Source: Tildeniella nuda ZEHNDER 1965/U140
GTDB lineage: Bacteria; Cyanobacteriota; Cyanobacteriia; Leptolyngbyales; Leptolyngbyaceae
Assembly (NCBI GenBank): GCA_019358895.1
Contig: JAHHIG010000005.1
Location: forward strand, 62,001 to 126,000
Direction: 5' to 3'
DNA: 64,000 nt
Shown here piece after piece: positions 1-64,000 of the stretch. The translations under genes and the position numbers were made by a program. Numbering within the stretch: position 1 is the stretch's first letter; each line of letters begins with the position of its first letter. The notes under the pieces were generated by a model. The model was given only the letters and a program-made list of their open reading frames with translations, did no database searches and was not told the DNA's origin.

Positions 1-1
1 C

Positions 2-316
2 TGGAATGTGGCATCTGATCAGCGACGGGCAGTCGCTCAAGGGCGATCGCGTCTTCAGGTGATCAGCAGCCAAACCGTGACTCAGCATGATGATCCTGGC
101 GTGATGCACCTGCACTATCAGGATTTAGTCAAACGAGGACTGGCAACGCTGAGCTTCGACCACCGTACCATTTTGGTGCTGCATGACCTTGAGGAAGTGC
201 CCCAAAGAGAAGTCGCTGAGCTGCTTGATATTCCAGTTGGTACGGTTAAGTCTCGCCTGTTCCACGCCCGCGCTGCGATGCGTCAATTTCTCCAGAAGGA
301 AGGAGTCCAATTATGA
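2..316 (+). CDS. ECF-type RNA polymerase sigma factor, C-terminal part (5' end outside window)
   Basis: The frame is open to the left edge of the window, so only the end of the gene is present. The visible part contains a sigma-70 region 4: a helix-turn-helix around VPQREVAELLDIPVGTVKSR followed by LFHARAAMRQFL, which in ECF factors binds the -35 element. Region 2, needed for -10 binding and core contact, must lie upstream and cannot be assessed. The stop codon overlaps the start of the next gene by 4 nt, the usual translational coupling of an ECF sigma factor with its anti-sigma factor. A GTG at position 8 is probably internal, not the true start. Confidence 0.85.
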   Translation, partial: WNVASDQRRAVAQGRSRLQVISSQTVTQHDDPGVMHLHYQDLVKRGLATLSFDHRTILVLHDLEEVPQREVAELLDIPVGTVKSRLFHARAAMRQFLQKEGVQL

Positions 317-690
317 GTCAATTTCCAAACGACGACCACGAGTTGGTCGATTTCTTGAAGCAACATCGTCCTCAGATACCTCCGGCTGATTCTGCTTTAG
401 AGACGCAGCTTTTGGCGGCGATCGAGGCATTGCCGCCGCAGGATGAACTGGCACGGTTTCGGCGATCGCACCCGCGAACCAAACGATCGATCGCCTGGTT
501 GGTGCCGCCAACATTAGCAGCAGGGTTACTGGCAAGTGTGGTTGGCTACCGTTCATTGATGCCAGCGAAACCCAGCGCTGCCGAACTTGCTAACTTACAG
601 GCATTCATCGAAAGCAACTGGCAAGGCACCCTCAGTAGCGGCGCTACCGATGAAGATGTACCGCTGTTTAACGATGGCACGACTAATTGA
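313..690 (+). CDS. Putative membrane anti-sigma factor
   Basis: This 125-residue protein starts inside the sigma gene's stop region. It has a soluble N-terminal half of about 55 residues, one hydrophobic segment (SIAWLVPPTLAAGLLASVV, about residues 58-77) and a short acidic extracytoplasmic tail. No HxxxCxxC zinc motif is visible, so it is not a classical ZAS anti-sigma factor. The role is inferred from size, single-span topology and coupling to an ECF sigma gene: it would hold the sigma factor at the membrane until a periplasmic or thylakoid-lumen signal releases it. It could instead be an unrelated small membrane protein. Confidence 0.6.
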   Translation: MSQFPNDDHELVDFLKQHRPQIPPADSALETQLLAAIEALPPQDELARFRRSHPRTKRSIAWLVPPTLAAGLLASVVGYRSLMPAKPSAAELANLQAFIESNWQGTLSSGATDEDVPLFNDGTTN

Positions 691-795
691 CGTTGTTCGT
701 TGTTAAGCGCCTAGCAGCCGTTAGTTCGTTCAACCTCGAATGCGCTCCTGCCCTCTTCGCTTCTCATTCTCTCTCTCTTCCAAGGAAGTGTTCTC

Positions 796-1326
796 ATGTC
801 TCCCCGTCGTCTTTCTATCCTTGCGGCTGTTCTTGTTGCTCTTGGGGGCGCTGTGGCGATCGCCAACCCTGCTTCACTACGGTTCCAGCCACTGGCTCAA
901 ACGCCAGCGACTTCTCCTAGCCCAACCGGATCAGCAATGCCCGACAGCCCTAAAGAAATGGGCTGGCTCAAGGAGCTAAACCTCAGTGCTGACCAGCTAC
1001 AAAAAATGCGCGTCATTCGCAGTCAGTATAAGGACAAAATTAGTCAGGGTCGGCACGCTGTTCGTAAGTCCAGGCAGGAATTGCAGGCACTGATGGGTGG
1101 AGACGCATCGGAGGCACAGATTCGGGAAAAATACAATCAGGTTAAAACGCTCAAGCAGCAAGTGGCTGATGCTCAGTTTGAAAGTATGTTGGCAACGCGG
1201 AACGTACTGAACGCTGACCAGCGACGGACGTTTGCAAGCCAGATGCAGAAGCAACGACAAAATGGTGGCGATCGACCACGCGAGTGGCGAGAACGAGGAG
1301 AACGCAAGCAGCCAGGTCAAATCTAA
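796..1326 (+). CDS. Spy/CpxP-like periplasmic LTxxQ-motif protein
   Basis: The 176-residue product begins with a signal peptide (SILAAVLVALGGAVAIANP), so it is exported. The mature part is helical and highly charged, with two LTxxQ-like motifs (LSADQ near residue 64 and LNADQ near residue 136), as in Spy/CpxP periplasmic chaperones and heavy-metal sensors. It ends in a basic Arg/Gln-rich tail. Such proteins are often targets or modulators of envelope-stress regulators, which fits its place after an ECF sigma/anti-sigma pair. Chaperone activity itself is inferred from the family. Confidence 0.7.
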   Translation: MSPRRLSILAAVLVALGGAVAIANPASLRFQPLAQTPATSPSPTGSAMPDSPKEMGWLKELNLSADQLQKMRVIRSQYKDKISQGRHAVRKSRQELQALMGGDASEAQIREKYNQVKTLKQQVADAQFESMLATRNVLNADQRRTFASQMQKQRQNGGDRPREWRERGERKQPGQI

Positions 1327-1400
1327 GGCTCTGGGTTGCGGTTAAGCAGGACGATCGTCTGACCAGAATGCAGGTCTATTGTTCTATCGCTACTTTTACC

Positions 1401-2543
1401 ATGCGCCTCAAACCAACTGTCTGGAGAATAACCGCGTTGCTTTGGCTTGGAGTAGTGCCTTGGGGTTCGCTTGGTAGCCTCGCAACTGCTGCTACACCCG
1501 CTGATCCCAAAATTTTGCACGTGCTCAATCGCTTGAGCTTTGGTTCCCGTCCAGGTGACGTGCAAAGGGTGGAGCAGATGGGAGTCGATCGCTACATTCA
1601 GCAGCAGCTATTGCCCTCTTCCATCCCCGAACCGTCGTCTTTAACCAATCAGCTTGCTCAATTAGATACCCTCAATTTGATGCCACCAGTTTTGCTGTCA
1701 CAGTATCAGCCTGGTAACGCGCAAAAACTAACGCCAGAGGAACGAAAGGCACTACGCCAAAGAACTAGAGCCGTGATGCAGCAGGCAATTCAAGCACGCC
1801 TACTGCGGGCAACCGAAAGTCCACGTCAGCTCGAAGAAGTGATGGTGGATTTTTGGTAAAGTCCAGTCACTGCCCGACACATCAGCTACGAACTGGCACA
1901 GTACTTTGTCGCTGACAACCCACCAAAGTCTCTGGTCGATCGCCTGACCAAACACTATCTTGCCACCAATGGCAATATCCGCTCAGTACTAAAGACACTT
2001 TTCCAAAGCACTGAATTTTGGCAGACTCAATACTACAGCGCTAAGTTCAAAACACCCTACCAGTATGTGATTTCGGCAGTGCGAGCGACCGGACTTGCCG
2101 TAACGAATGTCCAACCGTTAAACAATACCCTGGCGCAATTGGGGATGCCTATCTACGGTTGCCCCACTCCTGATGGCTACAAAAACACACAAGATGCCTG
2201 GTTAAACCCAGACGCGATGACTCGCCGTCTTAGCTTTGCGACCGCGCTTGCCAGCGGACGGATGCCACTGCAAAGAGCGATCGCGCCCACACCGACAGTA
2301 CTGCCATCGACATTGGCAAGTGCCACACCCGATCGCTCAGGCTTAACGATGCCTTCGGTACTTGACTCAATGCCAACGCGATCGACACTAGCTGCAACTC
2401 CCATGCAGCCTATCGACGCGACTCAATTAGCAAAAACGCTTGGTCAACCGTTCTCTATCAAGACGCAACAGGCGATCGCCGCCAGCCCAGCCCAACTCCG
2501 AGCGGCACTCATGCTGGGAAGTCCCGAATTCATGCACCGATAG
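1401..2543 (+). pseudogene. DUF1800-family protein gene with internal deletion and in-frame stop
   Basis: Two halves of a DUF1800 protein lie in the same reading frame, separated by a TAA at 1857-1859. The N-terminal half has a signal peptide (start ATG 1401) and the family start (ILHVLNRLSFGSRPGDV), ending at EVMVDFW. The C-terminal half resumes at once with TARHISYELAQYFVADNPP and NIRSVLKTLFQSTEFW and ends normally near 2543. In intact members the W is followed by roughly 150-200 residues, including the NYARELMELHTLG-type core, before the TARHIS-type segment. That middle is absent, so this is a deletion and not a simple frameshift. DUF1800 and DUF1501 genes are normally paired; the DUF1501 partner downstream is intact. 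An assembly error is the alternative explanation. Confidence 0.8.
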
Positions 2544-2558
2544 TCCTTTGAGGAAGCT

Positions 2559-2843
2559 ATGCCCTTAGAACTCACCACCAATGATTTAATCATGCTGGAG
2601 CAGTATCGACTGCAACGCTTCCGCTCCTTCTTCTTCAGCAGTTTAATTGCATGTCCGCTTTGCCTGGATGCACACCAAACCTTAGTCATTCACTGTTTGG
2701 AACCGGAACTCGTCGATCAGCTATTGAGCCAGATTGAACAACTGCGCTGGTATGCGCGGATTGTCCTCGGTGTGAACTGCCTTGCAATCAAATTTATTCA
2801 AGAAGAAATTTACAGAACTGCAACTGACATCGCTTACTCCTGA
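2559..2843 (+). CDS. Small conserved-looking protein of unknown function
   Basis: The 94-residue product starts at an ATG preceded by GAGGAAG, a good ribosome-binding site, 15 nt after the DUF1800 remnant and 21 nt before the DUF1501 start, so it is probably in the same transcript. It has no signal peptide. The N-terminal third holds a CPLC pair; the rest is an alternating hydrophobic pattern with LVIHCLEPELVDQLLSQIEQ and a C-terminal helix. I do not recognise a family. The position between two exported DUF proteins suggests a role linked to them, but nothing in the sequence states what it is. Confidence 0.55.
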   Translation: MPLELTTNDLIMLEQYRLQRFRSFFFSSLIACPLCLDAHQTLVIHCLEPELVDQLLSQIEQLRWYARIVLGVNCLAIKFIQEEIYRTATDIAYS

Positions 2844-2864
2844 TTGTCTTATGGTGCCCCTCCG

Positions 2865-4100
2865 ATGAACAGACGCGAATGGCTTCGTCATGCTGGTATG
2901 CTCTCTGCCTCAACGCTGGTGGCGATCGGCACTCACGGTTGGGCAACCAGAACCAATGCCCAAACAAGCCCAATGGCAAACTCTAAACGCCTGATTGTCA
3001 TCTTCTTGCGCGGTGCAGTCGATGGACTGAGCGTTGTGGTGCCTTATCAAGAAGCGGTTTACTACAACGCTCGACCCAAAATCGCCATTCCGCAACCTGG
3101 CAAAGAAGGAGGCGCGTTGGATCTAGACGGTCAGTTTGGCTTGCATCCTGCCCTGAGCGATCTTATGCCTCTCTGGAAGCAGGGTAGCCTTGCTTTCGTC
3201 CCTGCCTCTGGTTCGCCTGACCCCTCACGATCGCACTTTGACGCGCAAGACAACATGGAGAGCGGGACTCCTGGCATGAAAAAAACATCCGATGGCTGGA
3301 TGAATCGCTTGCTGGCAGTCATGTCTGGGCGCAACCCGATTCAAGCGGTGAATGTGGGCGCAACGACACCACGCATTCTCTCTGGACGTATGGCAGTTGC
3401 CAGCATTGCGCTTGGACGGGGTGCTGCAAACGCCATCCCGCTCGATCGTCCCCAGGTTGCCGCTGCCTTTGACAAACTCTACGATCGCAATGACACGCTG
3501 AGCCAAACCTACCGCGACGGACGAGCCGCCCGCAAAGCACTGCTACAAGATCTGGATGCTGAAACCAAGATGGCAAACAACGGCGCACCCTTACCGAATG
3601 GATTCGCCAGCGATGCTCGACGGTTAGCCAACGTGATGCTCCGTGATCCCAAAGTCGAACTGGCATTTATGGCGCTGGGCGGCTGGGACACTCACGTGAA
3701 TCAAGGCTCCAGTCAGGGACAGCTTGCCCGTAACCTCAATCAGCTTGGCAAAGGGTTAGCAGCGTTGCAAGCAGGACTTGGCTCTGCGTATGCCAATACC
3801 ACGATCGTTGTGATGTCAGAATTTGGGCGCACGGTCTACGAAAACGGCAACGGTGGCACCGATCACGGGCATGGCAACGTGATGTGGGTTATAGGCGGCA
3901 GCGTGCGTGGCGGCAAGATCTACGGCAAATGGGACGGATTAGGGAGCGATCGCTTGTACCAGGGACGCGATGTACCCGTTACCACTGACTTCCGTGATGT
4001 AATTGGGAATGTCCTCGATCGACACATGGGTTTAGACCGAACGAAACTGGCTCAAGTCTTTCCGGGCTATACTCCTGGCAAAGCAGTCAGCGTCGTGTAA
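2865..4100 (+). CDS. DUF1501-family secreted protein with twin-arginine signal
   Basis: From ATG 2865 the protein is 411 residues and begins MNRREWLRHAGMLSASTLVA, a twin-arginine-type signal followed by a hydrophobic stretch and an Ala-rich cleavage region. An alternative in-frame TTG at 2844 would add seven residues before the signal and is unlikely. Family landmarks are LIVIFLRGAVDGLSVVVPY near the mature N-terminus, a GGWDTHVNQG motif, VVMSEFGRT and GTDHGHGNV, consistent with the alkaline-phosphatase-like DUF1501 fold in which Asp/His residues bind metal. Export by Tat implies folding or cofactor loading in the cytoplasm. It is the usual partner of the DUF1800 gene, here degraded. Confidence 0.88.
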   Translation: MNRREWLRHAGMLSASTLVAIGTHGWATRTNAQTSPMANSKRLIVIFLRGAVDGLSVVVPYQEAVYYNARPKIAIPQPGKEGGALDLDGQFGLHPALSDLMPLWKQGSLAFVPASGSPDPSRSHFDAQDNMESGTPGMKKTSDGWMNRLLAVMSGRNPIQAVNVGATTPRILSGRMAVASIALGRGAANAIPLDRPQVAAAFDKLYDRNDTLSQTYRDGRAARKALLQDLDAETKMANNGAPLPNGFASDARRLANVMLRDPKVELAFMALGGWDTHVNQGSSQGQLARNLNQLGKGLAALQAGLGSAYANTTIVVMSEFGRTVYENGNGGTDHGHGNVMWVIGGSVRGGKIYGKWDGLGSDRLYQGRDVPVTTDFRDVIGNVLDRHMGLDRTKLAQVFPGYTPGKAVSVV

Positions 4101-4105
4101 GGCTT

Positions 4106-4753
4106 ATGCGCTACATCTACCTACACGGGTTTGCGTCCAGTCCACGATCGACCAAAGCAAGAGATTTGAGCGATCGCTTTGCCAACCTCAACATTCCTTT
4201 GATTATTCCCGATCTCAATCAGGGCGACTTTACCCACCTCACTCTTAGCCGCCAGATTCAACAGGTGGAAGCACTCTTGCCACCCGCACCAGAACCTTTG
4301 ACGCTGCTCGGTTCCAGCTTTGGGGGACTCACTGCTGCCTGGTTAGGGGAACGCCACCCACAAGTCGATCGCCTCGTTTTGCTGGCTCCTGCCTTCGGCT
4401 TTCTCAATCACTGGCTACAACGCTTAGGTGATGTGCAAGTAAGGCAGTGGCAAACAGACGGCTATCTTCCGGTTTATCACTATGGCGAGGCGAAAAAACT
4501 CCCGCTCAGCTATGGCTTTGTGACCGATGCCGCACAGTATCGGGAGGAAGCAATTGGGCGATCGCTCCCAACCCTGATTCTGCATGGCAAGCACGATGAT
4601 GTGATTCCTCTACAGGCAAGCGTTGACTTTGCAAGAAACCGTCCCTGGGTGCAGTTGATCGAACTGGACAGCGATCATGCCCTTACAGATGTTAGCTCTG
4701 AGATTTGGCAGGCAATCCAGAATTTTTGCGGCTTCAAGCGAGACTTGGAATGA
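4106..4753 (+). CDS. YqiA/YcfP-like alpha/beta-hydrolase (esterase)
   Basis: This 215-residue single-domain hydrolase starts with the strand-turn MRYIYLHGFASSPRSTKA (oxyanion-hole HGF) and carries the nucleophile elbow GSSFGG, so Ser is near residue 70. The acid is probably the Asp in HGKHDDVIP and the base the His in DSDHALTDV. Length and motifs fit the YqiA/YcfP group of small esterases; the natural substrate is unknown. It starts 5 nt after the DUF1501 stop, so it is probably the last gene of the sigma-factor operon. Its 3' end runs directly into heptanucleotide-type repeats. Confidence 0.8.
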   Translation: MRYIYLHGFASSPRSTKARDLSDRFANLNIPLIIPDLNQGDFTHLTLSRQIQQVEALLPPAPEPLTLLGSSFGGLTAAWLGERHPQVDRLVLLAPAFGFLNHWLQRLGDVQVRQWQTDGYLPVYHYGEAKKLPLSYGFVTDAAQYREEAIGRSLPTLILHGKHDDVIPLQASVDFARNRPWVQLIELDSDHALTDVSSEIWQAIQNFCGFKRDLE

Positions 4754-4764
4754 GGAGTCAGGAG

Positions 4765-4894
4765 CAAGGGAGGCAGGGAGAGCAAGGGGAAGCAGGGGGA
4801 GAGTTTTGAGTTGATTGAACTCAGTGGTCAGCTTTTTAGCCTTTAGCCTTTAGCCTTGCCTACTCCCTACTCCCTACTCCCCACTCCCTACTCC
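4765..4894. repeat. Heptanucleotide tandem repeats between convergent genes
   Basis: The gap contains AGGCAGGGAGAGCAAGG-type purine runs and then repeated CCTACTC units (GGAGTAG on the other strand) with a CCACTCC variant. The repeats touch the end of the minus-strand gene at 4895: its TAG stop is the first TAG of the GGAGTAG run. The same unit recurs at about 19.61 and 38.27 kb. Confidence 0.85.
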
Positions 4895-6097
4895 CTACTT
4901 CCGTCCGCTGCGGATGGGCGTTCCGCAAGGATAGGTCGCCACCAATTCCCGTACCGCAGGCTCAACCACTGGGATGGGAGACGATACTGAATGGGTTGCA
5001 TTCGCCTTGGCAGCGAGGTAGTCAGCTTGAAGTTTAGCTAACAGCGCTTCCCGTCGATCGTACAACCGCTTCAACGGGCGAGCCTCACACTGGTCGATCA
5101 CATAGGCAGTCATGATGGGTAGCGCGATCGTGCTGTCGGTATAGCAGACGATCGTATTCGGTAACTCCTCTGGATCAACCTTGCCCCAACTGACGGCTTC
5201 GCTCGGTGTAGCACCTGACAAACCACCTGTATCAGGACGAGCATCTGTCACCTGAATAAAGTAGTCGTGTCCCCGCTCCTCCAGACCCAACACTTCATGC
5301 AGTTGGGGCTGAGTTTGCAGCAAGAAGTTTTTGGGACTGCCGCCACCGATGATCAGAGCTGCACTTCGACCTTCCACATCAGGAATGCCACTATCACGCG
5401 CTGCATAGGCGATCGCCGCCGTCTCATTCACATCTAGCGATGGATCGAGCACCAGTTGAGAGCCTTCGAGGGCGATCGCGGCAATGTTCATGCCGATCGA
5501 GCTATCGCCAGGAGACGACGTATAGATGGGCACGCCACACTCATAGGCAGTCGCCAGCAGACAGGAATTTTTCACGCCCACTTGCTTCTCGACTTCGCTC
5601 ACGTATTTGCCCAACAGGTAATGAAATTCTGCCGTGCTCATGCGCTTTTGAAACGGTTCAGCCTTTAACAGTTCGCGCAAAAACGCATCGGTTTCCAGCA
5701 ACACATCATAGTCAAACACGATATCGTAAATGCGAATACGACCCTCTTGACGCAGCTTCACATCGTCCAGAAAGGGGCTACTGGAGTACAGTTCCAGCCC
5801 TAGACCATAGTGCATATCGTGGTACAAGTTCGCGCCCGTGCTGATGATCCAATCCACAAACCCGTGGCGCATCAGGGGTGCTAATACTGAAACCCCAAAA
5901 CCTGCGGGTGTCATGGCACCGGAGAGGCTCAAGCCCACGGTGACACCGGGTTGCATCACTTCACGGGTTAACAGGTGACAGATTTCGCGCAGACGGGCGG
6001 AATTGTATGCCGTGAAGTAGCCATCAATCAGGTCAACGACGCTGATCGCGGCAGGCATGGGGGAGGGTGCGATTTTGTGACTGAGCAATTTCGACAT
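4895..6097 (-). CDS. speY: Deoxyhypusine synthase-like protein (homospermidine biosynthesis)
   Basis: The 400-residue protein belongs to the deoxyhypusine synthase family: [16 protein letters not shown] near the start, [35 protein letters not shown], and the active-site lysine in [13 protein letters not shown]. Bacteria lack eIF5A, so these homologues transfer the aminobutyl group of spermidine to another amine; in Anabaena the homologue SpeY is required for homospermidine synthesis. The same role is inferred here. The start at 6097 gives a normal N-terminus. The last codons abut a GGAGTAG repeat that supplies the stop codon. Confidence 0.85.
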
Positions 6098-6454
6098 TGT
6101 TTGACTCCAACAAAAGTGGACAGCATAAAAGAATAGAGAGGGTTTACAGACATCACCTCAACGTGACCAACACCCCAACATAAGCAGGGGCGAGCGATCG
6201 CAGTTCGGTGGAACCGTTAAAGAAAGGCTCGACAAGAATGGGCAGTAATTCAGCTAGCTAAACTCAGGTTTCCCGCTCCAATGGGCAACGCTCAACACGC
6301 TGACAAATGTGTGCATGAAGGCATTGCTTCAAACAACGACAGCGGCTCTAACGGGCGATCGCAAAAAGTTCCAAACCATAGAACTCCGCACGACCGACTC
6401 GCATCAAAGTGAGACAGCGTAGCGATCGAACCCATGCGGTATTTGGTTCAAGAA
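6098..6454. other. Intergenic region upstream of speY, no gene seen
   Basis: This is the left part of a 780-bp gap between the divergently oriented speY and cobO genes. It contains several HIP1 octamers or near copies but no open frame with family similarity and no tRNA-like fold. The promoter of speY should lie in it; no convincing -35/-10 pair was identified. Confidence 0.5.
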
Positions 6455-6725
6455 ATTCTCCTATAGAGAACTTGACCGACCCAGTTCTCAAGCTGTAGGC
6501 GCTAAAGGCATTTTGTTACAAAGCGCTTCTAGCCAGGTTCTACAGGTTGTGAACCTTAAGTTACAGGTCGGTCAGCTCATACTGGGTGCTTCACAGCGGT
6601 CAACCCAGGATAGCGCGGGATCACATTGCCGCTTCCGCTTCAGTTTCATCTCCAGGTACCAGAGCGGTCTCCAAGGATACCCGGTTAAGGAAGGAAGTTT
6701 CAATGCTTTTATACAACCTTCGACA
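6455..6725 (+). ncRNA. Candidate structured RNA with pseudoknot upstream of cobO
   Basis: Several complementary segments nest on the plus strand. CCTATAG (6460-6466) plus AGAACT (6467-6472) pair with AGTTCT (6483-6488) and CTGTAGG (6493-6499). The loop of that hairpin holds GACCGACC (6474-6481), which is perfectly complementary to GGTCGGTC (6566-6573), giving a pseudoknot. Between them lie a GCGCT/AGCGC hairpin and AGGTTC/GAACCT (6535-6540 / 6551-6556); after them CTGGGT/ACCCAG (6582-6587 / 6603-6608) and CTTCC/GGAAG. No B12-box of a cobalamin riboswitch was found although the next gene is cobO, 150 bp away. It may be a free small RNA or a leader; the strand is uncertain because stems also form on the complement. 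Confidence 0.45.
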
Positions 6726-6877
6726 CAAGCACCATTAATCTAACACTAATCGTTCAGGGGTTCTTCACCAAACGGATGATTTTTTGGGTCATTTGTCGCA
6801 GACTGTAGCTTATACAACATCAGTTTCGCCGTCTCACGCTAGATGCCTGTTAGCTCCATCACATCTGATTATCTGCA

Positions 6878-7525
6878 ATGACCGTGAACGTGACTTCAAC
6901 CAATCAACCATCCGATCGCGCCTCTCTGACTGCCGACCAACATCGTCAGAAAATGGAGCGGCGTAAAGAGGTGCAGGATCAACGCCTTGCTGGAATGGTT
7001 GAGGAAAAAGGCTTAATCATCATCAATACAGGCAACGGCAAGGGCAAAACGACGGCTGCCCTGGGTATGGTGCTGCGATCGCTCGGTCACGGTTATAAAG
7101 TGGCGATCATTCAGTTCATCAAAGGAGCCTGGGAACCAGCAGAGAAAGCTGCGTTTAGTCACTGGTCAGAACAACTGGAATTTCATGCGATGGGCGAAGG
7201 CTTTACCTGGGAAACGCAGGATCGCGATCGCGATACCCAAAAAGCTCAAGAAGCATGGGAAACAGCTCTCACCTTCATCCAGAATCCCGATTTCAAACTC
7301 GTTTTGCTCGATGAAGTCAACATTGCACTCAAATTGGGCTACTTGACCGTTGAGCAAGTGTTAGCAGGACTGGAGCAAAAACCAACCGATTCCCATGTCA
7401 TTTTGACGGGTAGAGGTGCACCGAAGGTGTTGTGCGATCGCGCTGACCTTGTGACCGAAATGACGCTGGTCAAGCATCCCTTCCGCGAACAGGGCGTAAA
7501 GGCGCAACCTGGTATTGAGTTTTGA
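6878..7525 (+). CDS. cobO: Cob(I)yrinic acid a,c-diamide adenosyltransferase
   Basis: The 215-residue protein is a CobO/BtuR-type corrinoid adenosyltransferase, which transfers the 5'-deoxyadenosyl group of ATP to cob(I)alamin precursors. Visible motifs are the inverted-type P-loop GNGKGKTTAALG (about residue 52), KVAIIQFIKG, and the Walker-B-like KLVLLDEVNIALKLGYL, then VILTGRGAP near the C-terminus. The N-terminal 45 residues are polar, as in other cyanobacterial members. It stands alone, facing away from speY, with the candidate structured RNA upstream. Confidence 0.92.
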   Translation: MTVNVTSTNQPSDRASLTADQHRQKMERRKEVQDQRLAGMVEEKGLIIINTGNGKGKTTAALGMVLRSLGHGYKVAIIQFIKGAWEPAEKAAFSHWSEQLEFHAMGEGFTWETQDRDRDTQKAQEAWETALTFIQNPDFKLVLLDEVNIALKLGYLTVEQVLAGLEQKPTDSHVILTGRGAPKVLCDRADLVTEMTLVKHPFREQGVKAQPGIEF

Positions 7526-7636
7526 GGCACAGTGTGGAAGACAATCGAGTTTCTTCACGATACGTGTAGAGGCGATGAGCGATAGAATTTACTCAGTTTT
7601 ACAAACCATTTAACCTTAGAGGTAATAGCCCACGCT

Positions 7637-7864
7637 ATGAACACCCTCGATCAGGTTCTAGAAACCGCTTTACAGTTGCCGTACGAGCAGCAGGAAATGC
7701 TGATTAGCATCCTGCAAAACCGCCACTACGAAAGTCGCCGTGCCGAAATCGCTGCGGATGCCCAAGAAACTCTGGCTGCTTTCCATGAGGGTAAATTTCA
7801 AAGCCAGTCAGCCGAGGCTGTCATTGGGGTGTTGCGTCAGTCTTTGCAAGAGCCAGACGCATGA
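7637..7864 (+). CDS. Putative antitoxin of a type II toxin-antitoxin pair
   Basis: This 75-residue acidic, helical protein (LPYEQQEMLISILQNRHYESRR near the start) overlaps the next gene by 4 nt (ATGA at 7861). Size, composition and coupling match the antitoxins that precede RelE/YafQ-like toxins in cyanobacteria. No clear HTH or ribbon-helix-helix could be assigned by eye. By analogy it would bind and neutralise the downstream toxin and repress the operon. Confidence 0.7.
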   Translation: MNTLDQVLETALQLPYEQQEMLISILQNRHYESRRAEIAADAQETLAAFHEGKFQSQSAEAVIGVLRQSLQEPDA

Positions 7865-8145
7865 GGGCGTTGGTTTTAACCCCAAAGTTCCAGCGAGCCT
7901 TTCGCAAGTTTGTGAAACGCAACGCTGACCTCCAGCAACGCATTGAAGCAACGCTGCAACAAATGGAAGCAGATATCTTTGCTCCGACGTTAGGCACCCA
8001 TAAGTTGAGCGGTAAGCTGGACGGTCTGCAATCCTGCACGTGTGGCTATGACTGTCGGATTGTCTTCTCCATTGAGCAAGATGCAGAAGCCAATAGCGAA
8101 GTCATTGTTCTGCTCGATATCGGTACGCACGATGAAGTTTATTGA
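7861..8145 (+). CDS. RelE/YafQ-family mRNA interferase toxin (putative)
   Basis: The 94-residue basic protein starts inside the antitoxin stop. It shows the RelE/ParE fold pattern: a first strand with LVLTPKFQRAFRKFVKR, a helical hairpin, THKLSGKLDGLQSCTCGYDCRIVFSI where R and the preceding turn form the catalytic strands, and a final strand IVLLDIGTHDEVY ending in the His/Asp/Tyr typical of YafQ/HigB-like enzymes. Such toxins cleave mRNA in the ribosome. The pair lies directly upstream of the Roco/TIR genes. Confidence 0.75.
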   Translation: MRALVLTPKFQRAFRKFVKRNADLQQRIEATLQQMEADIFAPTLGTHKLSGKLDGLQSCTCGYDCRIVFSIEQDAEANSEVIVLLDIGTHDEVY

Positions 8146-8212
8146 CTGCGATCGCCCTTCACACGTCCTCTCTCCCAGGATGAGCCAGCGTACCCGATCG
8201 CGCGAGTCTCAC

Positions 8213-8277
8213 AGAAACCGGGTTTCTTCACGAGATATACGGTTAACATCCAAATAATGGTCAGAAACCCGGTTTCT
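8213..8277. repeat. Two copies of a 15-bp palindromic cyanobacterial repeat
   Basis: AGAAACCGGGTTTCT (8213-8227) and AGAAACCCGGTTTCT (8263-8277) lie 50 bp apart between the toxin gene and the Roco gene. Each is nearly a perfect palindrome. Sequences of this form are widespread short dispersed repeats in cyanobacterial genomes. They could form cruciforms or act as weak terminators; no T-run follows. Confidence 0.7.
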
Positions 8278-8336
8278 CGCCACCCCCGATCGCCCCTCAC
8301 GCCAGTGCGCGATCGCTCAACCTGTGAGGTTTGCCC

Positions 8337-10529
8337 ATGACTAACGAAGAACTGCTGCAAATCATCAAACAAGCTGTCCTCGAGGAAGCAACAGAGCTTG
8401 ATCTTTCTGGCAGCAATTTGACTGCGCTACCGCCCGAAATTGGTCAACTCATCAACCTCAGCAAGCTAAGCCTCCGCCTTAATCGGATAACGAAGCTGCC
8501 ACGCGAAATTTTTCAACTCACTAATCTCAAAAGGCTTTATCTTTACAGCAATCAACTCACGACGCTGCCACCTGAGATTGATCAACTCACTAACCTTAGC
8601 GAACTTGACCTCAGCGACAATCAATTGACAACACTGCCAAGCGAAGTGGGCGAACTTACTAACCTCGAAGCGCTTGATCTTCGCCGTAATCAACTGACAA
8701 CACTACCAAGCGAGGTAGGTCAACTTGTTAACCTCAGAGTACTTGATCTCCGCCATAATCAATTGACGGCACTACCACCAGAGTTGGCACAACTCACTCA
8801 ACTCCGAACGCTAGATATACGAGAGACTGCCCTTCCAATCCCACCAGAGGTTTTGGAGTTACACACTTGGGGTGATCCTGCTGCCATTCTCAACTATTAT
8901 TTGCAGCTTCAGCAAGAACAAACACGTCCTCTCAATGAAGCCAAAATGATAGTGGTTGGACAGGGTAACGTTGGTAAAACGTCTCTGGTGAAGCGCTTGA
9001 TCGAGGGAGTCTTTAACCCACACGAACGCAAAACTGAGGGCATTCAGATTCACTCCTGGCAGTTTCCAGTCAAAGAGCAAACCATTCGCCTCAACGTGTG
9101 GGATTTTGGTGGGCAGGAGATCATGCACGCCACCCATCAGTTCTTTCTCACCAAGCGCAGTCTCTACCTGCTGGTGCTCAATGCCCGTCAGGATGAAGAC
9201 GAAAACCGACTGGAATACTGGCTCAAGATCATCCAGAGCTTTGGCGGCGATTCACCCATCATCATTGTGGGCAATCAGGTCGATCAACAGCCGTTGGATA
9301 TTGATCGCCGTGGCTTGCAGACCAAGTACCCGCAGATCAAAGCCATTGTGGAAACCTCCTGCGAGACGGGTGAGGGCATCGATGCGCTGCGATCGCTCAT
9401 TACACAAGAAGTGGATACACTGGAACACATCTACGACCCGCTGCCCCTCTCCTGGTTTATGCTCAAGCAACAGCTTGAAGCGATCGAGCACGATTACATT
9501 CCCTACACTGAGTATCAGCAGCTCTGCAACGCGCAAGGCATCACCGACGAATTGAGCCAGACCACACTGGTCGGCTTCCTGCACGACCTCGGCATTGTGC
9601 TCAACTTCTGCGACGACCCACGGTTAGAAGATACCCACGTCCTCAATCCGCAGTGGGTGACAAACGGCGTGTATCGCATCCTCAACGACAGACAACTGAT
9701 CACCGAGCATCGGGGCATTCTAGAACGCAGCCACCTCACTCGCATCCTCGATCGCAGCCGCTATCCCCGCAGCAAGCATCTCTTCATCATCGACATGATG
9801 CAAAAGTTTGAACTCTGCTTTGACCTCGAAGGTTTCCACGATCAGAAGTTTCTGCTGCCCGATCTGTTGACCAAAGAAGAACCCTACACTGGAGACTGGC
9901 ACGACGCACTGCCCTTTCAGTATCACTACAAAGTGTTGCCCACCAGCATCATCTCTCGCTTCATCGTCCGCATGAACGACAAGATCCATCAGCACACCTA
10001 CTGGCGCAATGGAGTCGTGCTGGCATACGAAAACAACATCGCGCTGATTAAAGCAGACCGGGAAGATAAGAAAATCTTCATCCGCGTCACGGGCACCGAA
10101 CACGGTCGTCGTCGCTTTCTCACCGTCATTCGTGCCCAGTTTGCTGCCATTCATCAAACCATCCCCAGCTTGGACGTTAAAGAAAAAATTCCTCTACCCC
10201 ATCATCCAGAGATTGAACCGATTGACTATCAGCATTTACTCGCCCTAGAAGAAGTAGAAGAAACTAGCTTCATCCCTACCGGGTTGAAAGAACGAGTGAG
10301 CGTCAAGCAACTGCTTGATGGCATTGAGCCTGAGCGCGTACGAGCAAATCAAATTGTTGAAGAAAATGCAATTCAAGCTTTAGCAATTATAGAAAGGCAA
10401 CTGCAAGAAAAAGTAAGCGCTCAAACAACTGAATTGGAGATGTATCAAAAATTGTTAAAAGCCAAGCTTCTGGAGTCTAAACGGGCAACAAGATTGGACA
10501 CTGAAACAAAAAATGAGGATGCTGAGTAA
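8337..10529 (+). CDS. LRR-Roc-COR GTPase (Roco family)
   Basis: From ATG 8337 (an in-frame TTG lies at 8331) the protein is 730 residues. Residues about 15-165 are six to seven 23-residue leucine-rich repeats of the LxxLDLSDNQLTTLPSEVGE type. A Roc GTPase follows: P-loop GQGNVGKTS (about 207), switch II WDFGGQE (about 254), and NQVD (about 311) for guanine recognition. A COR dimerisation region fills about 390-600. The last 60 residues (QALAIIERQLQEKVSAQ onward) are strongly helical and coiled-coil-like. There is no kinase domain and no fused effector. A TIR protein follows 33 nt after the stop. In this family GTP binding controls dimerisation; a sensor role through the LRR is inferred. Confidence 0.93.
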   Translation: MTNEELLQIIKQAVLEEATELDLSGSNLTALPPEIGQLINLSKLSLRLNRITKLPREIFQLTNLKRLYLYSNQLTTLPPEIDQLTNLSELDLSDNQLTTLPSEVGELTNLEALDLRRNQLTTLPSEVGQLVNLRVLDLRHNQLTALPPELAQLTQLRTLDIRETALPIPPEVLELHTWGDPAAILNYYLQLQQEQTRPLNEAKMIVVGQGNVGKTSLVKRLIEGVFNPHERKTEGIQIHSWQFPVKEQTIRLNVWDFGGQEIMHATHQFFLTKRSLYLLVLNARQDEDENRLEYWLKIIQSFGGDSPIIIVGNQVDQQPLDIDRRGLQTKYPQIKAIVETSCETGEGIDALRSLITQEVDTLEHIYDPLPLSWFMLKQQLEAIEHDYIPYTEYQQLCNAQGITDELSQTTLVGFLHDLGIVLNFCDDPRLEDTHVLNPQWVTNGVYRILNDRQLITEHRGILERSHLTRILDRSRYPRSKHLFIIDMMQKFELCFDLEGFHDQKFLLPDLLTKEEPYTGDWHDALPFQYHYKVLPTSIISRFIVRMNDKIHQHTYWRNGVVLAYENNIALIKADREDKKIFIRVTGTEHGRRRFLTVIRAQFAAIHQTIPSLDVKEKIPLPHHPEIEPIDYQHLLALEEVEETSFIPTGLKERVSVKQLLDGIEPERVRANQIVEENAIQALAIIERQLQEKVSAQTTELEMYQKLLKAKLLESKRATRLDTETKNEDAE

Positions 10530-10562
10530 TTTGTTGGCACTTAAATTCTCTTTCTAATTGAC

Positions 10563-11336
10563 ATGGAAAAAGATGATCTACTTCGAGCTATGAAAGAAAG
10601 CTACAACATGCTTATTAAAGCAAAAGAAGCGAAATGCCAAGAAGAAATTGAGACGGCTAGGATTGAAGAAAGAAAAATATTATTAGATGCAATGCTGGAA
10701 ATATTTCAAGGAGATTCAAGTCTTTCTGAAACTTCAAATGTTTTGAATGCTCTTAGCGAGATTCTTCTTGCATCAAAGCCTAGCAAGGAAGTTTTTATTT
10801 CATATGCCTGGGGTGATGAGCGGGAAGCATTCGTCAACCGACTTGATGCGTCTTTGCAAGAAAAAGGTATCACCATCATTCGTGACAAACGAGAAGTAGT
10901 TTACAAAGAATCGATCCAGTCATTTATGGAACGCATAGGGCGTGGAAAGTGTGTCATCGCAGTCATCAGCGATAAATACTTGAGATCTCCTAACTGTATG
11001 TTTGAGTTAGTACAAGTCTCAAAAAACGGTAAATTTCATGATCGCATTTTCCCTATCGTCTTATCAGATGCTGACATCTACAAGCCAATACAGCGAATCA
11101 AATATATTAAACATTGGGAAGATGAAACTAAAGCGCTCGACGAGGCAATGAGAGGAGTAAGCGCTGCTCATTTGCAAGGCTTCCGCGACGAAATTGATCA
11201 ATACACCGAAATCCGCAACACCATTGCCGCACTGACAGACATCTTCAAAAATATGAATACGCTCACGCCCGATCTTCATAGTCAGGATGATTTTGAGGCG
11301 TTGTTTACCGCGATCGAACGTCGGCTAAACGCATAG
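10563..11336 (+). CDS. TIR-domain protein with N-terminal coiled coil
   Basis: The 257-residue protein has a charged helical N-terminus (about residues 1-70), then a TIR domain beginning KEVFISYAWGDE (about 75-86). The alphaC segment SDKYLRSPNCMFELV puts a glutamate (E148) where NAD-cleaving TIR domains have their catalytic Glu. The BB-loop region is RDKREVVYKESIQSF. The tail has another helix pair. The gene is more AT-rich than its neighbours in its first 500 bp and lacks HIP1 sites until its last 30 bp, which suggests acquisition by transfer. Co-transcription with the Roco gene is likely (33-nt gap). NADase or cyclic-ADP-ribose signalling is inferred from the family and not shown. Confidence 0.88.
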   Translation: MEKDDLLRAMKESYNMLIKAKEAKCQEEIETARIEERKILLDAMLEIFQGDSSLSETSNVLNALSEILLASKPSKEVFISYAWGDEREAFVNRLDASLQEKGITIIRDKREVVYKESIQSFMERIGRGKCVIAVISDKYLRSPNCMFELVQVSKNGKFHDRIFPIVLSDADIYKPIQRIKYIKHWEDETKALDEAMRGVSAAHLQGFRDEIDQYTEIRNTIAALTDIFKNMNTLTPDLHSQDDFEALFTAIERRLNA

Positions 11337-11653
11337 CTACGATCGCTCCTCACAGCCAACTCTAATTCCTGCGCGATTTGCCAGTTGAATAAATGCTATT
11401 CATTCTAAGCTAATCTCTCTGCGATCGCTTCTGTTGCCTTCGTTTGTTAAGGTCGAGCGCACAAGCTTTACGCGGTGGAAAACAAGGCGATCGCCCCTCT
11501 TCCAAATTCAGTGAAGCATCACGAAACCCAACACACGTTCTGAAGTGAGCGATCGACTCTCCAAGCTAAAGTTCAAAGTGGCAAGAGAGAGATGCCGAAT
11601 ACTGAGCAAACTATCCAGAGGGTTGATCGAATGATCGTCGCTCCAGTGCCAGT
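11337..11653. other. Intergenic region after the TIR gene, no gene seen
   Basis: This stretch contains five or six GCGATC/GATCGC sites and short runs but no open reading frame with recognisable similarity. It leads into the 21-bp array. Either a lost gene or spacer DNA would look like this. Confidence 0.45.
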
Positions 11654-12010
11654 GAGCGATCGGTTGATTGAGCGAGAAAGCTGATTTTCATTTTGCTTAA
11701 GCGACATCTGATTCGACTGGAGCGTTTGTTTGTTTAGCTCGACCACTCATAAGTATTACTTAAGCATTTATTTGTTTTGCTTAAGCGTTTGTTGATTTCA
11801 CTTAAGCGTTAATTGATTTTGCTTGAGTGTTTGTTTGTTTCACTCAAGCATTCATCAGTAATGCATAAGCAATAGTCGATTTCGTTCAAGCGTTTGTTGA
11901 TTCTGCTGGTTGATTAGTGAAAAACGTTAGAGCAATCAGCTTTTTTGCTTCAGTGTTGGCTGTATTTGCTTGAACGTTAAGGCATTTCGCTTAAATGGCT
12001 ACCTGACATC
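11654..12010. repeat. 21-bp-period degenerate tandem array (array A), about 17 units
   Basis: Units start at 11696, 11717, 11738, 11759, 11780, 11801, 11822, 11843, 11864, 11885 and so on, always 21 bp apart, with weaker units extending to 11654 and 12010. The plus-strand unit begins CTTAAGCGTTTGTTGATT. Units differ by many substitutions, but no indel breaks the phase. Plus-strand frames contain frequent stops. One minus-strand frame reads as a heptapeptide repeat close to EINKRLS but has several TAA/TGA stops, so it is not an intact gene. It is not a CRISPR: there are no spacers. Confidence 0.85.
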
Positions 12011-12102
12011 AGTCATTAATATTAAAGCGGTGAGAGGCGATCGTGCCTTCTGGGTCGCTAAGTGTTTACCATAAAGGCAGTCAATCACATAAGGCTTTAG
12101 CA

Positions 12103-12531
12103 ATGCGACTACTCCACACCATGCTGCGCGTTGGCAACTTAGACGAATCTCTCAAGTTTTACTGCGATGTGCTCGGTATGACGTTGCTGCGTCGCAAAGA
12201 TTATCCCGGTGGTGAATTTACACTGGCGTTTGTGGGCTACGGCGACGAAGCCGACCATACCGTTTTGGAGCTTACCTACAACTGGGGCACTGAGTCATAC
12301 AATCTCGGCGATGCCTACGGTCACATTGCGATCGGCGTTGATGATATTTACGCCACCTGTGCCAACATTCGCGATCGAGGCGGCAAGATTACCCGCGAAC
12401 CAGGAGCCATGAAGCACGGTTCGACTGTGATTGCCTTTGTTGAAGATCCCAACGGCTACAAGGTTGAGTTGATTCAACTCCGCAACCAGACGGCAGCAGC
12501 AGAACAGCAGCCACAAGCGGCGAGGGTTTGA
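12103..12531 (+). CDS. gloA: Lactoylglutathione lyase (glyoxalase I)
   Basis: From ATG 12103 the enzyme is 142 residues, the usual length; the GTG at 12043 would add 20 unrelated residues. It has the duplicated VOC fold and all four metal ligands in context: His in [10 protein letters not shown], Glu in VLELTYNWG, His in [12 protein letters not shown] and Glu in YKVELIQL. It isomerises the methylglyoxal-glutathione hemithioacetal to S-lactoylglutathione in the cytoplasm. It is monocistronic; repeats follow its stop codon directly. Confidence 0.93.
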
Positions 12532-12911
12532 GGCAGAAGGCAGAGGGAGTTTTTGGTTTTTGGTTGTTAGTTGTTAGAAGGAGTCAGAAGGAGTCAGAAG
12601 GGTGAGTGGGGAGTGGGGTGGAAAGGCTAAAGGATGTAGCTTGGTTCCCGAAGGTAGGCTAAAAGCTGACCGCTCGACAGAAGGCAAGAGGCAAGAGGAG
12701 TTTTTACCGATTAGTTTTAGTTTTTAGAAGAACGCACGAAAAGCTCATGCACCAACAACTAACAACTGGTTTAACTCAAAACTCCTCACCCCTCACTCCT
12801 CACTCCTCACCCCTCACTCCTCACTTCCAATTACCGTGTAAACTCCTGATAGGGCTTAGCTAGGACTGTCTTTGTGTATAGGCAGACCGAAAACTGTGTG
12901 AGGAGTGCAGC
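12532..12911. repeat. Repeat-filled intergenic region
   Basis: The 380-bp gap holds GGAGTCAGAA direct repeats (about 12579-12600), purine-rich GAGTGGGGAGTGGGG, and at 12780-12825 a clean 7-bp-period run of CTCCTCA / CCCCTCA units. No gene is visible. The promoter of the downstream porin must lie in the last 100 bp; none was assigned. Confidence 0.8.
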
Positions 12912-14534
12912 GTGAAAGGAACAGTCTGGTTAGTGGGAGGGCTAAGCGCTCTGGAGATGCTTGGTCTGGTGGTTCCTGGCTGGGCAACCCCTGCCCCAAA
13001 AGAGGGATCTGTCCATAGTTCAGAGACACCAACGACCGCTGTGTCGGACGATCGTCCTCTATCTCGCTGTGCTGCAATACCACAACAGATTCAGCCTGAT
13101 GTGCTTGAAGCGACTTGTGAAGCGCCACCTGATGGCTCTATGGCTCAGGTGCGATCGGTCAACGAACTGAGTGATGTGCGCCCGACCGATTGGGCATACC
13201 AGACTCTACAGGCACTATCAGAACGTTATGGTGTGGCGATCGGCTACCCAGATGGTACTTTTCGCGGCAATCAAGCATTGACACGCAACGAATTCGCGGC
13301 AGCAGTGGCGCGTGTGCTGGATGCCATCTCGCAGCAATATGTGTCGAATCAGGGGAATGTTACCCAGCTACGAGAAGATTTTGCCACAGCACAACAGCTT
13401 CAGGCATCCTACACGCGCATTGCGACTGATTTACGCGATCGTTTGAATCAGCTCGACAGTCAGGTTTCCACCCTGGATCAGAAGCAATTTTCAACCACGA
13501 CTCAACTGAAGGGGCAAACCGTGATCGGGTTGACGGATGGCTCCAATGCCCGCAGCACCGTTCTGTTTCGCACGCGCTTAGACTTAAGAACGAGCTTTGC
13601 GCCGAATACCTTGCTGCGTACCCAGCTAGAGGCTGGCAATAATGGGAACGACGCGATCGGACGTGCCCAAAATCGCGGACAAAACCTGCTGGGCACACTC
13701 GGCTTGCTGGCGGATGGCGGGGGTTTGGACTATGTCGGTGTAGACAGCACCGTGCGGCTGAGCAAGCTGTACTATACCTTTCAGCCTGCGGCAGGGTTTG
13801 AGTTAACAGTCGGAGCACGCGTGTCACCGCGAGACTTTATTGACTACAACCGCTTTGCCAATGACTCTACCGAAAACTTCTCCTCCAGCTTCTTCACTAA
13901 CAATCCGCTGATTGTGCAGAATCAAATCGATCGCCCCGGTGGTGCAGGAGCCGTCTTGACCTGGAAGCCTGCAACCTTACCACTGACAGTGCGAGCGCTG
14001 TATGTTGCAGCCGATGCGGAACGCCCGAACGGTGGTATCACTGAAGGCGGCTTGTTTGGCGATCGCAACCAGGGCAGTCTGGAAGTCGAATACGACTTCA
14101 GCAAAGACATCATTGCTCGACTGCAATTCACCAAAGCGACCGTTAACAATGTTGATATCTTCGCAGGCGGCATCAATGCTGAATGGTCACTCAACCGTCA
14201 GCTTGCCGTTTTTGGTCGGTTTGCGATCGGCAGCTACGAGGGCTTTAACCCACTACTCAACCAGAATTTAGACTTAACGCCCAAAAGCTGGGCGATCGGC
14301 GTTATCGCCCGTCGCCTGTTCATTCCTGGATCAACCGCAGGACTAGCGATCGGTCAACCTTTCGTCGAAAAAGATCTCGGCGATGCCACACAAACCAACC
14401 TCGAAGTGTTCTACAGCTTTCTGCTCAACGACAATATCAGCGTGACTCCCGCAGTGACTGTAGTGACAAACCCCAACAATCGCGATCGCGGTACTATTTT
14501 TGAATGGTTATTGCGGTTGGTTTACTCGTTCTGA
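12912..14534 (+). CDS. SLH-domain outer-membrane porin (iron-uptake/OprB-type)
   Basis: The 540-residue protein starts at GTG with a signal peptide ending near GWATPAP. An S-layer-homology domain lies at about 80-140 (DVRPTDWAYQTLQALSERYG, GYPDGTFRGNQALTRNEFAA), which anchors the protein to peptidoglycan. A coiled-coil segment follows at about 145-190. The rest is a beta-barrel rich in alternating strands and ends in the aromatic YSF, the usual signal for outer-membrane assembly. This architecture is standard for cyanobacterial Som/iron-uptake porins that let inorganic ions through. Substrate cannot be told from sequence. Confidence 0.9.
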   Translation: MKGTVWLVGGLSALEMLGLVVPGWATPAPKEGSVHSSETPTTAVSDDRPLSRCAAIPQQIQPDVLEATCEAPPDGSMAQVRSVNELSDVRPTDWAYQTLQALSERYGVAIGYPDGTFRGNQALTRNEFAAAVARVLDAISQQYVSNQGNVTQLREDFATAQQLQASYTRIATDLRDRLNQLDSQVSTLDQKQFSTTTQLKGQTVIGLTDGSNARSTVLFRTRLDLRTSFAPNTLLRTQLEAGNNGNDAIGRAQNRGQNLLGTLGLLADGGGLDYVGVDSTVRLSKLYYTFQPAAGFELTVGARVSPRDFIDYNRFANDSTENFSSSFFTNNPLIVQNQIDRPGGAGAVLTWKPATLPLTVRALYVAADAERPNGGITEGGLFGDRNQGSLEVEYDFSKDIIARLQFTKATVNNVDIFAGGINAEWSLNRQLAVFGRFAIGSYEGFNPLLNQNLDLTPKSWAIGVIARRLFIPGSTAGLAIGQPFVEKDLGDATQTNLEVFYSFLLNDNISVTPAVTVVTNPNNRDRGTIFEWLLRLVYSF

Positions 14535-14543
14535 GGAAGCGAT

Positions 14544-14700
<157 letters not shown>

Positions 14701-14757
14701 CGCTATACTGAAAACGCTGGCACACCGTATATTTACTTGTAAGTTTAAGAATCACAA

Positions 14758-17457
14758 ATGCAGCCCACTGACCCGAATAAGTTCACCGACAAAGCATGGG
14801 AAGCGATCGTACAGGCGCAGGATGTTGTTCGCCGCTACAAGCAACAGCAACTGGAAGTAGAGCACCTGATTATCACTCTGTTGGAACAAAAAGACGGGCT
14901 GGCAGCGAAGGTATTTACGAAAGCAGGCGTTGATACAACTCGCTTGGGGCAGCAAATTGAGGACTTTGTGCGACGACAGCCCAAAGTGCCTAGCAACGAT
15001 CAGCTTTACCTGGGACGCAACCTGGATATCATGCTCGATCGCGCCGACGAAGCGCGAGAAGACTGGCAGGATGAATTCATTTCGGTCGAACATTTGTTGC
15101 TGGGCTTTGCGACTGATTCGCGGCTAGGCTTGCGGCTGCTGCGAGGCTTTAATCTGGATGTCAAACAGCTAGAGACCGTCATTCGTGACGTGCGCGGTAG
15201 CCAAAAAGTGACGGATCAAAACCCCGAAAACCGCTATGCAGCGCTAGAAAAGTATGGGCAAGATCTCACCGAAAAAGCACGGGCAGGTAAAACCGATCCA
15301 GTCATTGGTCGGGATGAAGAAATTCGGCGGGTGGTGCGGGTACTGTCTCGTCGTACAAAGAATAATCCCGTGCTGATTGGTGAACCGGGTGTTGGCAAAA
15401 CGGCGATCATTGAGGCATTGGCGCAGCGGATCGTCAACGGCGATGTCCCAGAATCGCTCAAAAATCGACGGCTGATCTCGCTGGATATGGGTTCGCTGAT
15501 CGCTGGTGCTAAGTTTCGCGGCGATTTCGAGGATCGGCTGCGATCGATTCTCAAAGAGGTCATCCACTCTGATGGACAAATCGTACTGTTCATCGACGAA
15601 ATTCATCAGGTCGTTGGTGCTGGAGCCGCTCAGGGCACAATGGATGCAGGTAATCTGCTGAAGCCCATGCTGGCGCGAGGCGAACTCCGCTGCATTGGCG
15701 CAACGACGATCGACGAATACCGCAAATACATTGAAAAAGATGCCGCTCTGGAACGTCGCTTTCAGCAGGTGTTTGTCGATCAGCCCAGTGTAGAAGACGC
15801 AATCTCCATCCTGAGGGGACTGAAAGAACGCTACGAAGTGCATCATGGGGTCAAAATCACCGATTCAGCTCTGGTTGCTGCTGCCACGCTTTCGTCTCGC
15901 TACATCGCCGATCGCTTCTTACCCGACAAGGCGATCGATCTAATCGATGAAGCCGCCGCCAATCTGAAAATGGAAATCACCTCCAAGCCCGCCGAACTGG
16001 AGATGTACGATCGGCGTATCATGCAGCTTGAGATGGAAAAGCTGTCGTTAGAAACCGAAAAGCAAAACCCTGGCAATGTCTTTGGTGCGGGTCGCTCTGC
16101 CCAGGATCGGCTCGATCGCATTGATCAAGAAATGGCGCAGTTGCTCGGAAAGCAAGAACAGCTTAACTCTCACTGGCAGAACGAGAAGCGCTTGCTAGAT
16201 GGCATCAACGCCAAAAAAGAAGAAGAAGAGCAAATCGAACTCCAAATTCAGCAGCTCAAGCGAGAGGCAGACCTCGCTAAGGCAAGCGAAGAATACGAGC
16301 GCAACACCAAACTCAAGAAAGCAGGTGAACTGTTCCACGCTGTCTTGCCACGCATTCGAGATGAGCGCGGCGCGTATGAAGCACAGCTTCGAGTCATTCA
16401 ATCCGATGGTGGTGCCCTGCTGCGCGAACAAGTCACCGAGTCCGATATCGCCGAAATCGTTGCTACCTGGACGGGCATTCCCGTCAATCGCCTGCTAGAA
16501 ACCGAACGGCAAAAGCTGCTCCAGTTAGAAAGCCATCTTCATCAACGCGTTGTTGGACAAGTTGAAGCGGTCGAAGCCGTCTCCGCTGCCATCCGTCGTG
16601 CCCGTGCAGGGATGAAAGATCCTGGACGACCGATCGGCTCTTTCCTCTTCATGGGACCCACCGGAGTCGGCAAAACGGAACTTGCCCGTGCCTTGGCACA
16701 ATCTCTCTTTGACGCAGACGATGCCATGATCCGGCTTGACATGTCGGAATACATGGATAAAAGTTCGGTCATGCGGGTCATTGGCGCACCACCGGGATAC
16801 ATTGGCTATGAAGAAGGCGGACAGTTGACTGAATCCGTCCGCCGCAAACCCTATGCGGTCGTGCTGCTGGATGAAGTCGAAAAGGCACATCCCGACGTAT
16901 TCAACATTCTGTTGCAAGTGCTGGATGACGGACGGATTACCGATGGACAGGGACGCACCACTGACTTTTGCAATACCGTCATTGTGATGACGAGCAACAT
17001 CGGCAGTGACCATATTCTCGATCTGTCAGGCGATGACGATCGCTACGACGAAATGCAGGAGCGCGTGACGGATGCATTGCGATCGCACTTTCGTCCCGAA
17101 TTTCTCAACCGTGTAGACGACATCATTCTCTTCCACACGCTTACGCGCAGCGAACTCAGCCAGATCGTGCGACTCCAACTCAACCGCATTCAGTCCCTGC
17201 TGGCAGACCAGAAACTTACCCTGGAACTCACCACCACAGCTCAAAACTTCATTGCTGCCGCAGGCTACGACCCAACCTACGGCGCTCGTCCGCTGAAGCG
17301 TGCGATTCAACGCCAACTGCAAAACCCGATCGCCACCAAAATTCTCGAAAACACCTTCACCGAAGGCGACACCATCTTGATTGATCTGGTTGATGATGCG
17401 TTGACCTTTAACAAGAAGCCAGTCGCTGCCAACAGTGAGCTTTCAGCCGTCAACTGA
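14758..17457 (+). CDS. clpB: ClpB-type AAA+ disaggregase
   Basis: The 899-residue protein has the complete ClpB layout: N-domain with two Clp repeats (1-150), first AAA+ module with GEPGVGKTA and [12 protein letters not shown], a coiled-coil middle domain (about 410-535, [13 protein letters not shown] onward), second AAA+ module with GPTGVGKTE and [13 protein letters not shown], and the C-terminal D2-small domain. It works with DnaK to solubilise aggregates. There is no IGF/L loop for ClpP binding, so it is not ClpC. Cyanobacteria commonly hold two ClpB proteins; the N-terminus with [10 protein letters not shown] resembles the ClpB2 type, but this is a weak assignment. It converges with plmA, with 5 bp between stops. 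Confidence 0.95.
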
Positions 17458-17462
17458 CACGC

Positions 17463-18446
17463 TTACTCCAAGCCAAGCTCTCGTTTTAGCAGCTCGATCG
17501 ACTTTGAAACGATGAAGTTTTCACAGCAAACGAGTTGTGGTGGACGGATCAAGTCTTCTCTCGCCGCAGAGATGGCGGTCTTGACGGCGTTACAGCTTGC
17601 CTGATCGCTAATGATCGTTTGGGCACTGCGAACAATCGCACCTAGCTTGTAGCCATCGCCCACTTGAGCCGTCATCACCAGCAGTTCTTCGCCTCGCAAA
17701 CTGTGAATAATCACTTCCGCCACGCCGACTGTACCGGAACTAAGGCTCACAACTCCAATACAGGTGCCTTTTGCAAGCCGCTTGATGAGCTTGATTTCGG
17801 CATCAAAGTCATAAATATCAACGGGGATCACGCGCACCGATTTGGGAGCGGCGATCGCCTCTGCCTGAGCAATGAAATACCGACTGGTGACAACCGTACC
17901 AGAGCGGGTTTGATCAAGAATTTGATCCAGCTCTTCGATCGGCACCAACTGCACCGGAATATTGAGCGCTCGCTCCAACTCACGTACAATCACTTCACCT
18001 GCACCAATATCGTGCGTGGGAGCCGTCACCAGCACCTGAGCACTACAGCGCAGCCGCCAATCAATTTCTGCCAGAAAGAGTTCCCGCGCCTGATTCAGCG
18101 AACAGCCCCGCTTCAGCAAGTCGTCCAGGCTATTTTGCACCACCTTATAGGCTTCGGGATGCTGGTCAAGAATGGGCGATCGCACTTTTGCCACATCTTC
18201 ATGCGCTTGATCTCGCACATAGATACCAGAACCTGCTTGCGCGTCAACCACGCCTGCATCTTCAAGCTGACGATAAACCTTACTAATCGTATTGCGATGT
18301 AAGCCTGTCTGCATCGCCAATTGACGTGTGCTGGGCAGTCGATGTCCTGGTGGATACTGACGCGACGCGATCGCAAACAGAATTTGGTTGTAAAGCTGTG
18401 TCGATGCTGGAATGTCGCTTTCCGTCTGAATATGAAACTGAACCAT
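17463..18446 (-). CDS. plmA: GntR-family regulator, PlmA type
   Basis: The 327-residue protein has an N-terminal GntR winged helix (residues 10-80: PASTQLYNQILFAIASRQYP, HRLPSTRQLAMQTGLHRNTI). The long C-terminal part is not an aminotransferase, FCD or UTRA domain by eye; it has the length and sequence character of the cyanobacterium-specific PlmA group (PlmA of Anabaena, Sll1961 of Synechocystis). PlmA members bind the PII partner PipX and affect plasmid maintenance and photosystem stoichiometry. The repeated GATGCAGCA motif 90-110 bp upstream of the start is a possible operator. Confidence 0.85.
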   Translation of the reverse strand: MVQFHIQTESDIPASTQLYNQILFAIASRQYPPGHRLPSTRQLAMQTGLHRNTISKVYRQLEDAGVVDAQAGSGIYVRDQAHEDVAKVRSPILDQHPEAYKVVQNSLDDLLKRGCSLNQARELFLAEIDWRLRCSAQVLVTAPTHDIGAGEVIVRELERALNIPVQLVPIEELDQILDQTRSGTVVTSRYFIAQAEAIAAPKSVRVIPVDIYDFDAEIKLIKRLAKGTCIGVVSLSSGTVGVAEVIIHSLRGEELLVMTAQVGDGYKLGAIVRSAQTIISDQASCNAVKTAISAAREDLIRPPQLVCCENFIVSKSIELLKRELGLE

Positions 18447-18860
18447 GCAAGAGCCTCCACGCGCTCTAAAGGAAGCGTTTAACGATGCGACTCAGTCGTA
18501 GGGATCACACATCTTTATCTTTAGCTCTATCTTAGATGCAGCACTCCTTGATGCAGCATTGTCTTGCATCCTTAGACAAGCCTAAAGGCTTGAAGGCTAA
18601 GACAGCTTCACCCAGGCAGGTGCAATGTAAGAAGATGTTATTTAAAAAACAATACTTCTGTTACTCTCACCAACATCATTCGGAAGTGGTTGTGATGTTC
18701 AGGAATCTGTGGCAATTTCTGGAAGGGCAGTGAACCGATGCAGTGCGATCGCACTACGAACGACAGCAAGCAACGAGATTCTAGCCCGTTGCAGTGAAGC
18801 TTAGAGTTCGATGACTGTTTATCTAATCTGAGCCAATACTTATCTGAGCTAACTCTTACC
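18447..18860. other. Divergent intergenic region with repeated GATGCAGCA sites and a hairpin
   Basis: Between plmA and the dienelactone hydrolase gene the sequence holds GATGCAGCA at 18535-18543 and 18550-18558, 15 bp apart, and TTGCATCC just after. The hairpin CAAGCC-TAAA-GGCTTG is at 18577-18592. Direct repeats at this spacing next to a GntR gene are a plausible autoregulatory operator; this is inference. No open frame of note. Confidence 0.4.
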
Positions 18861-19631
18861 ATGACCAACCACGCAATTCAGACGACTGCTGTCAGAATTT
18901 CTCATGACGACTTGCAAATTGATGCTTACCTCGCAGAACCAACGGGTGGCGGCACCTATCCCGGCATTGTGGTTGTTCAAGAAATCTGGGGCGTGAATAG
19001 TCATATTCGCAGTGTGACAGAGCGCCTTGCTAAAGAAGGGTATGTGGCGATCGCGCCTGCCATCTTTCAGCGCAGTGCCCCCAGTTTTGAAGGCAATTAC
19101 GATGCCGACAGTACCACTCTAGGACGCAAATATAAAGATCAAACGAGAGCCGATGAGCTGTTAAGCGACGTGCAAGCCGCGATCGCCTACCTCAGAACAT
19201 TGCCAACGGTTGAAGGGGACGCGATCGGTGCGATCGGTTTCTGCTTTGGCGGACACGTTGTCTACTTAGCAGCCACCCTGCCTGATGTCAAAGCCACAGC
19301 ATCGTTCTATGGTGCTGGCATTGCCACGATGACTCCCGGTGGCGGCGCGCCCACGCTCACTCGTACGCCAGAAATCAACGGCACTCTTTATGCTTTCTTC
19401 GGCACCACCGATCCCCTGATTCCAGTGGAGCAAATCGATCAGGTCGAAGCCGCGCTCAAAGAGCATCAAATCAACCATCGCTTTTTCCGCTATCCCTCTG
19501 GTCACGGCTTCTTCTGCGATCAGCGTCCCGATTACAGTCCTGAAGCCGCTGCTGATGCGTGGGAGAAGGTGAAGGAGTTGTTTGAAAGCGTGTTGAAAGG
19601 AGAGGGGTGGGGAGTAGGGAGTAGGGAGTAG
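18861..19631 (+). CDS. Dienelactone hydrolase family protein
   Basis: The 256-residue alpha/beta-hydrolase carries the family's catalytic triad in context: Cys in IGFCFGGH (about residue 121), Asp in TTDPLIP (about 184) and His in SGHGFFC (about 217), plus the early Glu in VVQEIWGV that hydrogen-bonds the cysteine. Members hydrolyse dienelactones or related small lactones in the cytoplasm; the true substrate here is unknown. The last ten or so residues (GEGWGVGSRE) are encoded by GGAGTAG-type repeats, and the stop codon is a TAG of that repeat, so the native C-terminus was probably shorter or different. Confidence 0.88.
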   Translation: MTNHAIQTTAVRISHDDLQIDAYLAEPTGGGTYPGIVVVQEIWGVNSHIRSVTERLAKEGYVAIAPAIFQRSAPSFEGNYDADSTTLGRKYKDQTRADELLSDVQAAIAYLRTLPTVEGDAIGAIGFCFGGHVVYLAATLPDVKATASFYGAGIATMTPGGGAPTLTRTPEINGTLYAFFGTTDPLIPVEQIDQVEAALKEHQINHRFFRYPSGHGFFCDQRPDYSPEAAADAWEKVKELFESVLKGEGWGVGSRE

Positions 19632-19650
19632 GGAGTAGGGAGTAGGGAAA
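19608..19650. repeat. GGAGTAG heptanucleotide run overlapping a gene end
   Basis: Five or so GGAGTAG units overlap the last codons of the dienelactone hydrolase gene and provide its stop. The same unit occurs at 4860-4897 next to speY and at 38270-38305. Confidence 0.85.
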
Positions 19651-19708
19651 GGCTAAGGGCTAAAGGATGAAGCATGTGTGAGCCAGAAGCGGAATTTGCA
19701 AGTTTGGA

Positions 19709-20132
<424 letters not shown>

Positions 20133-20230
20133 GTTAATTGGTCGGTTATTAAACCGCAAAGCCCTAACCGCTAAATTAAATCAAAACTCAAAACTCTCCA
20201 ACCCAACGGACTATAGTAGGAAAGCCGACT

Positions 20231-21145
20231 ATGTTCGCTTGTCTCATGGAAGCTAAATCAACTCGCCCAGCCGCTGAGTCCTTTTCGATGGAGGACTTTG
20301 AGAGAGGGCTGGAGCAACACAATTACCAATTTCAGCAAGGGCAGATGATTACAGGTAAGGCTGTCAATTACGAAATTGATGGTATTTACGTCGATATTGG
20401 CGCGAAGTCACTCGCCTTTCTGCCTGCCAATGAAGCAAGCCTGCGGGGTGTTACAGATCCCTCGGCGATCGTCCCCCTCAACGAAGAGTGCGAGTTTTTG
20501 ATCATCCGCGAGCAAGACGGTGATGGTCAGGTCACGCTCTCGCTGAAGCAGTTGGAGATTAAGCAAGCCTGGGATCGGTTGGCAGAAACTCAAGATAGCA
20601 ATCAGAGCTACCAGGTAAAAGTGACAGGCGTAAATAAAGGTGGTGTCACGGTTGATATACAAGGGTTGCGGGGGTTTATTCCGCGATCGCACCTCGTCGA
20701 ACGTGAAGACCTCGAAGCGCTCAAAGGCACCACACTCAGCGCCAGCATCCTGGAAATTGATCAGGCTCGTGACAAGCTCGTGCTCTCTAACCGCCTTGCT
20801 ACCCGCACTGCCAGCTTTAGCCAACTCGAAATTGGGCAACTGGTAGACGGCAAAGTTGCCAGCATCAAACCCTTTGGTGTGTTTGTTGAATTTGGCGGCA
20901 CCACTGGGTTGCTGCACATCAACCAAATCAGCAAAAACTACATCCAATCCCTGACAGGCTTATTTCAGGTCGGGCAACCCATCAAAGCCATGATCGCAGG
21001 TCTGGATGAAGGCAAAGGCAGAATTTCACTCTCCACAAAAGTGCTCGAAAACTACCCCGGCGAAATGCTGGAAAAAACCGCCGATGTCATGGCAGAAGCC
21101 GAATCGCGTCAAGACCGGGCGAGAATAGCGATCTTGGGAGAGTGA
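20231..21145 (+). CDS. S1 RNA-binding-domain protein (ribosomal protein S1 homologue)
   Basis: The 304-residue protein has three S1 (OB-fold) domains: about 36-105 (GQMITGKAVNYEIDGIYVDI), 120-185 and 195-275 (GQLVDGKVASIKPFGVFVEF, GLLHINQIS). Cyanobacteria encode two or three short S1-like proteins with three domains; this sequence resembles the second type (Rps1B-like). It should bind mRNA and the 30S subunit. ATG 20231 follows TAGGAAAG at a good distance; ATG 20246 is an alternative that would remove five residues. Confidence 0.85.
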   Translation: MFACLMEAKSTRPAAESFSMEDFERGLEQHNYQFQQGQMITGKAVNYEIDGIYVDIGAKSLAFLPANEASLRGVTDPSAIVPLNEECEFLIIREQDGDGQVTLSLKQLEIKQAWDRLAETQDSNQSYQVKVTGVNKGGVTVDIQGLRGFIPRSHLVEREDLEALKGTTLSASILEIDQARDKLVLSNRLATRTASFSQLEIGQLVDGKVASIKPFGVFVEFGGTTGLLHINQISKNYIQSLTGLFQVGQPIKAMIAGLDEGKGRISLSTKVLENYPGEMLEKTADVMAEAESRQDRARIAILGE

Positions 21146-21318
21146 AGGGAGGCGGAGGAAGCAAGGGGAGCAGAGGGAGCAGGGGGAGCGGAGAGAGAAA
21201 GGCTAAAAGCCTTAGGCTGGCTGTTCACTGCTGAATCCTCAATTAACCAGTGCTTCCCCTGCCTCCCCTGCTTCCCCTGCCTCTCCTGCATCCCTTACTC
21301 CTCACCCCTCTCTCCCCT
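21146..21318. repeat. Purine/pyrimidine 7-8-bp repeats between rps1-like and tab2 genes
   Basis: The gap contains GGAGCAGAGGGAGCAGGGGGAGC on one side and CTTCCCCTGCCTCCCCTGCTTCCC on the other, so the two halves can pair as a long imperfect hairpin. The pyrimidine part opens a spurious N-terminal extension of the downstream frame. Confidence 0.75.
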
Positions 21319-22182
21319 ATGCTCACCGTCTGGGAACTCGACTTCTACTCTCGTCCCATCCTGGATGAGAACAAGAAAAAAATCTGGGAAGTGCTGGTTT
21401 GCGAAAGCCCATTGACGGTCGATCGCCAGCCCGAATCCCTTTTTCGCTATGCCGAATTTTGCTCCAGTGCTGAAGTCAACTCGGTGCGGTTGAAAGGTGT
21501 CATTGAAGCGGCGATCGCGCAGGCACCCAACCCTCCCGACAAAATCCGCTTTTTCCGGCAGGCAATGAACAACATGATCGTTAAAGCCTGCACAGAGTTA
21601 GGGATTCCGGCTCAACTCAGCCAGCGCACGTTTGTGTTGAATCAGTGGCTTCAGCAGCGCCTTCAGGACGTTTATCCCGCACTGCCAGGGTTCCAACCGG
21701 GTACCAATCCTTCTGTTAGTTTTGCCAAAACGCCGCCGCAGCCATTGCCCGATGCGTTGCTAGGAGAAAAATGGCAATTCGTCACGCTGCCAGCCAGTGC
21801 GATCGCCGAGATGAACGAGTGGACGATCGACTTTGGTGAAGCGTTTCCTCTTGCTCTCGCAGGGTTAGCACCAGAAGCCCAAATTCCGGGGTTGCTGATC
21901 TTTTCGGCGCGTGCGACTCCCTTAGCTGCCTGGATGTCGGGTTTAGAGGTAGCTGGCGTGAAGTTTGACGGCGACTATCCCAACCGCTTGCTGCTAGAGA
22001 CGGGGCTGAACGATCGCTGGAATCTCGCCAGCCTTGCGAACTCACAGGTAAAAACCGAAGCGCAAAACTTTGAGGCAGCGAAACAGCAGTGTCGTGGCGT
22101 TCACTTCCTTGCCATTCAAGCCGATCCCAACATCGAAGCGTTCGCTGGCTTTTGGCTATTACAGACGGTCAACTTAGCGTAA
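21319..22182 (+). CDS. Tab2/Atab2-family RNA-binding protein
   Basis: From ATG 21319 the protein is 287 residues and begins MLTVWELDFYSRPILDENKK, the standard N-terminus of the Tab2/Atab2 family (formerly DUF1092). The open frame extends 23 codons further upstream but those codons are Leu/Pro repeats of the intergenic purine/pyrimidine tract and are excluded. Further family marks are KIRFFRQAMNNMI and ESLFRYAEFC. Chloroplast members bind psaB mRNA and promote photosystem I translation; a similar role in photosystem biogenesis is inferred for cyanobacteria. Confidence 0.9.
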   Translation: MLTVWELDFYSRPILDENKKKIWEVLVCESPLTVDRQPESLFRYAEFCSSAEVNSVRLKGVIEAAIAQAPNPPDKIRFFRQAMNNMIVKACTELGIPAQLSQRTFVLNQWLQQRLQDVYPALPGFQPGTNPSVSFAKTPPQPLPDALLGEKWQFVTLPASAIAEMNEWTIDFGEAFPLALAGLAPEAQIPGLLIFSARATPLAAWMSGLEVAGVKFDGDYPNRLLLETGLNDRWNLASLANSQVKTEAQNFEAAKQQCRGVHFLAIQADPNIEAFAGFWLLQTVNLA

Positions 22183-22195
22183 AGTGATCTCTAGT

Positions 22196-22520
22196 AAGCA
22201 ATTAGCTATCAGCGGTCAGCTATCAGCGGTCAGCGGTCAGCTATCAGCGGTCAGCGGTCAGCTATCAGCGGTCAGCGATGAGTGCAGGAGTCATTGACTG
22301 GTGCAATTTGCCTCTGTGTAGCAGTTGGCTGACTGCTCTTACAAGCATGAGTTTATTTTAAGAAACCAGCGGTTAAGCATCTATTCGCCGTTTAGCGCCT
22401 GCTCTGCCTCTAAAAGCTGACTGCTGATAGCTGATAGCTGACCGCTAAAAGCCGATAGCTGACCGCTAAAAGCTGATAGCTGACCGCTAAAAGCTGATAG
22501 CTGACCGCTAAAAGCTCCCT
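22196..22520. repeat. GGTCAGC and CTGATAGCTGACCGCTAAAAG repeats
   Basis: Left part (22200-22280): AGCGGTCAGCTATCAGCGGTCAG units of 7 and 14 bp. Right part (22420-22515): AGCTGATAGCTGACCGCTAAA repeated about four times at 28-bp spacing (four heptamers). The two parts are complementary, so the region can fold on itself. No gene between tab2 and pmbA. Confidence 0.88.
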
Positions 22521-22546
22521 ACTCACATTCCGTTCGCTCACATATT

Positions 22547-23872
22547 ATGAGTTCCGACGACTTGCAACACGAAACCTTAGCAGATCAACTGCTGGAATTG
22601 GCTGCCAGGTCAGGGGCAGAAGCGGCAGAAGTTTTACAATCGCGATCGCTAGCATATCCAGTTTTCTTTGAGGCAAATCGCCTTAAGCAGCTAGAAAGCG
22701 CTCAGGCAGAAGGGACGGCATTACGCCTGTGGCGAAACGGTTGTCCTGGTTTAGCGGTTGCCTACGGTCCGGTCGAGCCACAGGCGTTGGTTGATCGAGC
22801 GATCGCCCTGAGCCAGCTTAACGAACCAGAAACGATCGAGCTAGCAGGTGCCGCCAAAACTCAGTATCCAGACTTAGGCGAAACGGTGCCCGTGGAGCAA
22901 TTAGTCGCTTGGGGACGAGAGGCGATCGCCATCGTTCGTGAAGCGAACCCAGACCTGATCTGCACCGCTGAGTGGGAATGTGATGCTGAAACCACCCGCC
23001 TGCTCAATTCCAACGGTTTAGACTGCGGCTACACCGACACGACTCTCAGTTGCTACCTCTCCGCCGAATGGGTGCGCGGCGATGACTTTCTGTGCGTTTC
23101 GGATGGGCAGACACAGCGGCAGAGCCTTGATCCGATCGCCGTGGCACACCAAATTTTGCAGCGGTTGGAGTGGGCGAAAGACAACACGCCACCCCCAACC
23201 GGACGCGTACCGATTTTATTCACCTCTAAAGCTGCTGATATGCTGTGGGGTACGGTGCAGTCGGCACTCAGCGGCAAGCAAGTGCTGGAAGGTGCATCAC
23301 CCTGGAGCGATCGCCTGAACGAACGCGTCACATCTGAAGGCTTGACCCTTTCCCAGCAGCCCAACATCGGTCCCTTTAGCTGTCCGTTTGATGACGAAGG
23401 CACACCAACTCGCGCCATCACGTTCATCGATCGCGGTGTGCTACAGCTCTTCTACGCCGATTTCACGACAGGACGGGCGATCGGCAGCGGCACTACGGGC
23501 AATGGCTTTCGCCCTGGCTTGGGTAGCTACCCGACTCCTGGACTATTCAACATCATCATTCAGCCCGCAGGCAGCGCTGCTACAGGTAAATCCTTACAAG
23601 AACTGATTGCCACCCTCGACAATGGGTTGATTATCGACCAAATGCTCGGTGGCGGGGCAGGCATTTCGGGCGAGTTTTCCATCAACGTTGACCTGGGCTA
23701 CCGCGTCAAAAACGGTGAGGTGATCGGTCGAGTCAAAGATACGATGGTGTCTGGCAACGTTTATACGGCGCTGAAGCAATTGATTGCGCTGGGTGGCGAT
23801 GCTGACTGGAACGGCTCTTGCTACACACCGTCGCTCATCGTGGATGGGTTATCGGTGACTGGGCGAAGCTAA
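22547..23872 (+). CDS. pmbA: TldD/PmbA-family metalloprotease subunit
   Basis: The 441-residue protein matches the PmbA/TldE side of the TldD/TldE protease: N-terminal domain (AARSGAEAAEVLQSRS, DLICTAEWECDAETTRLLNS), a central ILFTSKAADMLWGTV segment, and the C-terminal domain with DDEGTPTRAITFIDRGVLQ and GSGTTGNGF. TldE lacks the HExxxH zinc site and none is visible here, which fits. With TldD it degrades unfolded peptides and matures some peptide products; the tldD partner is not in this window. Confidence 0.88.
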   Translation: MSSDDLQHETLADQLLELAARSGAEAAEVLQSRSLAYPVFFEANRLKQLESAQAEGTALRLWRNGCPGLAVAYGPVEPQALVDRAIALSQLNEPETIELAGAAKTQYPDLGETVPVEQLVAWGREAIAIVREANPDLICTAEWECDAETTRLLNSNGLDCGYTDTTLSCYLSAEWVRGDDFLCVSDGQTQRQSLDPIAVAHQILQRLEWAKDNTPPPTGRVPILFTSKAADMLWGTVQSALSGKQVLEGASPWSDRLNERVTSEGLTLSQQPNIGPFSCPFDDEGTPTRAITFIDRGVLQLFYADFTTGRAIGSGTTGNGFRPGLGSYPTPGLFNIIIQPAGSAATGKSLQELIATLDNGLIIDQMLGGGAGISGEFSINVDLGYRVKNGEVIGRVKDTMVSGNVYTALKQLIALGGDADWNGSCYTPSLIVDGLSVTGRS

Positions 23873-24029
23873 GCTTACGCGATGTGCGACTTTCCTAAAA
23901 TGCCTGCCAAAACTGCCCTCACCCTAGCCCTCTCCCGATGGGAGAGGGAACCGGAACGGTCTGGAAGCCCTTCTCCCCAGGGAGCAGGGTGGGGATGAGG
24001 GCGAATTAGTTGCACATCGCGTTAAGCTT
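23871..24029. repeat. Nested palindromic element, copy 1
   Basis: A core of 88 bp (23915-24002) begins GCCCTCACCCTAGCCCTC and ends GGGGATGAGGGC, with internal CTCTCCC/GGGAGAG and CTTCTCCCC/GGGAGCAGG arms. It is enclosed by a second, unrelated inverted repeat: AAGCTTACGCGATGTGC (23871-23887) and GCACATCGCGTTAAGCTT (24012-24029). The outer palindrome starts at the pmbA stop codon, so it may have been the gene's terminator hairpin before insertion. Confidence 0.85.
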
Positions 24030-24128
24030 TAAACTTTAGACTAGAAGCTACCGACAGTAGACTGGTAAACGTTCCAGTGTTTTGAATCTGGTCAGTCTCG
24101 AATCCATTAGAAAGCGTGGGAATTGGTT

Positions 24129-25919
24129 ATGAGCGTGGCAGCGTTTGCGTACATTCAACGGTGGCGTTACTGGCTTTTGGCTGGCTTAGCGCTTGCAGCG
24201 ATCGTCCTTTCTGCCTGCCAACCGCAAAACTTGAAAAGTCAAGCAGCTCGCATCCCACAGCTTGTCATCAGCACGACTACAGACCCCAAAACCTTCAACT
24301 ACGCGCTCAATAACTCCGTGCCGAATGTCTTCTCCTTCACCTTCGATGGGCTGGTGGATGAACATGGTCTTACGGCAGAGGTTGTTCCGGCTCTGGCAGA
24401 ATCGTGGCAAGTCTCAGCGGATAAAAAGCGCATCACGTTCACTCTACGGGAAGGGATGAAATGGTCAGACGGTCAGCCCTTAACAGCAGACGACGTGCTG
24501 TTCAGCTACAAAGATGTGTATCTGAACGAAACCATTCCCACTGATGTGCGGGATTCATTTCGCATTGGCGAAAAAAAGCTCTTACCAGATGTGAAGAAAC
24601 TGGACGATCGCCGCATTGAGTTCATCCTGCCAGAACCCTCTTCACCCTTTGTTCGGGCACTGGTTGCCAAAATTCTGCCCGCTCACAGCCTCCGTCAAAC
24701 GGTTTTCACGAAAGGACCCGATGGCAATCCTCGGTTTCTCTCTACCTGGGGCACTGATACTAACCCAACCGAAATCGTCACGAACGGACCCTATACGATC
24801 GAAAGCTACACTAGCAGCCAGCGGATCGTTTATCGCCGCAATCCTTATTACTGGCGTAAGGGCGCTCAAGGTGAAGCTTTGCCGTATATCGATCGCATCA
24901 TCTGGCAAGTCGTGGAAAACAGTGATGGGCGTATGTTGCGCTTTCGGTCTGGCGATTTGGATATGGCTGGGTTACGTCCCGAAGATTTTTCTCTGCTCAA
25001 GCGCGAGGAGCAGCGCGGTAAGTTTGCGATTCTCAATGGTGGAGCCGCTTCAGGCACGACCTTTATTGCACTAAACCAGAATCGTGCGACGAACGCCGAC
25101 GGCAAACCCTTCGTTGACCCTATCAAAACGCGCTGGTTTACCAACAAAGCATTTCGACAGGCAATTGCCTACGCCCTCGATCGCCAGAGCATCATCAACA
25201 ACCTGTTTCGCGGGATTGGCGAACTGCAAAACTCACCGATTTCTGTGCAAAGCCCCTACTTTCTATCACCCCAGCAAGGCTTGAAGGTTTATGAACACAA
25301 CCCTCAAAAAGCAAAGGCACTGTTGACGGGTGCGGGCTTCAAATACGATCCGAAAGGACAACTCTTTGACGCAGATGGCAACCGCATTCGGTTTACGATG
25401 ATCCTGCCCGCAGGCAGCCGCAGCGGGCAACAGTTCGCTGCTCAGATGCAGCAAGACTTAAAGCGCATTGGCATTCAGCTTGACCTGAATCCGGTTGACT
25501 TTAACGTGATGGTCGAGAGCGTCGGCAACCGTAACTGGGAATGCTACTTCATCAGCTACACAGGTGGCGTAGAGCCGAATGACGGCGCGAACTACTGGAC
25601 TAGCTCCGGCACCTCTCATGACTTTAATCAAGGTCCCAGCGTTGGTTCGCCACCCATCAAAAACTGGGTTGTCTCAGATTGGGAGCAGGAAATCGATCGC
25701 CTGTTCATCGCCGGGGCAAGAGAGTATGACGAAAATAAACGCAAACAGATCTACGCTGACTTTCAACGCATTGTCCAGGAACAGTTGCCTGTGATCCATC
25801 TGGTAACACCTACAGCACTCTCAGCCATCCGCGATCGCGTTAAAGGCGTACAGTTCTCTGGTTTAGATACGCGCGGCTCTCTCTGGAATGTTTACGAACT
25901 AAAAGTGACCAACAATTAA
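24129..25919 (+). CDS. Peptide/nickel-type ABC transporter substrate-binding lipoprotein
   Basis: From ATG 24129 the protein is 596 residues; a TTG six bases upstream is also in frame. It has a lipoprotein signal peptide with lipobox LSAC (Cys about residue 32). The mature protein is an SBP_bac_5 (family 5) protein: TTTDPKTFNYALNN, SFTFDGLVDEHG, ITFTLREGMKWSDGQPLTADD, and the C-terminal DFQRIVQEQLPVIHL. It would capture oligopeptides or similar ligands in the periplasm for an ABC permease not present here. Nested palindromic elements lie on both sides of the gene. Confidence 0.92.
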   Translation: MSVAAFAYIQRWRYWLLAGLALAAIVLSACQPQNLKSQAARIPQLVISTTTDPKTFNYALNNSVPNVFSFTFDGLVDEHGLTAEVVPALAESWQVSADKKRITFTLREGMKWSDGQPLTADDVLFSYKDVYLNETIPTDVRDSFRIGEKKLLPDVKKLDDRRIEFILPEPSSPFVRALVAKILPAHSLRQTVFTKGPDGNPRFLSTWGTDTNPTEIVTNGPYTIESYTSSQRIVYRRNPYYWRKGAQGEALPYIDRIIWQVVENSDGRMLRFRSGDLDMAGLRPEDFSLLKREEQRGKFAILNGGAASGTTFIALNQNRATNADGKPFVDPIKTRWFTNKAFRQAIAYALDRQSIINNLFRGIGELQNSPISVQSPYFLSPQQGLKVYEHNPQKAKALLTGAGFKYDPKGQLFDADGNRIRFTMILPAGSRSGQQFAAQMQQDLKRIGIQLDLNPVDFNVMVESVGNRNWECYFISYTGGVEPNDGANYWTSSGTSHDFNQGPSVGSPPIKNWVVSDWEQEIDRLFIAGAREYDENKRKQIYADFQRIVQEQLPVIHLVTPTALSAIRDRVKGVQFSGLDTRGSLWNVYELKVTNN

Positions 25920-26067
25920 GGGCGTTGCTGAATTGATGTATGAATGCCTAAATTCGCCCTCACCCTAGCCCTCTCCCAAAAGGAGAGGGAACAGGAGTTC
26001 TACGCCCTTCTCCTTGGGGAGAAGGGTTTGGGATGAGGGCAATTCATATTTTCATTCAGCAACGCCC
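25920..26067. repeat. Nested palindromic element, copy 2
   Basis: The core (25956-26040) again begins GCCCTCACCCTAGCCCTC and ends GGGATGAGGGC, in the same orientation as copy 1. It lies inside another inverted repeat, GGGCGTTGCTGAAT (25920-25933) and ATTCAGCAACGCCC (26054-26067), a perfect 14-bp match. The outer repeat starts right after the TAA of the binding-protein gene. Confidence 0.88.
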
Positions 26068-26083
26068 AATTAAGAATCGGCAA

Positions 26084-26716
26084 TTAGAGAGGACAGCCCT
26101 TGCCAGTGCCTGCATTAAACGCCCCTTCTTCTGTGCGAATCGCTCCCAGAAGAGTTGCGACAACCACACAGCGATCGGTAGCTCTGCCTGTGTTGTTGCC
26201 GCGTGAGACTGTAATTACGCTCGGTATCGTTTGAGTCGCGGGCACAAGTGGCGTTTGGGCGATCGCGCCATTTCCGTCAAAGATCAGTAGAGGAAACGTG
26301 TTTGCGGCATTGGTCGTTGCGCCATTCACAGTCAGTCTAAGGGTACCTGCATTGACGTTACCATTGCCCAGCAGCACCCAGGCACCGCTGGTGTTGTTGA
26401 TAAGGACAGTGTTTCTGTTCGCAGTCGCCTGAGTATTATCTGGGATGTACGGTACGTTAGCGATTCTGGGTTTACTCGCTGTGCTCATATCAAACACAAC
26501 GGCTCGTGGCGATCGAGAGCGTCTGGCATCACTTTGCGCGACGCGAATCGTCTGCACGACCTGTTCACGGGCAGCAGAGACGCGCTGACGGCTCAAAATG
26601 GTGTCCCAACCGGGAGCCGCGATCGCAAACAACACGCCAATAACAATAATGACCACCAGCAGCTCAAGCAGTGTAAAACCGCCAGTTGAGCGCTTTAAGC
26701 GAGTTCGTTGCTTCAT
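26084..26716 (-). CDS. GspH/FimT-like pseudopilin of the hps operon
   Basis: The 210-residue protein has a type IV prepilin leader and hydrophobic helix (GGFTLLELLVVIIVIGVLF), cleaved before the Phe by prepilin peptidase, then a GspH-like globular domain. The start is preceded by GGAGGAGAA, a strong ribosome-binding site. It lies 28 bp after hpsC in the same direction. In Nostoc punctiforme three pseudopilin genes follow hpsA, so this may be the hpsD counterpart; I leave the symbol blank because the assignment rests on position. It probably assembles with HpsB and HpsC in the polysaccharide secretion machine. Confidence 0.85.
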   Translation of the reverse strand: MKQRTRLKRSTGGFTLLELLVVIIVIGVLFAIAAPGWDTILSRQRVSAAREQVVQTIRVAQSDARRSRSPRAVVFDMSTASKPRIANVPYIPDNTQATANRNTVLINNTSGAWVLLGNGNVNAGTLRLTVNGATTNAANTFPLLIFDGNGAIAQTPLVPATQTIPSVITVSRGNNTGRATDRCVVVATLLGAIRTEEGAFNAGTGKGCPL

Positions 26717-26744
26717 CGTCGTTCTCCTCCAGGTAGACAGACTA

Positions 26745-27902
26745 CTATTTGGGACTCTTGTTGACGATGCCTCGCGTCAGCACCCTTGTTGACAGCGGAA
26801 ACGCCTGACTTTCAATCACGCCACTGGGCAAAGCGGTTCTCAACGGGAACCCTGGTCGTCCCTGCGCGTTGCCAACTAAAAAGACCTGCACTTCCTGATT
26901 GACGCTTTGTTCGGTGCTTGGTGCCTGATAGGTTTTCCCCCGTATGCAGGCATAGAAGCTCCGAATATTAGTGAAGTTAAACGCAGCATTACTTACAGGA
27001 GTCGCTGCAAAAGGGTTGGCACTCGTTGCTCTGTCTGGACACGACAGCGTCGGTCTGGCTAATTGACCGTCGTCCACATAATCAACCAGCACTTGCGCAC
27101 TACCAGTGGCAATCACAGCATTCAAATCTGCTCCTGGCGGACGGGCTGATTGAGCATTCGTTACCGAAGAGACGTTGTTCACTGTAGCTAACTGGAAGGG
27201 CCACTGCTGAAAGCTAGAGTTCGGGGATGATAGTGGATCGACGTAGCCCTGGTTGGTTTGCAAGGCAGTAGTCGCACCACTTGCAAACTGAGGTAACTGG
27301 TAGCGTACTAACCGCGCACGTCCCTGCCAGGTATCGGTTGTGCTGGAGTCAACAACGAGGGTGTAGACGACAAGTGTGTAGCTTCGACCCGAAAGGCAAG
27401 GTACGCCCAAGACTGCGGCTGGAAAGCTGGCATCCGGTTCGTCCAGGCTACCTGAGTTGGTGGCACAGGCGGCAAGCAAACCCTGAGGCAGAGGGTCGGC
27501 ACGCCAGAACGCAAGGACGGGGATTGGCTGACTACCAGCGCTAGCCGCAGTCAGTCCGGCTGGAATGTGGTTAATGACACCAGGGCATTCGGTGCCAAAG
27601 TTGGCAGCCGTAATCGCGGCGGTACCCTGAAGACAATCGCCGTCATACACAAAGACGGCTTCTCGAAGCTCCTGGGTGATGTAGTTCATGGCTGCCTGCA
27701 TATCTCGCTGGGTTTCGCTGCGAGAGGCATCGCGCTGGTTGACATCGACCAACTGCACCACCAGCGCCAGCAGGCTCACGGTGATCAGACCGCCGACAAA
27801 CATCGCAACCAGTAGCTCAATCAGCGTAAACCCAGCCTGTTGCCGCCTTCTGTAGGCAGCCCAGAGCCGTTTCAAACGAGCGATAACGCGTGGTCTAGCC
27901 AT
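26745..27902 (-). CDS. hpsC: Hormogonium polysaccharide secretion pseudopilin HpsC
   Basis: The 385-residue protein has a basic leader of about 23 residues and the pseudopilin helix AGFTLIELLVAMFVGGLITV with Glu at position 5 of the mature form. The large C-terminal domain contains NYITQELREAVFVYDGDCLQ and two Cys pairs. Size and sequence fit HpsC, a minor pseudopilin needed for the slime secretion that drives gliding of hormogonia. It lies 37 bp downstream of hpsB. Confidence 0.87.
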   Translation of the reverse strand: MARPRVIARLKRLWAAYRRRQQAGFTLIELLVAMFVGGLITVSLLALVVQLVDVNQRDASRSETQRDMQAAMNYITQELREAVFVYDGDCLQGTAAITAANFGTECPGVINHIPAGLTAASAGSQPIPVLAFWRADPLPQGLLAACATNSGSLDEPDASFPAAVLGVPCLSGRSYTLVVYTLVVDSSTTDTWQGRARLVRYQLPQFASGATTALQTNQGYVDPLSSPNSSFQQWPFQLATVNNVSSVTNAQSARPPGADLNAVIATGSAQVLVDYVDDGQLARPTLSCPDRATSANPFAATPVSNAAFNFTNIRSFYACIRGKTYQAPSTEQSVNQEVQVFLVGNAQGRPGFPLRTALPSGVIESQAFPLSTRVLTRGIVNKSPK

Positions 27903-27939
27903 GATTTCTACCGTTTAGCAAAAGGATCAAGCCTGAAAA

Positions 27940-28746
27940 TTAATAATTACAGTTGGCTGTGGTGCCGCCGTTTTGAATGCAAAGCTGACCGAGCGATCGA
28001 CTGGAATCGTTACGCGCCATCTTGGAGTACAAAACCGCCATCGGTCGTCGCCTGCCACCAGCCAAATCCAAGGGTCCTGTACCCATCCTCAACGATGCTT
28101 TTGTTGTGTCGAGTGGGATAAAGGGCTGCGGTGGCGGATAGTAAGCATAGACCCTGACTCCCATCTCAAAGGAAAACGGCACCGTTGGAGTTGGGGGAGA
28201 CGGCGCATAGCCCGGTGTGCGAAAAACCTGCATGACATACTCTGGCGTGCAGTCGCCATCCACATCCACGCGAACAAGGTCGGTCGCAGCAGCGCTCACA
28301 CCTGGATACGTAGAACACGATGCTGTGGAGTAGAGTGGACCACCAGTCGGGCTACCTGAAGCTGCACCAAACGAGTTGATCGCGTTACTGGCGGTAGTGC
28401 CATTAATAGCACCCACCGTTCCAGGCAGCTCAGTCAGTTGGTAGGAGCCGCGTTCAACCAGCAGGCGGACGCGATCGATCTCTCCCTGAGCGACCTGGTT
28501 TGCTTTTTCAACCTTGCGCGATTGAATGCGGCTGGCAGTCGCAAGCATGATAGGCGGCGTAATCGCTACGACCGTGAGCGAAATGATCACGATCGCCACC
28601 AAGCATTCAATAATCGTCAGCCCTTGCTCTGCGGGTTGCGATCGACGATTGGTTGTCAAGCGCGATAGCGCCCATCGAGACACTAATTTAGACGGTTGCG
28701 ATCGCTCAGTAGATCCACTGGCAGACCGGGTTGAACTCACTCGCAT
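27940..28746 (-). CDS. hpsB: Hormogonium polysaccharide secretion pseudopilin HpsB
   Basis: I take ATG 28746 as start (268 residues, MRVSSTRS...), because the open frame upstream of it overlaps hpsA and has no family similarity. The leader precedes a variant pseudopilin motif, QGLTIIECLVAIVIISLTVV, with Leu where Phe is usual. A DVDGDCTPEY segment near the middle resembles a calcium-binding DxDxDG loop. It starts 34 bp after the hpsA stop. Confidence 0.87.
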   Translation of the reverse strand: MRVSSTRSASGSTERSQPSKLVSRWALSRLTTNRRSQPAEQGLTIIECLVAIVIISLTVVAITPPIMLATASRIQSRKVEKANQVAQGEIDRVRLLVERGSYQLTELPGTVGAINGTTASNAINSFGAASGSPTGGPLYSTASCSTYPGVSAAATDLVRVDVDGDCTPEYVMQVFRTPGYAPSPPTPTVPFSFEMGVRVYAYYPPPQPFIPLDTTKASLRMGTGPLDLAGGRRRPMAVLYSKMARNDSSRSLGQLCIQNGGTTANCNY

Positions 28747-28780
28747 GGCACGATGCTCCAGGATGGTTATTTCGACGGGA

Positions 28781-31700
28781 TCAGGATGGGCACCTGGCAT
28801 CAGGGAAGAGGGCATTCGGCAGCGCCAGGCAGAGGTTCCGAATATACGGATCATTCGCGGCGGGTTCTTGATAGAACTCGTTACGGTCTTTCGTTGCGGT
28901 GACAAAGCGTGCGGCGGCTGGTCCGGCTGGAGACTTCTGTAAGGCAACATCGTAACCCCAGAGACGAGCGGGCGGGCTGTAGTACGTAATGCGCTCATTG
29001 CCCGCAGTGGGCGTTGTACCAGGCTCCCAAACCTGTTGGTCAAAGGGACCTGTAGCGTAGTTGCTAAAGTTGAGCTGCAAGAAGGAACCTGCAAACCAGA
29101 GGCGATCCCAGCCTTCCAGGAAGCGAGGGAAGTTGTGCAAACCACCGTAAGATTGCCCGCTCTTGGACGGAATCAGCCCACTAACGACGATCGTGTTAAC
29201 GCGAGTGTTCTCAGCGTCCTGTCTCGTCCGACTATCATTGGCGATGTTGTAGTAAGCGCCGCCAACTTGAGCATTGGAATATGGAAGGGGCATCAGTGGC
29301 TTTCCACTCAAGGGCGAAGCGCCAGGAGTTGCAGGAAGCAGTGGAGGAAGCAGCGGTTGTTGGCTTGCCGGACGCGAGTCTATTTGCGCTTGAATTGCCA
29401 AACCATCCCCATTACGTGAGACCTTAATTGGCGAGAAGATGTCATAGGGGTTCTCTCGCAGCCAACCCCAGGCAGTGGCACCTCCCACTGTCGGAGTAGT
29501 GGGCAAATTGTTTGAAGGACGGTTCTGGTTCAGGAAGCTGGTTTCTCTACCATTAACGCAGCCCCGTCCGTACAGAGCGCTGGCGGTGGTGGTATAAACG
29601 CTGGCACCGCCGCTGTTGCCTGCACTGACCCGATAAGGAAGGAAGCCCGCAGGGAAGGCAAAACCGGAGTCTGTCCTGTTTCGCCCCTCGTACGTTGAGG
29701 GGATGAGCGTCGCGTTGCTCCCATCGCCTGCACTCATGAACGTGTCGAGGACACTCCCATCGCAGAAGGTGTCGGAAATAATCGAGATGGCATCTGCCAG
29801 AATTTCGGATGGTCGCCAGCGATCGCCATCGCGATCGGCAAAGGCATTTTCCCGGTCTGTACGACCATAGAAATCAGTTTCGTTGTAGCTACCGTTCGGC
29901 AACTGTTGCTTAAACTCTTCCAACCGAGCACCAACAGTGTCGTCTGCCCCATCCTGATGGAGGTTAAAGTTCCCCATGATGTAGAGCGGGTTATCGGTAA
30001 AGAAGGAGAGTCCACGAATGTTGTCTTGAGCCGGAACGCTCGTACTCGCATGACGTTTGAGCTGTGAGCCATTCCGTAAGCGAAAGCCGTACGGGCGACG
30101 ATCCGGGTCAGGCACACCGTCCACTGGCTTCTTCGAGATCAGCGTATTGGTGATGACCTCTGGATCAGTTTGCAATGCAGGGTCGGGACTTGCGGCGTTG
30201 GTATAAGTGACGGATGCCGATCCTGGACGATTGATGGCATCTTCTCGCACAGCGTCTTCGCGGAAGGCATACACAATGCCGCTAAGAGGTAGCCAAACAT
30301 CACTTGCATCAGTCACGGGCAATGAGGCGAGGTTTACCGTTGCGTTCACTTTTGTACGACGCAGCATCCCCAGGTCAAAATCTGTCACCCGTGCAGGCAG
30401 CCATTCGCGTCCGTTGAATAAAGCCCGATCGAGGAACGGTATCACAGCCGTTATTCCTGTCACCGCAGTACCGTTGGGTGCCGTAATACGATTAGGTGGC
30501 GTGTTTTGCGCTACGGCGGAGACACTAGACAGAGTTGAAATAGGCAGTTGCCAGGGGTTGTTGTTGGAAATGGCAAACGGATTATTGGCAGTGACAAAGC
30601 CTCCTGTATTCGGCAGTCTCCGGGGCTGAAGAGCAAGCCTTGCCACCGAGAGATCAGCTAGAGGATTGCCAAACGTTTTGTAATTGTATGTTAGTGAATT
30701 GGCAGATTTTAGATCTTTGAATTTAATGGGTTGCTGTATGCCAGCAGTGACAGGATCAAGATCATCCGCCGCATCTACGACATAACCCATGTCTCTATAA
30801 CGCGGAATGATCGGTGCTGTGAGAGTGTCAACTGGATTGTATGTCACCGTTTGGTTGGCGGCGCTGATGTAAGCATCAGTAATGTAGGGTTCTGCCCAGG
30901 GTTGTAGTGCCGCTGGTAGGATGTTGCTGGCACTAGCAGTGGGTGGAGTGCCAACAAACGTAGAGGCAACAAGCGGATAGGTAAGCCGTCCTGTTGGCTG
31001 ACGATGGTCAACATCATCTTCCCAGTTCACAGCACCACCACCACTATTATCCTTCAGGTTGCCAATGCCAACGCCATCAGGAGCCACAGGCGTTGTTAGC
31101 GGTGGTGTACCTGTTGTAATTGTGGCACCGCCAGTGTCTTCAACCGCGCCCAAATGGCTGTGTGACACCTCTGGAAAAAGGTAATAGAGGGCGGGCCATT
31201 TCGGTGCTACCGAGGCGGACAGGTACGGGTAGCCGTTGTTATTGAGAATTGTACCCGTTGGAGTAGCCGTGTAGGGGTAGAGATCATAGCGATTCAGGTT
31301 AGTCTGAGAGGTCGCTACTCCTGCCTTGAAGGCGAAAGCGGAGGTAGCGCTCACGCCGAGCGACGACTTGCGTGGCGTATCTGCGGAAAAGACAGAGGTT
31401 GCACCTGCTGTACCGTCGACCTTTGGAATGTATCTCAGCGTGGTCAAGGTGTCTGGTGAGTTTGGGGTAACAAAATCTCCAGCCGTAGTACCAGGAATAG
31501 TAGGAGGTGTAGTGGTATTCCCTGCCTCAAGTCCATTGCGTGCCGGAAACCCTACATCACCAGGATAGTCGCGCACTGCGCCGGGAGGAATGACGGTGCC
31601 ACAGAGCCGAGACAGCGCCAGCCGCGAAATGCTGACCGTTGGATCAACTTCAAACTTGGAAATGGTTGAGCCTGGGGCGATCGGTCCAGCATGGGCGATC

Positions 31701-34700
31701 GCGCCTTTTTCGCCCGTTTGTTTTCCGGTCGGGTCGTTGATGGCAAACACGTTGGGGTCGCAGGCAGACGACCAGAGATTAAGCTTGCCCTGGATTTGTG
31801 CTACGTACGGGTTGAAGTTCCAGGTATTAGCGGCTGGAGACGGACGGAAGCCAAAGGTACGATCGCGCCGGAGTTGGAAATAGGTGAAGATTAGCTCGGC
31901 GAGGCGATAACGGGGATCGTTACTGGGGTTGATGGTGGAGTTGGTAGCGGCAATGTACTCCCGCAGTTTACCGAGGTATGCCTCCGCTGGAACGCGATCG
32001 TAGTCCCGCGCATTGTAACTAGCAATATCAAATGCGCCGTTCGGGTCGTAGCCATAGGTTGCCAATCGTCCCTTCGGCAAGACTTCAAAGTTGCCAGCCG
32101 CTTCATTGACTGTGCCATCCATCAGCTTGTAAAGGTCGCCCACCAGCGTGGTCATAATCGGCGAACCTTGACCGGGGCGAATCACATCGTTCTTAAAGTT
32201 GGTGGGGTCAAACCGCTGGACGCGATCGACGTTGTACGCCAACATACCCAATGTGCAGGCTGCTGTATGAATGTAGGTTTTGTCAGCAATGCTGAGATTG
32301 TCATAGCCAACTGCATTTAAGCGCACCAGCGTCCGTCGCAGGTTTGAAAAGTTCCCCCACATCGCAAACTCAGGATCAGGGTGAATCTGACCCGCCTCTT
32401 GCGTGGGTGGAAACGCGCCCGTTTTTGTATCACTAACGTGGTCGCCTGCAAACTGCGCCAGGTTTAGTAGCGCAATCCGTAAGGGGCTGCTGGCATCCGC
32501 AATATCGGTGAGGAATGTTGCTTTGTTGCCGCCAGGAGAATCAAACTCCCAGCCATCCGTACCACGACCGTTGAAGAAATCGGTCATCAGCGCGGTATCA
32601 ACTGTGCTCGGGTTGTTGTTATTGGCAGGGTCAACACCTGTTGCGGTGCTATCGACAAACACTGTCGGCACAAAGTTCAGCGACTGCTGTAGTGTCAGCG
32701 GTGAGCCGGGATGCACTACGCTTGCCATGCACGCAACCGGATAGTCCTTGTCAACTGCTGCGTGATAAACAGCAGTGCTTTGAACGGCTGCCAAATTGTC
32801 GCGTAGCGCCCGTCGCTGCCGAGCTTCATGAGTAAGGGTCGTAGAGTGCGTTGGATAGAGAGGATCACCCTCATCATCACTCTTATCTGGGTCTATGACG
32901 TTGGGGTCAGTCGAGTTGACATATAGGTTGCTTCGCAATTGACGGTAATCGCCGTTACCGATCGTTGCCGCACCGTTAATAACTGTGGGTACAGGTGCGG
33001 CGGTCTGAAGGTACGTCTGCTCTTGTGCATCATTGGTAACCGAAGCTGGACGGTCTTGAGGCGTGACCCAGCCGTAGGTATTGCCTAACTCCAAACGCTG
33101 CCCTACCAGCACTCGCAAGCCCTGGAAGCGCGCGCGACGTTCCCAGTAGCCATCCAAGCCCAAGTTGGGTGTGTCACCGGGCTTGGCGTTCGGGTCATTC
33201 TGAGCCGTCAAGGAGGGATCGGCGGGAAGGGTAATTGTGCCGGGTGTAACAGAAACGTTGTCGCTGGCGGCAATCAGGTCGCCAATTTTCTTGCCTGCTG
33301 GAATTTGTACCTGGTCGCTGTACTTTTGCTTAGGACCGTAGCGATCGTCTGCCCGATAGGTATCATCGACATAGGGCGCAGACTCTGTACGGTTAAAGAT
33401 CCGCTTTTTCAGATTGCTGGTGTCATAAGTTGCAACCCGCACACCCCGATTGTTTGTACCAGTTCGTGGTTTGTAGCTGTTGTCTTCCTGAATTTTGAAC
33501 GGATCAATCGAGATATTGAAGGGACTGCTGCCGTTAACCGAGTCGGTACCAGAATCGAGCGTTTGTTTACTAGGATTTAGTGGGTCAAAGTTCTGGTTCC
33601 AGATGTAAACGAGGCTGCTGCCGCCATAGTTGTTGTTACCAACCAGCCCACTCACTACCTGCCCCTGAAAATCCTGTCCGTTGTTGGCGGTAGGGGTGAC
33701 ATCTGTGACCGTAATTTCCGATGAAGACTCGTACCACAGGCAAGAGTTCGGTGCGCTAATTAAGTAAGCGCTGAAGCTGTTGTTGCCAATGATCAGGTTG
33801 CCCTCGGTATGCATCGCCCCGTTCCACTGAAACGGCGGACCCGGAAAGATCTCCAGGTCGTTGCGGAACCAGGCTCCCCACTTGTTGCCCCGGTTGAGCA
33901 CCCGGTCTTGCTGGAACTCCAGAGTGGCGAAGTTAGCCGTACCACCCTCTCTGGTGACACCGTCAGGCAGTACAAATGCATCCACCTGAAAGTTTCGACG
34001 CAAAACGGCGGTGTTACTGGTGTCTTGATACCAACCCTGCTCAACGCTAGAGCCACCGCTACCCGAGCCACGGCATCCAGCAGCGCTAGGCGAGTTGCTC
34101 AATGGACCCGTGCGAGCGTAGGGTACGGGCGATCGAGGGTCAGCGCCAGCGATACCCCTTGCCTTGTCAGCATCGCTAAGGGCAACCAAACGCTGCCACC
34201 CCTGCGTGATGTTGTTGCCAGTGCCAGTGTTGGGTGGAATCGAAAGAGCGATCGAGTAGACGATCGTGGCATCAACCGTGCCATCGCCATCGGTGTCTGC
34301 CCGGAAGCCCCAGGCGTTATCAGGCGTACCATCGCCATTGCTATCAAGCCGTCCAGTGGCAAACCCGTTGCCTGTACCCCACGCCAGTTCATCGGGCAGT
34401 GTGTAGGGATCTAGACCGTTAAGGCGTAGTGGACCCGCTGGCGCAGAACCATTGAGAGAGGTTCCGGGGCTGGTATTGAGCAGCATTGATGCTAGAAAGT
34501 CCGTTGACGGCACACCACCAGGGTAGCGGGTGTCTTTCGTGGAGTCGAAAAGAAATTCGATTTTGGCGCGGGCACGATCGACCGCAGGGGTTGCCGCATT
34601 GTAAATGACGCGGTTCTGCGTTTCGTTGATGGTGCGTGTGCTGGTGTTAAAGGCGCGGTAGCTCAGGGCACCTGCTGTTAACGACACAATGAGAATAAGT

Positions 34701-34867
34701 AAGATGGTGGTTGGCAACACGAAGCCTGCCGTCGATCGCGTGTTGCGGTTGGCAACCAGGGCAGTCCGCAACAGCCACGCCATGAATGCCCGACTTATCT
34801 GACGAGCGAGGCGGGTAGCCTGCCTGAAAAGGGTTTGAACAGCCTTGGCTAATTTACGGTCTGACAT
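28781..34867 (-). CDS. hpsA: Hormogonium polysaccharide biosynthesis protein HpsA
   Basis: This is the largest gene in the window, 2028 residues. An N-terminal basic stretch is followed by a pilin-like hydrophobic segment (AGFVLPTTILLILIVSLTAG, about 47-66), so the protein is probably membrane-anchored or exported with its bulk outside. Two DxDxDG-type calcium-loop motifs lie near the N-terminus (DSNGDGTPD about 173 and DTDGDGTVD about 190). The rest is Asn/Thr/Pro-rich with no repeats long enough to define a domain. In Nostoc and relatives HpsA heads the hps operon and is needed for normal hormogonium polysaccharide. It is first in an hpsA-hpsB-hpsC-gspH operon here. Confidence 0.9.
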   Translation of the reverse strand: MSDRKLAKAVQTLFRQATRLARQISRAFMAWLLRTALVANRNTRSTAGFVLPTTILLILIVSLTAGALSYRAFNTSTRTINETQNRVIYNAATPAVDRARAKIEFLFDSTKDTRYPGGVPSTDFLASMLLNTSPGTSLNGSAPAGPLRLNGLDPYTLPDELAWGTGNGFATGRLDSNGDGTPDNAWGFRADTDGDGTVDATIVYSIALSIPPNTGTGNNITQGWQRLVALSDADKARGIAGADPRSPVPYARTGPLSNSPSAAGCRGSGSGGSSVEQGWYQDTSNTAVLRRNFQVDAFVLPDGVTREGGTANFATLEFQQDRVLNRGNKWGAWFRNDLEIFPGPPFQWNGAMHTEGNLIIGNNSFSAYLISAPNSCLWYESSSEITVTDVTPTANNGQDFQGQVVSGLVGNNNYGGSSLVYIWNQNFDPLNPSKQTLDSGTDSVNGSSPFNISIDPFKIQEDNSYKPRTGTNNRGVRVATYDTSNLKKRIFNRTESAPYVDDTYRADDRYGPKQKYSDQVQIPAGKKIGDLIAASDNVSVTPGTITLPADPSLTAQNDPNAKPGDTPNLGLDGYWERRARFQGLRVLVGQRLELGNTYGWVTPQDRPASVTNDAQEQTYLQTAAPVPTVINGAATIGNGDYRQLRSNLYVNSTDPNVIDPDKSDDEGDPLYPTHSTTLTHEARQRRALRDNLAAVQSTAVYHAAVDKDYPVACMASVVHPGSPLTLQQSLNFVPTVFVDSTATGVDPANNNNPSTVDTALMTDFFNGRGTDGWEFDSPGGNKATFLTDIADASSPLRIALLNLAQFAGDHVSDTKTGAFPPTQEAGQIHPDPEFAMWGNFSNLRRTLVRLNAVGYDNLSIADKTYIHTAACTLGMLAYNVDRVQRFDPTNFKNDVIRPGQGSPIMTTLVGDLYKLMDGTVNEAAGNFEVLPKGRLATYGYDPNGAFDIASYNARDYDRVPAEAYLGKLREYIAATNSTINPSNDPRYRLAELIFTYFQLRRDRTFGFRPSPAANTWNFNPYVAQIQGKLNLWSSACDPNVFAINDPTGKQTGEKGAIAHAGPIAPGSTISKFEVDPTVSISRLALSRLCGTVIPPGAVRDYPGDVGFPARNGLEAGNTTTPPTIPGTTAGDFVTPNSPDTLTTLRYIPKVDGTAGATSVFSADTPRKSSLGVSATSAFAFKAGVATSQTNLNRYDLYPYTATPTGTILNNNGYPYLSASVAPKWPALYYLFPEVSHSHLGAVEDTGGATITTGTPPLTTPVAPDGVGIGNLKDNSGGGAVNWEDDVDHRQPTGRLTYPLVASTFVGTPPTASASNILPAALQPWAEPYITDAYISAANQTVTYNPVDTLTAPIIPRYRDMGYVVDAADDLDPVTAGIQQPIKFKDLKSANSLTYNYKTFGNPLADLSVARLALQPRRLPNTGGFVTANNPFAISNNNPWQLPISTLSSVSAVAQNTPPNRITAPNGTAVTGITAVIPFLDRALFNGREWLPARVTDFDLGMLRRTKVNATVNLASLPVTDASDVWLPLSGIVYAFREDAVREDAINRPGSASVTYTNAASPDPALQTDPEVITNTLISKKPVDGVPDPDRRPYGFRLRNGSQLKRHASTSVPAQDNIRGLSFFTDNPLYIMGNFNLHQDGADDTVGARLEEFKQQLPNGSYNETDFYGRTDRENAFADRDGDRWRPSEILADAISIISDTFCDGSVLDTFMSAGDGSNATLIPSTYEGRNRTDSGFAFPAGFLPYRVSAGNSGGASVYTTTASALYGRGCVNGRETSFLNQNRPSNNLPTTPTVGGATAWGWLRENPYDIFSPIKVSRNGDGLAIQAQIDSRPASQQPLLPPLLPATPGASPLSGKPLMPLPYSNAQVGGAYYNIANDSRTRQDAENTRVNTIVVSGLIPSKSGQSYGGLHNFPRFLEGWDRLWFAGSFLQLNFSNYATGPFDQQVWEPGTTPTAGNERITYYSPPARLWGYDVALQKSPAGPAAARFVTATKDRNEFYQEPAANDPYIRNLCLALPNALFPDARCPS

Positions 34868-35453
34868 GATAGCTGCTTCCTGCGACTAGGCGAGAGGTTG
34901 GACTGAACTCACAGAGTGAGCAAATGGGCATTACAGAGGGCAGAGTGAGGGGTCTCTGCAAAATGATAGCGATCGCTTTTTGTTAAAGACTCACAAATTT
35001 CTGATGTAGATGCTCACTATGTAACAGTTCAAACAGCCTGTAATCAACCGGGAAGCCACGAGTTCGACCGAAGTAAAGAGAGATAGCAATCAGCAAATTA
35101 TCAGCAAATTAACGGAGGGGTAGCCAGTACACGTACCTTAGTAAACACGTACCTCAGTAAAAACGTTCATTCAGCCAGAATAGTTGACGTTGTCTTGTAT
35201 GGTATGTTTTGCAGATTGCCGCTTCACGAAAGCTTTACCAACTTAGGACGAAGAGATGCATCAATAGTACCCACGTGAGTGCCTGAAGCGATCGGGACTT
35301 CAAACATTTTTTGACCAGTGGTCAAATCGCTTCAAATGCTTGGCTCAAAAAGATTGCTTGAAACCAGCAATCGGGCAACCCTGAGGGATCACCCGATTTT
35401 TTATGACACGTTCCTTACGAACAGTGCTCATTGTAACTAGCCTGCCAGTCACC
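34868..35453. other. Intergenic region upstream of hpsA with an orphan plus-strand terminator
   Basis: The 586-bp gap holds the hpsA promoter region on its left and a plus-strand rho-independent terminator on its right (35370-35402) although no plus-strand gene precedes it. A TTTGACC-AGT-GGTCAAA dyad lies at about 35309-35325. A short plus-strand RNA ending at the terminator would explain the signals, but no promoter was assigned. Confidence 0.45.
35370..35402 (+). terminator. Rho-independent terminator without an upstream gene
   Basis: Stem ATCGGG (35370-35375) / CCCGAT (35392-35397) with an inner CCC/GGG pairing and six T from 35397. It lies downstream of no plus-strand gene; the facing gene rpmB is on the minus strand, for which the T-run would be on the wrong side. 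Confidence 0.65.
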
Positions 35454-35690
35454 CTAAAACTTATTGAGATTGATGCCTGCTTCCTTGGCAAAGACACCGA
35501 GACTCTTATGCTCAAGGGTTTTGATTGCTTTTGTGGAAAGCCGTAGCTTCACCCAACGGTTGCCCTCAGACCACCAGATCCGCTTCCACTGCAAATTCAC
35601 TTCTTGCACTTTCTTGGTTCGACGGTGGGAATGGGAAACGGCGTAGGCATTGTTTGCCTTTTTACCAGTGAGTTGACATTGACGGGACAT
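35454..35690 (-). CDS. rpmB: 50S ribosomal protein L28
   Basis: The 78-residue basic protein begins [20 protein letters not shown], the signature of L28 (C-x-TGKK), and continues [20 protein letters not shown]. It assembles in the large subunit near the E site. Length is normal. It is monocistronic, between hpsA and htpG on the same strand. Confidence 0.95.
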
Positions 35691-35776
35691 AGCAATCTCC
35701 GAAGTGTGCGTCTACGAAATAGGTAACCAGTTCACTATTGTATACAACTAACTGAAAATCAGGAAGTAGGAGACAA

Positions 35777-35840
35777 AGATCCCCGACTTCTGCATTCAAT
35801 GCAGATTGAACTGGCTGAGCCGTTCAGAAGTCGGGGATCT
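35777..35840. repeat. Inverted repeat of the GATCCCCGACTTC type after htpG
   Basis: AGATCCCCGACTTCT (35777-35791) and AGAAGTCGGGGATCT (35826-35840) are perfect 15-bp arms around a 34-bp loop holding a smaller TGCATT/AATGCA palindrome. This sequence is a frequent dispersed hairpin in cyanobacteria. Located 18 bp past the htpG stop, it may stop or stabilise the htpG transcript. Confidence 0.85.
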
Positions 35841-35857
35841 GGCAATGATTTCTCCCC

Positions 35858-37996
35858 CTATGAAGCGCGATCGGTCAGTTGGGTCAGCACCGCATTCGAT
35901 CGCTCCACGAAGGCTTGCATCCCTTCGGCGTCAAAGCCCTTCTGCGCCATGAGTGCTAAATCGTAGACGTGGTGGCAGATCAGGTTTGCTAATTCAGCAG
36001 AGGGGGATTGTCCTTCGCTTTGGATGATGGCTCCCTGACTCAAGCTCACCAGGTTTTGGATGAGTGGATGCGAGGTGTTAACCAGCAGAATATGCTCTTC
36101 GGGGAACTGTACGGCTTGCTGCTGCATCAGTGCGGTCATCTCTTGCATCCGCCGTAAATGTTCGGGCAGTAGCACCATTGCAGGCGGTACACCCTTTGCC
36201 TCGCTGGACTTGAGCGCTTCGGTACGAATGGTGAGCTTGGGTTTGTTGAGCGCTTTTTGGAACAAATCTTTGATGCGATCGCTCCGAGTTTGATTCGTCG
36301 CTGGATCAACCAGATCGGCTGGCTTATCTTTGTCAATCAGCGTCTCGTCAAGGTCAGCATCCACCCGCGAAAACTTCACATCGGGATGCTCACGCTCCAG
36401 GAAGCTGACGAAGTGGCTATCAATAAACGAGTCCATGAACAGGACTTCCAACCCTTGCTGCTTGTGAAGCTCGACATAGGTCGTTTGAGCGACTTCATCG
36501 GTGCAGTAAAAGACACGGTTGGGATGCTGGTCTTTGTTGCGCTCCAGGTATTCCTTCAGAGTCGTGTAGGGGGGTGAAGAGGCAGGGGAGGCAGAGGGGG
36601 CAGGGGAGGCAGGGGAAGAAGTGGATACATCCTGCCATGCGTCACCGTCAGCCGATTGCACTTCAATCTTTGGTGCCTCTTCACTCACCTCACTCCTCTC
36701 ACCTCTCACCTCACCCAACTTCGCGGTTGTGCGGTAGATGAGGATGTCTTCTACCTGCTTCTTGAATTTGTCGTCGTTGATGGAGCCGAATTTGACGAAG
36801 GTGCCGAGGTCTTGCCAGCAGCGGACGTATTCTTCGCGGTTGTCACGGTAGAGTTCTTTGAGCCGATCGCCTACTTTCTTGGCGATGTAGTCGGCAATAC
36901 GGCGCACGGTGCGATCGTTCTGCAAGAAGCTCCGGGAGACGTTGAGCGGAATATCGGCGCTGTCGATCACCCCACGCAGAGGCAGCAGAAACTTGGGAAT
37001 GACTTCTTCGCAGTTGTCGCTGACGAAGACCTGGTTGCAGAAGAGCTTGATCTGTCCCTTTGTCGTGTCCACGTCGGGCTTGAGTTTGGGGAAGTAGAGA
37101 ATGCCGTTGACGACGAAGGGGTAATCAGTGTTGAGATGCACCCACAGCAGCGGCTCTTCCTGAAATGGGTAGAGGTAGCGGTAAAACTCCAGATAGTCTT
37201 CTGACGTAAGGTTACTGGGCGATTCTTTCCACGGAGCCTTTTGCCGATTGATCTGTTCCGGTGCTTTCGGTTCGGGCGCTTCGATCGCGGTAGGGGCTTC
37301 GATGGTTGCTTCAGCCGTCGCTTCAGTTGTTGCTTCGGTAGCAGGAGCCGTGTCTGGAGCCGCTTCTTTGACTTCTAGCTTGATGGGTACGGGCAAGAAA
37401 TCGCAGTAGGTTTTGATCAACTGCCGGATGCGATACGGCTCCAGGTATTCTTGTTCTTCGTCCTGAAGGAGAAGCGTGACGGTAGTGCCGCGATCGCTCC
37501 GAGTCGATTCACTAATTTCAAATTCGGTAGAACCATCACACGACCAGTGCACCGCTTGCGCTTCTGGTTTATAGGAAAGGGTGTCGATATAGACTCGCTG
37601 CGCCACCATGAAGGACGAGTAGAAACCCAGCCCAAAATGCCCGATGATTTGTTGATCACCAGCAGCTTTATACTTTTCGACAAATGATTCGGCACTGGAG
37701 AAGGCAACTTGATTGATATACTGCTTTACTTCATCAGCCGTCATGCCGATACCTGTATCAGTAATTGCCAGGGTTTTCTGGGCTTTGTCGATCGTGATCA
37801 CAATTTCAGGTTCGCCTAAGTCACCGGGAAGCTCACCCGAATAAGACACCATTTTCAGCTTTTGGATGGCATCGACAGCGTTAGAAACCAGCTCTCTCAG
37901 AAAAATTTCGTGATCTGAGTAGAGCCATTTTTTAATGATGGGAAAAATATTCTCAGTATGAATACTGATATTGCCCTTTTCGAGAACAGTCGTCAT
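35858..37996 (-). CDS. htpG: Hsp90-family chaperone HtpG with two low-complexity insertions
   Basis: The 712-residue protein has the GHKL ATPase domain (ELVSNAVDAIQKL, ITDTGIGM, GHFGLGFYSSF), the middle domain (LWVHLNTDYPFVVNGILYFP, catalytic Arg region VSRSFLQNDRTVRRIA) and the C-terminal dimer domain. It is about 60-80 residues longer than usual bacterial HtpG. Two insertions explain this. One is an Ala/Thr/Glu/Pro-rich linker at 211-247 between N and middle domains. The other, at 427-477 (GEVRGERSEVSEE to SPASPAPSASPASSPP), is encoded by intergenic-type purine/pyrimidine repeats. Core motifs are intact, so it is probably functional. Confidence 0.95.
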   Translation of the reverse strand: MTTVLEKGNISIHTENIFPIIKKWLYSDHEIFLRELVSNAVDAIQKLKMVSYSGELPGDLGEPEIVITIDKAQKTLAITDTGIGMTADEVKQYINQVAFSSAESFVEKYKAAGDQQIIGHFGLGFYSSFMVAQRVYIDTLSYKPEAQAVHWSCDGSTEFEISESTRSDRGTTVTLLLQDEEQEYLEPYRIRQLIKTYCDFLPVPIKLEVKEAAPDTAPATEATTEATAEATIEAPTAIEAPEPKAPEQINRQKAPWKESPSNLTSEDYLEFYRYLYPFQEEPLLWVHLNTDYPFVVNGILYFPKLKPDVDTTKGQIKLFCNQVFVSDNCEEVIPKFLLPLRGVIDSADIPLNVSRSFLQNDRTVRRIADYIAKKVGDRLKELYRDNREEYVRCWQDLGTFVKFGSINDDKFKKQVEDILIYRTTAKLGEVRGERSEVSEEAPKIEVQSADGDAWQDVSTSSPASPAPSASPASSPPYTTLKEYLERNKDQHPNRVFYCTDEVAQTTYVELHKQQGLEVLFMDSFIDSHFVSFLEREHPDVKFSRVDADLDETLIDKDKPADLVDPATNQTRSDRIKDLFQKALNKPKLTIRTEALKSSEAKGVPPAMVLLPEHLRRMQEMTALMQQQAVQFPEEHILLVNTSHPLIQNLVSLSQGAIIQSEGQSPSAELANLICHHVYDLALMAQKGFDAEGMQAFVERSNAVLTQLTDRAS

Positions 37997-38149
37997 AGTG
38001 ATACTCCAGGCTTTTCAACAAATTGATTTCAGCAGGTTGATGACGAAAAGAAGGGAATCCAGTGTTGCTACTGGCTAGTTGTTTTTGATTGTACTGAGAG
38101 GATGACCTCACTGGCAGATGTGGATTTCCCTACCTGGGGAGAGAGGTAT

Positions 38150-38333
38150 GGGGAAATGGGGGAAGCAGAGGGAGCGGGGGAAGCAGGGGGAGAGTTTTGA
38201 GTTAAAAGTTTTGAGGTTTGAATTCAGGAGTCAGAATTCAGGAGTCAGCCTTTTACCCTTAGCCTTCCCTACTCCCTACTCCCTACTCCCTACTCCCCAC
38301 TTCTGCCCTCTGCCTTCTGCCCTCTGCCTTCTA
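38150..38333. repeat. Heptanucleotide repeats between htpG and tsaD
   Basis: GGAAGCAGAGGGAGCGGGGGAAGCAGGGGG, AGGAGTCAGAATTCAGGAGTCAG and then CCCTACT repeats (38268-38305) and CTGCCCTCTGCCTT repeats run up to the tsaD stop codon. No gene here. Confidence 0.85.
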
Positions 38334-39380
38334 TCAAGAGTGGGCATAAAGCTGCATGACATCGGCGATCGCCATACGTGATTGAGCACCCAACGTTAAT
38401 GGTGACGTATGCCCTCGGTTGAGGTGATCGGCAGCAGCACAGGCGATCATGGCGGCGTTGTCGGTGCAGAACTGGAGCGGTGGAAAGAGGACGCGCAGGT
38501 TATGAGCGTGTGCGGCGGTTTGTAGATGTTGACGTAAACCGCTGTTTGCTGCGACTCCACCACCCACTGCGATCGTGTTGAGTCCGTAGTCAAGGGCGCA
38601 GGCGATCGCTCGTTTGGTCAGCGCTTTGGCAACGGTTGCCTGAAAGCTGGCGGCTAAGTCTTCGATCGGCAGCGATTCGGTTTCTTGTTGGAGCTTTTGA
38701 GTCAGTCGCAGCATGGCTGTTTTTAAGCCGCTGAAGCTGGAATCGTAGCGGTGAAACCCTCCGGTTGGTAGCGATACTTGCCCTTCTGGTAGGGGAAAGG
38801 CTTTGGAATTACCATCTTTTGCGAGGCGATCGATGATGGGTCCACCGGGATAGCCCAGGTGCATCAATCGCGCTACCTTATCGAAGGCTTCCCCAGCCGC
38901 GTCATCGCGGGTTTGCCCCAGGGTTTCGTAGTGACCGCAATCCTTCACGTAAATCAAGCTGGTATGTCCACCCGAAACCAACAGGCAGAGAAAGGGCGGC
39001 TGGAGGTCAGTAGCGGTCAGGTAAGACGCATAAATGTGTCCTTCCAGGTGATGCACGCCGATCAGTGGTTTTTGATGGAGGAGCGCCAGCGTTTTTGCAG
39101 CAGTTAACCCGACGAGCAGCGCACCTAACAAACCGGGCGTACAGGTGGCTGCAATGCCGTCAATGTTAGACCAATCTAACGTTGCTTCGTCCATTGCCTG
39201 GGCGATCGCGCCGTTCACAATCTCCACGTGCTGCCGCGAGGCGACTTCGGGCACAATGCCGCCGTAGGGCTGATGAATGGCAATTTGTGATGAAATGACG
39301 CTACTTAGAACGTGACGATCGTCCACGATCGCTACTGCCGTTTCGTCACAACTTGTTTCAATCGCCAAAACCGTCGCCAT
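38334..39380 (-). CDS. tsaD: tRNA N6-adenosine threonylcarbamoyltransferase
   Basis: The 348-residue protein has the TsaD/Kae1 landmarks: [15 protein letters not shown] (ATP-binding), [11 protein letters not shown] with the two metal-binding His, [25 protein letters not shown] and the C-terminal [10 protein letters not shown] Asp. With TsaB, TsaE and TsaC it makes t6A37 in ANN-decoding tRNAs in the cytoplasm. It diverges from psaF. Confidence 0.96.
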
Positions 39381-39590
39381 TTGCTGGTACCTTTTTTAAG
39401 GTATGAACTGCCTCTTGTAGCTTAGACTGCATCAGGGGTCGCTTCAAACGGCACGATGCTAATTTAGTGAACCGACCGTTGCAAGACCTCTAATTTGTTT
39501 AACCAAGCGGTTTGTGCAAAAAATTGCCTTGTTTTGTCTTGTGCGTTTTGTCTTGTGAATTTTGTAATTAAAAAGAAGGGAAACAATTCC

Positions 39591-40076
39591 ATGCAACGGT
39601 TGTTTGCTCTAGTGCTCGTCGTCATGCTCTGGTTCGGGTTTGTCTCCATTCCCGCAGCCAGTGCCTCTAACCTAACACCTTGTAAAGATTCAGCTGCGTT
39701 CGCTCAGCGGGCAAAAGACTCAGTTAGCGCTACAGCCAAGCAGCGCTTTGATTTCTACGCCAATTCAGGCGTTCTGTGCGGTGAAGAAGGTCTACCTCAT
39801 CTGGTCGTTGACCCAACGGCGGCTCACGCTGGTGAATTTGCGATTCCAAGCATCCTCTTTCTCTATATTGCGGGTTGGATTGGCTGGGTTGGTCGTGCTT
39901 ACCTTCAGGCAGTCAAGAAAGGCTCGTCTCCCGAGCAAGATGAGATCATCATCAACGTTCCACTGGCGCTAAAGTATGCCCTTTCTGGGTTTGCTTGGCC
40001 CCTGGCAGCCATCAAAGAGTTCACAACGGGTGAACTGACGGCGAAGGATGATGAAATTCCTGTTTCAGTCCGTTAG
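39591..40076 (+). CDS. psaF: Photosystem I subunit III (PsaF)
   Basis: From ATG 39591 the precursor is 161 residues; an in-frame ATG at 39495 would add 32 residues before the signal peptide and is rejected. A Sec signal peptide ([22 protein letters not shown]) leads to [11 protein letters not shown] and [15 protein letters not shown], the lumenal part with the two conserved Cys, then the transmembrane segment [20 protein letters not shown]. PsaF sits at the periphery of photosystem I near plastocyanin/cytochrome c6 docking. AAAAAGAAGGG upstream of the start is the probable ribosome-binding site. Two copies of GTTTTGTCTTGTG lie 55-75 bp upstream. Confidence 0.97.
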
Positions 40077-40233
40077 CCTGTCCGCACAATTTGAACTTTG
40101 GACTTGCAACTTGCGACAGCACATCAGGTAACGACGTGATTCGTGTGGCTCGCTCTGAGCAAAAGGTGTCCAGAGTCCATTGTTTGGATTTCGTCATCTA
40201 GAGTTGAGTTTTCAGTCTTCAGGAGAACACTTT

Positions 40234-40362
40234 ATGCAATATTTCCTCAAGTATCTTTCGACGGCTCCTGTGATTCTGACTGCCTGGTTAGTGTTCACGG
40301 CAGGCATTCTCATTGAGTTCAACCGCTTTTTCCCAGATTTACTGTTTCACCCGATGCCTTAA
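40234..40362 (+). CDS. psaJ: Photosystem I subunit IX (PsaJ)
   Basis: This 42-residue single-span protein begins [20 protein letters not shown] and ends [13 protein letters not shown], the canonical PsaJ sequence pattern. AGGAGA precedes the ATG at the right distance. It packs against PsaF in the membrane and is normally co-transcribed with it; the 157-bp gap after psaF has no terminator. A strong terminator follows. Confidence 0.96.
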
Positions 40363-40410
40363 AATCGCTTGGGTCGGGTATCGCAAAGCAAAGACATTGA
40401 TGTCATGGCA

Positions 40411-40448
40411 GAGAGGGGCTGCGATCGCAAACGATCGCAGCCCCTCTC
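40411..40448 (+). terminator. Strong hairpin after psaJ
   Basis: GAGAGGGGCTGCGATCG (40411-40427) pairs perfectly with CGATCGCAGCCCCTCTC (40432-40448) around a CAAA loop. There is no clear T-run, but a 17-bp GC-rich stem 48 bp after psaJ should stop or strongly stabilise the psaFJ transcript and would separate it from psaL. The stem contains HIP1 sequence. Confidence 0.75.
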
Positions 40449-40768
40449 TACGAATAATGGTGTAATGGTCGATCGACCAACCGCGTCTGGCTCTGTTCTG
40501 TAGCTAACCTAAGAGCTTGCTAAAAAAATAACTGCACCCTTTTGGATCAGCGATCAGCTTTTCGCTGACGGCTGACGGCTGACGGCTACCATGCTGTTTC
40601 TGTACAACTCCTAAGTCTACCAATCCTCATAAATGCATTGAACGCAACATTATGACGGATGTGGTTCAGTTTAGAATTTGAGTTGTGAACGGTCTGTTAA
40701 GCACGGTCTGTTAAACAATGTCTGGTTTGAGGGTGATGGCAATTTGGACAGGCGGAATGAGGAGAGGT
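40449..40768. other. Intergenic region between psaJ and psaL
   Basis: It contains three CTGACGG heptamers (about 40566-40588) and a direct repeat CACGGTCTGTTAA / ACGGTCTGTTAA (40688-40716 region). The psaL promoter should be here because the psaJ hairpin lies upstream. No gene seen. Confidence 0.5.
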
Positions 40769-41311
40769 ATGACAGTTAGCCAGTCCGACCATCAATCTGG
40801 TGGAGCACGAAACCAAATGAGCCAGTGCTCAACATCAAGCGACTTCAAACAGTCTGCACTGCCGTTCGTAGCGTCTTACGCTGTGAGTAATCCCCAGGAC
40901 GGGAACTTAGCGACTCCGATCAATAGCTCCAAGTTCACCCGTTGGTTTATCAATCAGTTGCCTGCCTATCGTCAAGGCGTATCGTCGTTTCAGAGAGGGC
41001 TACAAGTCGGTCTCTCCCATGGCTTCTGGTTATTAGGTCCCTTTGTGGTACTGGGTCCTCTGCGCGACACTCATCTGGCGCTCTTTGCAGGACTGCTTGC
41101 AACGATCGGCACGATTGTAATTGCCACACTGGCGATCGCGATTTATGCCGAGAGTATGCCCTCACCGCCGATTGCGACGCTGACTACGCCAAACCCGCCC
41201 ACCGATTTAGATGCGCCTCAAGGTTGGCTGGCGATGGCACGTGGGTTTCTGTTCGGTGGTACTGCTGGTGCAATCTTTGCAGCCGTCTTGTTGCTGCTCT
41301 TTCGCCTCTAG
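40769..41311 (+). CDS. psaL: Photosystem I subunit XI (PsaL)
   Basis: I start at ATG 40769, preceded by GGAGAGG; the frame is open upstream but lacks similarity. The 180-residue protein has the PsaL core: GNLATPINSSKFTRWFINQL, PAYRQGVSSFQRGLQVGLSH, GFWLLGPFVVLGPLRDTHLA (chlorophyll-binding His and the ligand-rich loop) and two later membrane helices ending GFLFGGTAGAIFAAVLLLLF. PsaL forms the contact between monomers in photosystem I trimers or tetramers. Its place next to psaF-psaJ, rather than psaI, is informative (see findings). Confidence 0.93.
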   Translation: MTVSQSDHQSGGARNQMSQCSTSSDFKQSALPFVASYAVSNPQDGNLATPINSSKFTRWFINQLPAYRQGVSSFQRGLQVGLSHGFWLLGPFVVLGPLRDTHLALFAGLLATIGTIVIATLAIAIYAESMPSPPIATLTTPNPPTDLDAPQGWLAMARGFLFGGTAGAIFAAVLLLLFRL

Positions 41312-41393
41312 CAACACATTAAATTTAGCCCAATTAGCAACGACAAATTAGCAATGGCAAACTGGCGCAGTAGTGTCTGATGTAGCACTCTGG

Positions 41394-41951
41394 CTAACGC
41401 GCCGCTGTAGCAAAGAGAGTGGTTTCGATGCGATCGAGCGCCTTGGCAAAGTCATCATTGACAATGCAAGTATCAAATTCGTCGGCAGCATTGATCTCTG
41501 TCCGAGCGCGCTGCAAACGACGGATAATCGCCTCTTCACTGTCCTGTGCTCGACTGCGGATGCGATCTTCCAATTCAAGTAGAGACGGCGGCAGAATAAA
41601 AATCTGGAGGGCATCGGGAAAGTTTTGGCGTATCTGGCGTGCCCCCTGCAGCTCAATCTCCAAAATCACGCGTCTGCCATCACGGATTTGTTCTTCGACA
41701 GCATGACGGGGGGTGCCGTAGAAATTACCAGCAAACTCCGCCCATTCCAACAGTTCACCGCTGGCAACCATACGCTCAAAAGTACTACGGGTGACAAAAT
41801 AGTAATTTTTGCCATCAATCTCTCCAGGACGCGGCGATCGAGTGGTGACTGAGACTGAAAGGTAAAGCTCTGGATGACGCTGAATCAGCGATCGTAGCAG
41901 TGTGCCCTTCCCGACCCCGCTTGGTCCCGTTAAAACAATTAGTGCTCCCAT
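41394..41951 (-). CDS. gmk: Guanylate kinase
   Basis: The 185-residue enzyme has the P-loop [11 protein letters not shown] at its start, the GMP-binding [20 protein letters not shown] and [10 protein letters not shown] segments, and [13 protein letters not shown]. It phosphorylates GMP to GDP. It is followed on the same strand logic by remA upstream (42165-42443), the usual cyanobacterial remA-gmk order. Confidence 0.96.
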
Positions 41952-42164
41952 GCCAGCTTCCCACCCTCAGTAAGGACGATCTAAAGCGATAGAATATTAA
42001 TAATTCTTTATCTTGTTCTTCATCTTCAACTAAAAAAGCACCTTCTGGCAACACAAACGCTAAGTTCGAGTCGCGGCGATCGTTTTATCAACTGTCTTTA
42101 AACTTTTGGCTCTACGACTTGACACCAGCATCACAAAATCTATTGCAGCACCTGTGTTACCAGG

Positions 42165-42443
42165 TTAAGCATCGCTCTGTGCATCCTTGCTGAAAACGAA
42201 CCGATTCGCCACCGTTTCTGGTTGAATGGCTGATAGGATAACATGCCCGGAGTCGGTGATGATCACTGCTCGTGTGCGACGACCATACGTAGCATCGATT
42301 AACTGCTTACTGTCTCGCGCATCAGTAATGATACGCTTGATGGGGGCAGATTCTGGGCTCACGATGGCAATCACCCTGCCTGCGGAGACAATGTTACCAA
42401 ACCCAATGTTGATCAGCTTCATGTCCATGCGGTTTGAGGGCAT
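42165..42443 (-). CDS. remA: RemA-like DUF370 regulator
   Basis: The 92-residue protein contains the complete DUF370/RemA sequence: [40 protein letters not shown] and [17 protein letters not shown]. In Bacillus RemA is a DNA-binding activator of matrix and osmoprotection genes; the cyanobacterial role is less clear. The start may be 42443 (as given) or the internal ATG at 42428 or 42422. It lies 213 bp upstream of gmk in the same direction. Confidence 0.88.
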
Positions 42444-42584
42444 AAGTGGATACGAAACCTAGCAAAACGTAGTCTTCTATCGTAGTCCACAAAAAACGGT
42501 GCCACCAGGCAAAACCGCTAAAAAAAGACTGGTACGAGCATATGGTGCAGCCAGATCGTCTCCACCCTTTACTCCTCACATCTC

Positions 42585-44339
42585 TTGCAACCAGTTGACT
42601 TTACTACCCTTACCGCGATCGGCGCAGAACTGCGAACTGAATGGCTACCAGCTCGCCTGGAGCAGGTTTATCAGCGCGATCGCTATACGGTTTATCTAGG
42701 CTTACGCACCCTCAAACAGCGTGGCTGGCTGATGCTTTCCTGGCATCCTCAAGCAGCGCGTCTTTGCAGTAGCGATGCGCCACCCCGCACTCCAGACACC
42801 TTTACGTTTAGCCAACAGCTAAAGCACCAATTGGGGAGTTTGGCGTTGGATGCAATTGCTCCGATCGCGCCGTGGGAACGTGCCCTTGATCTTCAGTTTA
42901 CTCAACGTCCAGGAGAACCAGCGCTCTGGCATCTCTACGTCGAAATCATGGGTAAGTATAGCAATGTCGTGCTTGCCAATCAGGACAATGTCATCGTCAC
43001 AGCCGCCCATCAGGTGAGCGCTCAGCAATCCAGTGTGCGACCCATCCAGACAGGGGACGTGTACACACTGCCGCCACCCTTGACCGATCCCACGCCCAAG
43101 CTAACGGAATCCTTCGATCGCTGGCAGGAGCGCGTGAGCCTGGTGCCGGGTGCGCTGCGACGCAATTTGCAGCAAAACTACCGTGGACTCAGTTCTGCAC
43201 TCACGCTCTCGTTGATCAGTGCAGCGGCACTCAGCCCTGACCAGTCCACTGACAGCCTCCAGCAAAATGATTGGCAACGGTTGTTTCACCATTGGCAGGA
43301 GTGGCTGCAAGCGTTGGAGCAGGCAACCTTTCAACCTGGATGGACGACTGATGGTTACACCGTGCTGGGATGGGGCATGACCCAAGCCGTCGATCGCGTT
43401 CAAACGGTGGTTGATCGCTACTACACTAGCCAGATCGATCGCCAGGAATTTGTCCAACTGCGTCATCAATTGGTTCAAAAGCTTCACACCGTGTTGGAAA
43501 AGCTGCGCGTGAAGGCGAACGTGTTTCAGGTACGCTTACAGCAGTCTGAGGTTGCCGATCGCTACCGTGAGCAAGCCGATTTGCTGATGGCAAATTTGCA
43601 GCACTGGCAGTTAGGGATGTCAGCGATTACGTTGCCCGACTTCACAACTGAGGAGCCAAGGACGATCCCGTTGCATCCTGAAAAAAATGCGGTGCAAAAT
43701 GCGCAAGCTTTCTACAAGCAGCATCAAAAGCTGAAGCGTGCCCGCAACGCGATCGCACCCCTATTAACAGAGGTCAATGCCGAAATTCACTATCTGGAGC
43801 AGGTTGAAGCGGCGATCGTGGAACTGAAAACCTACCAGACTCCTGAAGACCTTAATACCCTTGATGAAATTCGTGACGAACTGATTCAACAGCATTATTT
43901 GAATGACCCAGAGTATCGTAACGCTAACTTGACCCAGAAAGACTCGCAAAGTCATCCCTATCGCTACACCACACCCAGCGGTCTCGAAGTGCTTGTCGGA
44001 CGTAACAATCGCCAAAACGATCAGCTCACGTTTCGGACAGCAGGAGACTATGATCTCTGGTTTCATACGCAGGAAATTCCGGGCAGCCATGTCCTACTGC
44101 GTTTAACGCCAGGTGCCGCTCCAGATGTGACTGACCTGCAATTTACTGCAAATTTGGCAGCTTACTACAGTCGAGCACGCCAAAGTGAACAAGTCTCCGT
44201 TGTCTACACAGAGCCGAAACACGTCTACAAGCCAAAGGGCGCAAAGCCAGGGATGACCGTTTACAAGCATGAGCGGACGCTGTGGGCGAAACCCCATGAG
44301 GGGGAGCGGTTTGTGCTAGGGCAGGGGATGAGCAGGTAA
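42585..44339 (+). CDS. rqcH: NFACT-family ribosome quality control protein RqcH
   Basis: The 584-residue protein starts at TTG 42585 (MQPVDFTTLTAIGAELR); no ATG or GTG fits the conserved N-terminus. It has the NFACT-N domain (1-190), the coiled-coil middle with helix-hairpin-helix (about 230-430) and the NFACT-R domain near the end: DYDLWFHTQEIPGSHVLLRL and VYTEPKHVYKPKGAKPGMTV. Bacterial RqcH binds obstructed 50S subunits and adds C-terminal alanine tails to stalled chains. Older annotations call it fibronectin-binding protein. Confidence 0.9.
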   Translation: MQPVDFTTLTAIGAELRTEWLPARLEQVYQRDRYTVYLGLRTLKQRGWLMLSWHPQAARLCSSDAPPRTPDTFTFSQQLKHQLGSLALDAIAPIAPWERALDLQFTQRPGEPALWHLYVEIMGKYSNVVLANQDNVIVTAAHQVSAQQSSVRPIQTGDVYTLPPPLTDPTPKLTESFDRWQERVSLVPGALRRNLQQNYRGLSSALTLSLISAAALSPDQSTDSLQQNDWQRLFHHWQEWLQALEQATFQPGWTTDGYTVLGWGMTQAVDRVQTVVDRYYTSQIDRQEFVQLRHQLVQKLHTVLEKLRVKANVFQVRLQQSEVADRYREQADLLMANLQHWQLGMSAITLPDFTTEEPRTIPLHPEKNAVQNAQAFYKQHQKLKRARNAIAPLLTEVNAEIHYLEQVEAAIVELKTYQTPEDLNTLDEIRDELIQQHYLNDPEYRNANLTQKDSQSHPYRYTTPSGLEVLVGRNNRQNDQLTFRTAGDYDLWFHTQEIPGSHVLLRLTPGAAPDVTDLQFTANLAAYYSRARQSEQVSVVYTEPKHVYKPKGAKPGMTVYKHERTLWAKPHEGERFVLGQGMSR

Positions 44340-44463
44340 AGTTGAGAACGGGCGGCACTTGGAAACAGGCTTCGGAGATATTTGGGATGACGAGCGTCTT
44401 CCTTTAGGATGATCTAAAGCTAAAGAGCGTAAATTTTTATGAAAAAAAGTATGTGTATCTTGC

Positions 44464-44469
44464 TACAAT
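44464..44469 (+). promoter_or_regulatory. Extended -10 promoter for the small RNA
   Basis: TGCTACAAT carries the TG of an extended -10 and a near-consensus TACAAT hexamer. No good -35 was seen, which extended -10 promoters tolerate. Predicted start of transcription is about 44475-44478. Confidence 0.5.
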
Positions 44470-44475
44470 AAGACC

Positions 44476-44598
44476 GAACCGAGGGAATACTAAAAATTAG
44501 TAGCCCGCTGTACGTTTGGGAACGCACAGATTGGTTTCTTCCACTTCAAGAGAGCAACGTATTCTGTATTTTGACCAGCCTTTGTGCTGGTCTTTTTT
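44476..44598 (+). ncRNA. Candidate small RNA with own promoter and terminator
   Basis: About 123 nt lie between an extended -10 element and a rho-independent terminator, with no open frame. The RNA folds well by eye: GAATAC/GTATTC closes the body, TACTAA-AAA-TTAGTA is a first hairpin, CTGT-A-CGTT-TGGG-AACG-C-ACAG a second, then the terminator GACCAGC/GCTGGTC. It is shorter than 6S RNA and shows no Yfr1-type ACTCCTCAC core. I do not recognise the family. Confidence 0.55.
44573..44598 (+). terminator. Rho-independent terminator of the candidate small RNA
   Basis: Perfect stem GACCAGC (44573-44579) / GCTGGTC (44586-44592), six-base loop, and six T ending at 44598. Confidence 0.9.
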
Positions 44599-44614
44599 AT
44601 GGAGCGTGGTTTAG

Positions 44615-44910
44615 TTATTAGCGATCAGCGGTCAGCGGTCAGCGGTTAGCGTAAGCGGTCAGCGGTTAGCGTAAGCGGTCAGCGGTCAGCGGTCAGCGTA
44701 AGCGTTAATAAAAAGCTGAGGACTGTGGCTTGAGTGACCTGTGAGAGTTGCGATCGCTGCCATTCCCATCCCCAACTCTTCTCCTCAAGGTGAAGGGAGC
44801 CAGATTCTGTTTCTCCTTTGGGAGAGAGCTAGAGTGAGGCAACATTGCAGGGGATTATCCTTGTTCCTAAGAGTTAACCGCTGAAAGCTAACCGCTGACC
44901 GCTGACCGCT
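44615..44910. repeat. GGTCAGC/GGTTAGCGTAAGC repeats and a decayed palindromic element
   Basis: 44622-44704 holds 7- and 14-bp units (AGCGGTCAGCGGTTAGCGTA and variants); 44878-44908 holds ACCGCTGAAAGCTAACCGCTGACCGC in the opposite sense. Between them, 44765-44840 is a decayed reverse-orientation copy of the palindromic element found at 23.9 and 26.0 kb. Confidence 0.82.
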
Positions 44911-45008
44911 TTACCCGATCGCTATGCCAAAGCAAATAGGATTGCTGTCGCCCCCAGTAGTTTATAGTTGCACCAGAGTAAACGGTCTAAGAGATAGTAC
45001 AAGCTGCT

Positions 45009-46157
45009 GTGGCATTGAAGTATGCACTGGTGCATGAATGGCTGACACCTCAAGCAACGGGCGGTTCCGAACTGGTCGTGCAGGAAATGCTCAAGCATAT
45101 AGATGCAGATGTCTATGCGCTGATTGATTTTGAATCGACGAACCCTGAGAGCTATCTGTTTAAGCGCACGATCGGCACCACGTTCTTGCAGCACTTTCCG
45201 TTTGCCCGCAGGGGCGTACAAAAATACTTGCCGTTGCTGCCGCTGGCGATCGAGCAGCTTGACCTGCGTGGCTACGATGTGATCCTGTCATCGTCACACG
45301 CGGTTGCCAAAGGCGTTCTCACTGGCTCGAATCAACTGCACGTGTGCTACTGTCATGCACCGATGCGCTATGCGTGGGATATGACCTTCGATTATTTGCA
45401 AAACAGCAGTGCTGGTCAGGGTGTGCCGGGTTGGTTCACGCGCTACCTGCTGCACCGTCTGCGCCAATGGGATGTGCTCTCGGCAAATCGGGTCGATTAT
45501 TTCATTGCGAACTCTCACCATACGGCACGGCGCATTTGGCGCTGTTATCGTCGTTCGGCAGAAGTGATTTATCCACCCGTGAATACCGATCGGTTTCGTT
45601 TCCAGGCGCACAAGCAGGACTTTTATGTCACCGTTTCGCGTCTGGTGAGCTACAAAAAAATCTCGCTCATCGTGAAAGCATTCAACCAGTTAGGAAAACC
45701 ACTGGTGGTGATTGGTGGAGGACCAGAACTCAAGCGCATGCAGCAACTGGCACAACCGAATGTCCAGATCTTGGGCTGGCAGCCTGATGCGGTGGTTGAG
45801 CAGTATATGGCACAGGCAAAAGCGTTTGTTTATGCTGCCTTTGAGGATTTTGGCATTGCTCCGGTAGAGGCTCAGGCATGTGGTACGCCCGTCATTGCTT
45901 ATGGCTTGGGGGGAACTTTAGAGACCGTGCGCGATGTCAAACAATATGGTGAGATGGGCACGGGCTTACTGTTTTATGAACAGACTGAAGCCGCGATCGT
46001 CGATGCGGTGAACGCGTTTGAACAGTATCAATCAGCACTAAATCCAGACATCGTGCGATCGCACGCGCTATCCTTCAGTCCCAGTGTCTTTCAAGACCAC
46101 TACCAAGCCTTTCTGGAGCGCTGTTACAGAGAATTCCAGCAGCAACTTTCACTCTGA
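45009..46157 (+). CDS. Group 1 (GT4) glycosyltransferase
   Basis: The 382-residue protein starts at GTG with ALKYALVHEWLTPQATGGSE, the N-terminal Rossmann strand and Gly-rich loop of GT-B enzymes. The C-terminal domain has FYVTVSRLVSYKKISLIVKA and the E-x7-E nucleotide-sugar motif in FEDFGIAPVEAQACGTPV. It adds a sugar to a membrane-linked or soluble acceptor, probably for an exopolysaccharide or lipopolysaccharide because a bacterial sugar transferase follows 122 bp downstream. Donor and acceptor are unknown. Confidence 0.9.
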   Translation: MALKYALVHEWLTPQATGGSELVVQEMLKHIDADVYALIDFESTNPESYLFKRTIGTTFLQHFPFARRGVQKYLPLLPLAIEQLDLRGYDVILSSSHAVAKGVLTGSNQLHVCYCHAPMRYAWDMTFDYLQNSSAGQGVPGWFTRYLLHRLRQWDVLSANRVDYFIANSHHTARRIWRCYRRSAEVIYPPVNTDRFRFQAHKQDFYVTVSRLVSYKKISLIVKAFNQLGKPLVVIGGGPELKRMQQLAQPNVQILGWQPDAVVEQYMAQAKAFVYAAFEDFGIAPVEAQACGTPVIAYGLGGTLETVRDVKQYGEMGTGLLFYEQTEAAIVDAVNAFEQYQSALNPDIVRSHALSFSPSVFQDHYQAFLERCYREFQQQLSL

Positions 46158-46279
46158 AAATAACGACTGGTTCATGCGATCGTCGCAGTTTTTCACTTGA
46201 ATTAACACCAAAAACTGTGTAGATAGGGTGAGTGGCTTTATGATAATGACTGTGTGGTGTGGATGTGTGAAGGAGTAAA

Positions 46280-46984
46280 ATGACTGCCGAAAGCCAATTA
46301 ATCTCTGGCAAGACAATTCGTGCACTCTTAAAGCGTGGTTTGATACCGCTATTTGATCATGCTTTAAATGGAGCGTTTGCTAAACGGCTGTTTGACGTTG
46401 CCTTTTCTTTAACGGTTCTCATTGTTTTTGCCCCGGTTTACCTGCTGTTGATCGTTCTCATTGCGCTGAGTTCCCGCGGTCCCGTTTTTTACGTCCAAGA
46501 GCGCGTGGGTAAGAACTACAAACCCTTTGGCTGCATTAAGTTTAGAACGATGGTGCGAAACGCGGATGAGGTACTGGTGGAAATGATGGAAACCTCACCC
46601 AGGCTGCGTCAAGAATTTCAAAGCAATTTTAAGTTGCGGCGTGACCCACGCATTACTCGTATTGGTCGCTTTCTGCGCACTACTAGCCTGGATGAATTCC
46701 CGCAGTTTTTAAATGTCCTCAAGGGTGATATGAGCGTTGTGGGACCTCGCCCAGTGGTAACGGAAGAATTGGAACGCTACGGCAACTACGCCGATCGCGC
46801 CTTCAGCATTCGTCCAGGTATTACGGGGCTGTGGCAGGTCTCTGGACGGAATGATATTCCGTATCCCAGGCGTGTTCAAATTGATATCTATTACGTCAAT
46901 TTTCGCAGTTTCTTAATGGACTTGTGGATTGTCGCCCGCACGATCGGTGTCATCCTCTACCCAAAAGACAACGGGGCGTATTAA
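46280..46984 (+). CDS. Undecaprenyl-phosphate-type sugar transferase (initiating)
   Basis: The 234-residue membrane protein has one N-terminal span ([20 protein letters not shown]) and the catalytic domain of polyprenyl-phosphate hexose-1-phosphate transferases: [49 protein letters not shown] and [13 protein letters not shown]. It links the first sugar phosphate to undecaprenyl phosphate to begin an exopolysaccharide repeat unit. It pairs with the glycosyltransferase upstream. Confidence 0.93.
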
Positions 46985-47130
46985 TTGAGTCAGTGATAGA
47001 TTGCGTTGCAGTCGGCATTGCGGTTGGCTGAAGTGAGTGTGTGCACGATTGAGTGATTGGCTAAACTAACGGTGCTGCCCATAGACAGTCTGGCAGCAGT
47101 AACTCCAGAGATCTTCATGAGCGCTGGCTA

Positions 47131-49782
47131 ATGCCGTTTCCGATCACGTTCAAATCGATCGCCCTCCTGCTGACTCCTAAGCGGCTGGCAATTCTTGAGG
47201 CAATTTTAATCGGTCTTGTTGCTGCGCTGGCAGCCGTTTTGCTGAAGCAAAGTATTCATTGGTTAGGTGGCTGGCGGCTGAAAGAAGCGCTGGCATTGCC
47301 CACCTGGTTACTGATACCAACGGTTGGGCTGGTTGGTGGGCTTTTAGTTGGCTTACTGGTTGAACGAGCGGCTCCAGAAGCATCGGGTAGCGGTGTTCCG
47401 CAAGTGAAAGCGGCATTGGCGTATGTGCCGATCGCGCTCAATCTTCGCGTGGCTGTGGTGAAGCTGGTCAGCACAACGTTAGCGTTAGGTTCTGGATTCG
47501 CGCTGGGGCGTGAGGGACCCACAATTCAGATTGGGGCAGCGTTAGCAGCACAGTTGAGCCGTTGGCTGCCTGCCTCACCCGAACATCAGCGTCAACTGAT
47601 TGCGGCAGGTGCAGCAGCGGGCTTGGCTGCCAGTTTCGACGCGCCGATCGCGGGCGTAATGTTCGTCATTGAGGAACTCCTTCAGGATTTCTCCAATTTG
47701 ACGCTGGGTACGGCGATCCTGGCATCATTTATTGGTGGCGTGACATCGCGTGTGTTAGCTGGACCAAACTTGCACTTAGGGGTCAATCCACTTAGCTATC
47801 AGACCAGTTTTTCGCTGGCAGAAATTCCCTTTTTTCTCGTTTTGGGTTTGCTGGCAGGTGTGCTGTCGACACTTTTCAATCACGGCATTCTCTATAGCAT
47901 TCGCTGGTGCCGTCAGACTCTACGGGTGAGTCTCATGTGGCGCATTGGTCTGGCGGGGCTGGTGTCGGGCACAGCGATCGCCCTTCTACCTGTACCCTTC
48001 CGCGATAGCTATGCGCTGGAAGTTTTTCTCACCAGCAGCCAAACCGACTGGCGCATGGTGGCATTTGCGTTTGTGGTGCAGTTTGGTTTAACCATGATTG
48101 CCTGCGGCGTAGAGGTGCCAGGGGGCTTGTTCGTTCCCAGCATGATTTTAGGCGCATCGCTGGGGCATCTTGTGGGCATGGCTGAGCAGGTATTTCTCGG
48201 TGGCGAACCAGTGATTTACGCGCTGACGGGGATGGGAGCCTTTCTGGGAGCTTCTGCCAGAGTCCCCATTACGGCGATCGTCATCGTCTTTGAGATCACG
48301 ACGAATTTCAGCCTGGTGCTGCCGCTCATGATTAGCTCTGTGACAGCCTACCTGGTAGCAGAGCGGTTGTTTCCAGGCTCAATCTATACACATCTGTTGG
48401 ACTTAAAAGGGATTCGCATTGAGCCAGCCGTGGTACAGGATGGTCTCTGGGCAAGGCTTACTGCTGCGGACGTGATGCAGCAAAAAGTCGAAACCTTGAG
48501 CAGCCAAATGATGTTAGATGATGTGATGCAGGCATTCGCGCGATCGCACCATCGTGGCTTTCCAGTGGTGGATGACAGCCGTCTGGTTGGCATTGTCACC
48601 TTGACTGACCTCGACAAAGTAGCACAGCGACAGCTACCGGGCACTGCCTCGTTGAAAGACATCATGACACCGCAGCCCATTACCGTCAGTCCGCCCGATA
48701 CGCTGAGTCATGTCCTCTACTTGCTCTCTCGCTACAAGCTTTCGCGCTTGCCAGTCACAGACCATCGCAAACTCGTGGGGATCATTACTCGTAGCGATAT
48801 CTTACAGGTCGAATCTGACCAGCTCCGTGGTGGCTCCGATCACTTGGGACCCAGAGTGGAACCGTCCTATGTCGTCTACCAAACACGAGCGCCTGCAACG
48901 GGTCGGGGTCGGTTGCTCTTACCGCTCAGCAATCCTCAAACCGCCAACAGGATGCTCAAGTTAGCCTTTGCGATCGCCCAGGAACGTCAGTATGAGGTCG
49001 AATGCTTGCAGGTGATTCCCGTACCGCGTCACGCGTCACCAGCAGAAGTGACCGTGAATACAACTTTGAGCCGCCGTCTTTTAAGGCAAGCTGTCAGGCA
49101 GGGTAACGCCAAACGCATTTTGGTACACACGCAAATTCGAGCGGCACAGAGTACTGACCAGGCAATTTTAGACACGATCAGCGATCGGCACATCGATCTG
49201 CTGCTGATGGGTTGGAAGGGTAGCACCTCTACACCAGGTCGGATTTTTGGTGATGTCGTCGATACGATGATTCGGCAGGCAAGCTGCGATGTTGTGCTAG
49301 TAAAACTGGGTGAAACCGCTGGCAGGCTTTCGCCGATAGTCGCCGCAGCACCCAGTGATCATGGGCAACATGTCATGGGTTGGAACCGATGGCTGCTGCC
49401 GATCGCGGGGGGACCCAATTCGCAGCACGCGCTGAAACTACTGCCAGCTCTGGTGACTCTCAGCCAGAACCCTGAGATTCGTCTCTGTCAAGTCTTCCAC
49501 CCATCTGACGATGCCCAAAGCCAACTCCTGTTGGAAGAGGATGCAAGTTTCCTCAGGCAGCGCCTCCAGACCAGCGTGATCACACTCCCCGTCTGTGCAA
49601 ACTCAGTTTCTGACGCGGTCATTGACATGGCGCAGAACGATCAGTGCGATGTGATTGTCGTTGGTGCCAGTCGAGAAGGACTACTCCAGCAGGCAATTCA
49701 AGGCAATATCCCTGAGACGATTACCCGGCACTGTGACTGTACAGTGATTTTAGTCAGAAAGGCGATCGTCAGTGGTTCTTAG
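47131..49782 (+). CDS. CLC-type Cl-/H+ exchanger with CBS and two universal-stress domains
   Basis: The 883-residue protein starts with a CLC transport domain (about 1-430): GSGVPQ, GREGPTIQ with the gating Glu, FVIEELLQDF with the internal proton Glu, and GGLFVPSMILGASLG. Having both glutamates indicates a proton-coupled exchanger and not a channel. A CBS pair follows (about 447-570: TAADVMQQKVETLSS, LKDIMTPQPITVSP), then two tandem UspA-like domains (about 595-740 and 755-880). CBS and Usp domains bind adenine nucleotides and probably regulate transport. The fused arrangement is known in cyanobacteria. Confidence 0.93.
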   Translation: MPFPITFKSIALLLTPKRLAILEAILIGLVAALAAVLLKQSIHWLGGWRLKEALALPTWLLIPTVGLVGGLLVGLLVERAAPEASGSGVPQVKAALAYVPIALNLRVAVVKLVSTTLALGSGFALGREGPTIQIGAALAAQLSRWLPASPEHQRQLIAAGAAAGLAASFDAPIAGVMFVIEELLQDFSNLTLGTAILASFIGGVTSRVLAGPNLHLGVNPLSYQTSFSLAEIPFFLVLGLLAGVLSTLFNHGILYSIRWCRQTLRVSLMWRIGLAGLVSGTAIALLPVPFRDSYALEVFLTSSQTDWRMVAFAFVVQFGLTMIACGVEVPGGLFVPSMILGASLGHLVGMAEQVFLGGEPVIYALTGMGAFLGASARVPITAIVIVFEITTNFSLVLPLMISSVTAYLVAERLFPGSIYTHLLDLKGIRIEPAVVQDGLWARLTAADVMQQKVETLSSQMMLDDVMQAFARSHHRGFPVVDDSRLVGIVTLTDLDKVAQRQLPGTASLKDIMTPQPITVSPPDTLSHVLYLLSRYKLSRLPVTDHRKLVGIITRSDILQVESDQLRGGSDHLGPRVEPSYVVYQTRAPATGRGRLLLPLSNPQTANRMLKLAFAIAQERQYEVECLQVIPVPRHASPAEVTVNTTLSRRLLRQAVRQGNAKRILVHTQIRAAQSTDQAILDTISDRHIDLLLMGWKGSTSTPGRIFGDVVDTMIRQASCDVVLVKLGETAGRLSPIVAAAPSDHGQHVMGWNRWLLPIAGGPNSQHALKLLPALVTLSQNPEIRLCQVFHPSDDAQSQLLLEEDASFLRQRLQTSVITLPVCANSVSDAVIDMAQNDQCDVIVVGASREGLLQQAIQGNIPETITRHCDCTVILVRKAIVSGS

Positions 49783-50115
49783 CGGTGACTGTAAATCAGC
49801 TCATCGCGCTCTCACCCATCGATCAGCGTTTGGTGCGTGACGGCGTTGCCTTTAGCGAAGCCATGCCGAAGGCTTTATACCAATTCTATAAAATCGCCTT
49901 ACAGATTCGTTTTTGCTGCTGACCGCTGACCGCTGACCGCCAGCCGAAGCGTACCTGTGTAGCCACAGTTTAGTGAGATGGTACAACACACCCTACTTTA
50001 TTAAATCCACGATCCTTAGCGACATTTCTGCCTGAAGCATTTAAACAGCTAACATCTAGCAGAGTTCCACAAGGCAGACTCCTGACTGCCAGCCTCTAAG
50101 TGTTCGCTAAAGGGA
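49783..50115. other. Intergenic region with short repeats
   Basis: It holds CTGACCG heptamers (49918-49939) and ACAACACACCCTAC (49983-49996), which matches one end of a common cyanobacterial dispersed repeat. No gene seen. Confidence 0.55.
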
Positions 50116-50511
50116 TCACATCCACAGCGCTTTGATTCCCGTTGTTTGCTTAGGTTCGACTGACAATGGCTCTAGCACCTGATGAGGCGCAGTACCGCTG
50201 GAACTTCGTTCTAGGGAACCGCGATCGTTCAAGGTCGATGAAACCTCAGCTATCTCGTCAGCATAGGCAGCAAGCTCTAGAGAGTCTACCAGTGCAGCAT
50301 CCTCCATCGCAGCCAGTGTCTTCTGCTGCCACAGCATAATGTCCTCAAAATTCTCCCACGCTGGAGAAAACGGTGGGATCGCCAGCACACAAGCAGACCA
50401 GGCACCCTGAACGCTCACGTTTAGCTGTTGACAATGTCCTCCGCGCCGTCCTTCTGGCTCATAGTAGCGACAGCGCCGACAAACAGACGTTGAAGAGTGT
50501 AAGGTTTTCAT
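50116..50511 (-). CDS. Cysteine-containing protein of unknown function
   Basis: The 131-residue product has an N-terminal block with four Cys, VCRRCRYYEPEGRRGGHCQQ and SACVLAIPPF, spaced like a small zinc or metal site (C-x2-C ... C-x11-C). An acidic helical middle (about 55-95) and a variable Ser/Pro-rich tail follow. The N-terminal block looks conserved in style and I believe it recurs in cyanobacteria, but no function is known to me. It stands alone between the CLC gene and dciA. Confidence 0.65.
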   Translation of the reverse strand: MKTLHSSTSVCRRCRYYEPEGRRGGHCQQLNVSVQGAWSACVLAIPPFSPAWENFEDIMLWQQKTLAAMEDAALVDSLELAAYADEIAEVSSTLNDRGSLERSSSGTAPHQVLEPLSVEPKQTTGIKALWM

Positions 50512-51002
50512 TACTAAAGGAATCTTTTAAGAGCGTTATTAGTTTCATTCTGAACTCAACCATTTCCGTAGATCTGATCGGTTAAACGCTACAAGCTTTC
50601 TGCTGCAACTATCTGAGCGGTTTTGGTAACAAAAAGGCTTTTAGATTCTCTTCACCTTCACGCAATCAAGAGCAACACTTTTGCTAGTGGGATCGCTTCA
50701 AAATCGTCATAAACAGTCTGATTTTGTCTTAAACAGGTAAAGGATCAAGCTCAAGCCAGCCTTTTATTTGAGCCAAAAATGCGGTTATTGTCCTCAGATT
50801 ACATCCCAAAACATCCTCCGAAAGCCGTATCTTTGAGGAATTTCTGCTGACCTTATCTGCATTTAACCCAAAACAAGCGTGATACCACGTAAGTTAGCAG
50901 TTAGAAAAGTAACATTTTCAGCAGCCTGCTTACTGAAAGTTCAGCTTTTGGTTTCTAAAAAACTACAACCTGAAATGCTTGCGAAGCGATGAGTCGCTAC
51001 CT
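50512..51002. other. AT-rich intergenic region
   Basis: About 490 bp with no gene. The only structure seen is GCTCAA/TTGAGC around 50751-50780, a weak hairpin. Confidence 0.5.
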
Positions 51003-51557
51003 CTACCATTGTTTCGCTATGCAAAGGGAGCACATTTCCCAACGCTGCAATTCGCCTGGTGGGGTGGGGCATTGGCACCGAGGGCAAGATGGCATATTTT
51101 GGGTGCGCGATCGCATGAGCTTTCTCCAATGCTGGAATGCCTGTAGCGGGTCAGTCAGCGTCTCTGGTCGTTGTGTGTCGGCACGTACGGTATCTGTCAG
51201 GCGACTGGGATGTTGCTGCCACAGCTGTGCTTGCAGTGAAGCGTTCAGTGCCGATCGTGGCTGTTCTTGCCATTGAGCGCTTGAAAACCGAATGTCTACA
51301 AGTGACAACGAGAGGATGCCGTTGAGCTTCGTCAAAATGCGCTGACGCTCAAAAACCAAATTCTGTGCCCATGCAGAACTGGAGGTGGCAACCCGCAACA
51401 CATCGTGATAAATCGAGAGTGGTCGCGTCTGCACTGCCACTACCGGTCCAACGGCTTCTACCCAAGCCCGTAATAGCCGCTGGGTGTGCTGCTGGTTGTA
51501 GGCACGATAGCGATCGCCCAGTTGACCCAAAACGTGATCGACAGATTTAAAGGACAT
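51003..51557 (-). CDS. DciA-like DUF721 protein with C-terminal zinc ribbon
   Basis: The 184-residue protein has the DUF721 (DciA) domain in its first 105 residues: LLRAWVEAVGPVVAVQTRPL, LRVATSSSAWAQNLVFERQR. DciA loads the replicative helicase DnaB in bacteria without DnaC/DnaI. The tail has CPRCQCPTPPGELQRWEMCS with CxxC...CxxC (SCPRC, CSLC), a zinc ribbon typical of cyanobacterial members and absent from proteobacterial DciA. Role in helicase loading is inferred from the domain. Confidence 0.82.
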   Translation of the reverse strand: MSFKSVDHVLGQLGDRYRAYNQQHTQRLLRAWVEAVGPVVAVQTRPLSIYHDVLRVATSSSAWAQNLVFERQRILTKLNGILSLSLVDIRFSSAQWQEQPRSALNASLQAQLWQQHPSRLTDTVRADTQRPETLTDPLQAFQHWRKLMRSRTQNMPSCPRCQCPTPPGELQRWEMCSLCIAKQW

Positions 51558-51891
51558 AGCGTCAACGAAAGCATGAAGGGGGTGCGAGTACGCGTAAAAA
51601 AGTGTATAACGTTAGCTCAACGTCTGCACTCAAATGGCTGGCGATCGGTAATACTAGACGGCAGCGCATCTACAAGGATCACAAGTGGATCGATGCAATT
51701 GTTAGGGATCAGCTAAAACTGTTGGAGTTAACTTCGTCTGAAGCGTCACAGCTTTTATAAACTAGGACAAAAAGCAACCGCTGTAGCTATGCAGCCATTA
51801 GTTTAAATCAGCCCATTGGTTAAGCGACGATTCACTTCAAAAACTAGCTTCAAGCACTAATATCAGTCAGCGTTTTGGTAGGAAATGCGTC
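51558..51891. other. Divergent promoter region, no gene seen
   Basis: 334 bp between the dciA-like gene and the SPOR-like gene. No repeats of the heptanucleotide type, no clear hairpin. Confidence 0.45.
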
Positions 51892-53208
51892 ATGCGTCAA
51901 AATTCTAAGGTGGAACCGTCTACCCTATCGTCTCCAGCGATCGCTCTACATCCAGTGCTCAGTCTTGCTCTGGTAAATCTAGATATGCAGCTGGAGGATG
52001 AGTTGGTGCGCTACAGGCGACAGCGGGCGAACGGTGGGCGTGCAGTACCTCAAGCCAGGCGAAAGCAACCGTCTCAGCAATTGGATCTGATTGCTGTTGC
52101 GGCTACCAGCGATCGCAATAGTGCGAATACTACACAGCCAATACCAGCTCTCGAAGACCGTCTGATGGATGTGGCTGGGCAACCGATCGCGCCCGATACT
52201 TATAAACCCATTCCTGCATTTACGGCAAACCCGCAGCCGTTTGATACCGCGATCGCCCTTAGAACGCCTGCAATGCCTCCTGCGCAGGGCGGCAGTGCTG
52301 ACTCATCCCTAGCCGCAGAAAGAGACGAGGCTCATACGATTACGCCTGCTGCCGACCCTAATCTGGGCGACTATCTAGAGTCTTCTGAGGAGCTGCTTCG
52401 CAGCCTTGCCGATGAGCAAGCCGAAGTGCGGGCAGAGCGAAACTTCATGCAGAGCCTACTCACGCCGCTGGGTCTAGGTTCTATGCTATTACTGCTGCTC
52501 TCCAGCGCCATGTTTGGCTACGTCATTATGAATCCATCCAGTCTTGGATCATTGGCTAAGCTGAACCAGTCTTCTTCCGCACCGGGGCAACCCCCAGTAC
52601 CAGCGGCACCACCCCTCCCGCCGAATCCTGCCAACAGTGCGCTGCCATTTCTCGATCCAAACAATTTGGGAGTCCTTGACCCCGGTCGATCGTCTCTACC
52701 CTCGTCAATTCAACCGACGGTGACTCCGACGGGTAAGCCAGCGATCGCCTCGCCAACGACAGCAGCACCGACCTCGCCCGTAGAGCTATCTCGTAGCCAA
52801 GCACCCTCAGCGCCCCCACAGGCACCCATTCCAGCAGTGACATCTGCTCCGAGCCGCCCCTCTACAGTGAGGACTGTTGAACCGTCCCAACCTGCACCAC
52901 GACGTTTTGCTCCAGCGCAGGCACCTGTCGCAACGGTTCGCCCTGCACCGCTTACAAATCCTTCAGCAGCCTCCAGTGGCAACGGTGCTGGAGTAGGCTC
53001 CTACCAATATAAGGTAGGGATTCCCTTTGAAAACGACCAGACCCTGGAGAATGCCAGGAAGGTCGTACCGGATGCCTTTGTGCGAACCTTGCCTGATGGC
53101 AGAACGATCGTTCAGCTCGGTGCCGCGCGTAGTGAAACTGAGGTGAAGACAAACGTTCAGAAGCTCCACGATCAAGGGCTTCCTTCTGCTGAAATCTACA
53201 AACGGTAA
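51892..53208 (+). CDS. Single-span membrane protein with proline-rich stalk and SPOR-like C-terminus
   Basis: The 438-residue protein has a cytoplasmic N-terminus of about 190 residues, one transmembrane segment (TPLGLGSMLLLLLSSAMFGY, about 190-213), a Pro/Ala/Ser-rich stalk (about 225-360) and a compact C-terminal domain YQYKVGIPFENDQTLENARK to LHDQGLPSAEIYKR. The last domain has the beta-alpha-beta layout and length of SPOR domains, which bind denuded peptidoglycan at division sites. A cell-envelope or division role is inferred. The N-terminus has no known domain. Confidence 0.75.
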   Translation: MRQNSKVEPSTLSSPAIALHPVLSLALVNLDMQLEDELVRYRRQRANGGRAVPQARRKQPSQQLDLIAVAATSDRNSANTTQPIPALEDRLMDVAGQPIAPDTYKPIPAFTANPQPFDTAIALRTPAMPPAQGGSADSSLAAERDEAHTITPAADPNLGDYLESSEELLRSLADEQAEVRAERNFMQSLLTPLGLGSMLLLLLSSAMFGYVIMNPSSLGSLAKLNQSSSAPGQPPVPAAPPLPPNPANSALPFLDPNNLGVLDPGRSSLPSSIQPTVTPTGKPAIASPTTAAPTSPVELSRSQAPSAPPQAPIPAVTSAPSRPSTVRTVEPSQPAPRRFAPAQAPVATVRPAPLTNPSAASSGNGAGVGSYQYKVGIPFENDQTLENARKVVPDAFVRTLPDGRTIVQLGAARSETEVKTNVQKLHDQGLPSAEIYKR

Positions 53209-53317
53209 GGGGTACGAACAGAAAAGGTACGGTAGGATTGAGAAAAGTTTTGCGTTTTGAGCGAGGTCATACCGCCTAAGTGCTCAAAAGCTAAAACCGT
53301 CGCATCTGGAGAGCCGT

Positions 53318-54073
53318 ATGGGACTTTTCGACCGAATCATGCGAGTGATTCGCGCCAATCTGAGCAGCTTGGTGAGCAGTGCTGAAGACCCGGAGAAAAT
53401 CCTGGAGCAAGCCGTGCTGGATATGCAGGAGGATTTGATCCAACTGCGGCAAGCGGTTGCTCAAGCGATCGCCACCCAAAAACGCACCGAGCGCCAAGGC
53501 TCTCAGGCGCAAACGACCTCGGATGAATGGTATCGTCGCGCTCAACTGGCGCTCCAAAAAGGAGACGAAAGCTTGGCGCGCGAGGCATTGACGCGGCGTA
53601 AATCCTATCAAGATACCGCAGAAGCCATGCGATCGCAGATTGAGCAGCAGTCTACGATTGTGACGCAGCTCAAGCAGAATATGATGAAGCTGGAGAGTAA
53701 AATCTCCGAAGCCAAAACCAAGAAAGATCTGTACATTGCTAGAGCGCGATCGGCAAAGGCATCTCAGCAGATCAACGACATGATGGGGCGTGTCGGTACA
53801 GGTGGCGCGATCGCTGCCTTTGAGCGCATGGAAGAAAAAGTCTTGCAGCTTGAGGCGCAATCTGAAGCCGTTGCAGAGTTAGGCACAGACGATCTGGAGC
53901 AGCGCATTGCCTCCCTTGGTGAAGCGGATGAGGTTGAAGCTGAACTTGCTGCCATGAAAAATCAGCTTGCTGGCGGTTCGCAAGCGGCTCAATTACCTCC
54001 CAGTCAAACTGCTTTAGGCTCCCAAACCGACAGCGAACTTGAGCGCCTGCGTCAGCAAATGAGAGAGCCTTAG
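53318..54073 (+). CDS. vipp1: PspA/IM30 (Vipp1-like) membrane-remodelling protein
   Basis: The 251-residue coiled-coil protein begins MGLFDRIMRVIRANLSSLVS, the amphipathic membrane-binding helix, then AEDPEKILEQAVLDMQEDLI and long helices. A linker and final helix (SELERLRQQMREP) extend about 30 residues past the PspA end, the feature that separates Vipp1 from PspA. Vipp1 forms ESCRT-III-like rings and maintains thylakoids. Cyanobacteria usually have both proteins, so PspA remains possible. Confidence 0.85.
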   Translation: MGLFDRIMRVIRANLSSLVSSAEDPEKILEQAVLDMQEDLIQLRQAVAQAIATQKRTERQGSQAQTTSDEWYRRAQLALQKGDESLAREALTRRKSYQDTAEAMRSQIEQQSTIVTQLKQNMMKLESKISEAKTKKDLYIARARSAKASQQINDMMGRVGTGGAIAAFERMEEKVLQLEAQSEAVAELGTDDLEQRIASLGEADEVEAELAAMKNQLAGGSQAAQLPPSQTALGSQTDSELERLRQQMREP

Positions 54074-54565
54074 TTGTTTGAAGCAATATTTCAACACTGA
54101 CATTTCCTTCCGTTGCAGCAGCGCTACGGTAGCAGTCCTAAGGATCGTGAATTTAATCAAACCGGATTCTTGCACAGGATGTGTAAGCGCAGCGTTACGC
54201 ATTGCTTCTGGGGCTTGTGATGCGTTACGGCTGTTGCCAACACATCCTACAAAAGCTACTCAGAAGGTTATTTAAGCAGGGTTTACGCGTTTTGACCAAA
54301 ACCTTGGAGGTTTAAGCGACTACCTTGGTAACGATGCTTGATGCTTAGTTAAAACCTCCGAAGCTTGCGTCAGTCCGACTAAAGACAAAAAACAAGCAGT
54401 TCTCAGCTTTTTACTGCAATGTGTCAACGTGTTCATAGCTATAACCATTGCTTCTCACTAACACGAAGCTCAAGGCAGATCAATTGGGCTTGCATCTCCC
54501 TTCCAGAGTGTTGAGTAGTTAACGCTCAATTTTGGCTGCTCGTTGTCTTCTGTATGCCAATTCAG
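54074..54565. other. Intergenic region with a dispersed inverted repeat
   Basis: The gap between vipp1 and the DHH gene contains AGGATGTGT (54176-54184) and ACACATCCT (54240-54248), perfect arms around inner GCGTTACGCAT / ATGCGTTACGG segments. This matches the widespread cyanobacterial repeat of the form GGATGTGT...GCGTTACGC...ACACATCC. No gene seen elsewhere in it. Confidence 0.75.
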
Positions 54566-55504
54566 CTAACCGTCAGCGGTAATTTGTGCAATCAATTCTT
54601 TTAATGTTGCTTCTCCGCGATCGTTGTCAACTTGGCAGGTGCCAGCGTTGGCATGTCCGCCACCACCGTATTTCAGCATCAGTTCACCAATATTAGTTTT
54701 GGATGAACGGTTAAAGATTGACTTGCCCGTAGCAAAAACGGTGTTTTGCTTTTGCCGTCCGCACATGAGGTGAATCGAGATATTACACTGTGGAAAAAGC
54801 GCGTAAACCATAAATCGATTGCCTGCATAAATCACGTTTTCGTGCCTCAAATCAAGCACGATTAAATTGTCGTAAACAGTTGCGCAGGCTTGAATTTGTG
54901 CTTTAAAGCGCGATTCCTGCTCAAAGTACAGGTCAACTCGTTCTTGTACGTCAGGCAACGACAGAATGGCATCGATCGACTGAGTTTTGCAGCACTCAAT
55001 CAACTGCATCATCAAGTTGTAGTTTGACACTCGAAACTCTTTGAAGCGTCCCAATCCTGTCCTGGCATCCATTAAGAAATTTAACAGCGTCCAGCCTTGA
55101 GGATTGAGGATTTCTGTAGCGGAAAATTGAGCCGAATCGGCTTGATCGACGGCTGCCATCATTTCGAGCGAAAGGTGAGGAAAGCGCTCTTGCCCGCCAA
55201 AGTGTTCATAGACCACTCTGGCGGCTGAGGGTGCCTCTGGATCGATGATGTAGTTCTCTTTTTGCGCTTGATTTCTGATCGTTTCACTAGAGTGATGATC
55301 GAAGACTAAATAGGCACTTTCGACGTAGGGAAGGTTCGTTGTAATATCGTTTGCTGTAATCTCAATCTTGCCATCTTGCATATCTTTGGGATGGACAAAT
55401 TTGATGTCGTCAATCATATCCAATTCTTTGAGTAGAACGGCGCAGACGAGTCCATCAAAATCACTTCTAGTCACTAACCGATACTTTGTACTGGCTGCGA
55501 TCAT
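54566..55504 (-). CDS. DHH-family phosphoesterase
   Basis: The 312-residue protein has the DHH domain motifs LVTRSDFDGLVCAVLLKEL, FDHHSS (the DHH signature) and AAVDQADS, and the DHHA1 C-terminal RNA/substrate motif YGGGGHANAGTC. Members are manganese-dependent exopolyphosphatases, oligoribonucleases or cyclic-dinucleotide phosphodiesterases; this sequence does not decide among them. Monocistronic and divergent from leuS. Confidence 0.88.
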   Translation of the reverse strand: MIAASTKYRLVTRSDFDGLVCAVLLKELDMIDDIKFVHPKDMQDGKIEITANDITTNLPYVESAYLVFDHHSSETIRNQAQKENYIIDPEAPSAARVVYEHFGGQERFPHLSLEMMAAVDQADSAQFSATEILNPQGWTLLNFLMDARTGLGRFKEFRVSNYNLMMQLIECCKTQSIDAILSLPDVQERVDLYFEQESRFKAQIQACATVYDNLIVLDLRHENVIYAGNRFMVYALFPQCNISIHLMCGRQKQNTVFATGKSIFNRSSKTNIGELMLKYGGGGHANAGTCQVDNDRGEATLKELIAQITADG

Positions 55505-55788
55505 TTACATCCCCTTCCTTTCAGTACTGACCTGGATCTAGGTTTCCCAAAACGCATCTGGTTTACACACGATCGCAAAAACTGCCAGGAGGGTTTGTAT
55601 AGCTACAGTCACATGGGTTAGGACGGGGTGCAGGGGGTTCACCCCTTGGCTGGGGCAACGCCTCCATACATCTTTAATTCCAATGTCCTAAGCGTCTTGG
55701 CGACAGCCATAAGAGATTAGCCGTGGCAGTAGCCACTGTTTCTTTGTAGGGTAGAGTGTAGCAAGAGGACTGAGTAGGAGCCGTTTTC

Positions 55789-58464
<2,676 letters not shown>

Positions 58465-58470
58465 GCATTC

Positions 58471-60069
58471 CTACGGCTGGCAGTATTTGCGATCGCGATC
58501 AGACCCTGGTTCCTGCCAGGAGTAGGCAAAGTGGCTAATAGTGCGAACCTGGGGTGCTGTACGCTGGAGTGCCTGCATTTGCACTTCTAACGGAGGACGA
58601 TTACTGACCGACTGTTGCCAAATGCCTGCTAGAACGGGTTTGACCTGAGTGCCACGGGGAGCCGCTTTAAGCACTCGTCGCACCTGCGCCATAATACAGG
58701 CAGTGTTACCACAGGTGGCATACGCCATGGGGTGCCACTCTAGAGAACTGGGAAACCGATCCCACGGCTGGAGGCGAGAGTCGAAGCCGTTCCGCCCCAC
58801 GCTAAGGTTGCCATCAGAGAAGAAAACGACTCCAGCCGGGATGCCCTGACGCTGGACGGGTGCAACCGCCGCATTCACAAAGTCCAATACTCCCTGTGAT
58901 GCATGAGCCACCGATAGCTGCCACAGATCAGACTGCAACAGGGCAACCCGACGGGCGATCGGTAGCGAAGCGGTCATCCGCATGGGGTTCAAGCCCTGCC
59001 AGAGCGGTTCTCGCTCGTTAGGATAGAGCAGATTCAGATCTCTGAGGTCGTCACCCGTGATAAAGCCCTGCCCCAGAAAGCGCCGGATCAGTTCCATGCC
59101 TCGATAGTTCAATGCCCGTTGCAACAGCGTTTGTTGAGACGCTTCACCGTAGACCCACAGATCTTGAATTTTGCCAGCAACAGATGCCGCACCGTATCCA
59201 CGAGGATAACGGACATAATCGAACAGCACTCCGTCCGGTCGGCGCTTGGCGATCGACTGCACCATCTGAAGGTAATCTTGCCGTGCCTGGAGACTGTAGG
59301 GATCGACAAACGCTTCGCCAGGGTTGCCAACGCCCAGTTCGACGCTGAGTCCCGCGATCGTATTTGCTGTCAAGCTAGTTTGCCCTAAGCCGTTACGGGC
59401 AAGGGTTTGTTGTTTATCGGGGCGACGGACATAGCTTGCACCGAAGTTCATGCCAAAGAGCCAAGCGTAAACCTTTAGACCCCGATAACGTCCTTTGCGA
59501 ATAATGTCAGCCAGCAGATCGGTGTTTTCTGCCCTAGAGCCAGCCAGGACAGCAGACCAGGGCGTTGGGTTATCGTTGGCAGGCAAGAGCACCTTACCGT
59601 TGTAAAACGCTTCCACATTGACCTGGGTATAGCCGCGATTCACAATGCGGTCTAAAACAGCTTCTAACGCGCCTGATTTGAGGTCACACGGGTAAAGCCT
59701 GAGCCAGATTGCTTGATTTTGCAGCCAAGACTGCTTGCGGCAGGTACGCAGTCGCTGTCCATGCTGCTTAATGAGATTGGCATAACGCCGTTGAGCGTCC
59801 CGGTTACCAGTCGCTGCAAGTTGGCGCAACGCTTCCTTTTGTTCGATCGCCGCTAGTGACTGTTGGCAGTAGGGGGCTGTCTGTGCAGAAACAGGGGATG
59901 GTGCAAGACTCCCTCCCACTAGACTGACCATCACAACAGCGGTGATTAGACGGTGAGGCTGGCGTTTACTGGACTGTAACGGTGTCAACGGAGAATGATT
60001 CAGCCACAAGCGATCGCGTAGACGGAGAAACTGTACAAATCCCATAGCAAACTCAGTACTTTTGGACAA
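58471..60069 (-). CDS. Exported family-10-like glycoside hydrolase (GHL10 type)
   Basis: The 532-residue protein has an N-terminal signal/anchor (LITAVVMVSLVGGSLAPSPV; start 60069 or ATG 60045) and a TIM-barrel domain resembling the DUF187/GHL10 group: NIVNRGYTQVNVEAFYNGKV-like strands, GLKVYAWLFGMNFG, FVDPYSLQARQDYLQMVQSI and PDGVLFDYVRYPRG with the Asp/Arg-rich end of the barrel. Relatives cleave glycosidic bonds in cell-wall or exopolysaccharides. Enzyme activity is inferred. It converges on leuS with 6 bp between stops. Confidence 0.8.
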   Translation of the reverse strand: MSKSTEFAMGFVQFLRLRDRLWLNHSPLTPLQSSKRQPHRLITAVVMVSLVGGSLAPSPVSAQTAPYCQQSLAAIEQKEALRQLAATGNRDAQRRYANLIKQHGQRLRTCRKQSWLQNQAIWLRLYPCDLKSGALEAVLDRIVNRGYTQVNVEAFYNGKVLLPANDNPTPWSAVLAGSRAENTDLLADIIRKGRYRGLKVYAWLFGMNFGASYVRRPDKQQTLARNGLGQTSLTANTIAGLSVELGVGNPGEAFVDPYSLQARQDYLQMVQSIAKRRPDGVLFDYVRYPRGYGAASVAGKIQDLWVYGEASQQTLLQRALNYRGMELIRRFLGQGFITGDDLRDLNLLYPNEREPLWQGLNPMRMTASLPIARRVALLQSDLWQLSVAHASQGVLDFVNAAVAPVQRQGIPAGVVFFSDGNLSVGRNGFDSRLQPWDRFPSSLEWHPMAYATCGNTACIMAQVRRVLKAAPRGTQVKPVLAGIWQQSVSNRPPLEVQMQALQRTAPQVRTISHFAYSWQEPGSDRDRKYCQP

Positions 60070-60143
60070 ATTACTGCAACCATAATCTGCCCTACAAGAC
60101 TAATGCAGGATACCAGTTTTGACGCGCTTTTTAGACTAAACAT

Positions 60144-61409
60144 TCAACCTAGCCAGCTCTTCAACCGTTCCGCAGTTTGAGGACGGCGCAACTTCCGCAT
60201 GGCTTTGCTCTGAATTTGCCGTACCCGTTCGCGCGAGAGGTTAAACAAACCACCCACTTCTTCCAATGTGCAGGGTTTGCTGGAGGTCAAGCCATAGCGC
60301 AAAGAGATAATGTCTTTCTCGCGCTGAGTCAGCACGTCGCCCAGCACGTCCCAGATTTCCTGACGCAGCATCGTCTCGCTCATCTGTGCCTCAGGAGACT
60401 GGGTATCGCCATCTTCTAGCAAATCCATCAGTTCCGTATCTTCGCCTTTGCCAACACGGTGATTCAGCGATAGCGACTTACGGCGTACCTGCTGAAGATT
60501 TCGCAGTTGCTCTGGTGTCACTTCTAATGCGGCAGCTAACTCGACCTCGGTAGGGTTACGGTGTAGCTCTTTGCGTAAGTCACGGTGTGCTTTCTTAAGC
60601 TTGTTCAGCTTTTCAACAATATGAATTGGCAGTCGAATGGTGCGGGCATCATTGGCGATCGTCCGTGTAATTCCCTGCCGAATCCACCAGTACGCATAGG
60701 TGGAGAACTTATAGCCCTTATCAGGGTCAAATTTTTCGGTCGCACGGTTTAAGCCCAGTGCGCCTTCCTGAATCAAATCCAGGAATGGAACGCCTCGATT
60801 TAAGTACCGTTTGGCGATCGAGACCACTAGCCTTAAGTTTGAGCGGATCATCTTACGCTTAGCAACGCGACTGCGATAGAGGCGATGCTCCAACTGTCGT
60901 TCATTCAGCCCTACAGCGGCTGCCAGTTCTTCTCGGTTTGGCAACCGTCCAAGCTCTTCAATGAGCCGCGTTTGCACATCATCTATATCAACCAGATAGC
61001 GAATCCGTCGTGCCAGTTCAACTTCTTCATTTGGTTTTAACAGCGGGTAGCGTGCCATTTCTTTAAAGAAGGCACCAACTGCGTCATCAGTGCTGGTTTT
61101 GCTGTACCCGGAAGGACGCGCACTGGCAATTTGATCCACGTCTTCATCAGCGCTTGTAGCATCGCCAACGTCGATCGCATCGCTAATGTTGATCACGTCG
61201 TCACCAGCATTCTCACCCTGGTAAAGTTCGGCTTCGACGGCATCAATGTCAGCAATGTCAGGCTCTCCCAAATCTTCAGCAATCAACCCAGCGGGTAATT
61301 CTCCGTCTGCCACTAGTTGCAGAGATTCGAGGGAGTCAACCTTATCTGTAGGCGTAGCTTCAGGCGTATAAGTGATAGCGGGTTGGGTCGATGTTAACTT
61401 TTGGTACAT
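60144..61409 (-). CDS. Group 2 sigma-70 factor (SigC-like)
   Basis: The 421-residue protein has the sigma-70 core: region 1.2 (DAVGAFFKEMARYPLLKPNE), region 2 (RSNLRLVVSIAKRYLNRGVP, FSTYAYWWIRQGITRTIAND), region 3 (EKLNKLKKAHRDLRKELHRN) and region 4 (LEEVGGLFNLSRERVRQIQS). The acidic 100-residue N-terminus is too short for a primary SigA region 1.1 and has the character of group 2 factors; length fits SigC. Group 2 factors adjust transcription in stress and carbon/nitrogen shifts. SigC versus another group 2 member is not certain. Confidence 0.88.
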   Translation of the reverse strand: MYQKLTSTQPAITYTPEATPTDKVDSLESLQLVADGELPAGLIAEDLGEPDIADIDAVEAELYQGENAGDDVINISDAIDVGDATSADEDVDQIASARPSGYSKTSTDDAVGAFFKEMARYPLLKPNEEVELARRIRYLVDIDDVQTRLIEELGRLPNREELAAAVGLNERQLEHRLYRSRVAKRKMIRSNLRLVVSIAKRYLNRGVPFLDLIQEGALGLNRATEKFDPDKGYKFSTYAYWWIRQGITRTIANDARTIRLPIHIVEKLNKLKKAHRDLRKELHRNPTEVELAAALEVTPEQLRNLQQVRRKSLSLNHRVGKGEDTELMDLLEDGDTQSPEAQMSETMLRQEIWDVLGDVLTQREKDIISLRYGLTSSKPCTLEEVGGLFNLSRERVRQIQSKAMRKLRRPQTAERLKSWLG

Positions 61410-62272
61410 ATTAAGAATTCGTGCGTGAGAGGGCTAAAAGCTCGGGAGTGACGTTGCGTACACAGCGGACTAAAAACAGGTCTGCCCAGGTAGAAGCAAC
61501 TTGGCTTGAGTAAATTTGCTCATCTTAACCATCTTTAATTTGCTGATCTTAACGGTTCGATTTTGGCATTGGGGATACGTATGAGTCTCTCAAGTGGAAT
61601 GAGCAATGAACGTTGCTGTACAGTAAGGCGATCACAGTCCGTTAAGCTACTTGAAGCAAAATTTTGGTTTGTTCGCTCAACGACAAAGACCTCTTGGAAA
61701 AAATCTCTCGGAAAAGCATTGGCAAGCACTGAGCAGAACTGATAGCGCCAGTGAGAAGCGTCTTAGGCTAAGCTGCAACAATGAAACGACTCTACGTAGA
61801 GGAAACACTTGGGTCTAGTGAAGCATCTGACTGCACATATTTCAGTTAGCTTCATTACCAGGTGCTCACAACCTCGCGCTTAAACAATGCCATCAAGAAA
61901 CTTGGTAGTGCCAGTCAGCTACGGCTGTCGCCAACCCAGGTAATGAGCATCACCTTTTTTTGCTTCCAATGACCACAATCAGGTCGATCGAACCTTTAAC
62001 TTTCTGACCAAAGGCTCTCATACAATCAAACAATCTCCTCTCTATCGGTAGGGTGAAAATCACTCCGCCACAAGCTAGAGTATGGAGAACCATTCGGCTG
62101 TGGCACGATGGCTTGTGGGTTAGTGGCGCTGGCTGAGACCCTTAACCGCTGAAGGTTTATTGGTCGATACAGTCTTCTTGTCTTCCTTTTTTTTCCTTAC
62201 GCCTGATAGAGCCTTACGCACCCATGTGCGCCAGGTTTCAAGGCTACTTTTCTCTGGAGCATCGTCTGCTGC
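61410..62272. other. 863-bp divergent gap between the sigma gene and priA, with a structured segment
   Basis: Most of the gap shows nothing recognisable. Near the priA side CCACAAGC (about 62073) pairs with GCTTGTGG (about 62110), enclosing CCAT-T-CG/CG-ATGG, followed by a TCTTCCTTTTTTTTCC run about 60 bp later. This could be a leader RNA structure or terminator of a short transcript. No gene is seen. Confidence 0.4.
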
Positions 62273-64000
62273 ATGTCCGTTTTAGCTGAGCCTGGAACCA
62301 ATTATCAAACAACTGCACCACTAACTATCTGGGTTGAAGTGTTGGTCGATTGCCCGGGCGCACAGGGGATTTTTACCTATCGGTTGCCGCCGCCTCTGGT
62401 CATTCAGCCGGGTGATATTCTCAGCGTACCGTTTGGGATGCAGCAGGTAGGGGCGATCGCCATTCGCTGTCTAGAGCAACCACCTGCTGATCTAGAGCCA
62501 ACACAGATCCGTGATGTTGAAGACATCTTGCAGTCAGGCTTTTTCTCGCCAACCTACTGGCAGTTACTGAACCGCGTTGCCGACTACTACTGCACACCAC
62601 TGATGCAGGTTGTACGAGTCGCACTTCCACCAGGGCTATTGTCGCGATCGCAGCGACGCGTGCGGCTAGTGAACAAAAAGGATAAAGGCGAAAGGATAAA
62701 GGCTAACAACGCAACCGATTTCTCCCCTCTCTCCTCTCCCGCCCAACAGCTCCTCACGCTCCTCAACTCCAGCAAAACGGGGGACTATAGCTGGCAATAC
62801 TTACAGCGTCAGTGTCAAAACGCCTACCGAGGACTGCAAGAGCTGGTTAAGCACGGCTTGGTGGAAAACTACCTGGAACCGCCAACGCCCGTCCGCCCCA
62901 AGCAGAAACTAGCCGTGATGCTGGTTGCCTCACCATCACCCTCTGACCTTACGCCCAGACAACAGGAAATTTTGGCAGTCCTTCGGCGGCAAGGAGGCGA
63001 ACTTTGGCTAACCGATTTGCTTCAACTGTGCCAGACCAGTTCTACCACTCTGAAGGGGCTGGCACAAAAAGGACAGGTGGTGATCCAACCGCGGGAAGTG
63101 CTGCGGCGGGAAGGCGGACCAACTGTCACAGCCGATTTACCAAAGTCATTGACTCCAGATCAAACGGCAGCATTGGAGCAGTTCCAGGCACTGTCTGGCT
63201 TTGCTCAGGTCTTACTCCACGGTGTGACTGGATCGGGCAAAACAGAGGTGTATTTGCAGGCGATCGCGCCCATCCTGCAACAAGGGCGATCGGCGCTGGT
63301 GCTGGTGCCAGAAATTGGACTCACGCCTCAGTTGACCGATCGCTTCCGTGCCCGCTTCGGTAATCGAGTTTGCGTTTACCACAGCGCCCTGTCTGACGGT
63401 GAACGGTATGACACCTGGCGACAAATGCTCAACGGTGAGGCTCAGATTGTCATTGGCACGCGATCGGCTGCTTTTGCACCCCTGCCCCGTTTGGGACTGA
63501 TTGTGCTCGACGAAGAGCATGATTCCAGCTTTAAGCAAGATCAGCCTGCCCCTTGCTACCACGCCCGCACCGTTGCTCAATGGCGGGCAGAACTGGAACA
63601 CTGCCCTTTAATGTTGGGGTCAGCAACGCCCTCGTTAGAAAGTTGGGTGCAAAGTAGGAGTCAGGAGTCAGCGGTCAGGAGTCAGCGGTCAGCAGTCAGC
63701 GGTCAGGATCAAATCAAACGTCAAACGTCAAAACTTCCCTCACCCCCTCACCTTTTCCTCTCCCTCCCCAAGCGCGTTTACGATCGCCCGCTACCGTCGA
63801 TCGAAGTTGTAGATATGCGTCAGGAGCTGCATCAAGGGAATCATTCGGTGTTTAGTCGATCGCTGCGATCAGCGCTGATTGCGATGAAGGAACGGCAGCA
63901 GCAGGGCATTCTGTTCATTCATCGCCGTGGGCACAGCACCTTTGTTTCGTGCCGAAGCTGCGGCTATGTCGTCACCTGCCCTAACTGTGACGTGTCACTG
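62273..64000 (+). CDS. priA: Primosomal protein N' (replication restart helicase PriA), 3' end outside window
   Basis: An open frame runs from ATG 62273 to the window edge (576 codons). It has the PriA N-terminal 3'-DNA-binding domain (IWVEVLVDCPGAQGIFTYRL), Walker A GVTGSGKTE (about 321), LVPEIGLTPQL, Walker B DEEHDSSFKQ and the zinc-binding start CRSCGYVVTCPNCDVSL. PriA reloads the replisome at stalled forks. Between about residues 459 and 498, before LFLSLPKRVYDRPLPSIEVV, the sequence [18 protein letters not shown] is encoded by GGTCAGC/GGAGTCA heptamers as in leuS. A shorter repeat-like insert (KKDKGERIKANN) lies near residue 137. Confidence 0.93.
   Translation, partial: MSVLAEPGTNYQTTAPLTIWVEVLVDCPGAQGIFTYRLPPPLVIQPGDILSVPFGMQQVGAIAIRCLEQPPADLEPTQIRDVEDILQSGFFSPTYWQLLNRVADYYCTPLMQVVRVALPPGLLSRSQRRVRLVNKKDKGERIKANNATDFSPLSSPAQQLLTLLNSSKTGDYSWQYLQRQCQNAYRGLQELVKHGLVENYLEPPTPVRPKQKLAVMLVASPSPSDLTPRQQEILAVLRRQGGELWLTDLLQLCQTSSTTLKGLAQKGQVVIQPREVLRREGGPTVTADLPKSLTPDQTAALEQFQALSGFAQVLLHGVTGSGKTEVYLQAIAPILQQGRSALVLVPEIGLTPQLTDRFRARFGNRVCVYHSALSDGERYDTWRQMLNGEAQIVIGTRSAAFAPLPRLGLIVLDEEHDSSFKQDQPAPCYHARTVAQWRAELEHCPLMLGSATPSLESWVQSRSQESAVRSQRSAVSGQDQIKRQTSKLPSPPHLFLSLPKRVYDRPLPSIEVVDMRQELHQGNHSVFSRSLRSALIAMKERQQQGILFIHRRGHSTFVSCRSCGYVVTCPNCDVSL

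Follow-up and report, generated by a model that had tools for sequence, protein, structure and literature searches.

Array A, located at positions 11694–12008 (plus strand) of the analyzed window (the whole stretch of 64,000 nucleotides, part of G000, a genome of 6.08 Mb in 38 contigs), is one member of a class of tandem arrays that lie in noncoding DNA between genes, have an exact period of 21 bp (two turns of B-DNA), and occur in this cyanobacterium and in some of its relatives. We tentatively suggest, giving the idea slightly less than an even chance, that they are helically phased arrays of putative DNA–protein sites that would have been kept for their spacing and for a loose motif. We favor this reading over the idea that they are neutral minisatellites made of three heptamers, to which a smaller, still substantial, probability can be assigned.

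Array A consists of 15 units, each of exactly 21 bp, with the consensus TGCTTAAGCGTTTATTGATTT. The autocorrelation of the region 11654–12010 has its peaks at lags 42 (0.50), 63 (0.50), and 21 (0.47), all of them above the maximum obtained at any lag in 500 Markov shuffles (0.39), which confirms the exact period reported in the preliminary description of this DNA. The abundance of substitutions and the absence of indels reported there were also recovered, a cyclic HMM counting 103 differences from the consensus in 311 bases (about a third) and no indel. On the other hand, the number of units previously proposed (about 17 over 11654–12010) was slightly high: the register defined by CTTAAGC starts at 11694/11696, from where all the units are in phase, and ends at about 12008, whereas the portion 11654–11693 is unsupported, no match to the unit having been found within 11652–11693. 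A partial higher-order pattern of five units (105 bp) is also visible, marked by a special unit (CTCATAAGTAT / CATTCATCAGTAATG) that occurs at 11738 and 11843. The first one (11738–11758, plus strand, CTCGACCACTCATAAGTATTA) has its counterpart in CATTCATnAGGAATG units lying at an equal relative position in the orthologous array of G005, and the second one (11843–11863, plus strand, CTCAAGCATTCATCAGTAATG) follows it after 105 bp.

The relatives of the source strain include Lyngbya sp. HA4199-MV5 (G005), of the same genus, and Pantanalinema sp. GBBB05 (G016), of the same family. Twelve units of Array A (11696–11947, plus strand) align without gaps to contig C55 of G005 (L033:779–1030), with an identity of 58.7% at a unit offset of +3, compared with 0.35–0.54 at the other offsets; at the same offset, both special units are matched. 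Soon after this stretch, a single gap is present, and it is exactly 21 bases (one unit) long. Moreover, the two arrays share 32 bases that differ from the family consensus, versus 20 when the order of the units is shuffled (p = 0.0045), a finding that supports the existence of a single ancestral array. The intergenic DNA flanking Array A and its ortholog now aligns poorly, and the fourfold sites of two neighboring genes are 58% and 43% identical between the two genomes. The identity of the arrays is close to these values, and their bases have therefore diverged at roughly the pace of nearly neutral sites, with the phase being kept. From the fourfold divergence, 150–270 substitutions can be estimated for the 252 aligned bases. 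The bacterial indel rate is commonly quoted as one per 10–20 substitutions; at this rate, seven or more indels breaking the phase should have accumulated, and at least three at one per 50, versus none seen in the 12 units.

The census of periods, which covered parts of six genomes, revealed that the 21-bp step is not a property of a single repeat family. In 864 kb of G000, a lag census yielded 199 repeat clusters, 98 with period 7 and 22 with period 21; periods 14 (two clusters), 20, and 22 (one each) were rare and 19, 23, and 28 absent. As for strong noncoding arrays with a period of 15–35 bp, 15 of the 19 present in 0.86 Mb of G000 have period 21, and the noncoding 21-bp arrays of this genome embed about six unrelated unit sequences, such as GACGGGTCAATTCGGTTCCTC, CGTCAGCCATGCTCAGAGCAT, GAAACGACTATTGAGGTCTAG, CCTGTTTGAAACAGGAACGTT, and CACGACTCATCTCTAAACCTG (their unrelatedness was judged by eye). 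Two long degenerate arrays of about 20 units in G000 (C11:142286–142694 and C11:390126–390643, in L139 and L151) carry the operator-like palindrome CCTGTTTGAAACAGG, and in G053 (C31:201759–202161, in L162–L163), the perfect palindrome CCGAGTACTCGG is found in every other 21-bp unit, i.e., as a 42-bp dimer. When the four array-bearing genomes (G000 and three relatives) are considered together, period 21, with unrelated units, accounts for 22 of the 28 strong noncoding arrays in the 15–35 bp range, and three further arrays have period 42; at the same threshold, no strong noncoding 21-bp array was found in G019 and G030. A Markov shuffle yielded no peak. These data strengthen the previously advanced idea of a present or past selection on the spacing itself, since the G005 ortholog stays in phase despite a near-fourfold divergence and since period 21 exceeds all the neighboring periods across unrelated array families. 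The DNA-binding protein then proposed as the basis of a spacing of two helical turns fits the data, even though its binding is something that we infer.

The analysis of phase slips, performed with a cyclic HMM from several starting points on 33 21-bp arrays, points in the same direction. No internal slip was found in 26 of them, and 13 slips were counted in total versus 2246 differences from the consensus, a figure that overcounts independent substitutions because units are copied along with their changes, which weakens the case for selected spacing. The slips are located in C20, L095, L096, and L097 (one each), in C9_135319 (two), in C11_201752 (one, near the end), and in C11_390126 (six, in the last part); those of at least three of the first four arrays probably represent one inherited step. 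In simulations, a quarter of the arrays were slip-free at one indel per 50 substitutions, and none was at one per 20. By comparison, at least one slip occurs in 34 of the 51 heptamer arrays of G000, and 17 are slip-free, bearing in mind that mutational causes may make heptamers slip more often, that the array sets were picked as clear arrays, and that several arrays are homologous.

Spacing might not be the only feature under constraint. When a consensus built solely from other arrays was scored at the strong columns of Array A and its G005 ortholog, 73–83% of the bases matching it were found to be retained versus 17–25% of the non-matching ones, a gap that holds for every base; the loose family motif is approximately CTnAAGCnTTnnTnnnTTTnG. 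Stabilizing selection on a loose site would yield such retention, as would conversion towards a common unit; however, strong conversion is disfavored by the order of the special units, which has been kept. In addition, palindromic cores exceed column permutations over 19 arrays, some of them related (p = 0.0002), the core of Array A being the palindrome GCTTAAGC.

On this basis, it can be imagined that each 21-bp unit represents a weak site for a putative DNA-binding protein, a site that in several families would have a palindromic core (as GCTTAAGC in Array A). The 21-bp step would bring successive sites onto one face of the helix and might thus allow cooperative binding along the array, in a manner analogous to that of plasmid iterons. 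Single sites may wear, whereas an indel would rotate the later sites away from the earlier ones and would be removed. Chromosome organization, silencing, and insulation are candidate roles for the bound array. The absence of coding or RNA signals, discussed below, is in agreement with phased sites; nevertheless, the variety of unit sequences is hard to square with one sequence-specific protein, no excess of a 10.5-bp sub-period (a half-unit repeat, as for simple curvature) was detected in the 21-bp arrays, and some arrays do slip, one −1 step having been inherited by several copies. A broader version of the idea, in which the 21-bp step itself is conserved in some cyanobacteria across many arrays of unrelated sequence and a protein, or a paralogous family, polymerizes on one DNA face ("bacterial satellite chromatin"), is speculative and, in our opinion, rather unlikely.

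The genes surrounding the arrays give little help. Array A is preceded by a TIR-domain gene (10563–11336, plus strand) that is absent from the G005 locus, where an Uma2-like gene (assigned by eye from the sequence) takes its place, and is followed by a gloA-like glyoxalase gene (12043–12531, plus strand) common to the two genomes. An array was seen before gloA in only two of the seven genus members, and no consistent gene context emerges, a further difficulty for phased sites: the neighbors of the 21-bp arrays code for TIR, glyoxalase, Uma2, PIN, and other proteins, and the flanking genes are divergent, convergent, or tandem. Given these orientations, a role of the array as a terminator was rejected. 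The tie to Roco/TIR loci envisaged earlier turned out to be weak, only two of the approximately 14 family arrays lying within 1 kb of any of the 14 TIR matches of G000, so that the association is suggestive only. Several of the 71 matches to Uma2 (a putative nuclease) in G000 adjoin 21-bp arrays; three of the approximately 14 family arrays are less than 1 kb from an Uma2 gene, but this association is not convincing because two of the three look duplicated along with their gene. A YafQ-like toxin gene (window 7861–8145) precedes the Roco and TIR genes.

The strongest alternative assumes a neutral origin through expansion in 7-bp quanta: heptamers would have given rise to three-heptamer repeats, which then spread and decayed, their phase lasting for no other reason than that indels seldom arise outside homopolymers and that unequal exchange adds or removes units as a whole. 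Its best evidence, which also counts against phased sites, is the 7-bp harmonic, which is raised across 21-bp families taken as independent (p = 0.003; purine/pyrimidine, p = 0.0001). Moreover, heptamers are the commonest repeat in the G000 census, and three arrays of the window are plainly three-heptamer repeats beside heptamers: Array B (19715–19987; unit ACTCCGAGTTCAACGCTCGAT), with a clear 7-bp substructure, and two young arrays (22209–22277 and 22415–22516) whose 21-bp unit is visibly made of three heptamers. Within 19715–20130, Array B passes in register straight into a GACCGCT heptamer array, a junction that is a possible case of interconversion between 7-bp and 21-bp repeats. However, this model does not easily account for the rarity of period 14 and the absence of period 28, nor for the distribution of the two kinds of array, which vary independently between genomes: 21-bp arrays are present in G053, where 400 kb contain no heptamer array, and in G009, where 200 kb contain two, but none of the noncoding kind is found in G019 despite its 39 heptamer clusters. 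The frequent slips of heptamer arrays, seldom seen in 21-bp ones, and the selective retention of motif bases are also at odds with it. Lastly, Array A lacks the 7-bp identity of heptanucleotide repeats (lag 7 = 0.30, p = 0.31 versus column permutation); a 7-bp harmonic is present in its A/T content (p = 0.004). The two ideas are compatible rather than mutually exclusive, since the arrays might have originated by heptamer triplication and have later been retained for their spacing.

A second alternative arises from the relationships among the arrays. When 97 genomes were searched with a model (R1) built from the sequence of four units alone, the family was retrieved in 18 of them, including all seven of the genus and several other genera, with about 14 loci in G000. 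The Q-type arrays (L092, L094, L098, L099, L100, L105, L107, and L111) align gaplessly over about 11 units with 66–89% identity, and their ordered last units are common to unrelated sites in three species; a second type (L095, L096, and L097, together with L028 of G002 and C20) shares a 20-bp (−1) step that looks inherited. Both types are ordered elements rather than loose minisatellites. A short palindromic repeat (AGAAACCGGGTTTCT) is present more than once in the flanks of the L092 and L094 arrays, and in L029 and L025 of G003 and L030 of G000, near-identical units differ almost solely by transitions (e.g., 9 to 1, 8 to 0, and 13 to 1). The order of the units in the two types is what one would expect if a dispersed MITE-type element with an internal minisatellite, similar to BrickBuilt, had moved its copies and kept the founder unit order. 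We regard this as improbable, as comparison by eye of the flanks of eight Q-type copies revealed neither terminal inverted repeats nor target-site duplications and the common period of unrelated families would be left unexplained.

Still less probable is that the arrays are relics of a protein with heptad (seven-codon) repeats encoded on either strand. The minus-strand frame resembling EINKRLS with scattered stops, noticed in the preliminary description, was indeed found on reading that frame; it recurs, as does a plus-strand frame (QAVVTY) in the Q type, whose differences lean weakly to one codon position (427/306/512). The heptapeptide or coiled-coil interpretation is nonetheless disfavored by the absence of any open frame over Array A, by the lack of a third-position excess between Array A and G005 (35/42/27), and by the absence of a 3-bp harmonic across 21 arrays; the Q-type frame, in turn, lacks an obvious start, and in-frame stops interrupt it in four copies. 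Protein coding was therefore rejected in several frames, an open frame combined with a codon-position bias, as for a heptad repeat, not having been found. The least probable alternative, a structured or repeat RNA transcribed from the array, was rejected too: the better folding of the minus strand of Array A compared with shuffles (z = −4.4) is explained by its palindromic core GCTTAAGC, neighboring units have no special complementarity, consensus folding of the Q-type alignments gives next to no covariation on either strand, and neither an Rfam match in the window nor a promoter or terminator pattern in the region was found.

The meaning of these arrays depends on which force has shaped them. 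Noncoding repeats are normally recognized by their sequence, while here it is the sequence that varies by locus and the period and phase that do not change. Should the spacing be held by selection, the arrays would represent a natural experiment on helically phased DNA–protein assemblies and could lead to a new nucleoid or silencing protein; should they be a product of mutation alone, they would reveal a duplication process that prefers steps of 21 bp.

No published description of 21-bp arrays in cyanobacteria was found in the literature searched, which most subscription journals lie outside. A comparison can be made with three known systems. Plasmid iterons are Rep-binding direct repeats spaced about 21–22 bp. 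They resemble the arrays described here in being direct repeats two helical turns apart (exactly 21 bp in this case), with a spacing stricter than the bases, but the 21-bp arrays are found at many loci on long contigs with housekeeping genes, reach about 25 units, and have no rep gene or Rep domain among their annotated neighbors. Nor did a plasmid or phage origin find any match, whether in plasmid records or in viral contigs, the latter searched with the Q-type pattern only. Heptanucleotide short tandem repeats (STRRs) occur in cyanobacteria and other bacteria (PMC4679880). They are likewise intergenic, tandem, and common in G000, and 21 is three times 7, some 21-bp arrays being visible triple heptamers; however, Array A has period 21 without 7-bp identity, and 21-bp arrays exist in a genome (G053) with no heptamer array in the 400 kb covered and slip far less. 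BrickBuilt of Porphyromonas gingivalis is a MITE that contains a 23-nt minisatellite (PMC4596501); the 21-bp arrays differ from it in their period, in their many unrelated unit families, and in having no inverted-repeat ends that could be seen by eye. Yet both are intergenic and multi-copy, with units arranged head to tail, each about two helical turns long, and with ordered end units, and BrickBuilt is the nearest published parallel that we found.
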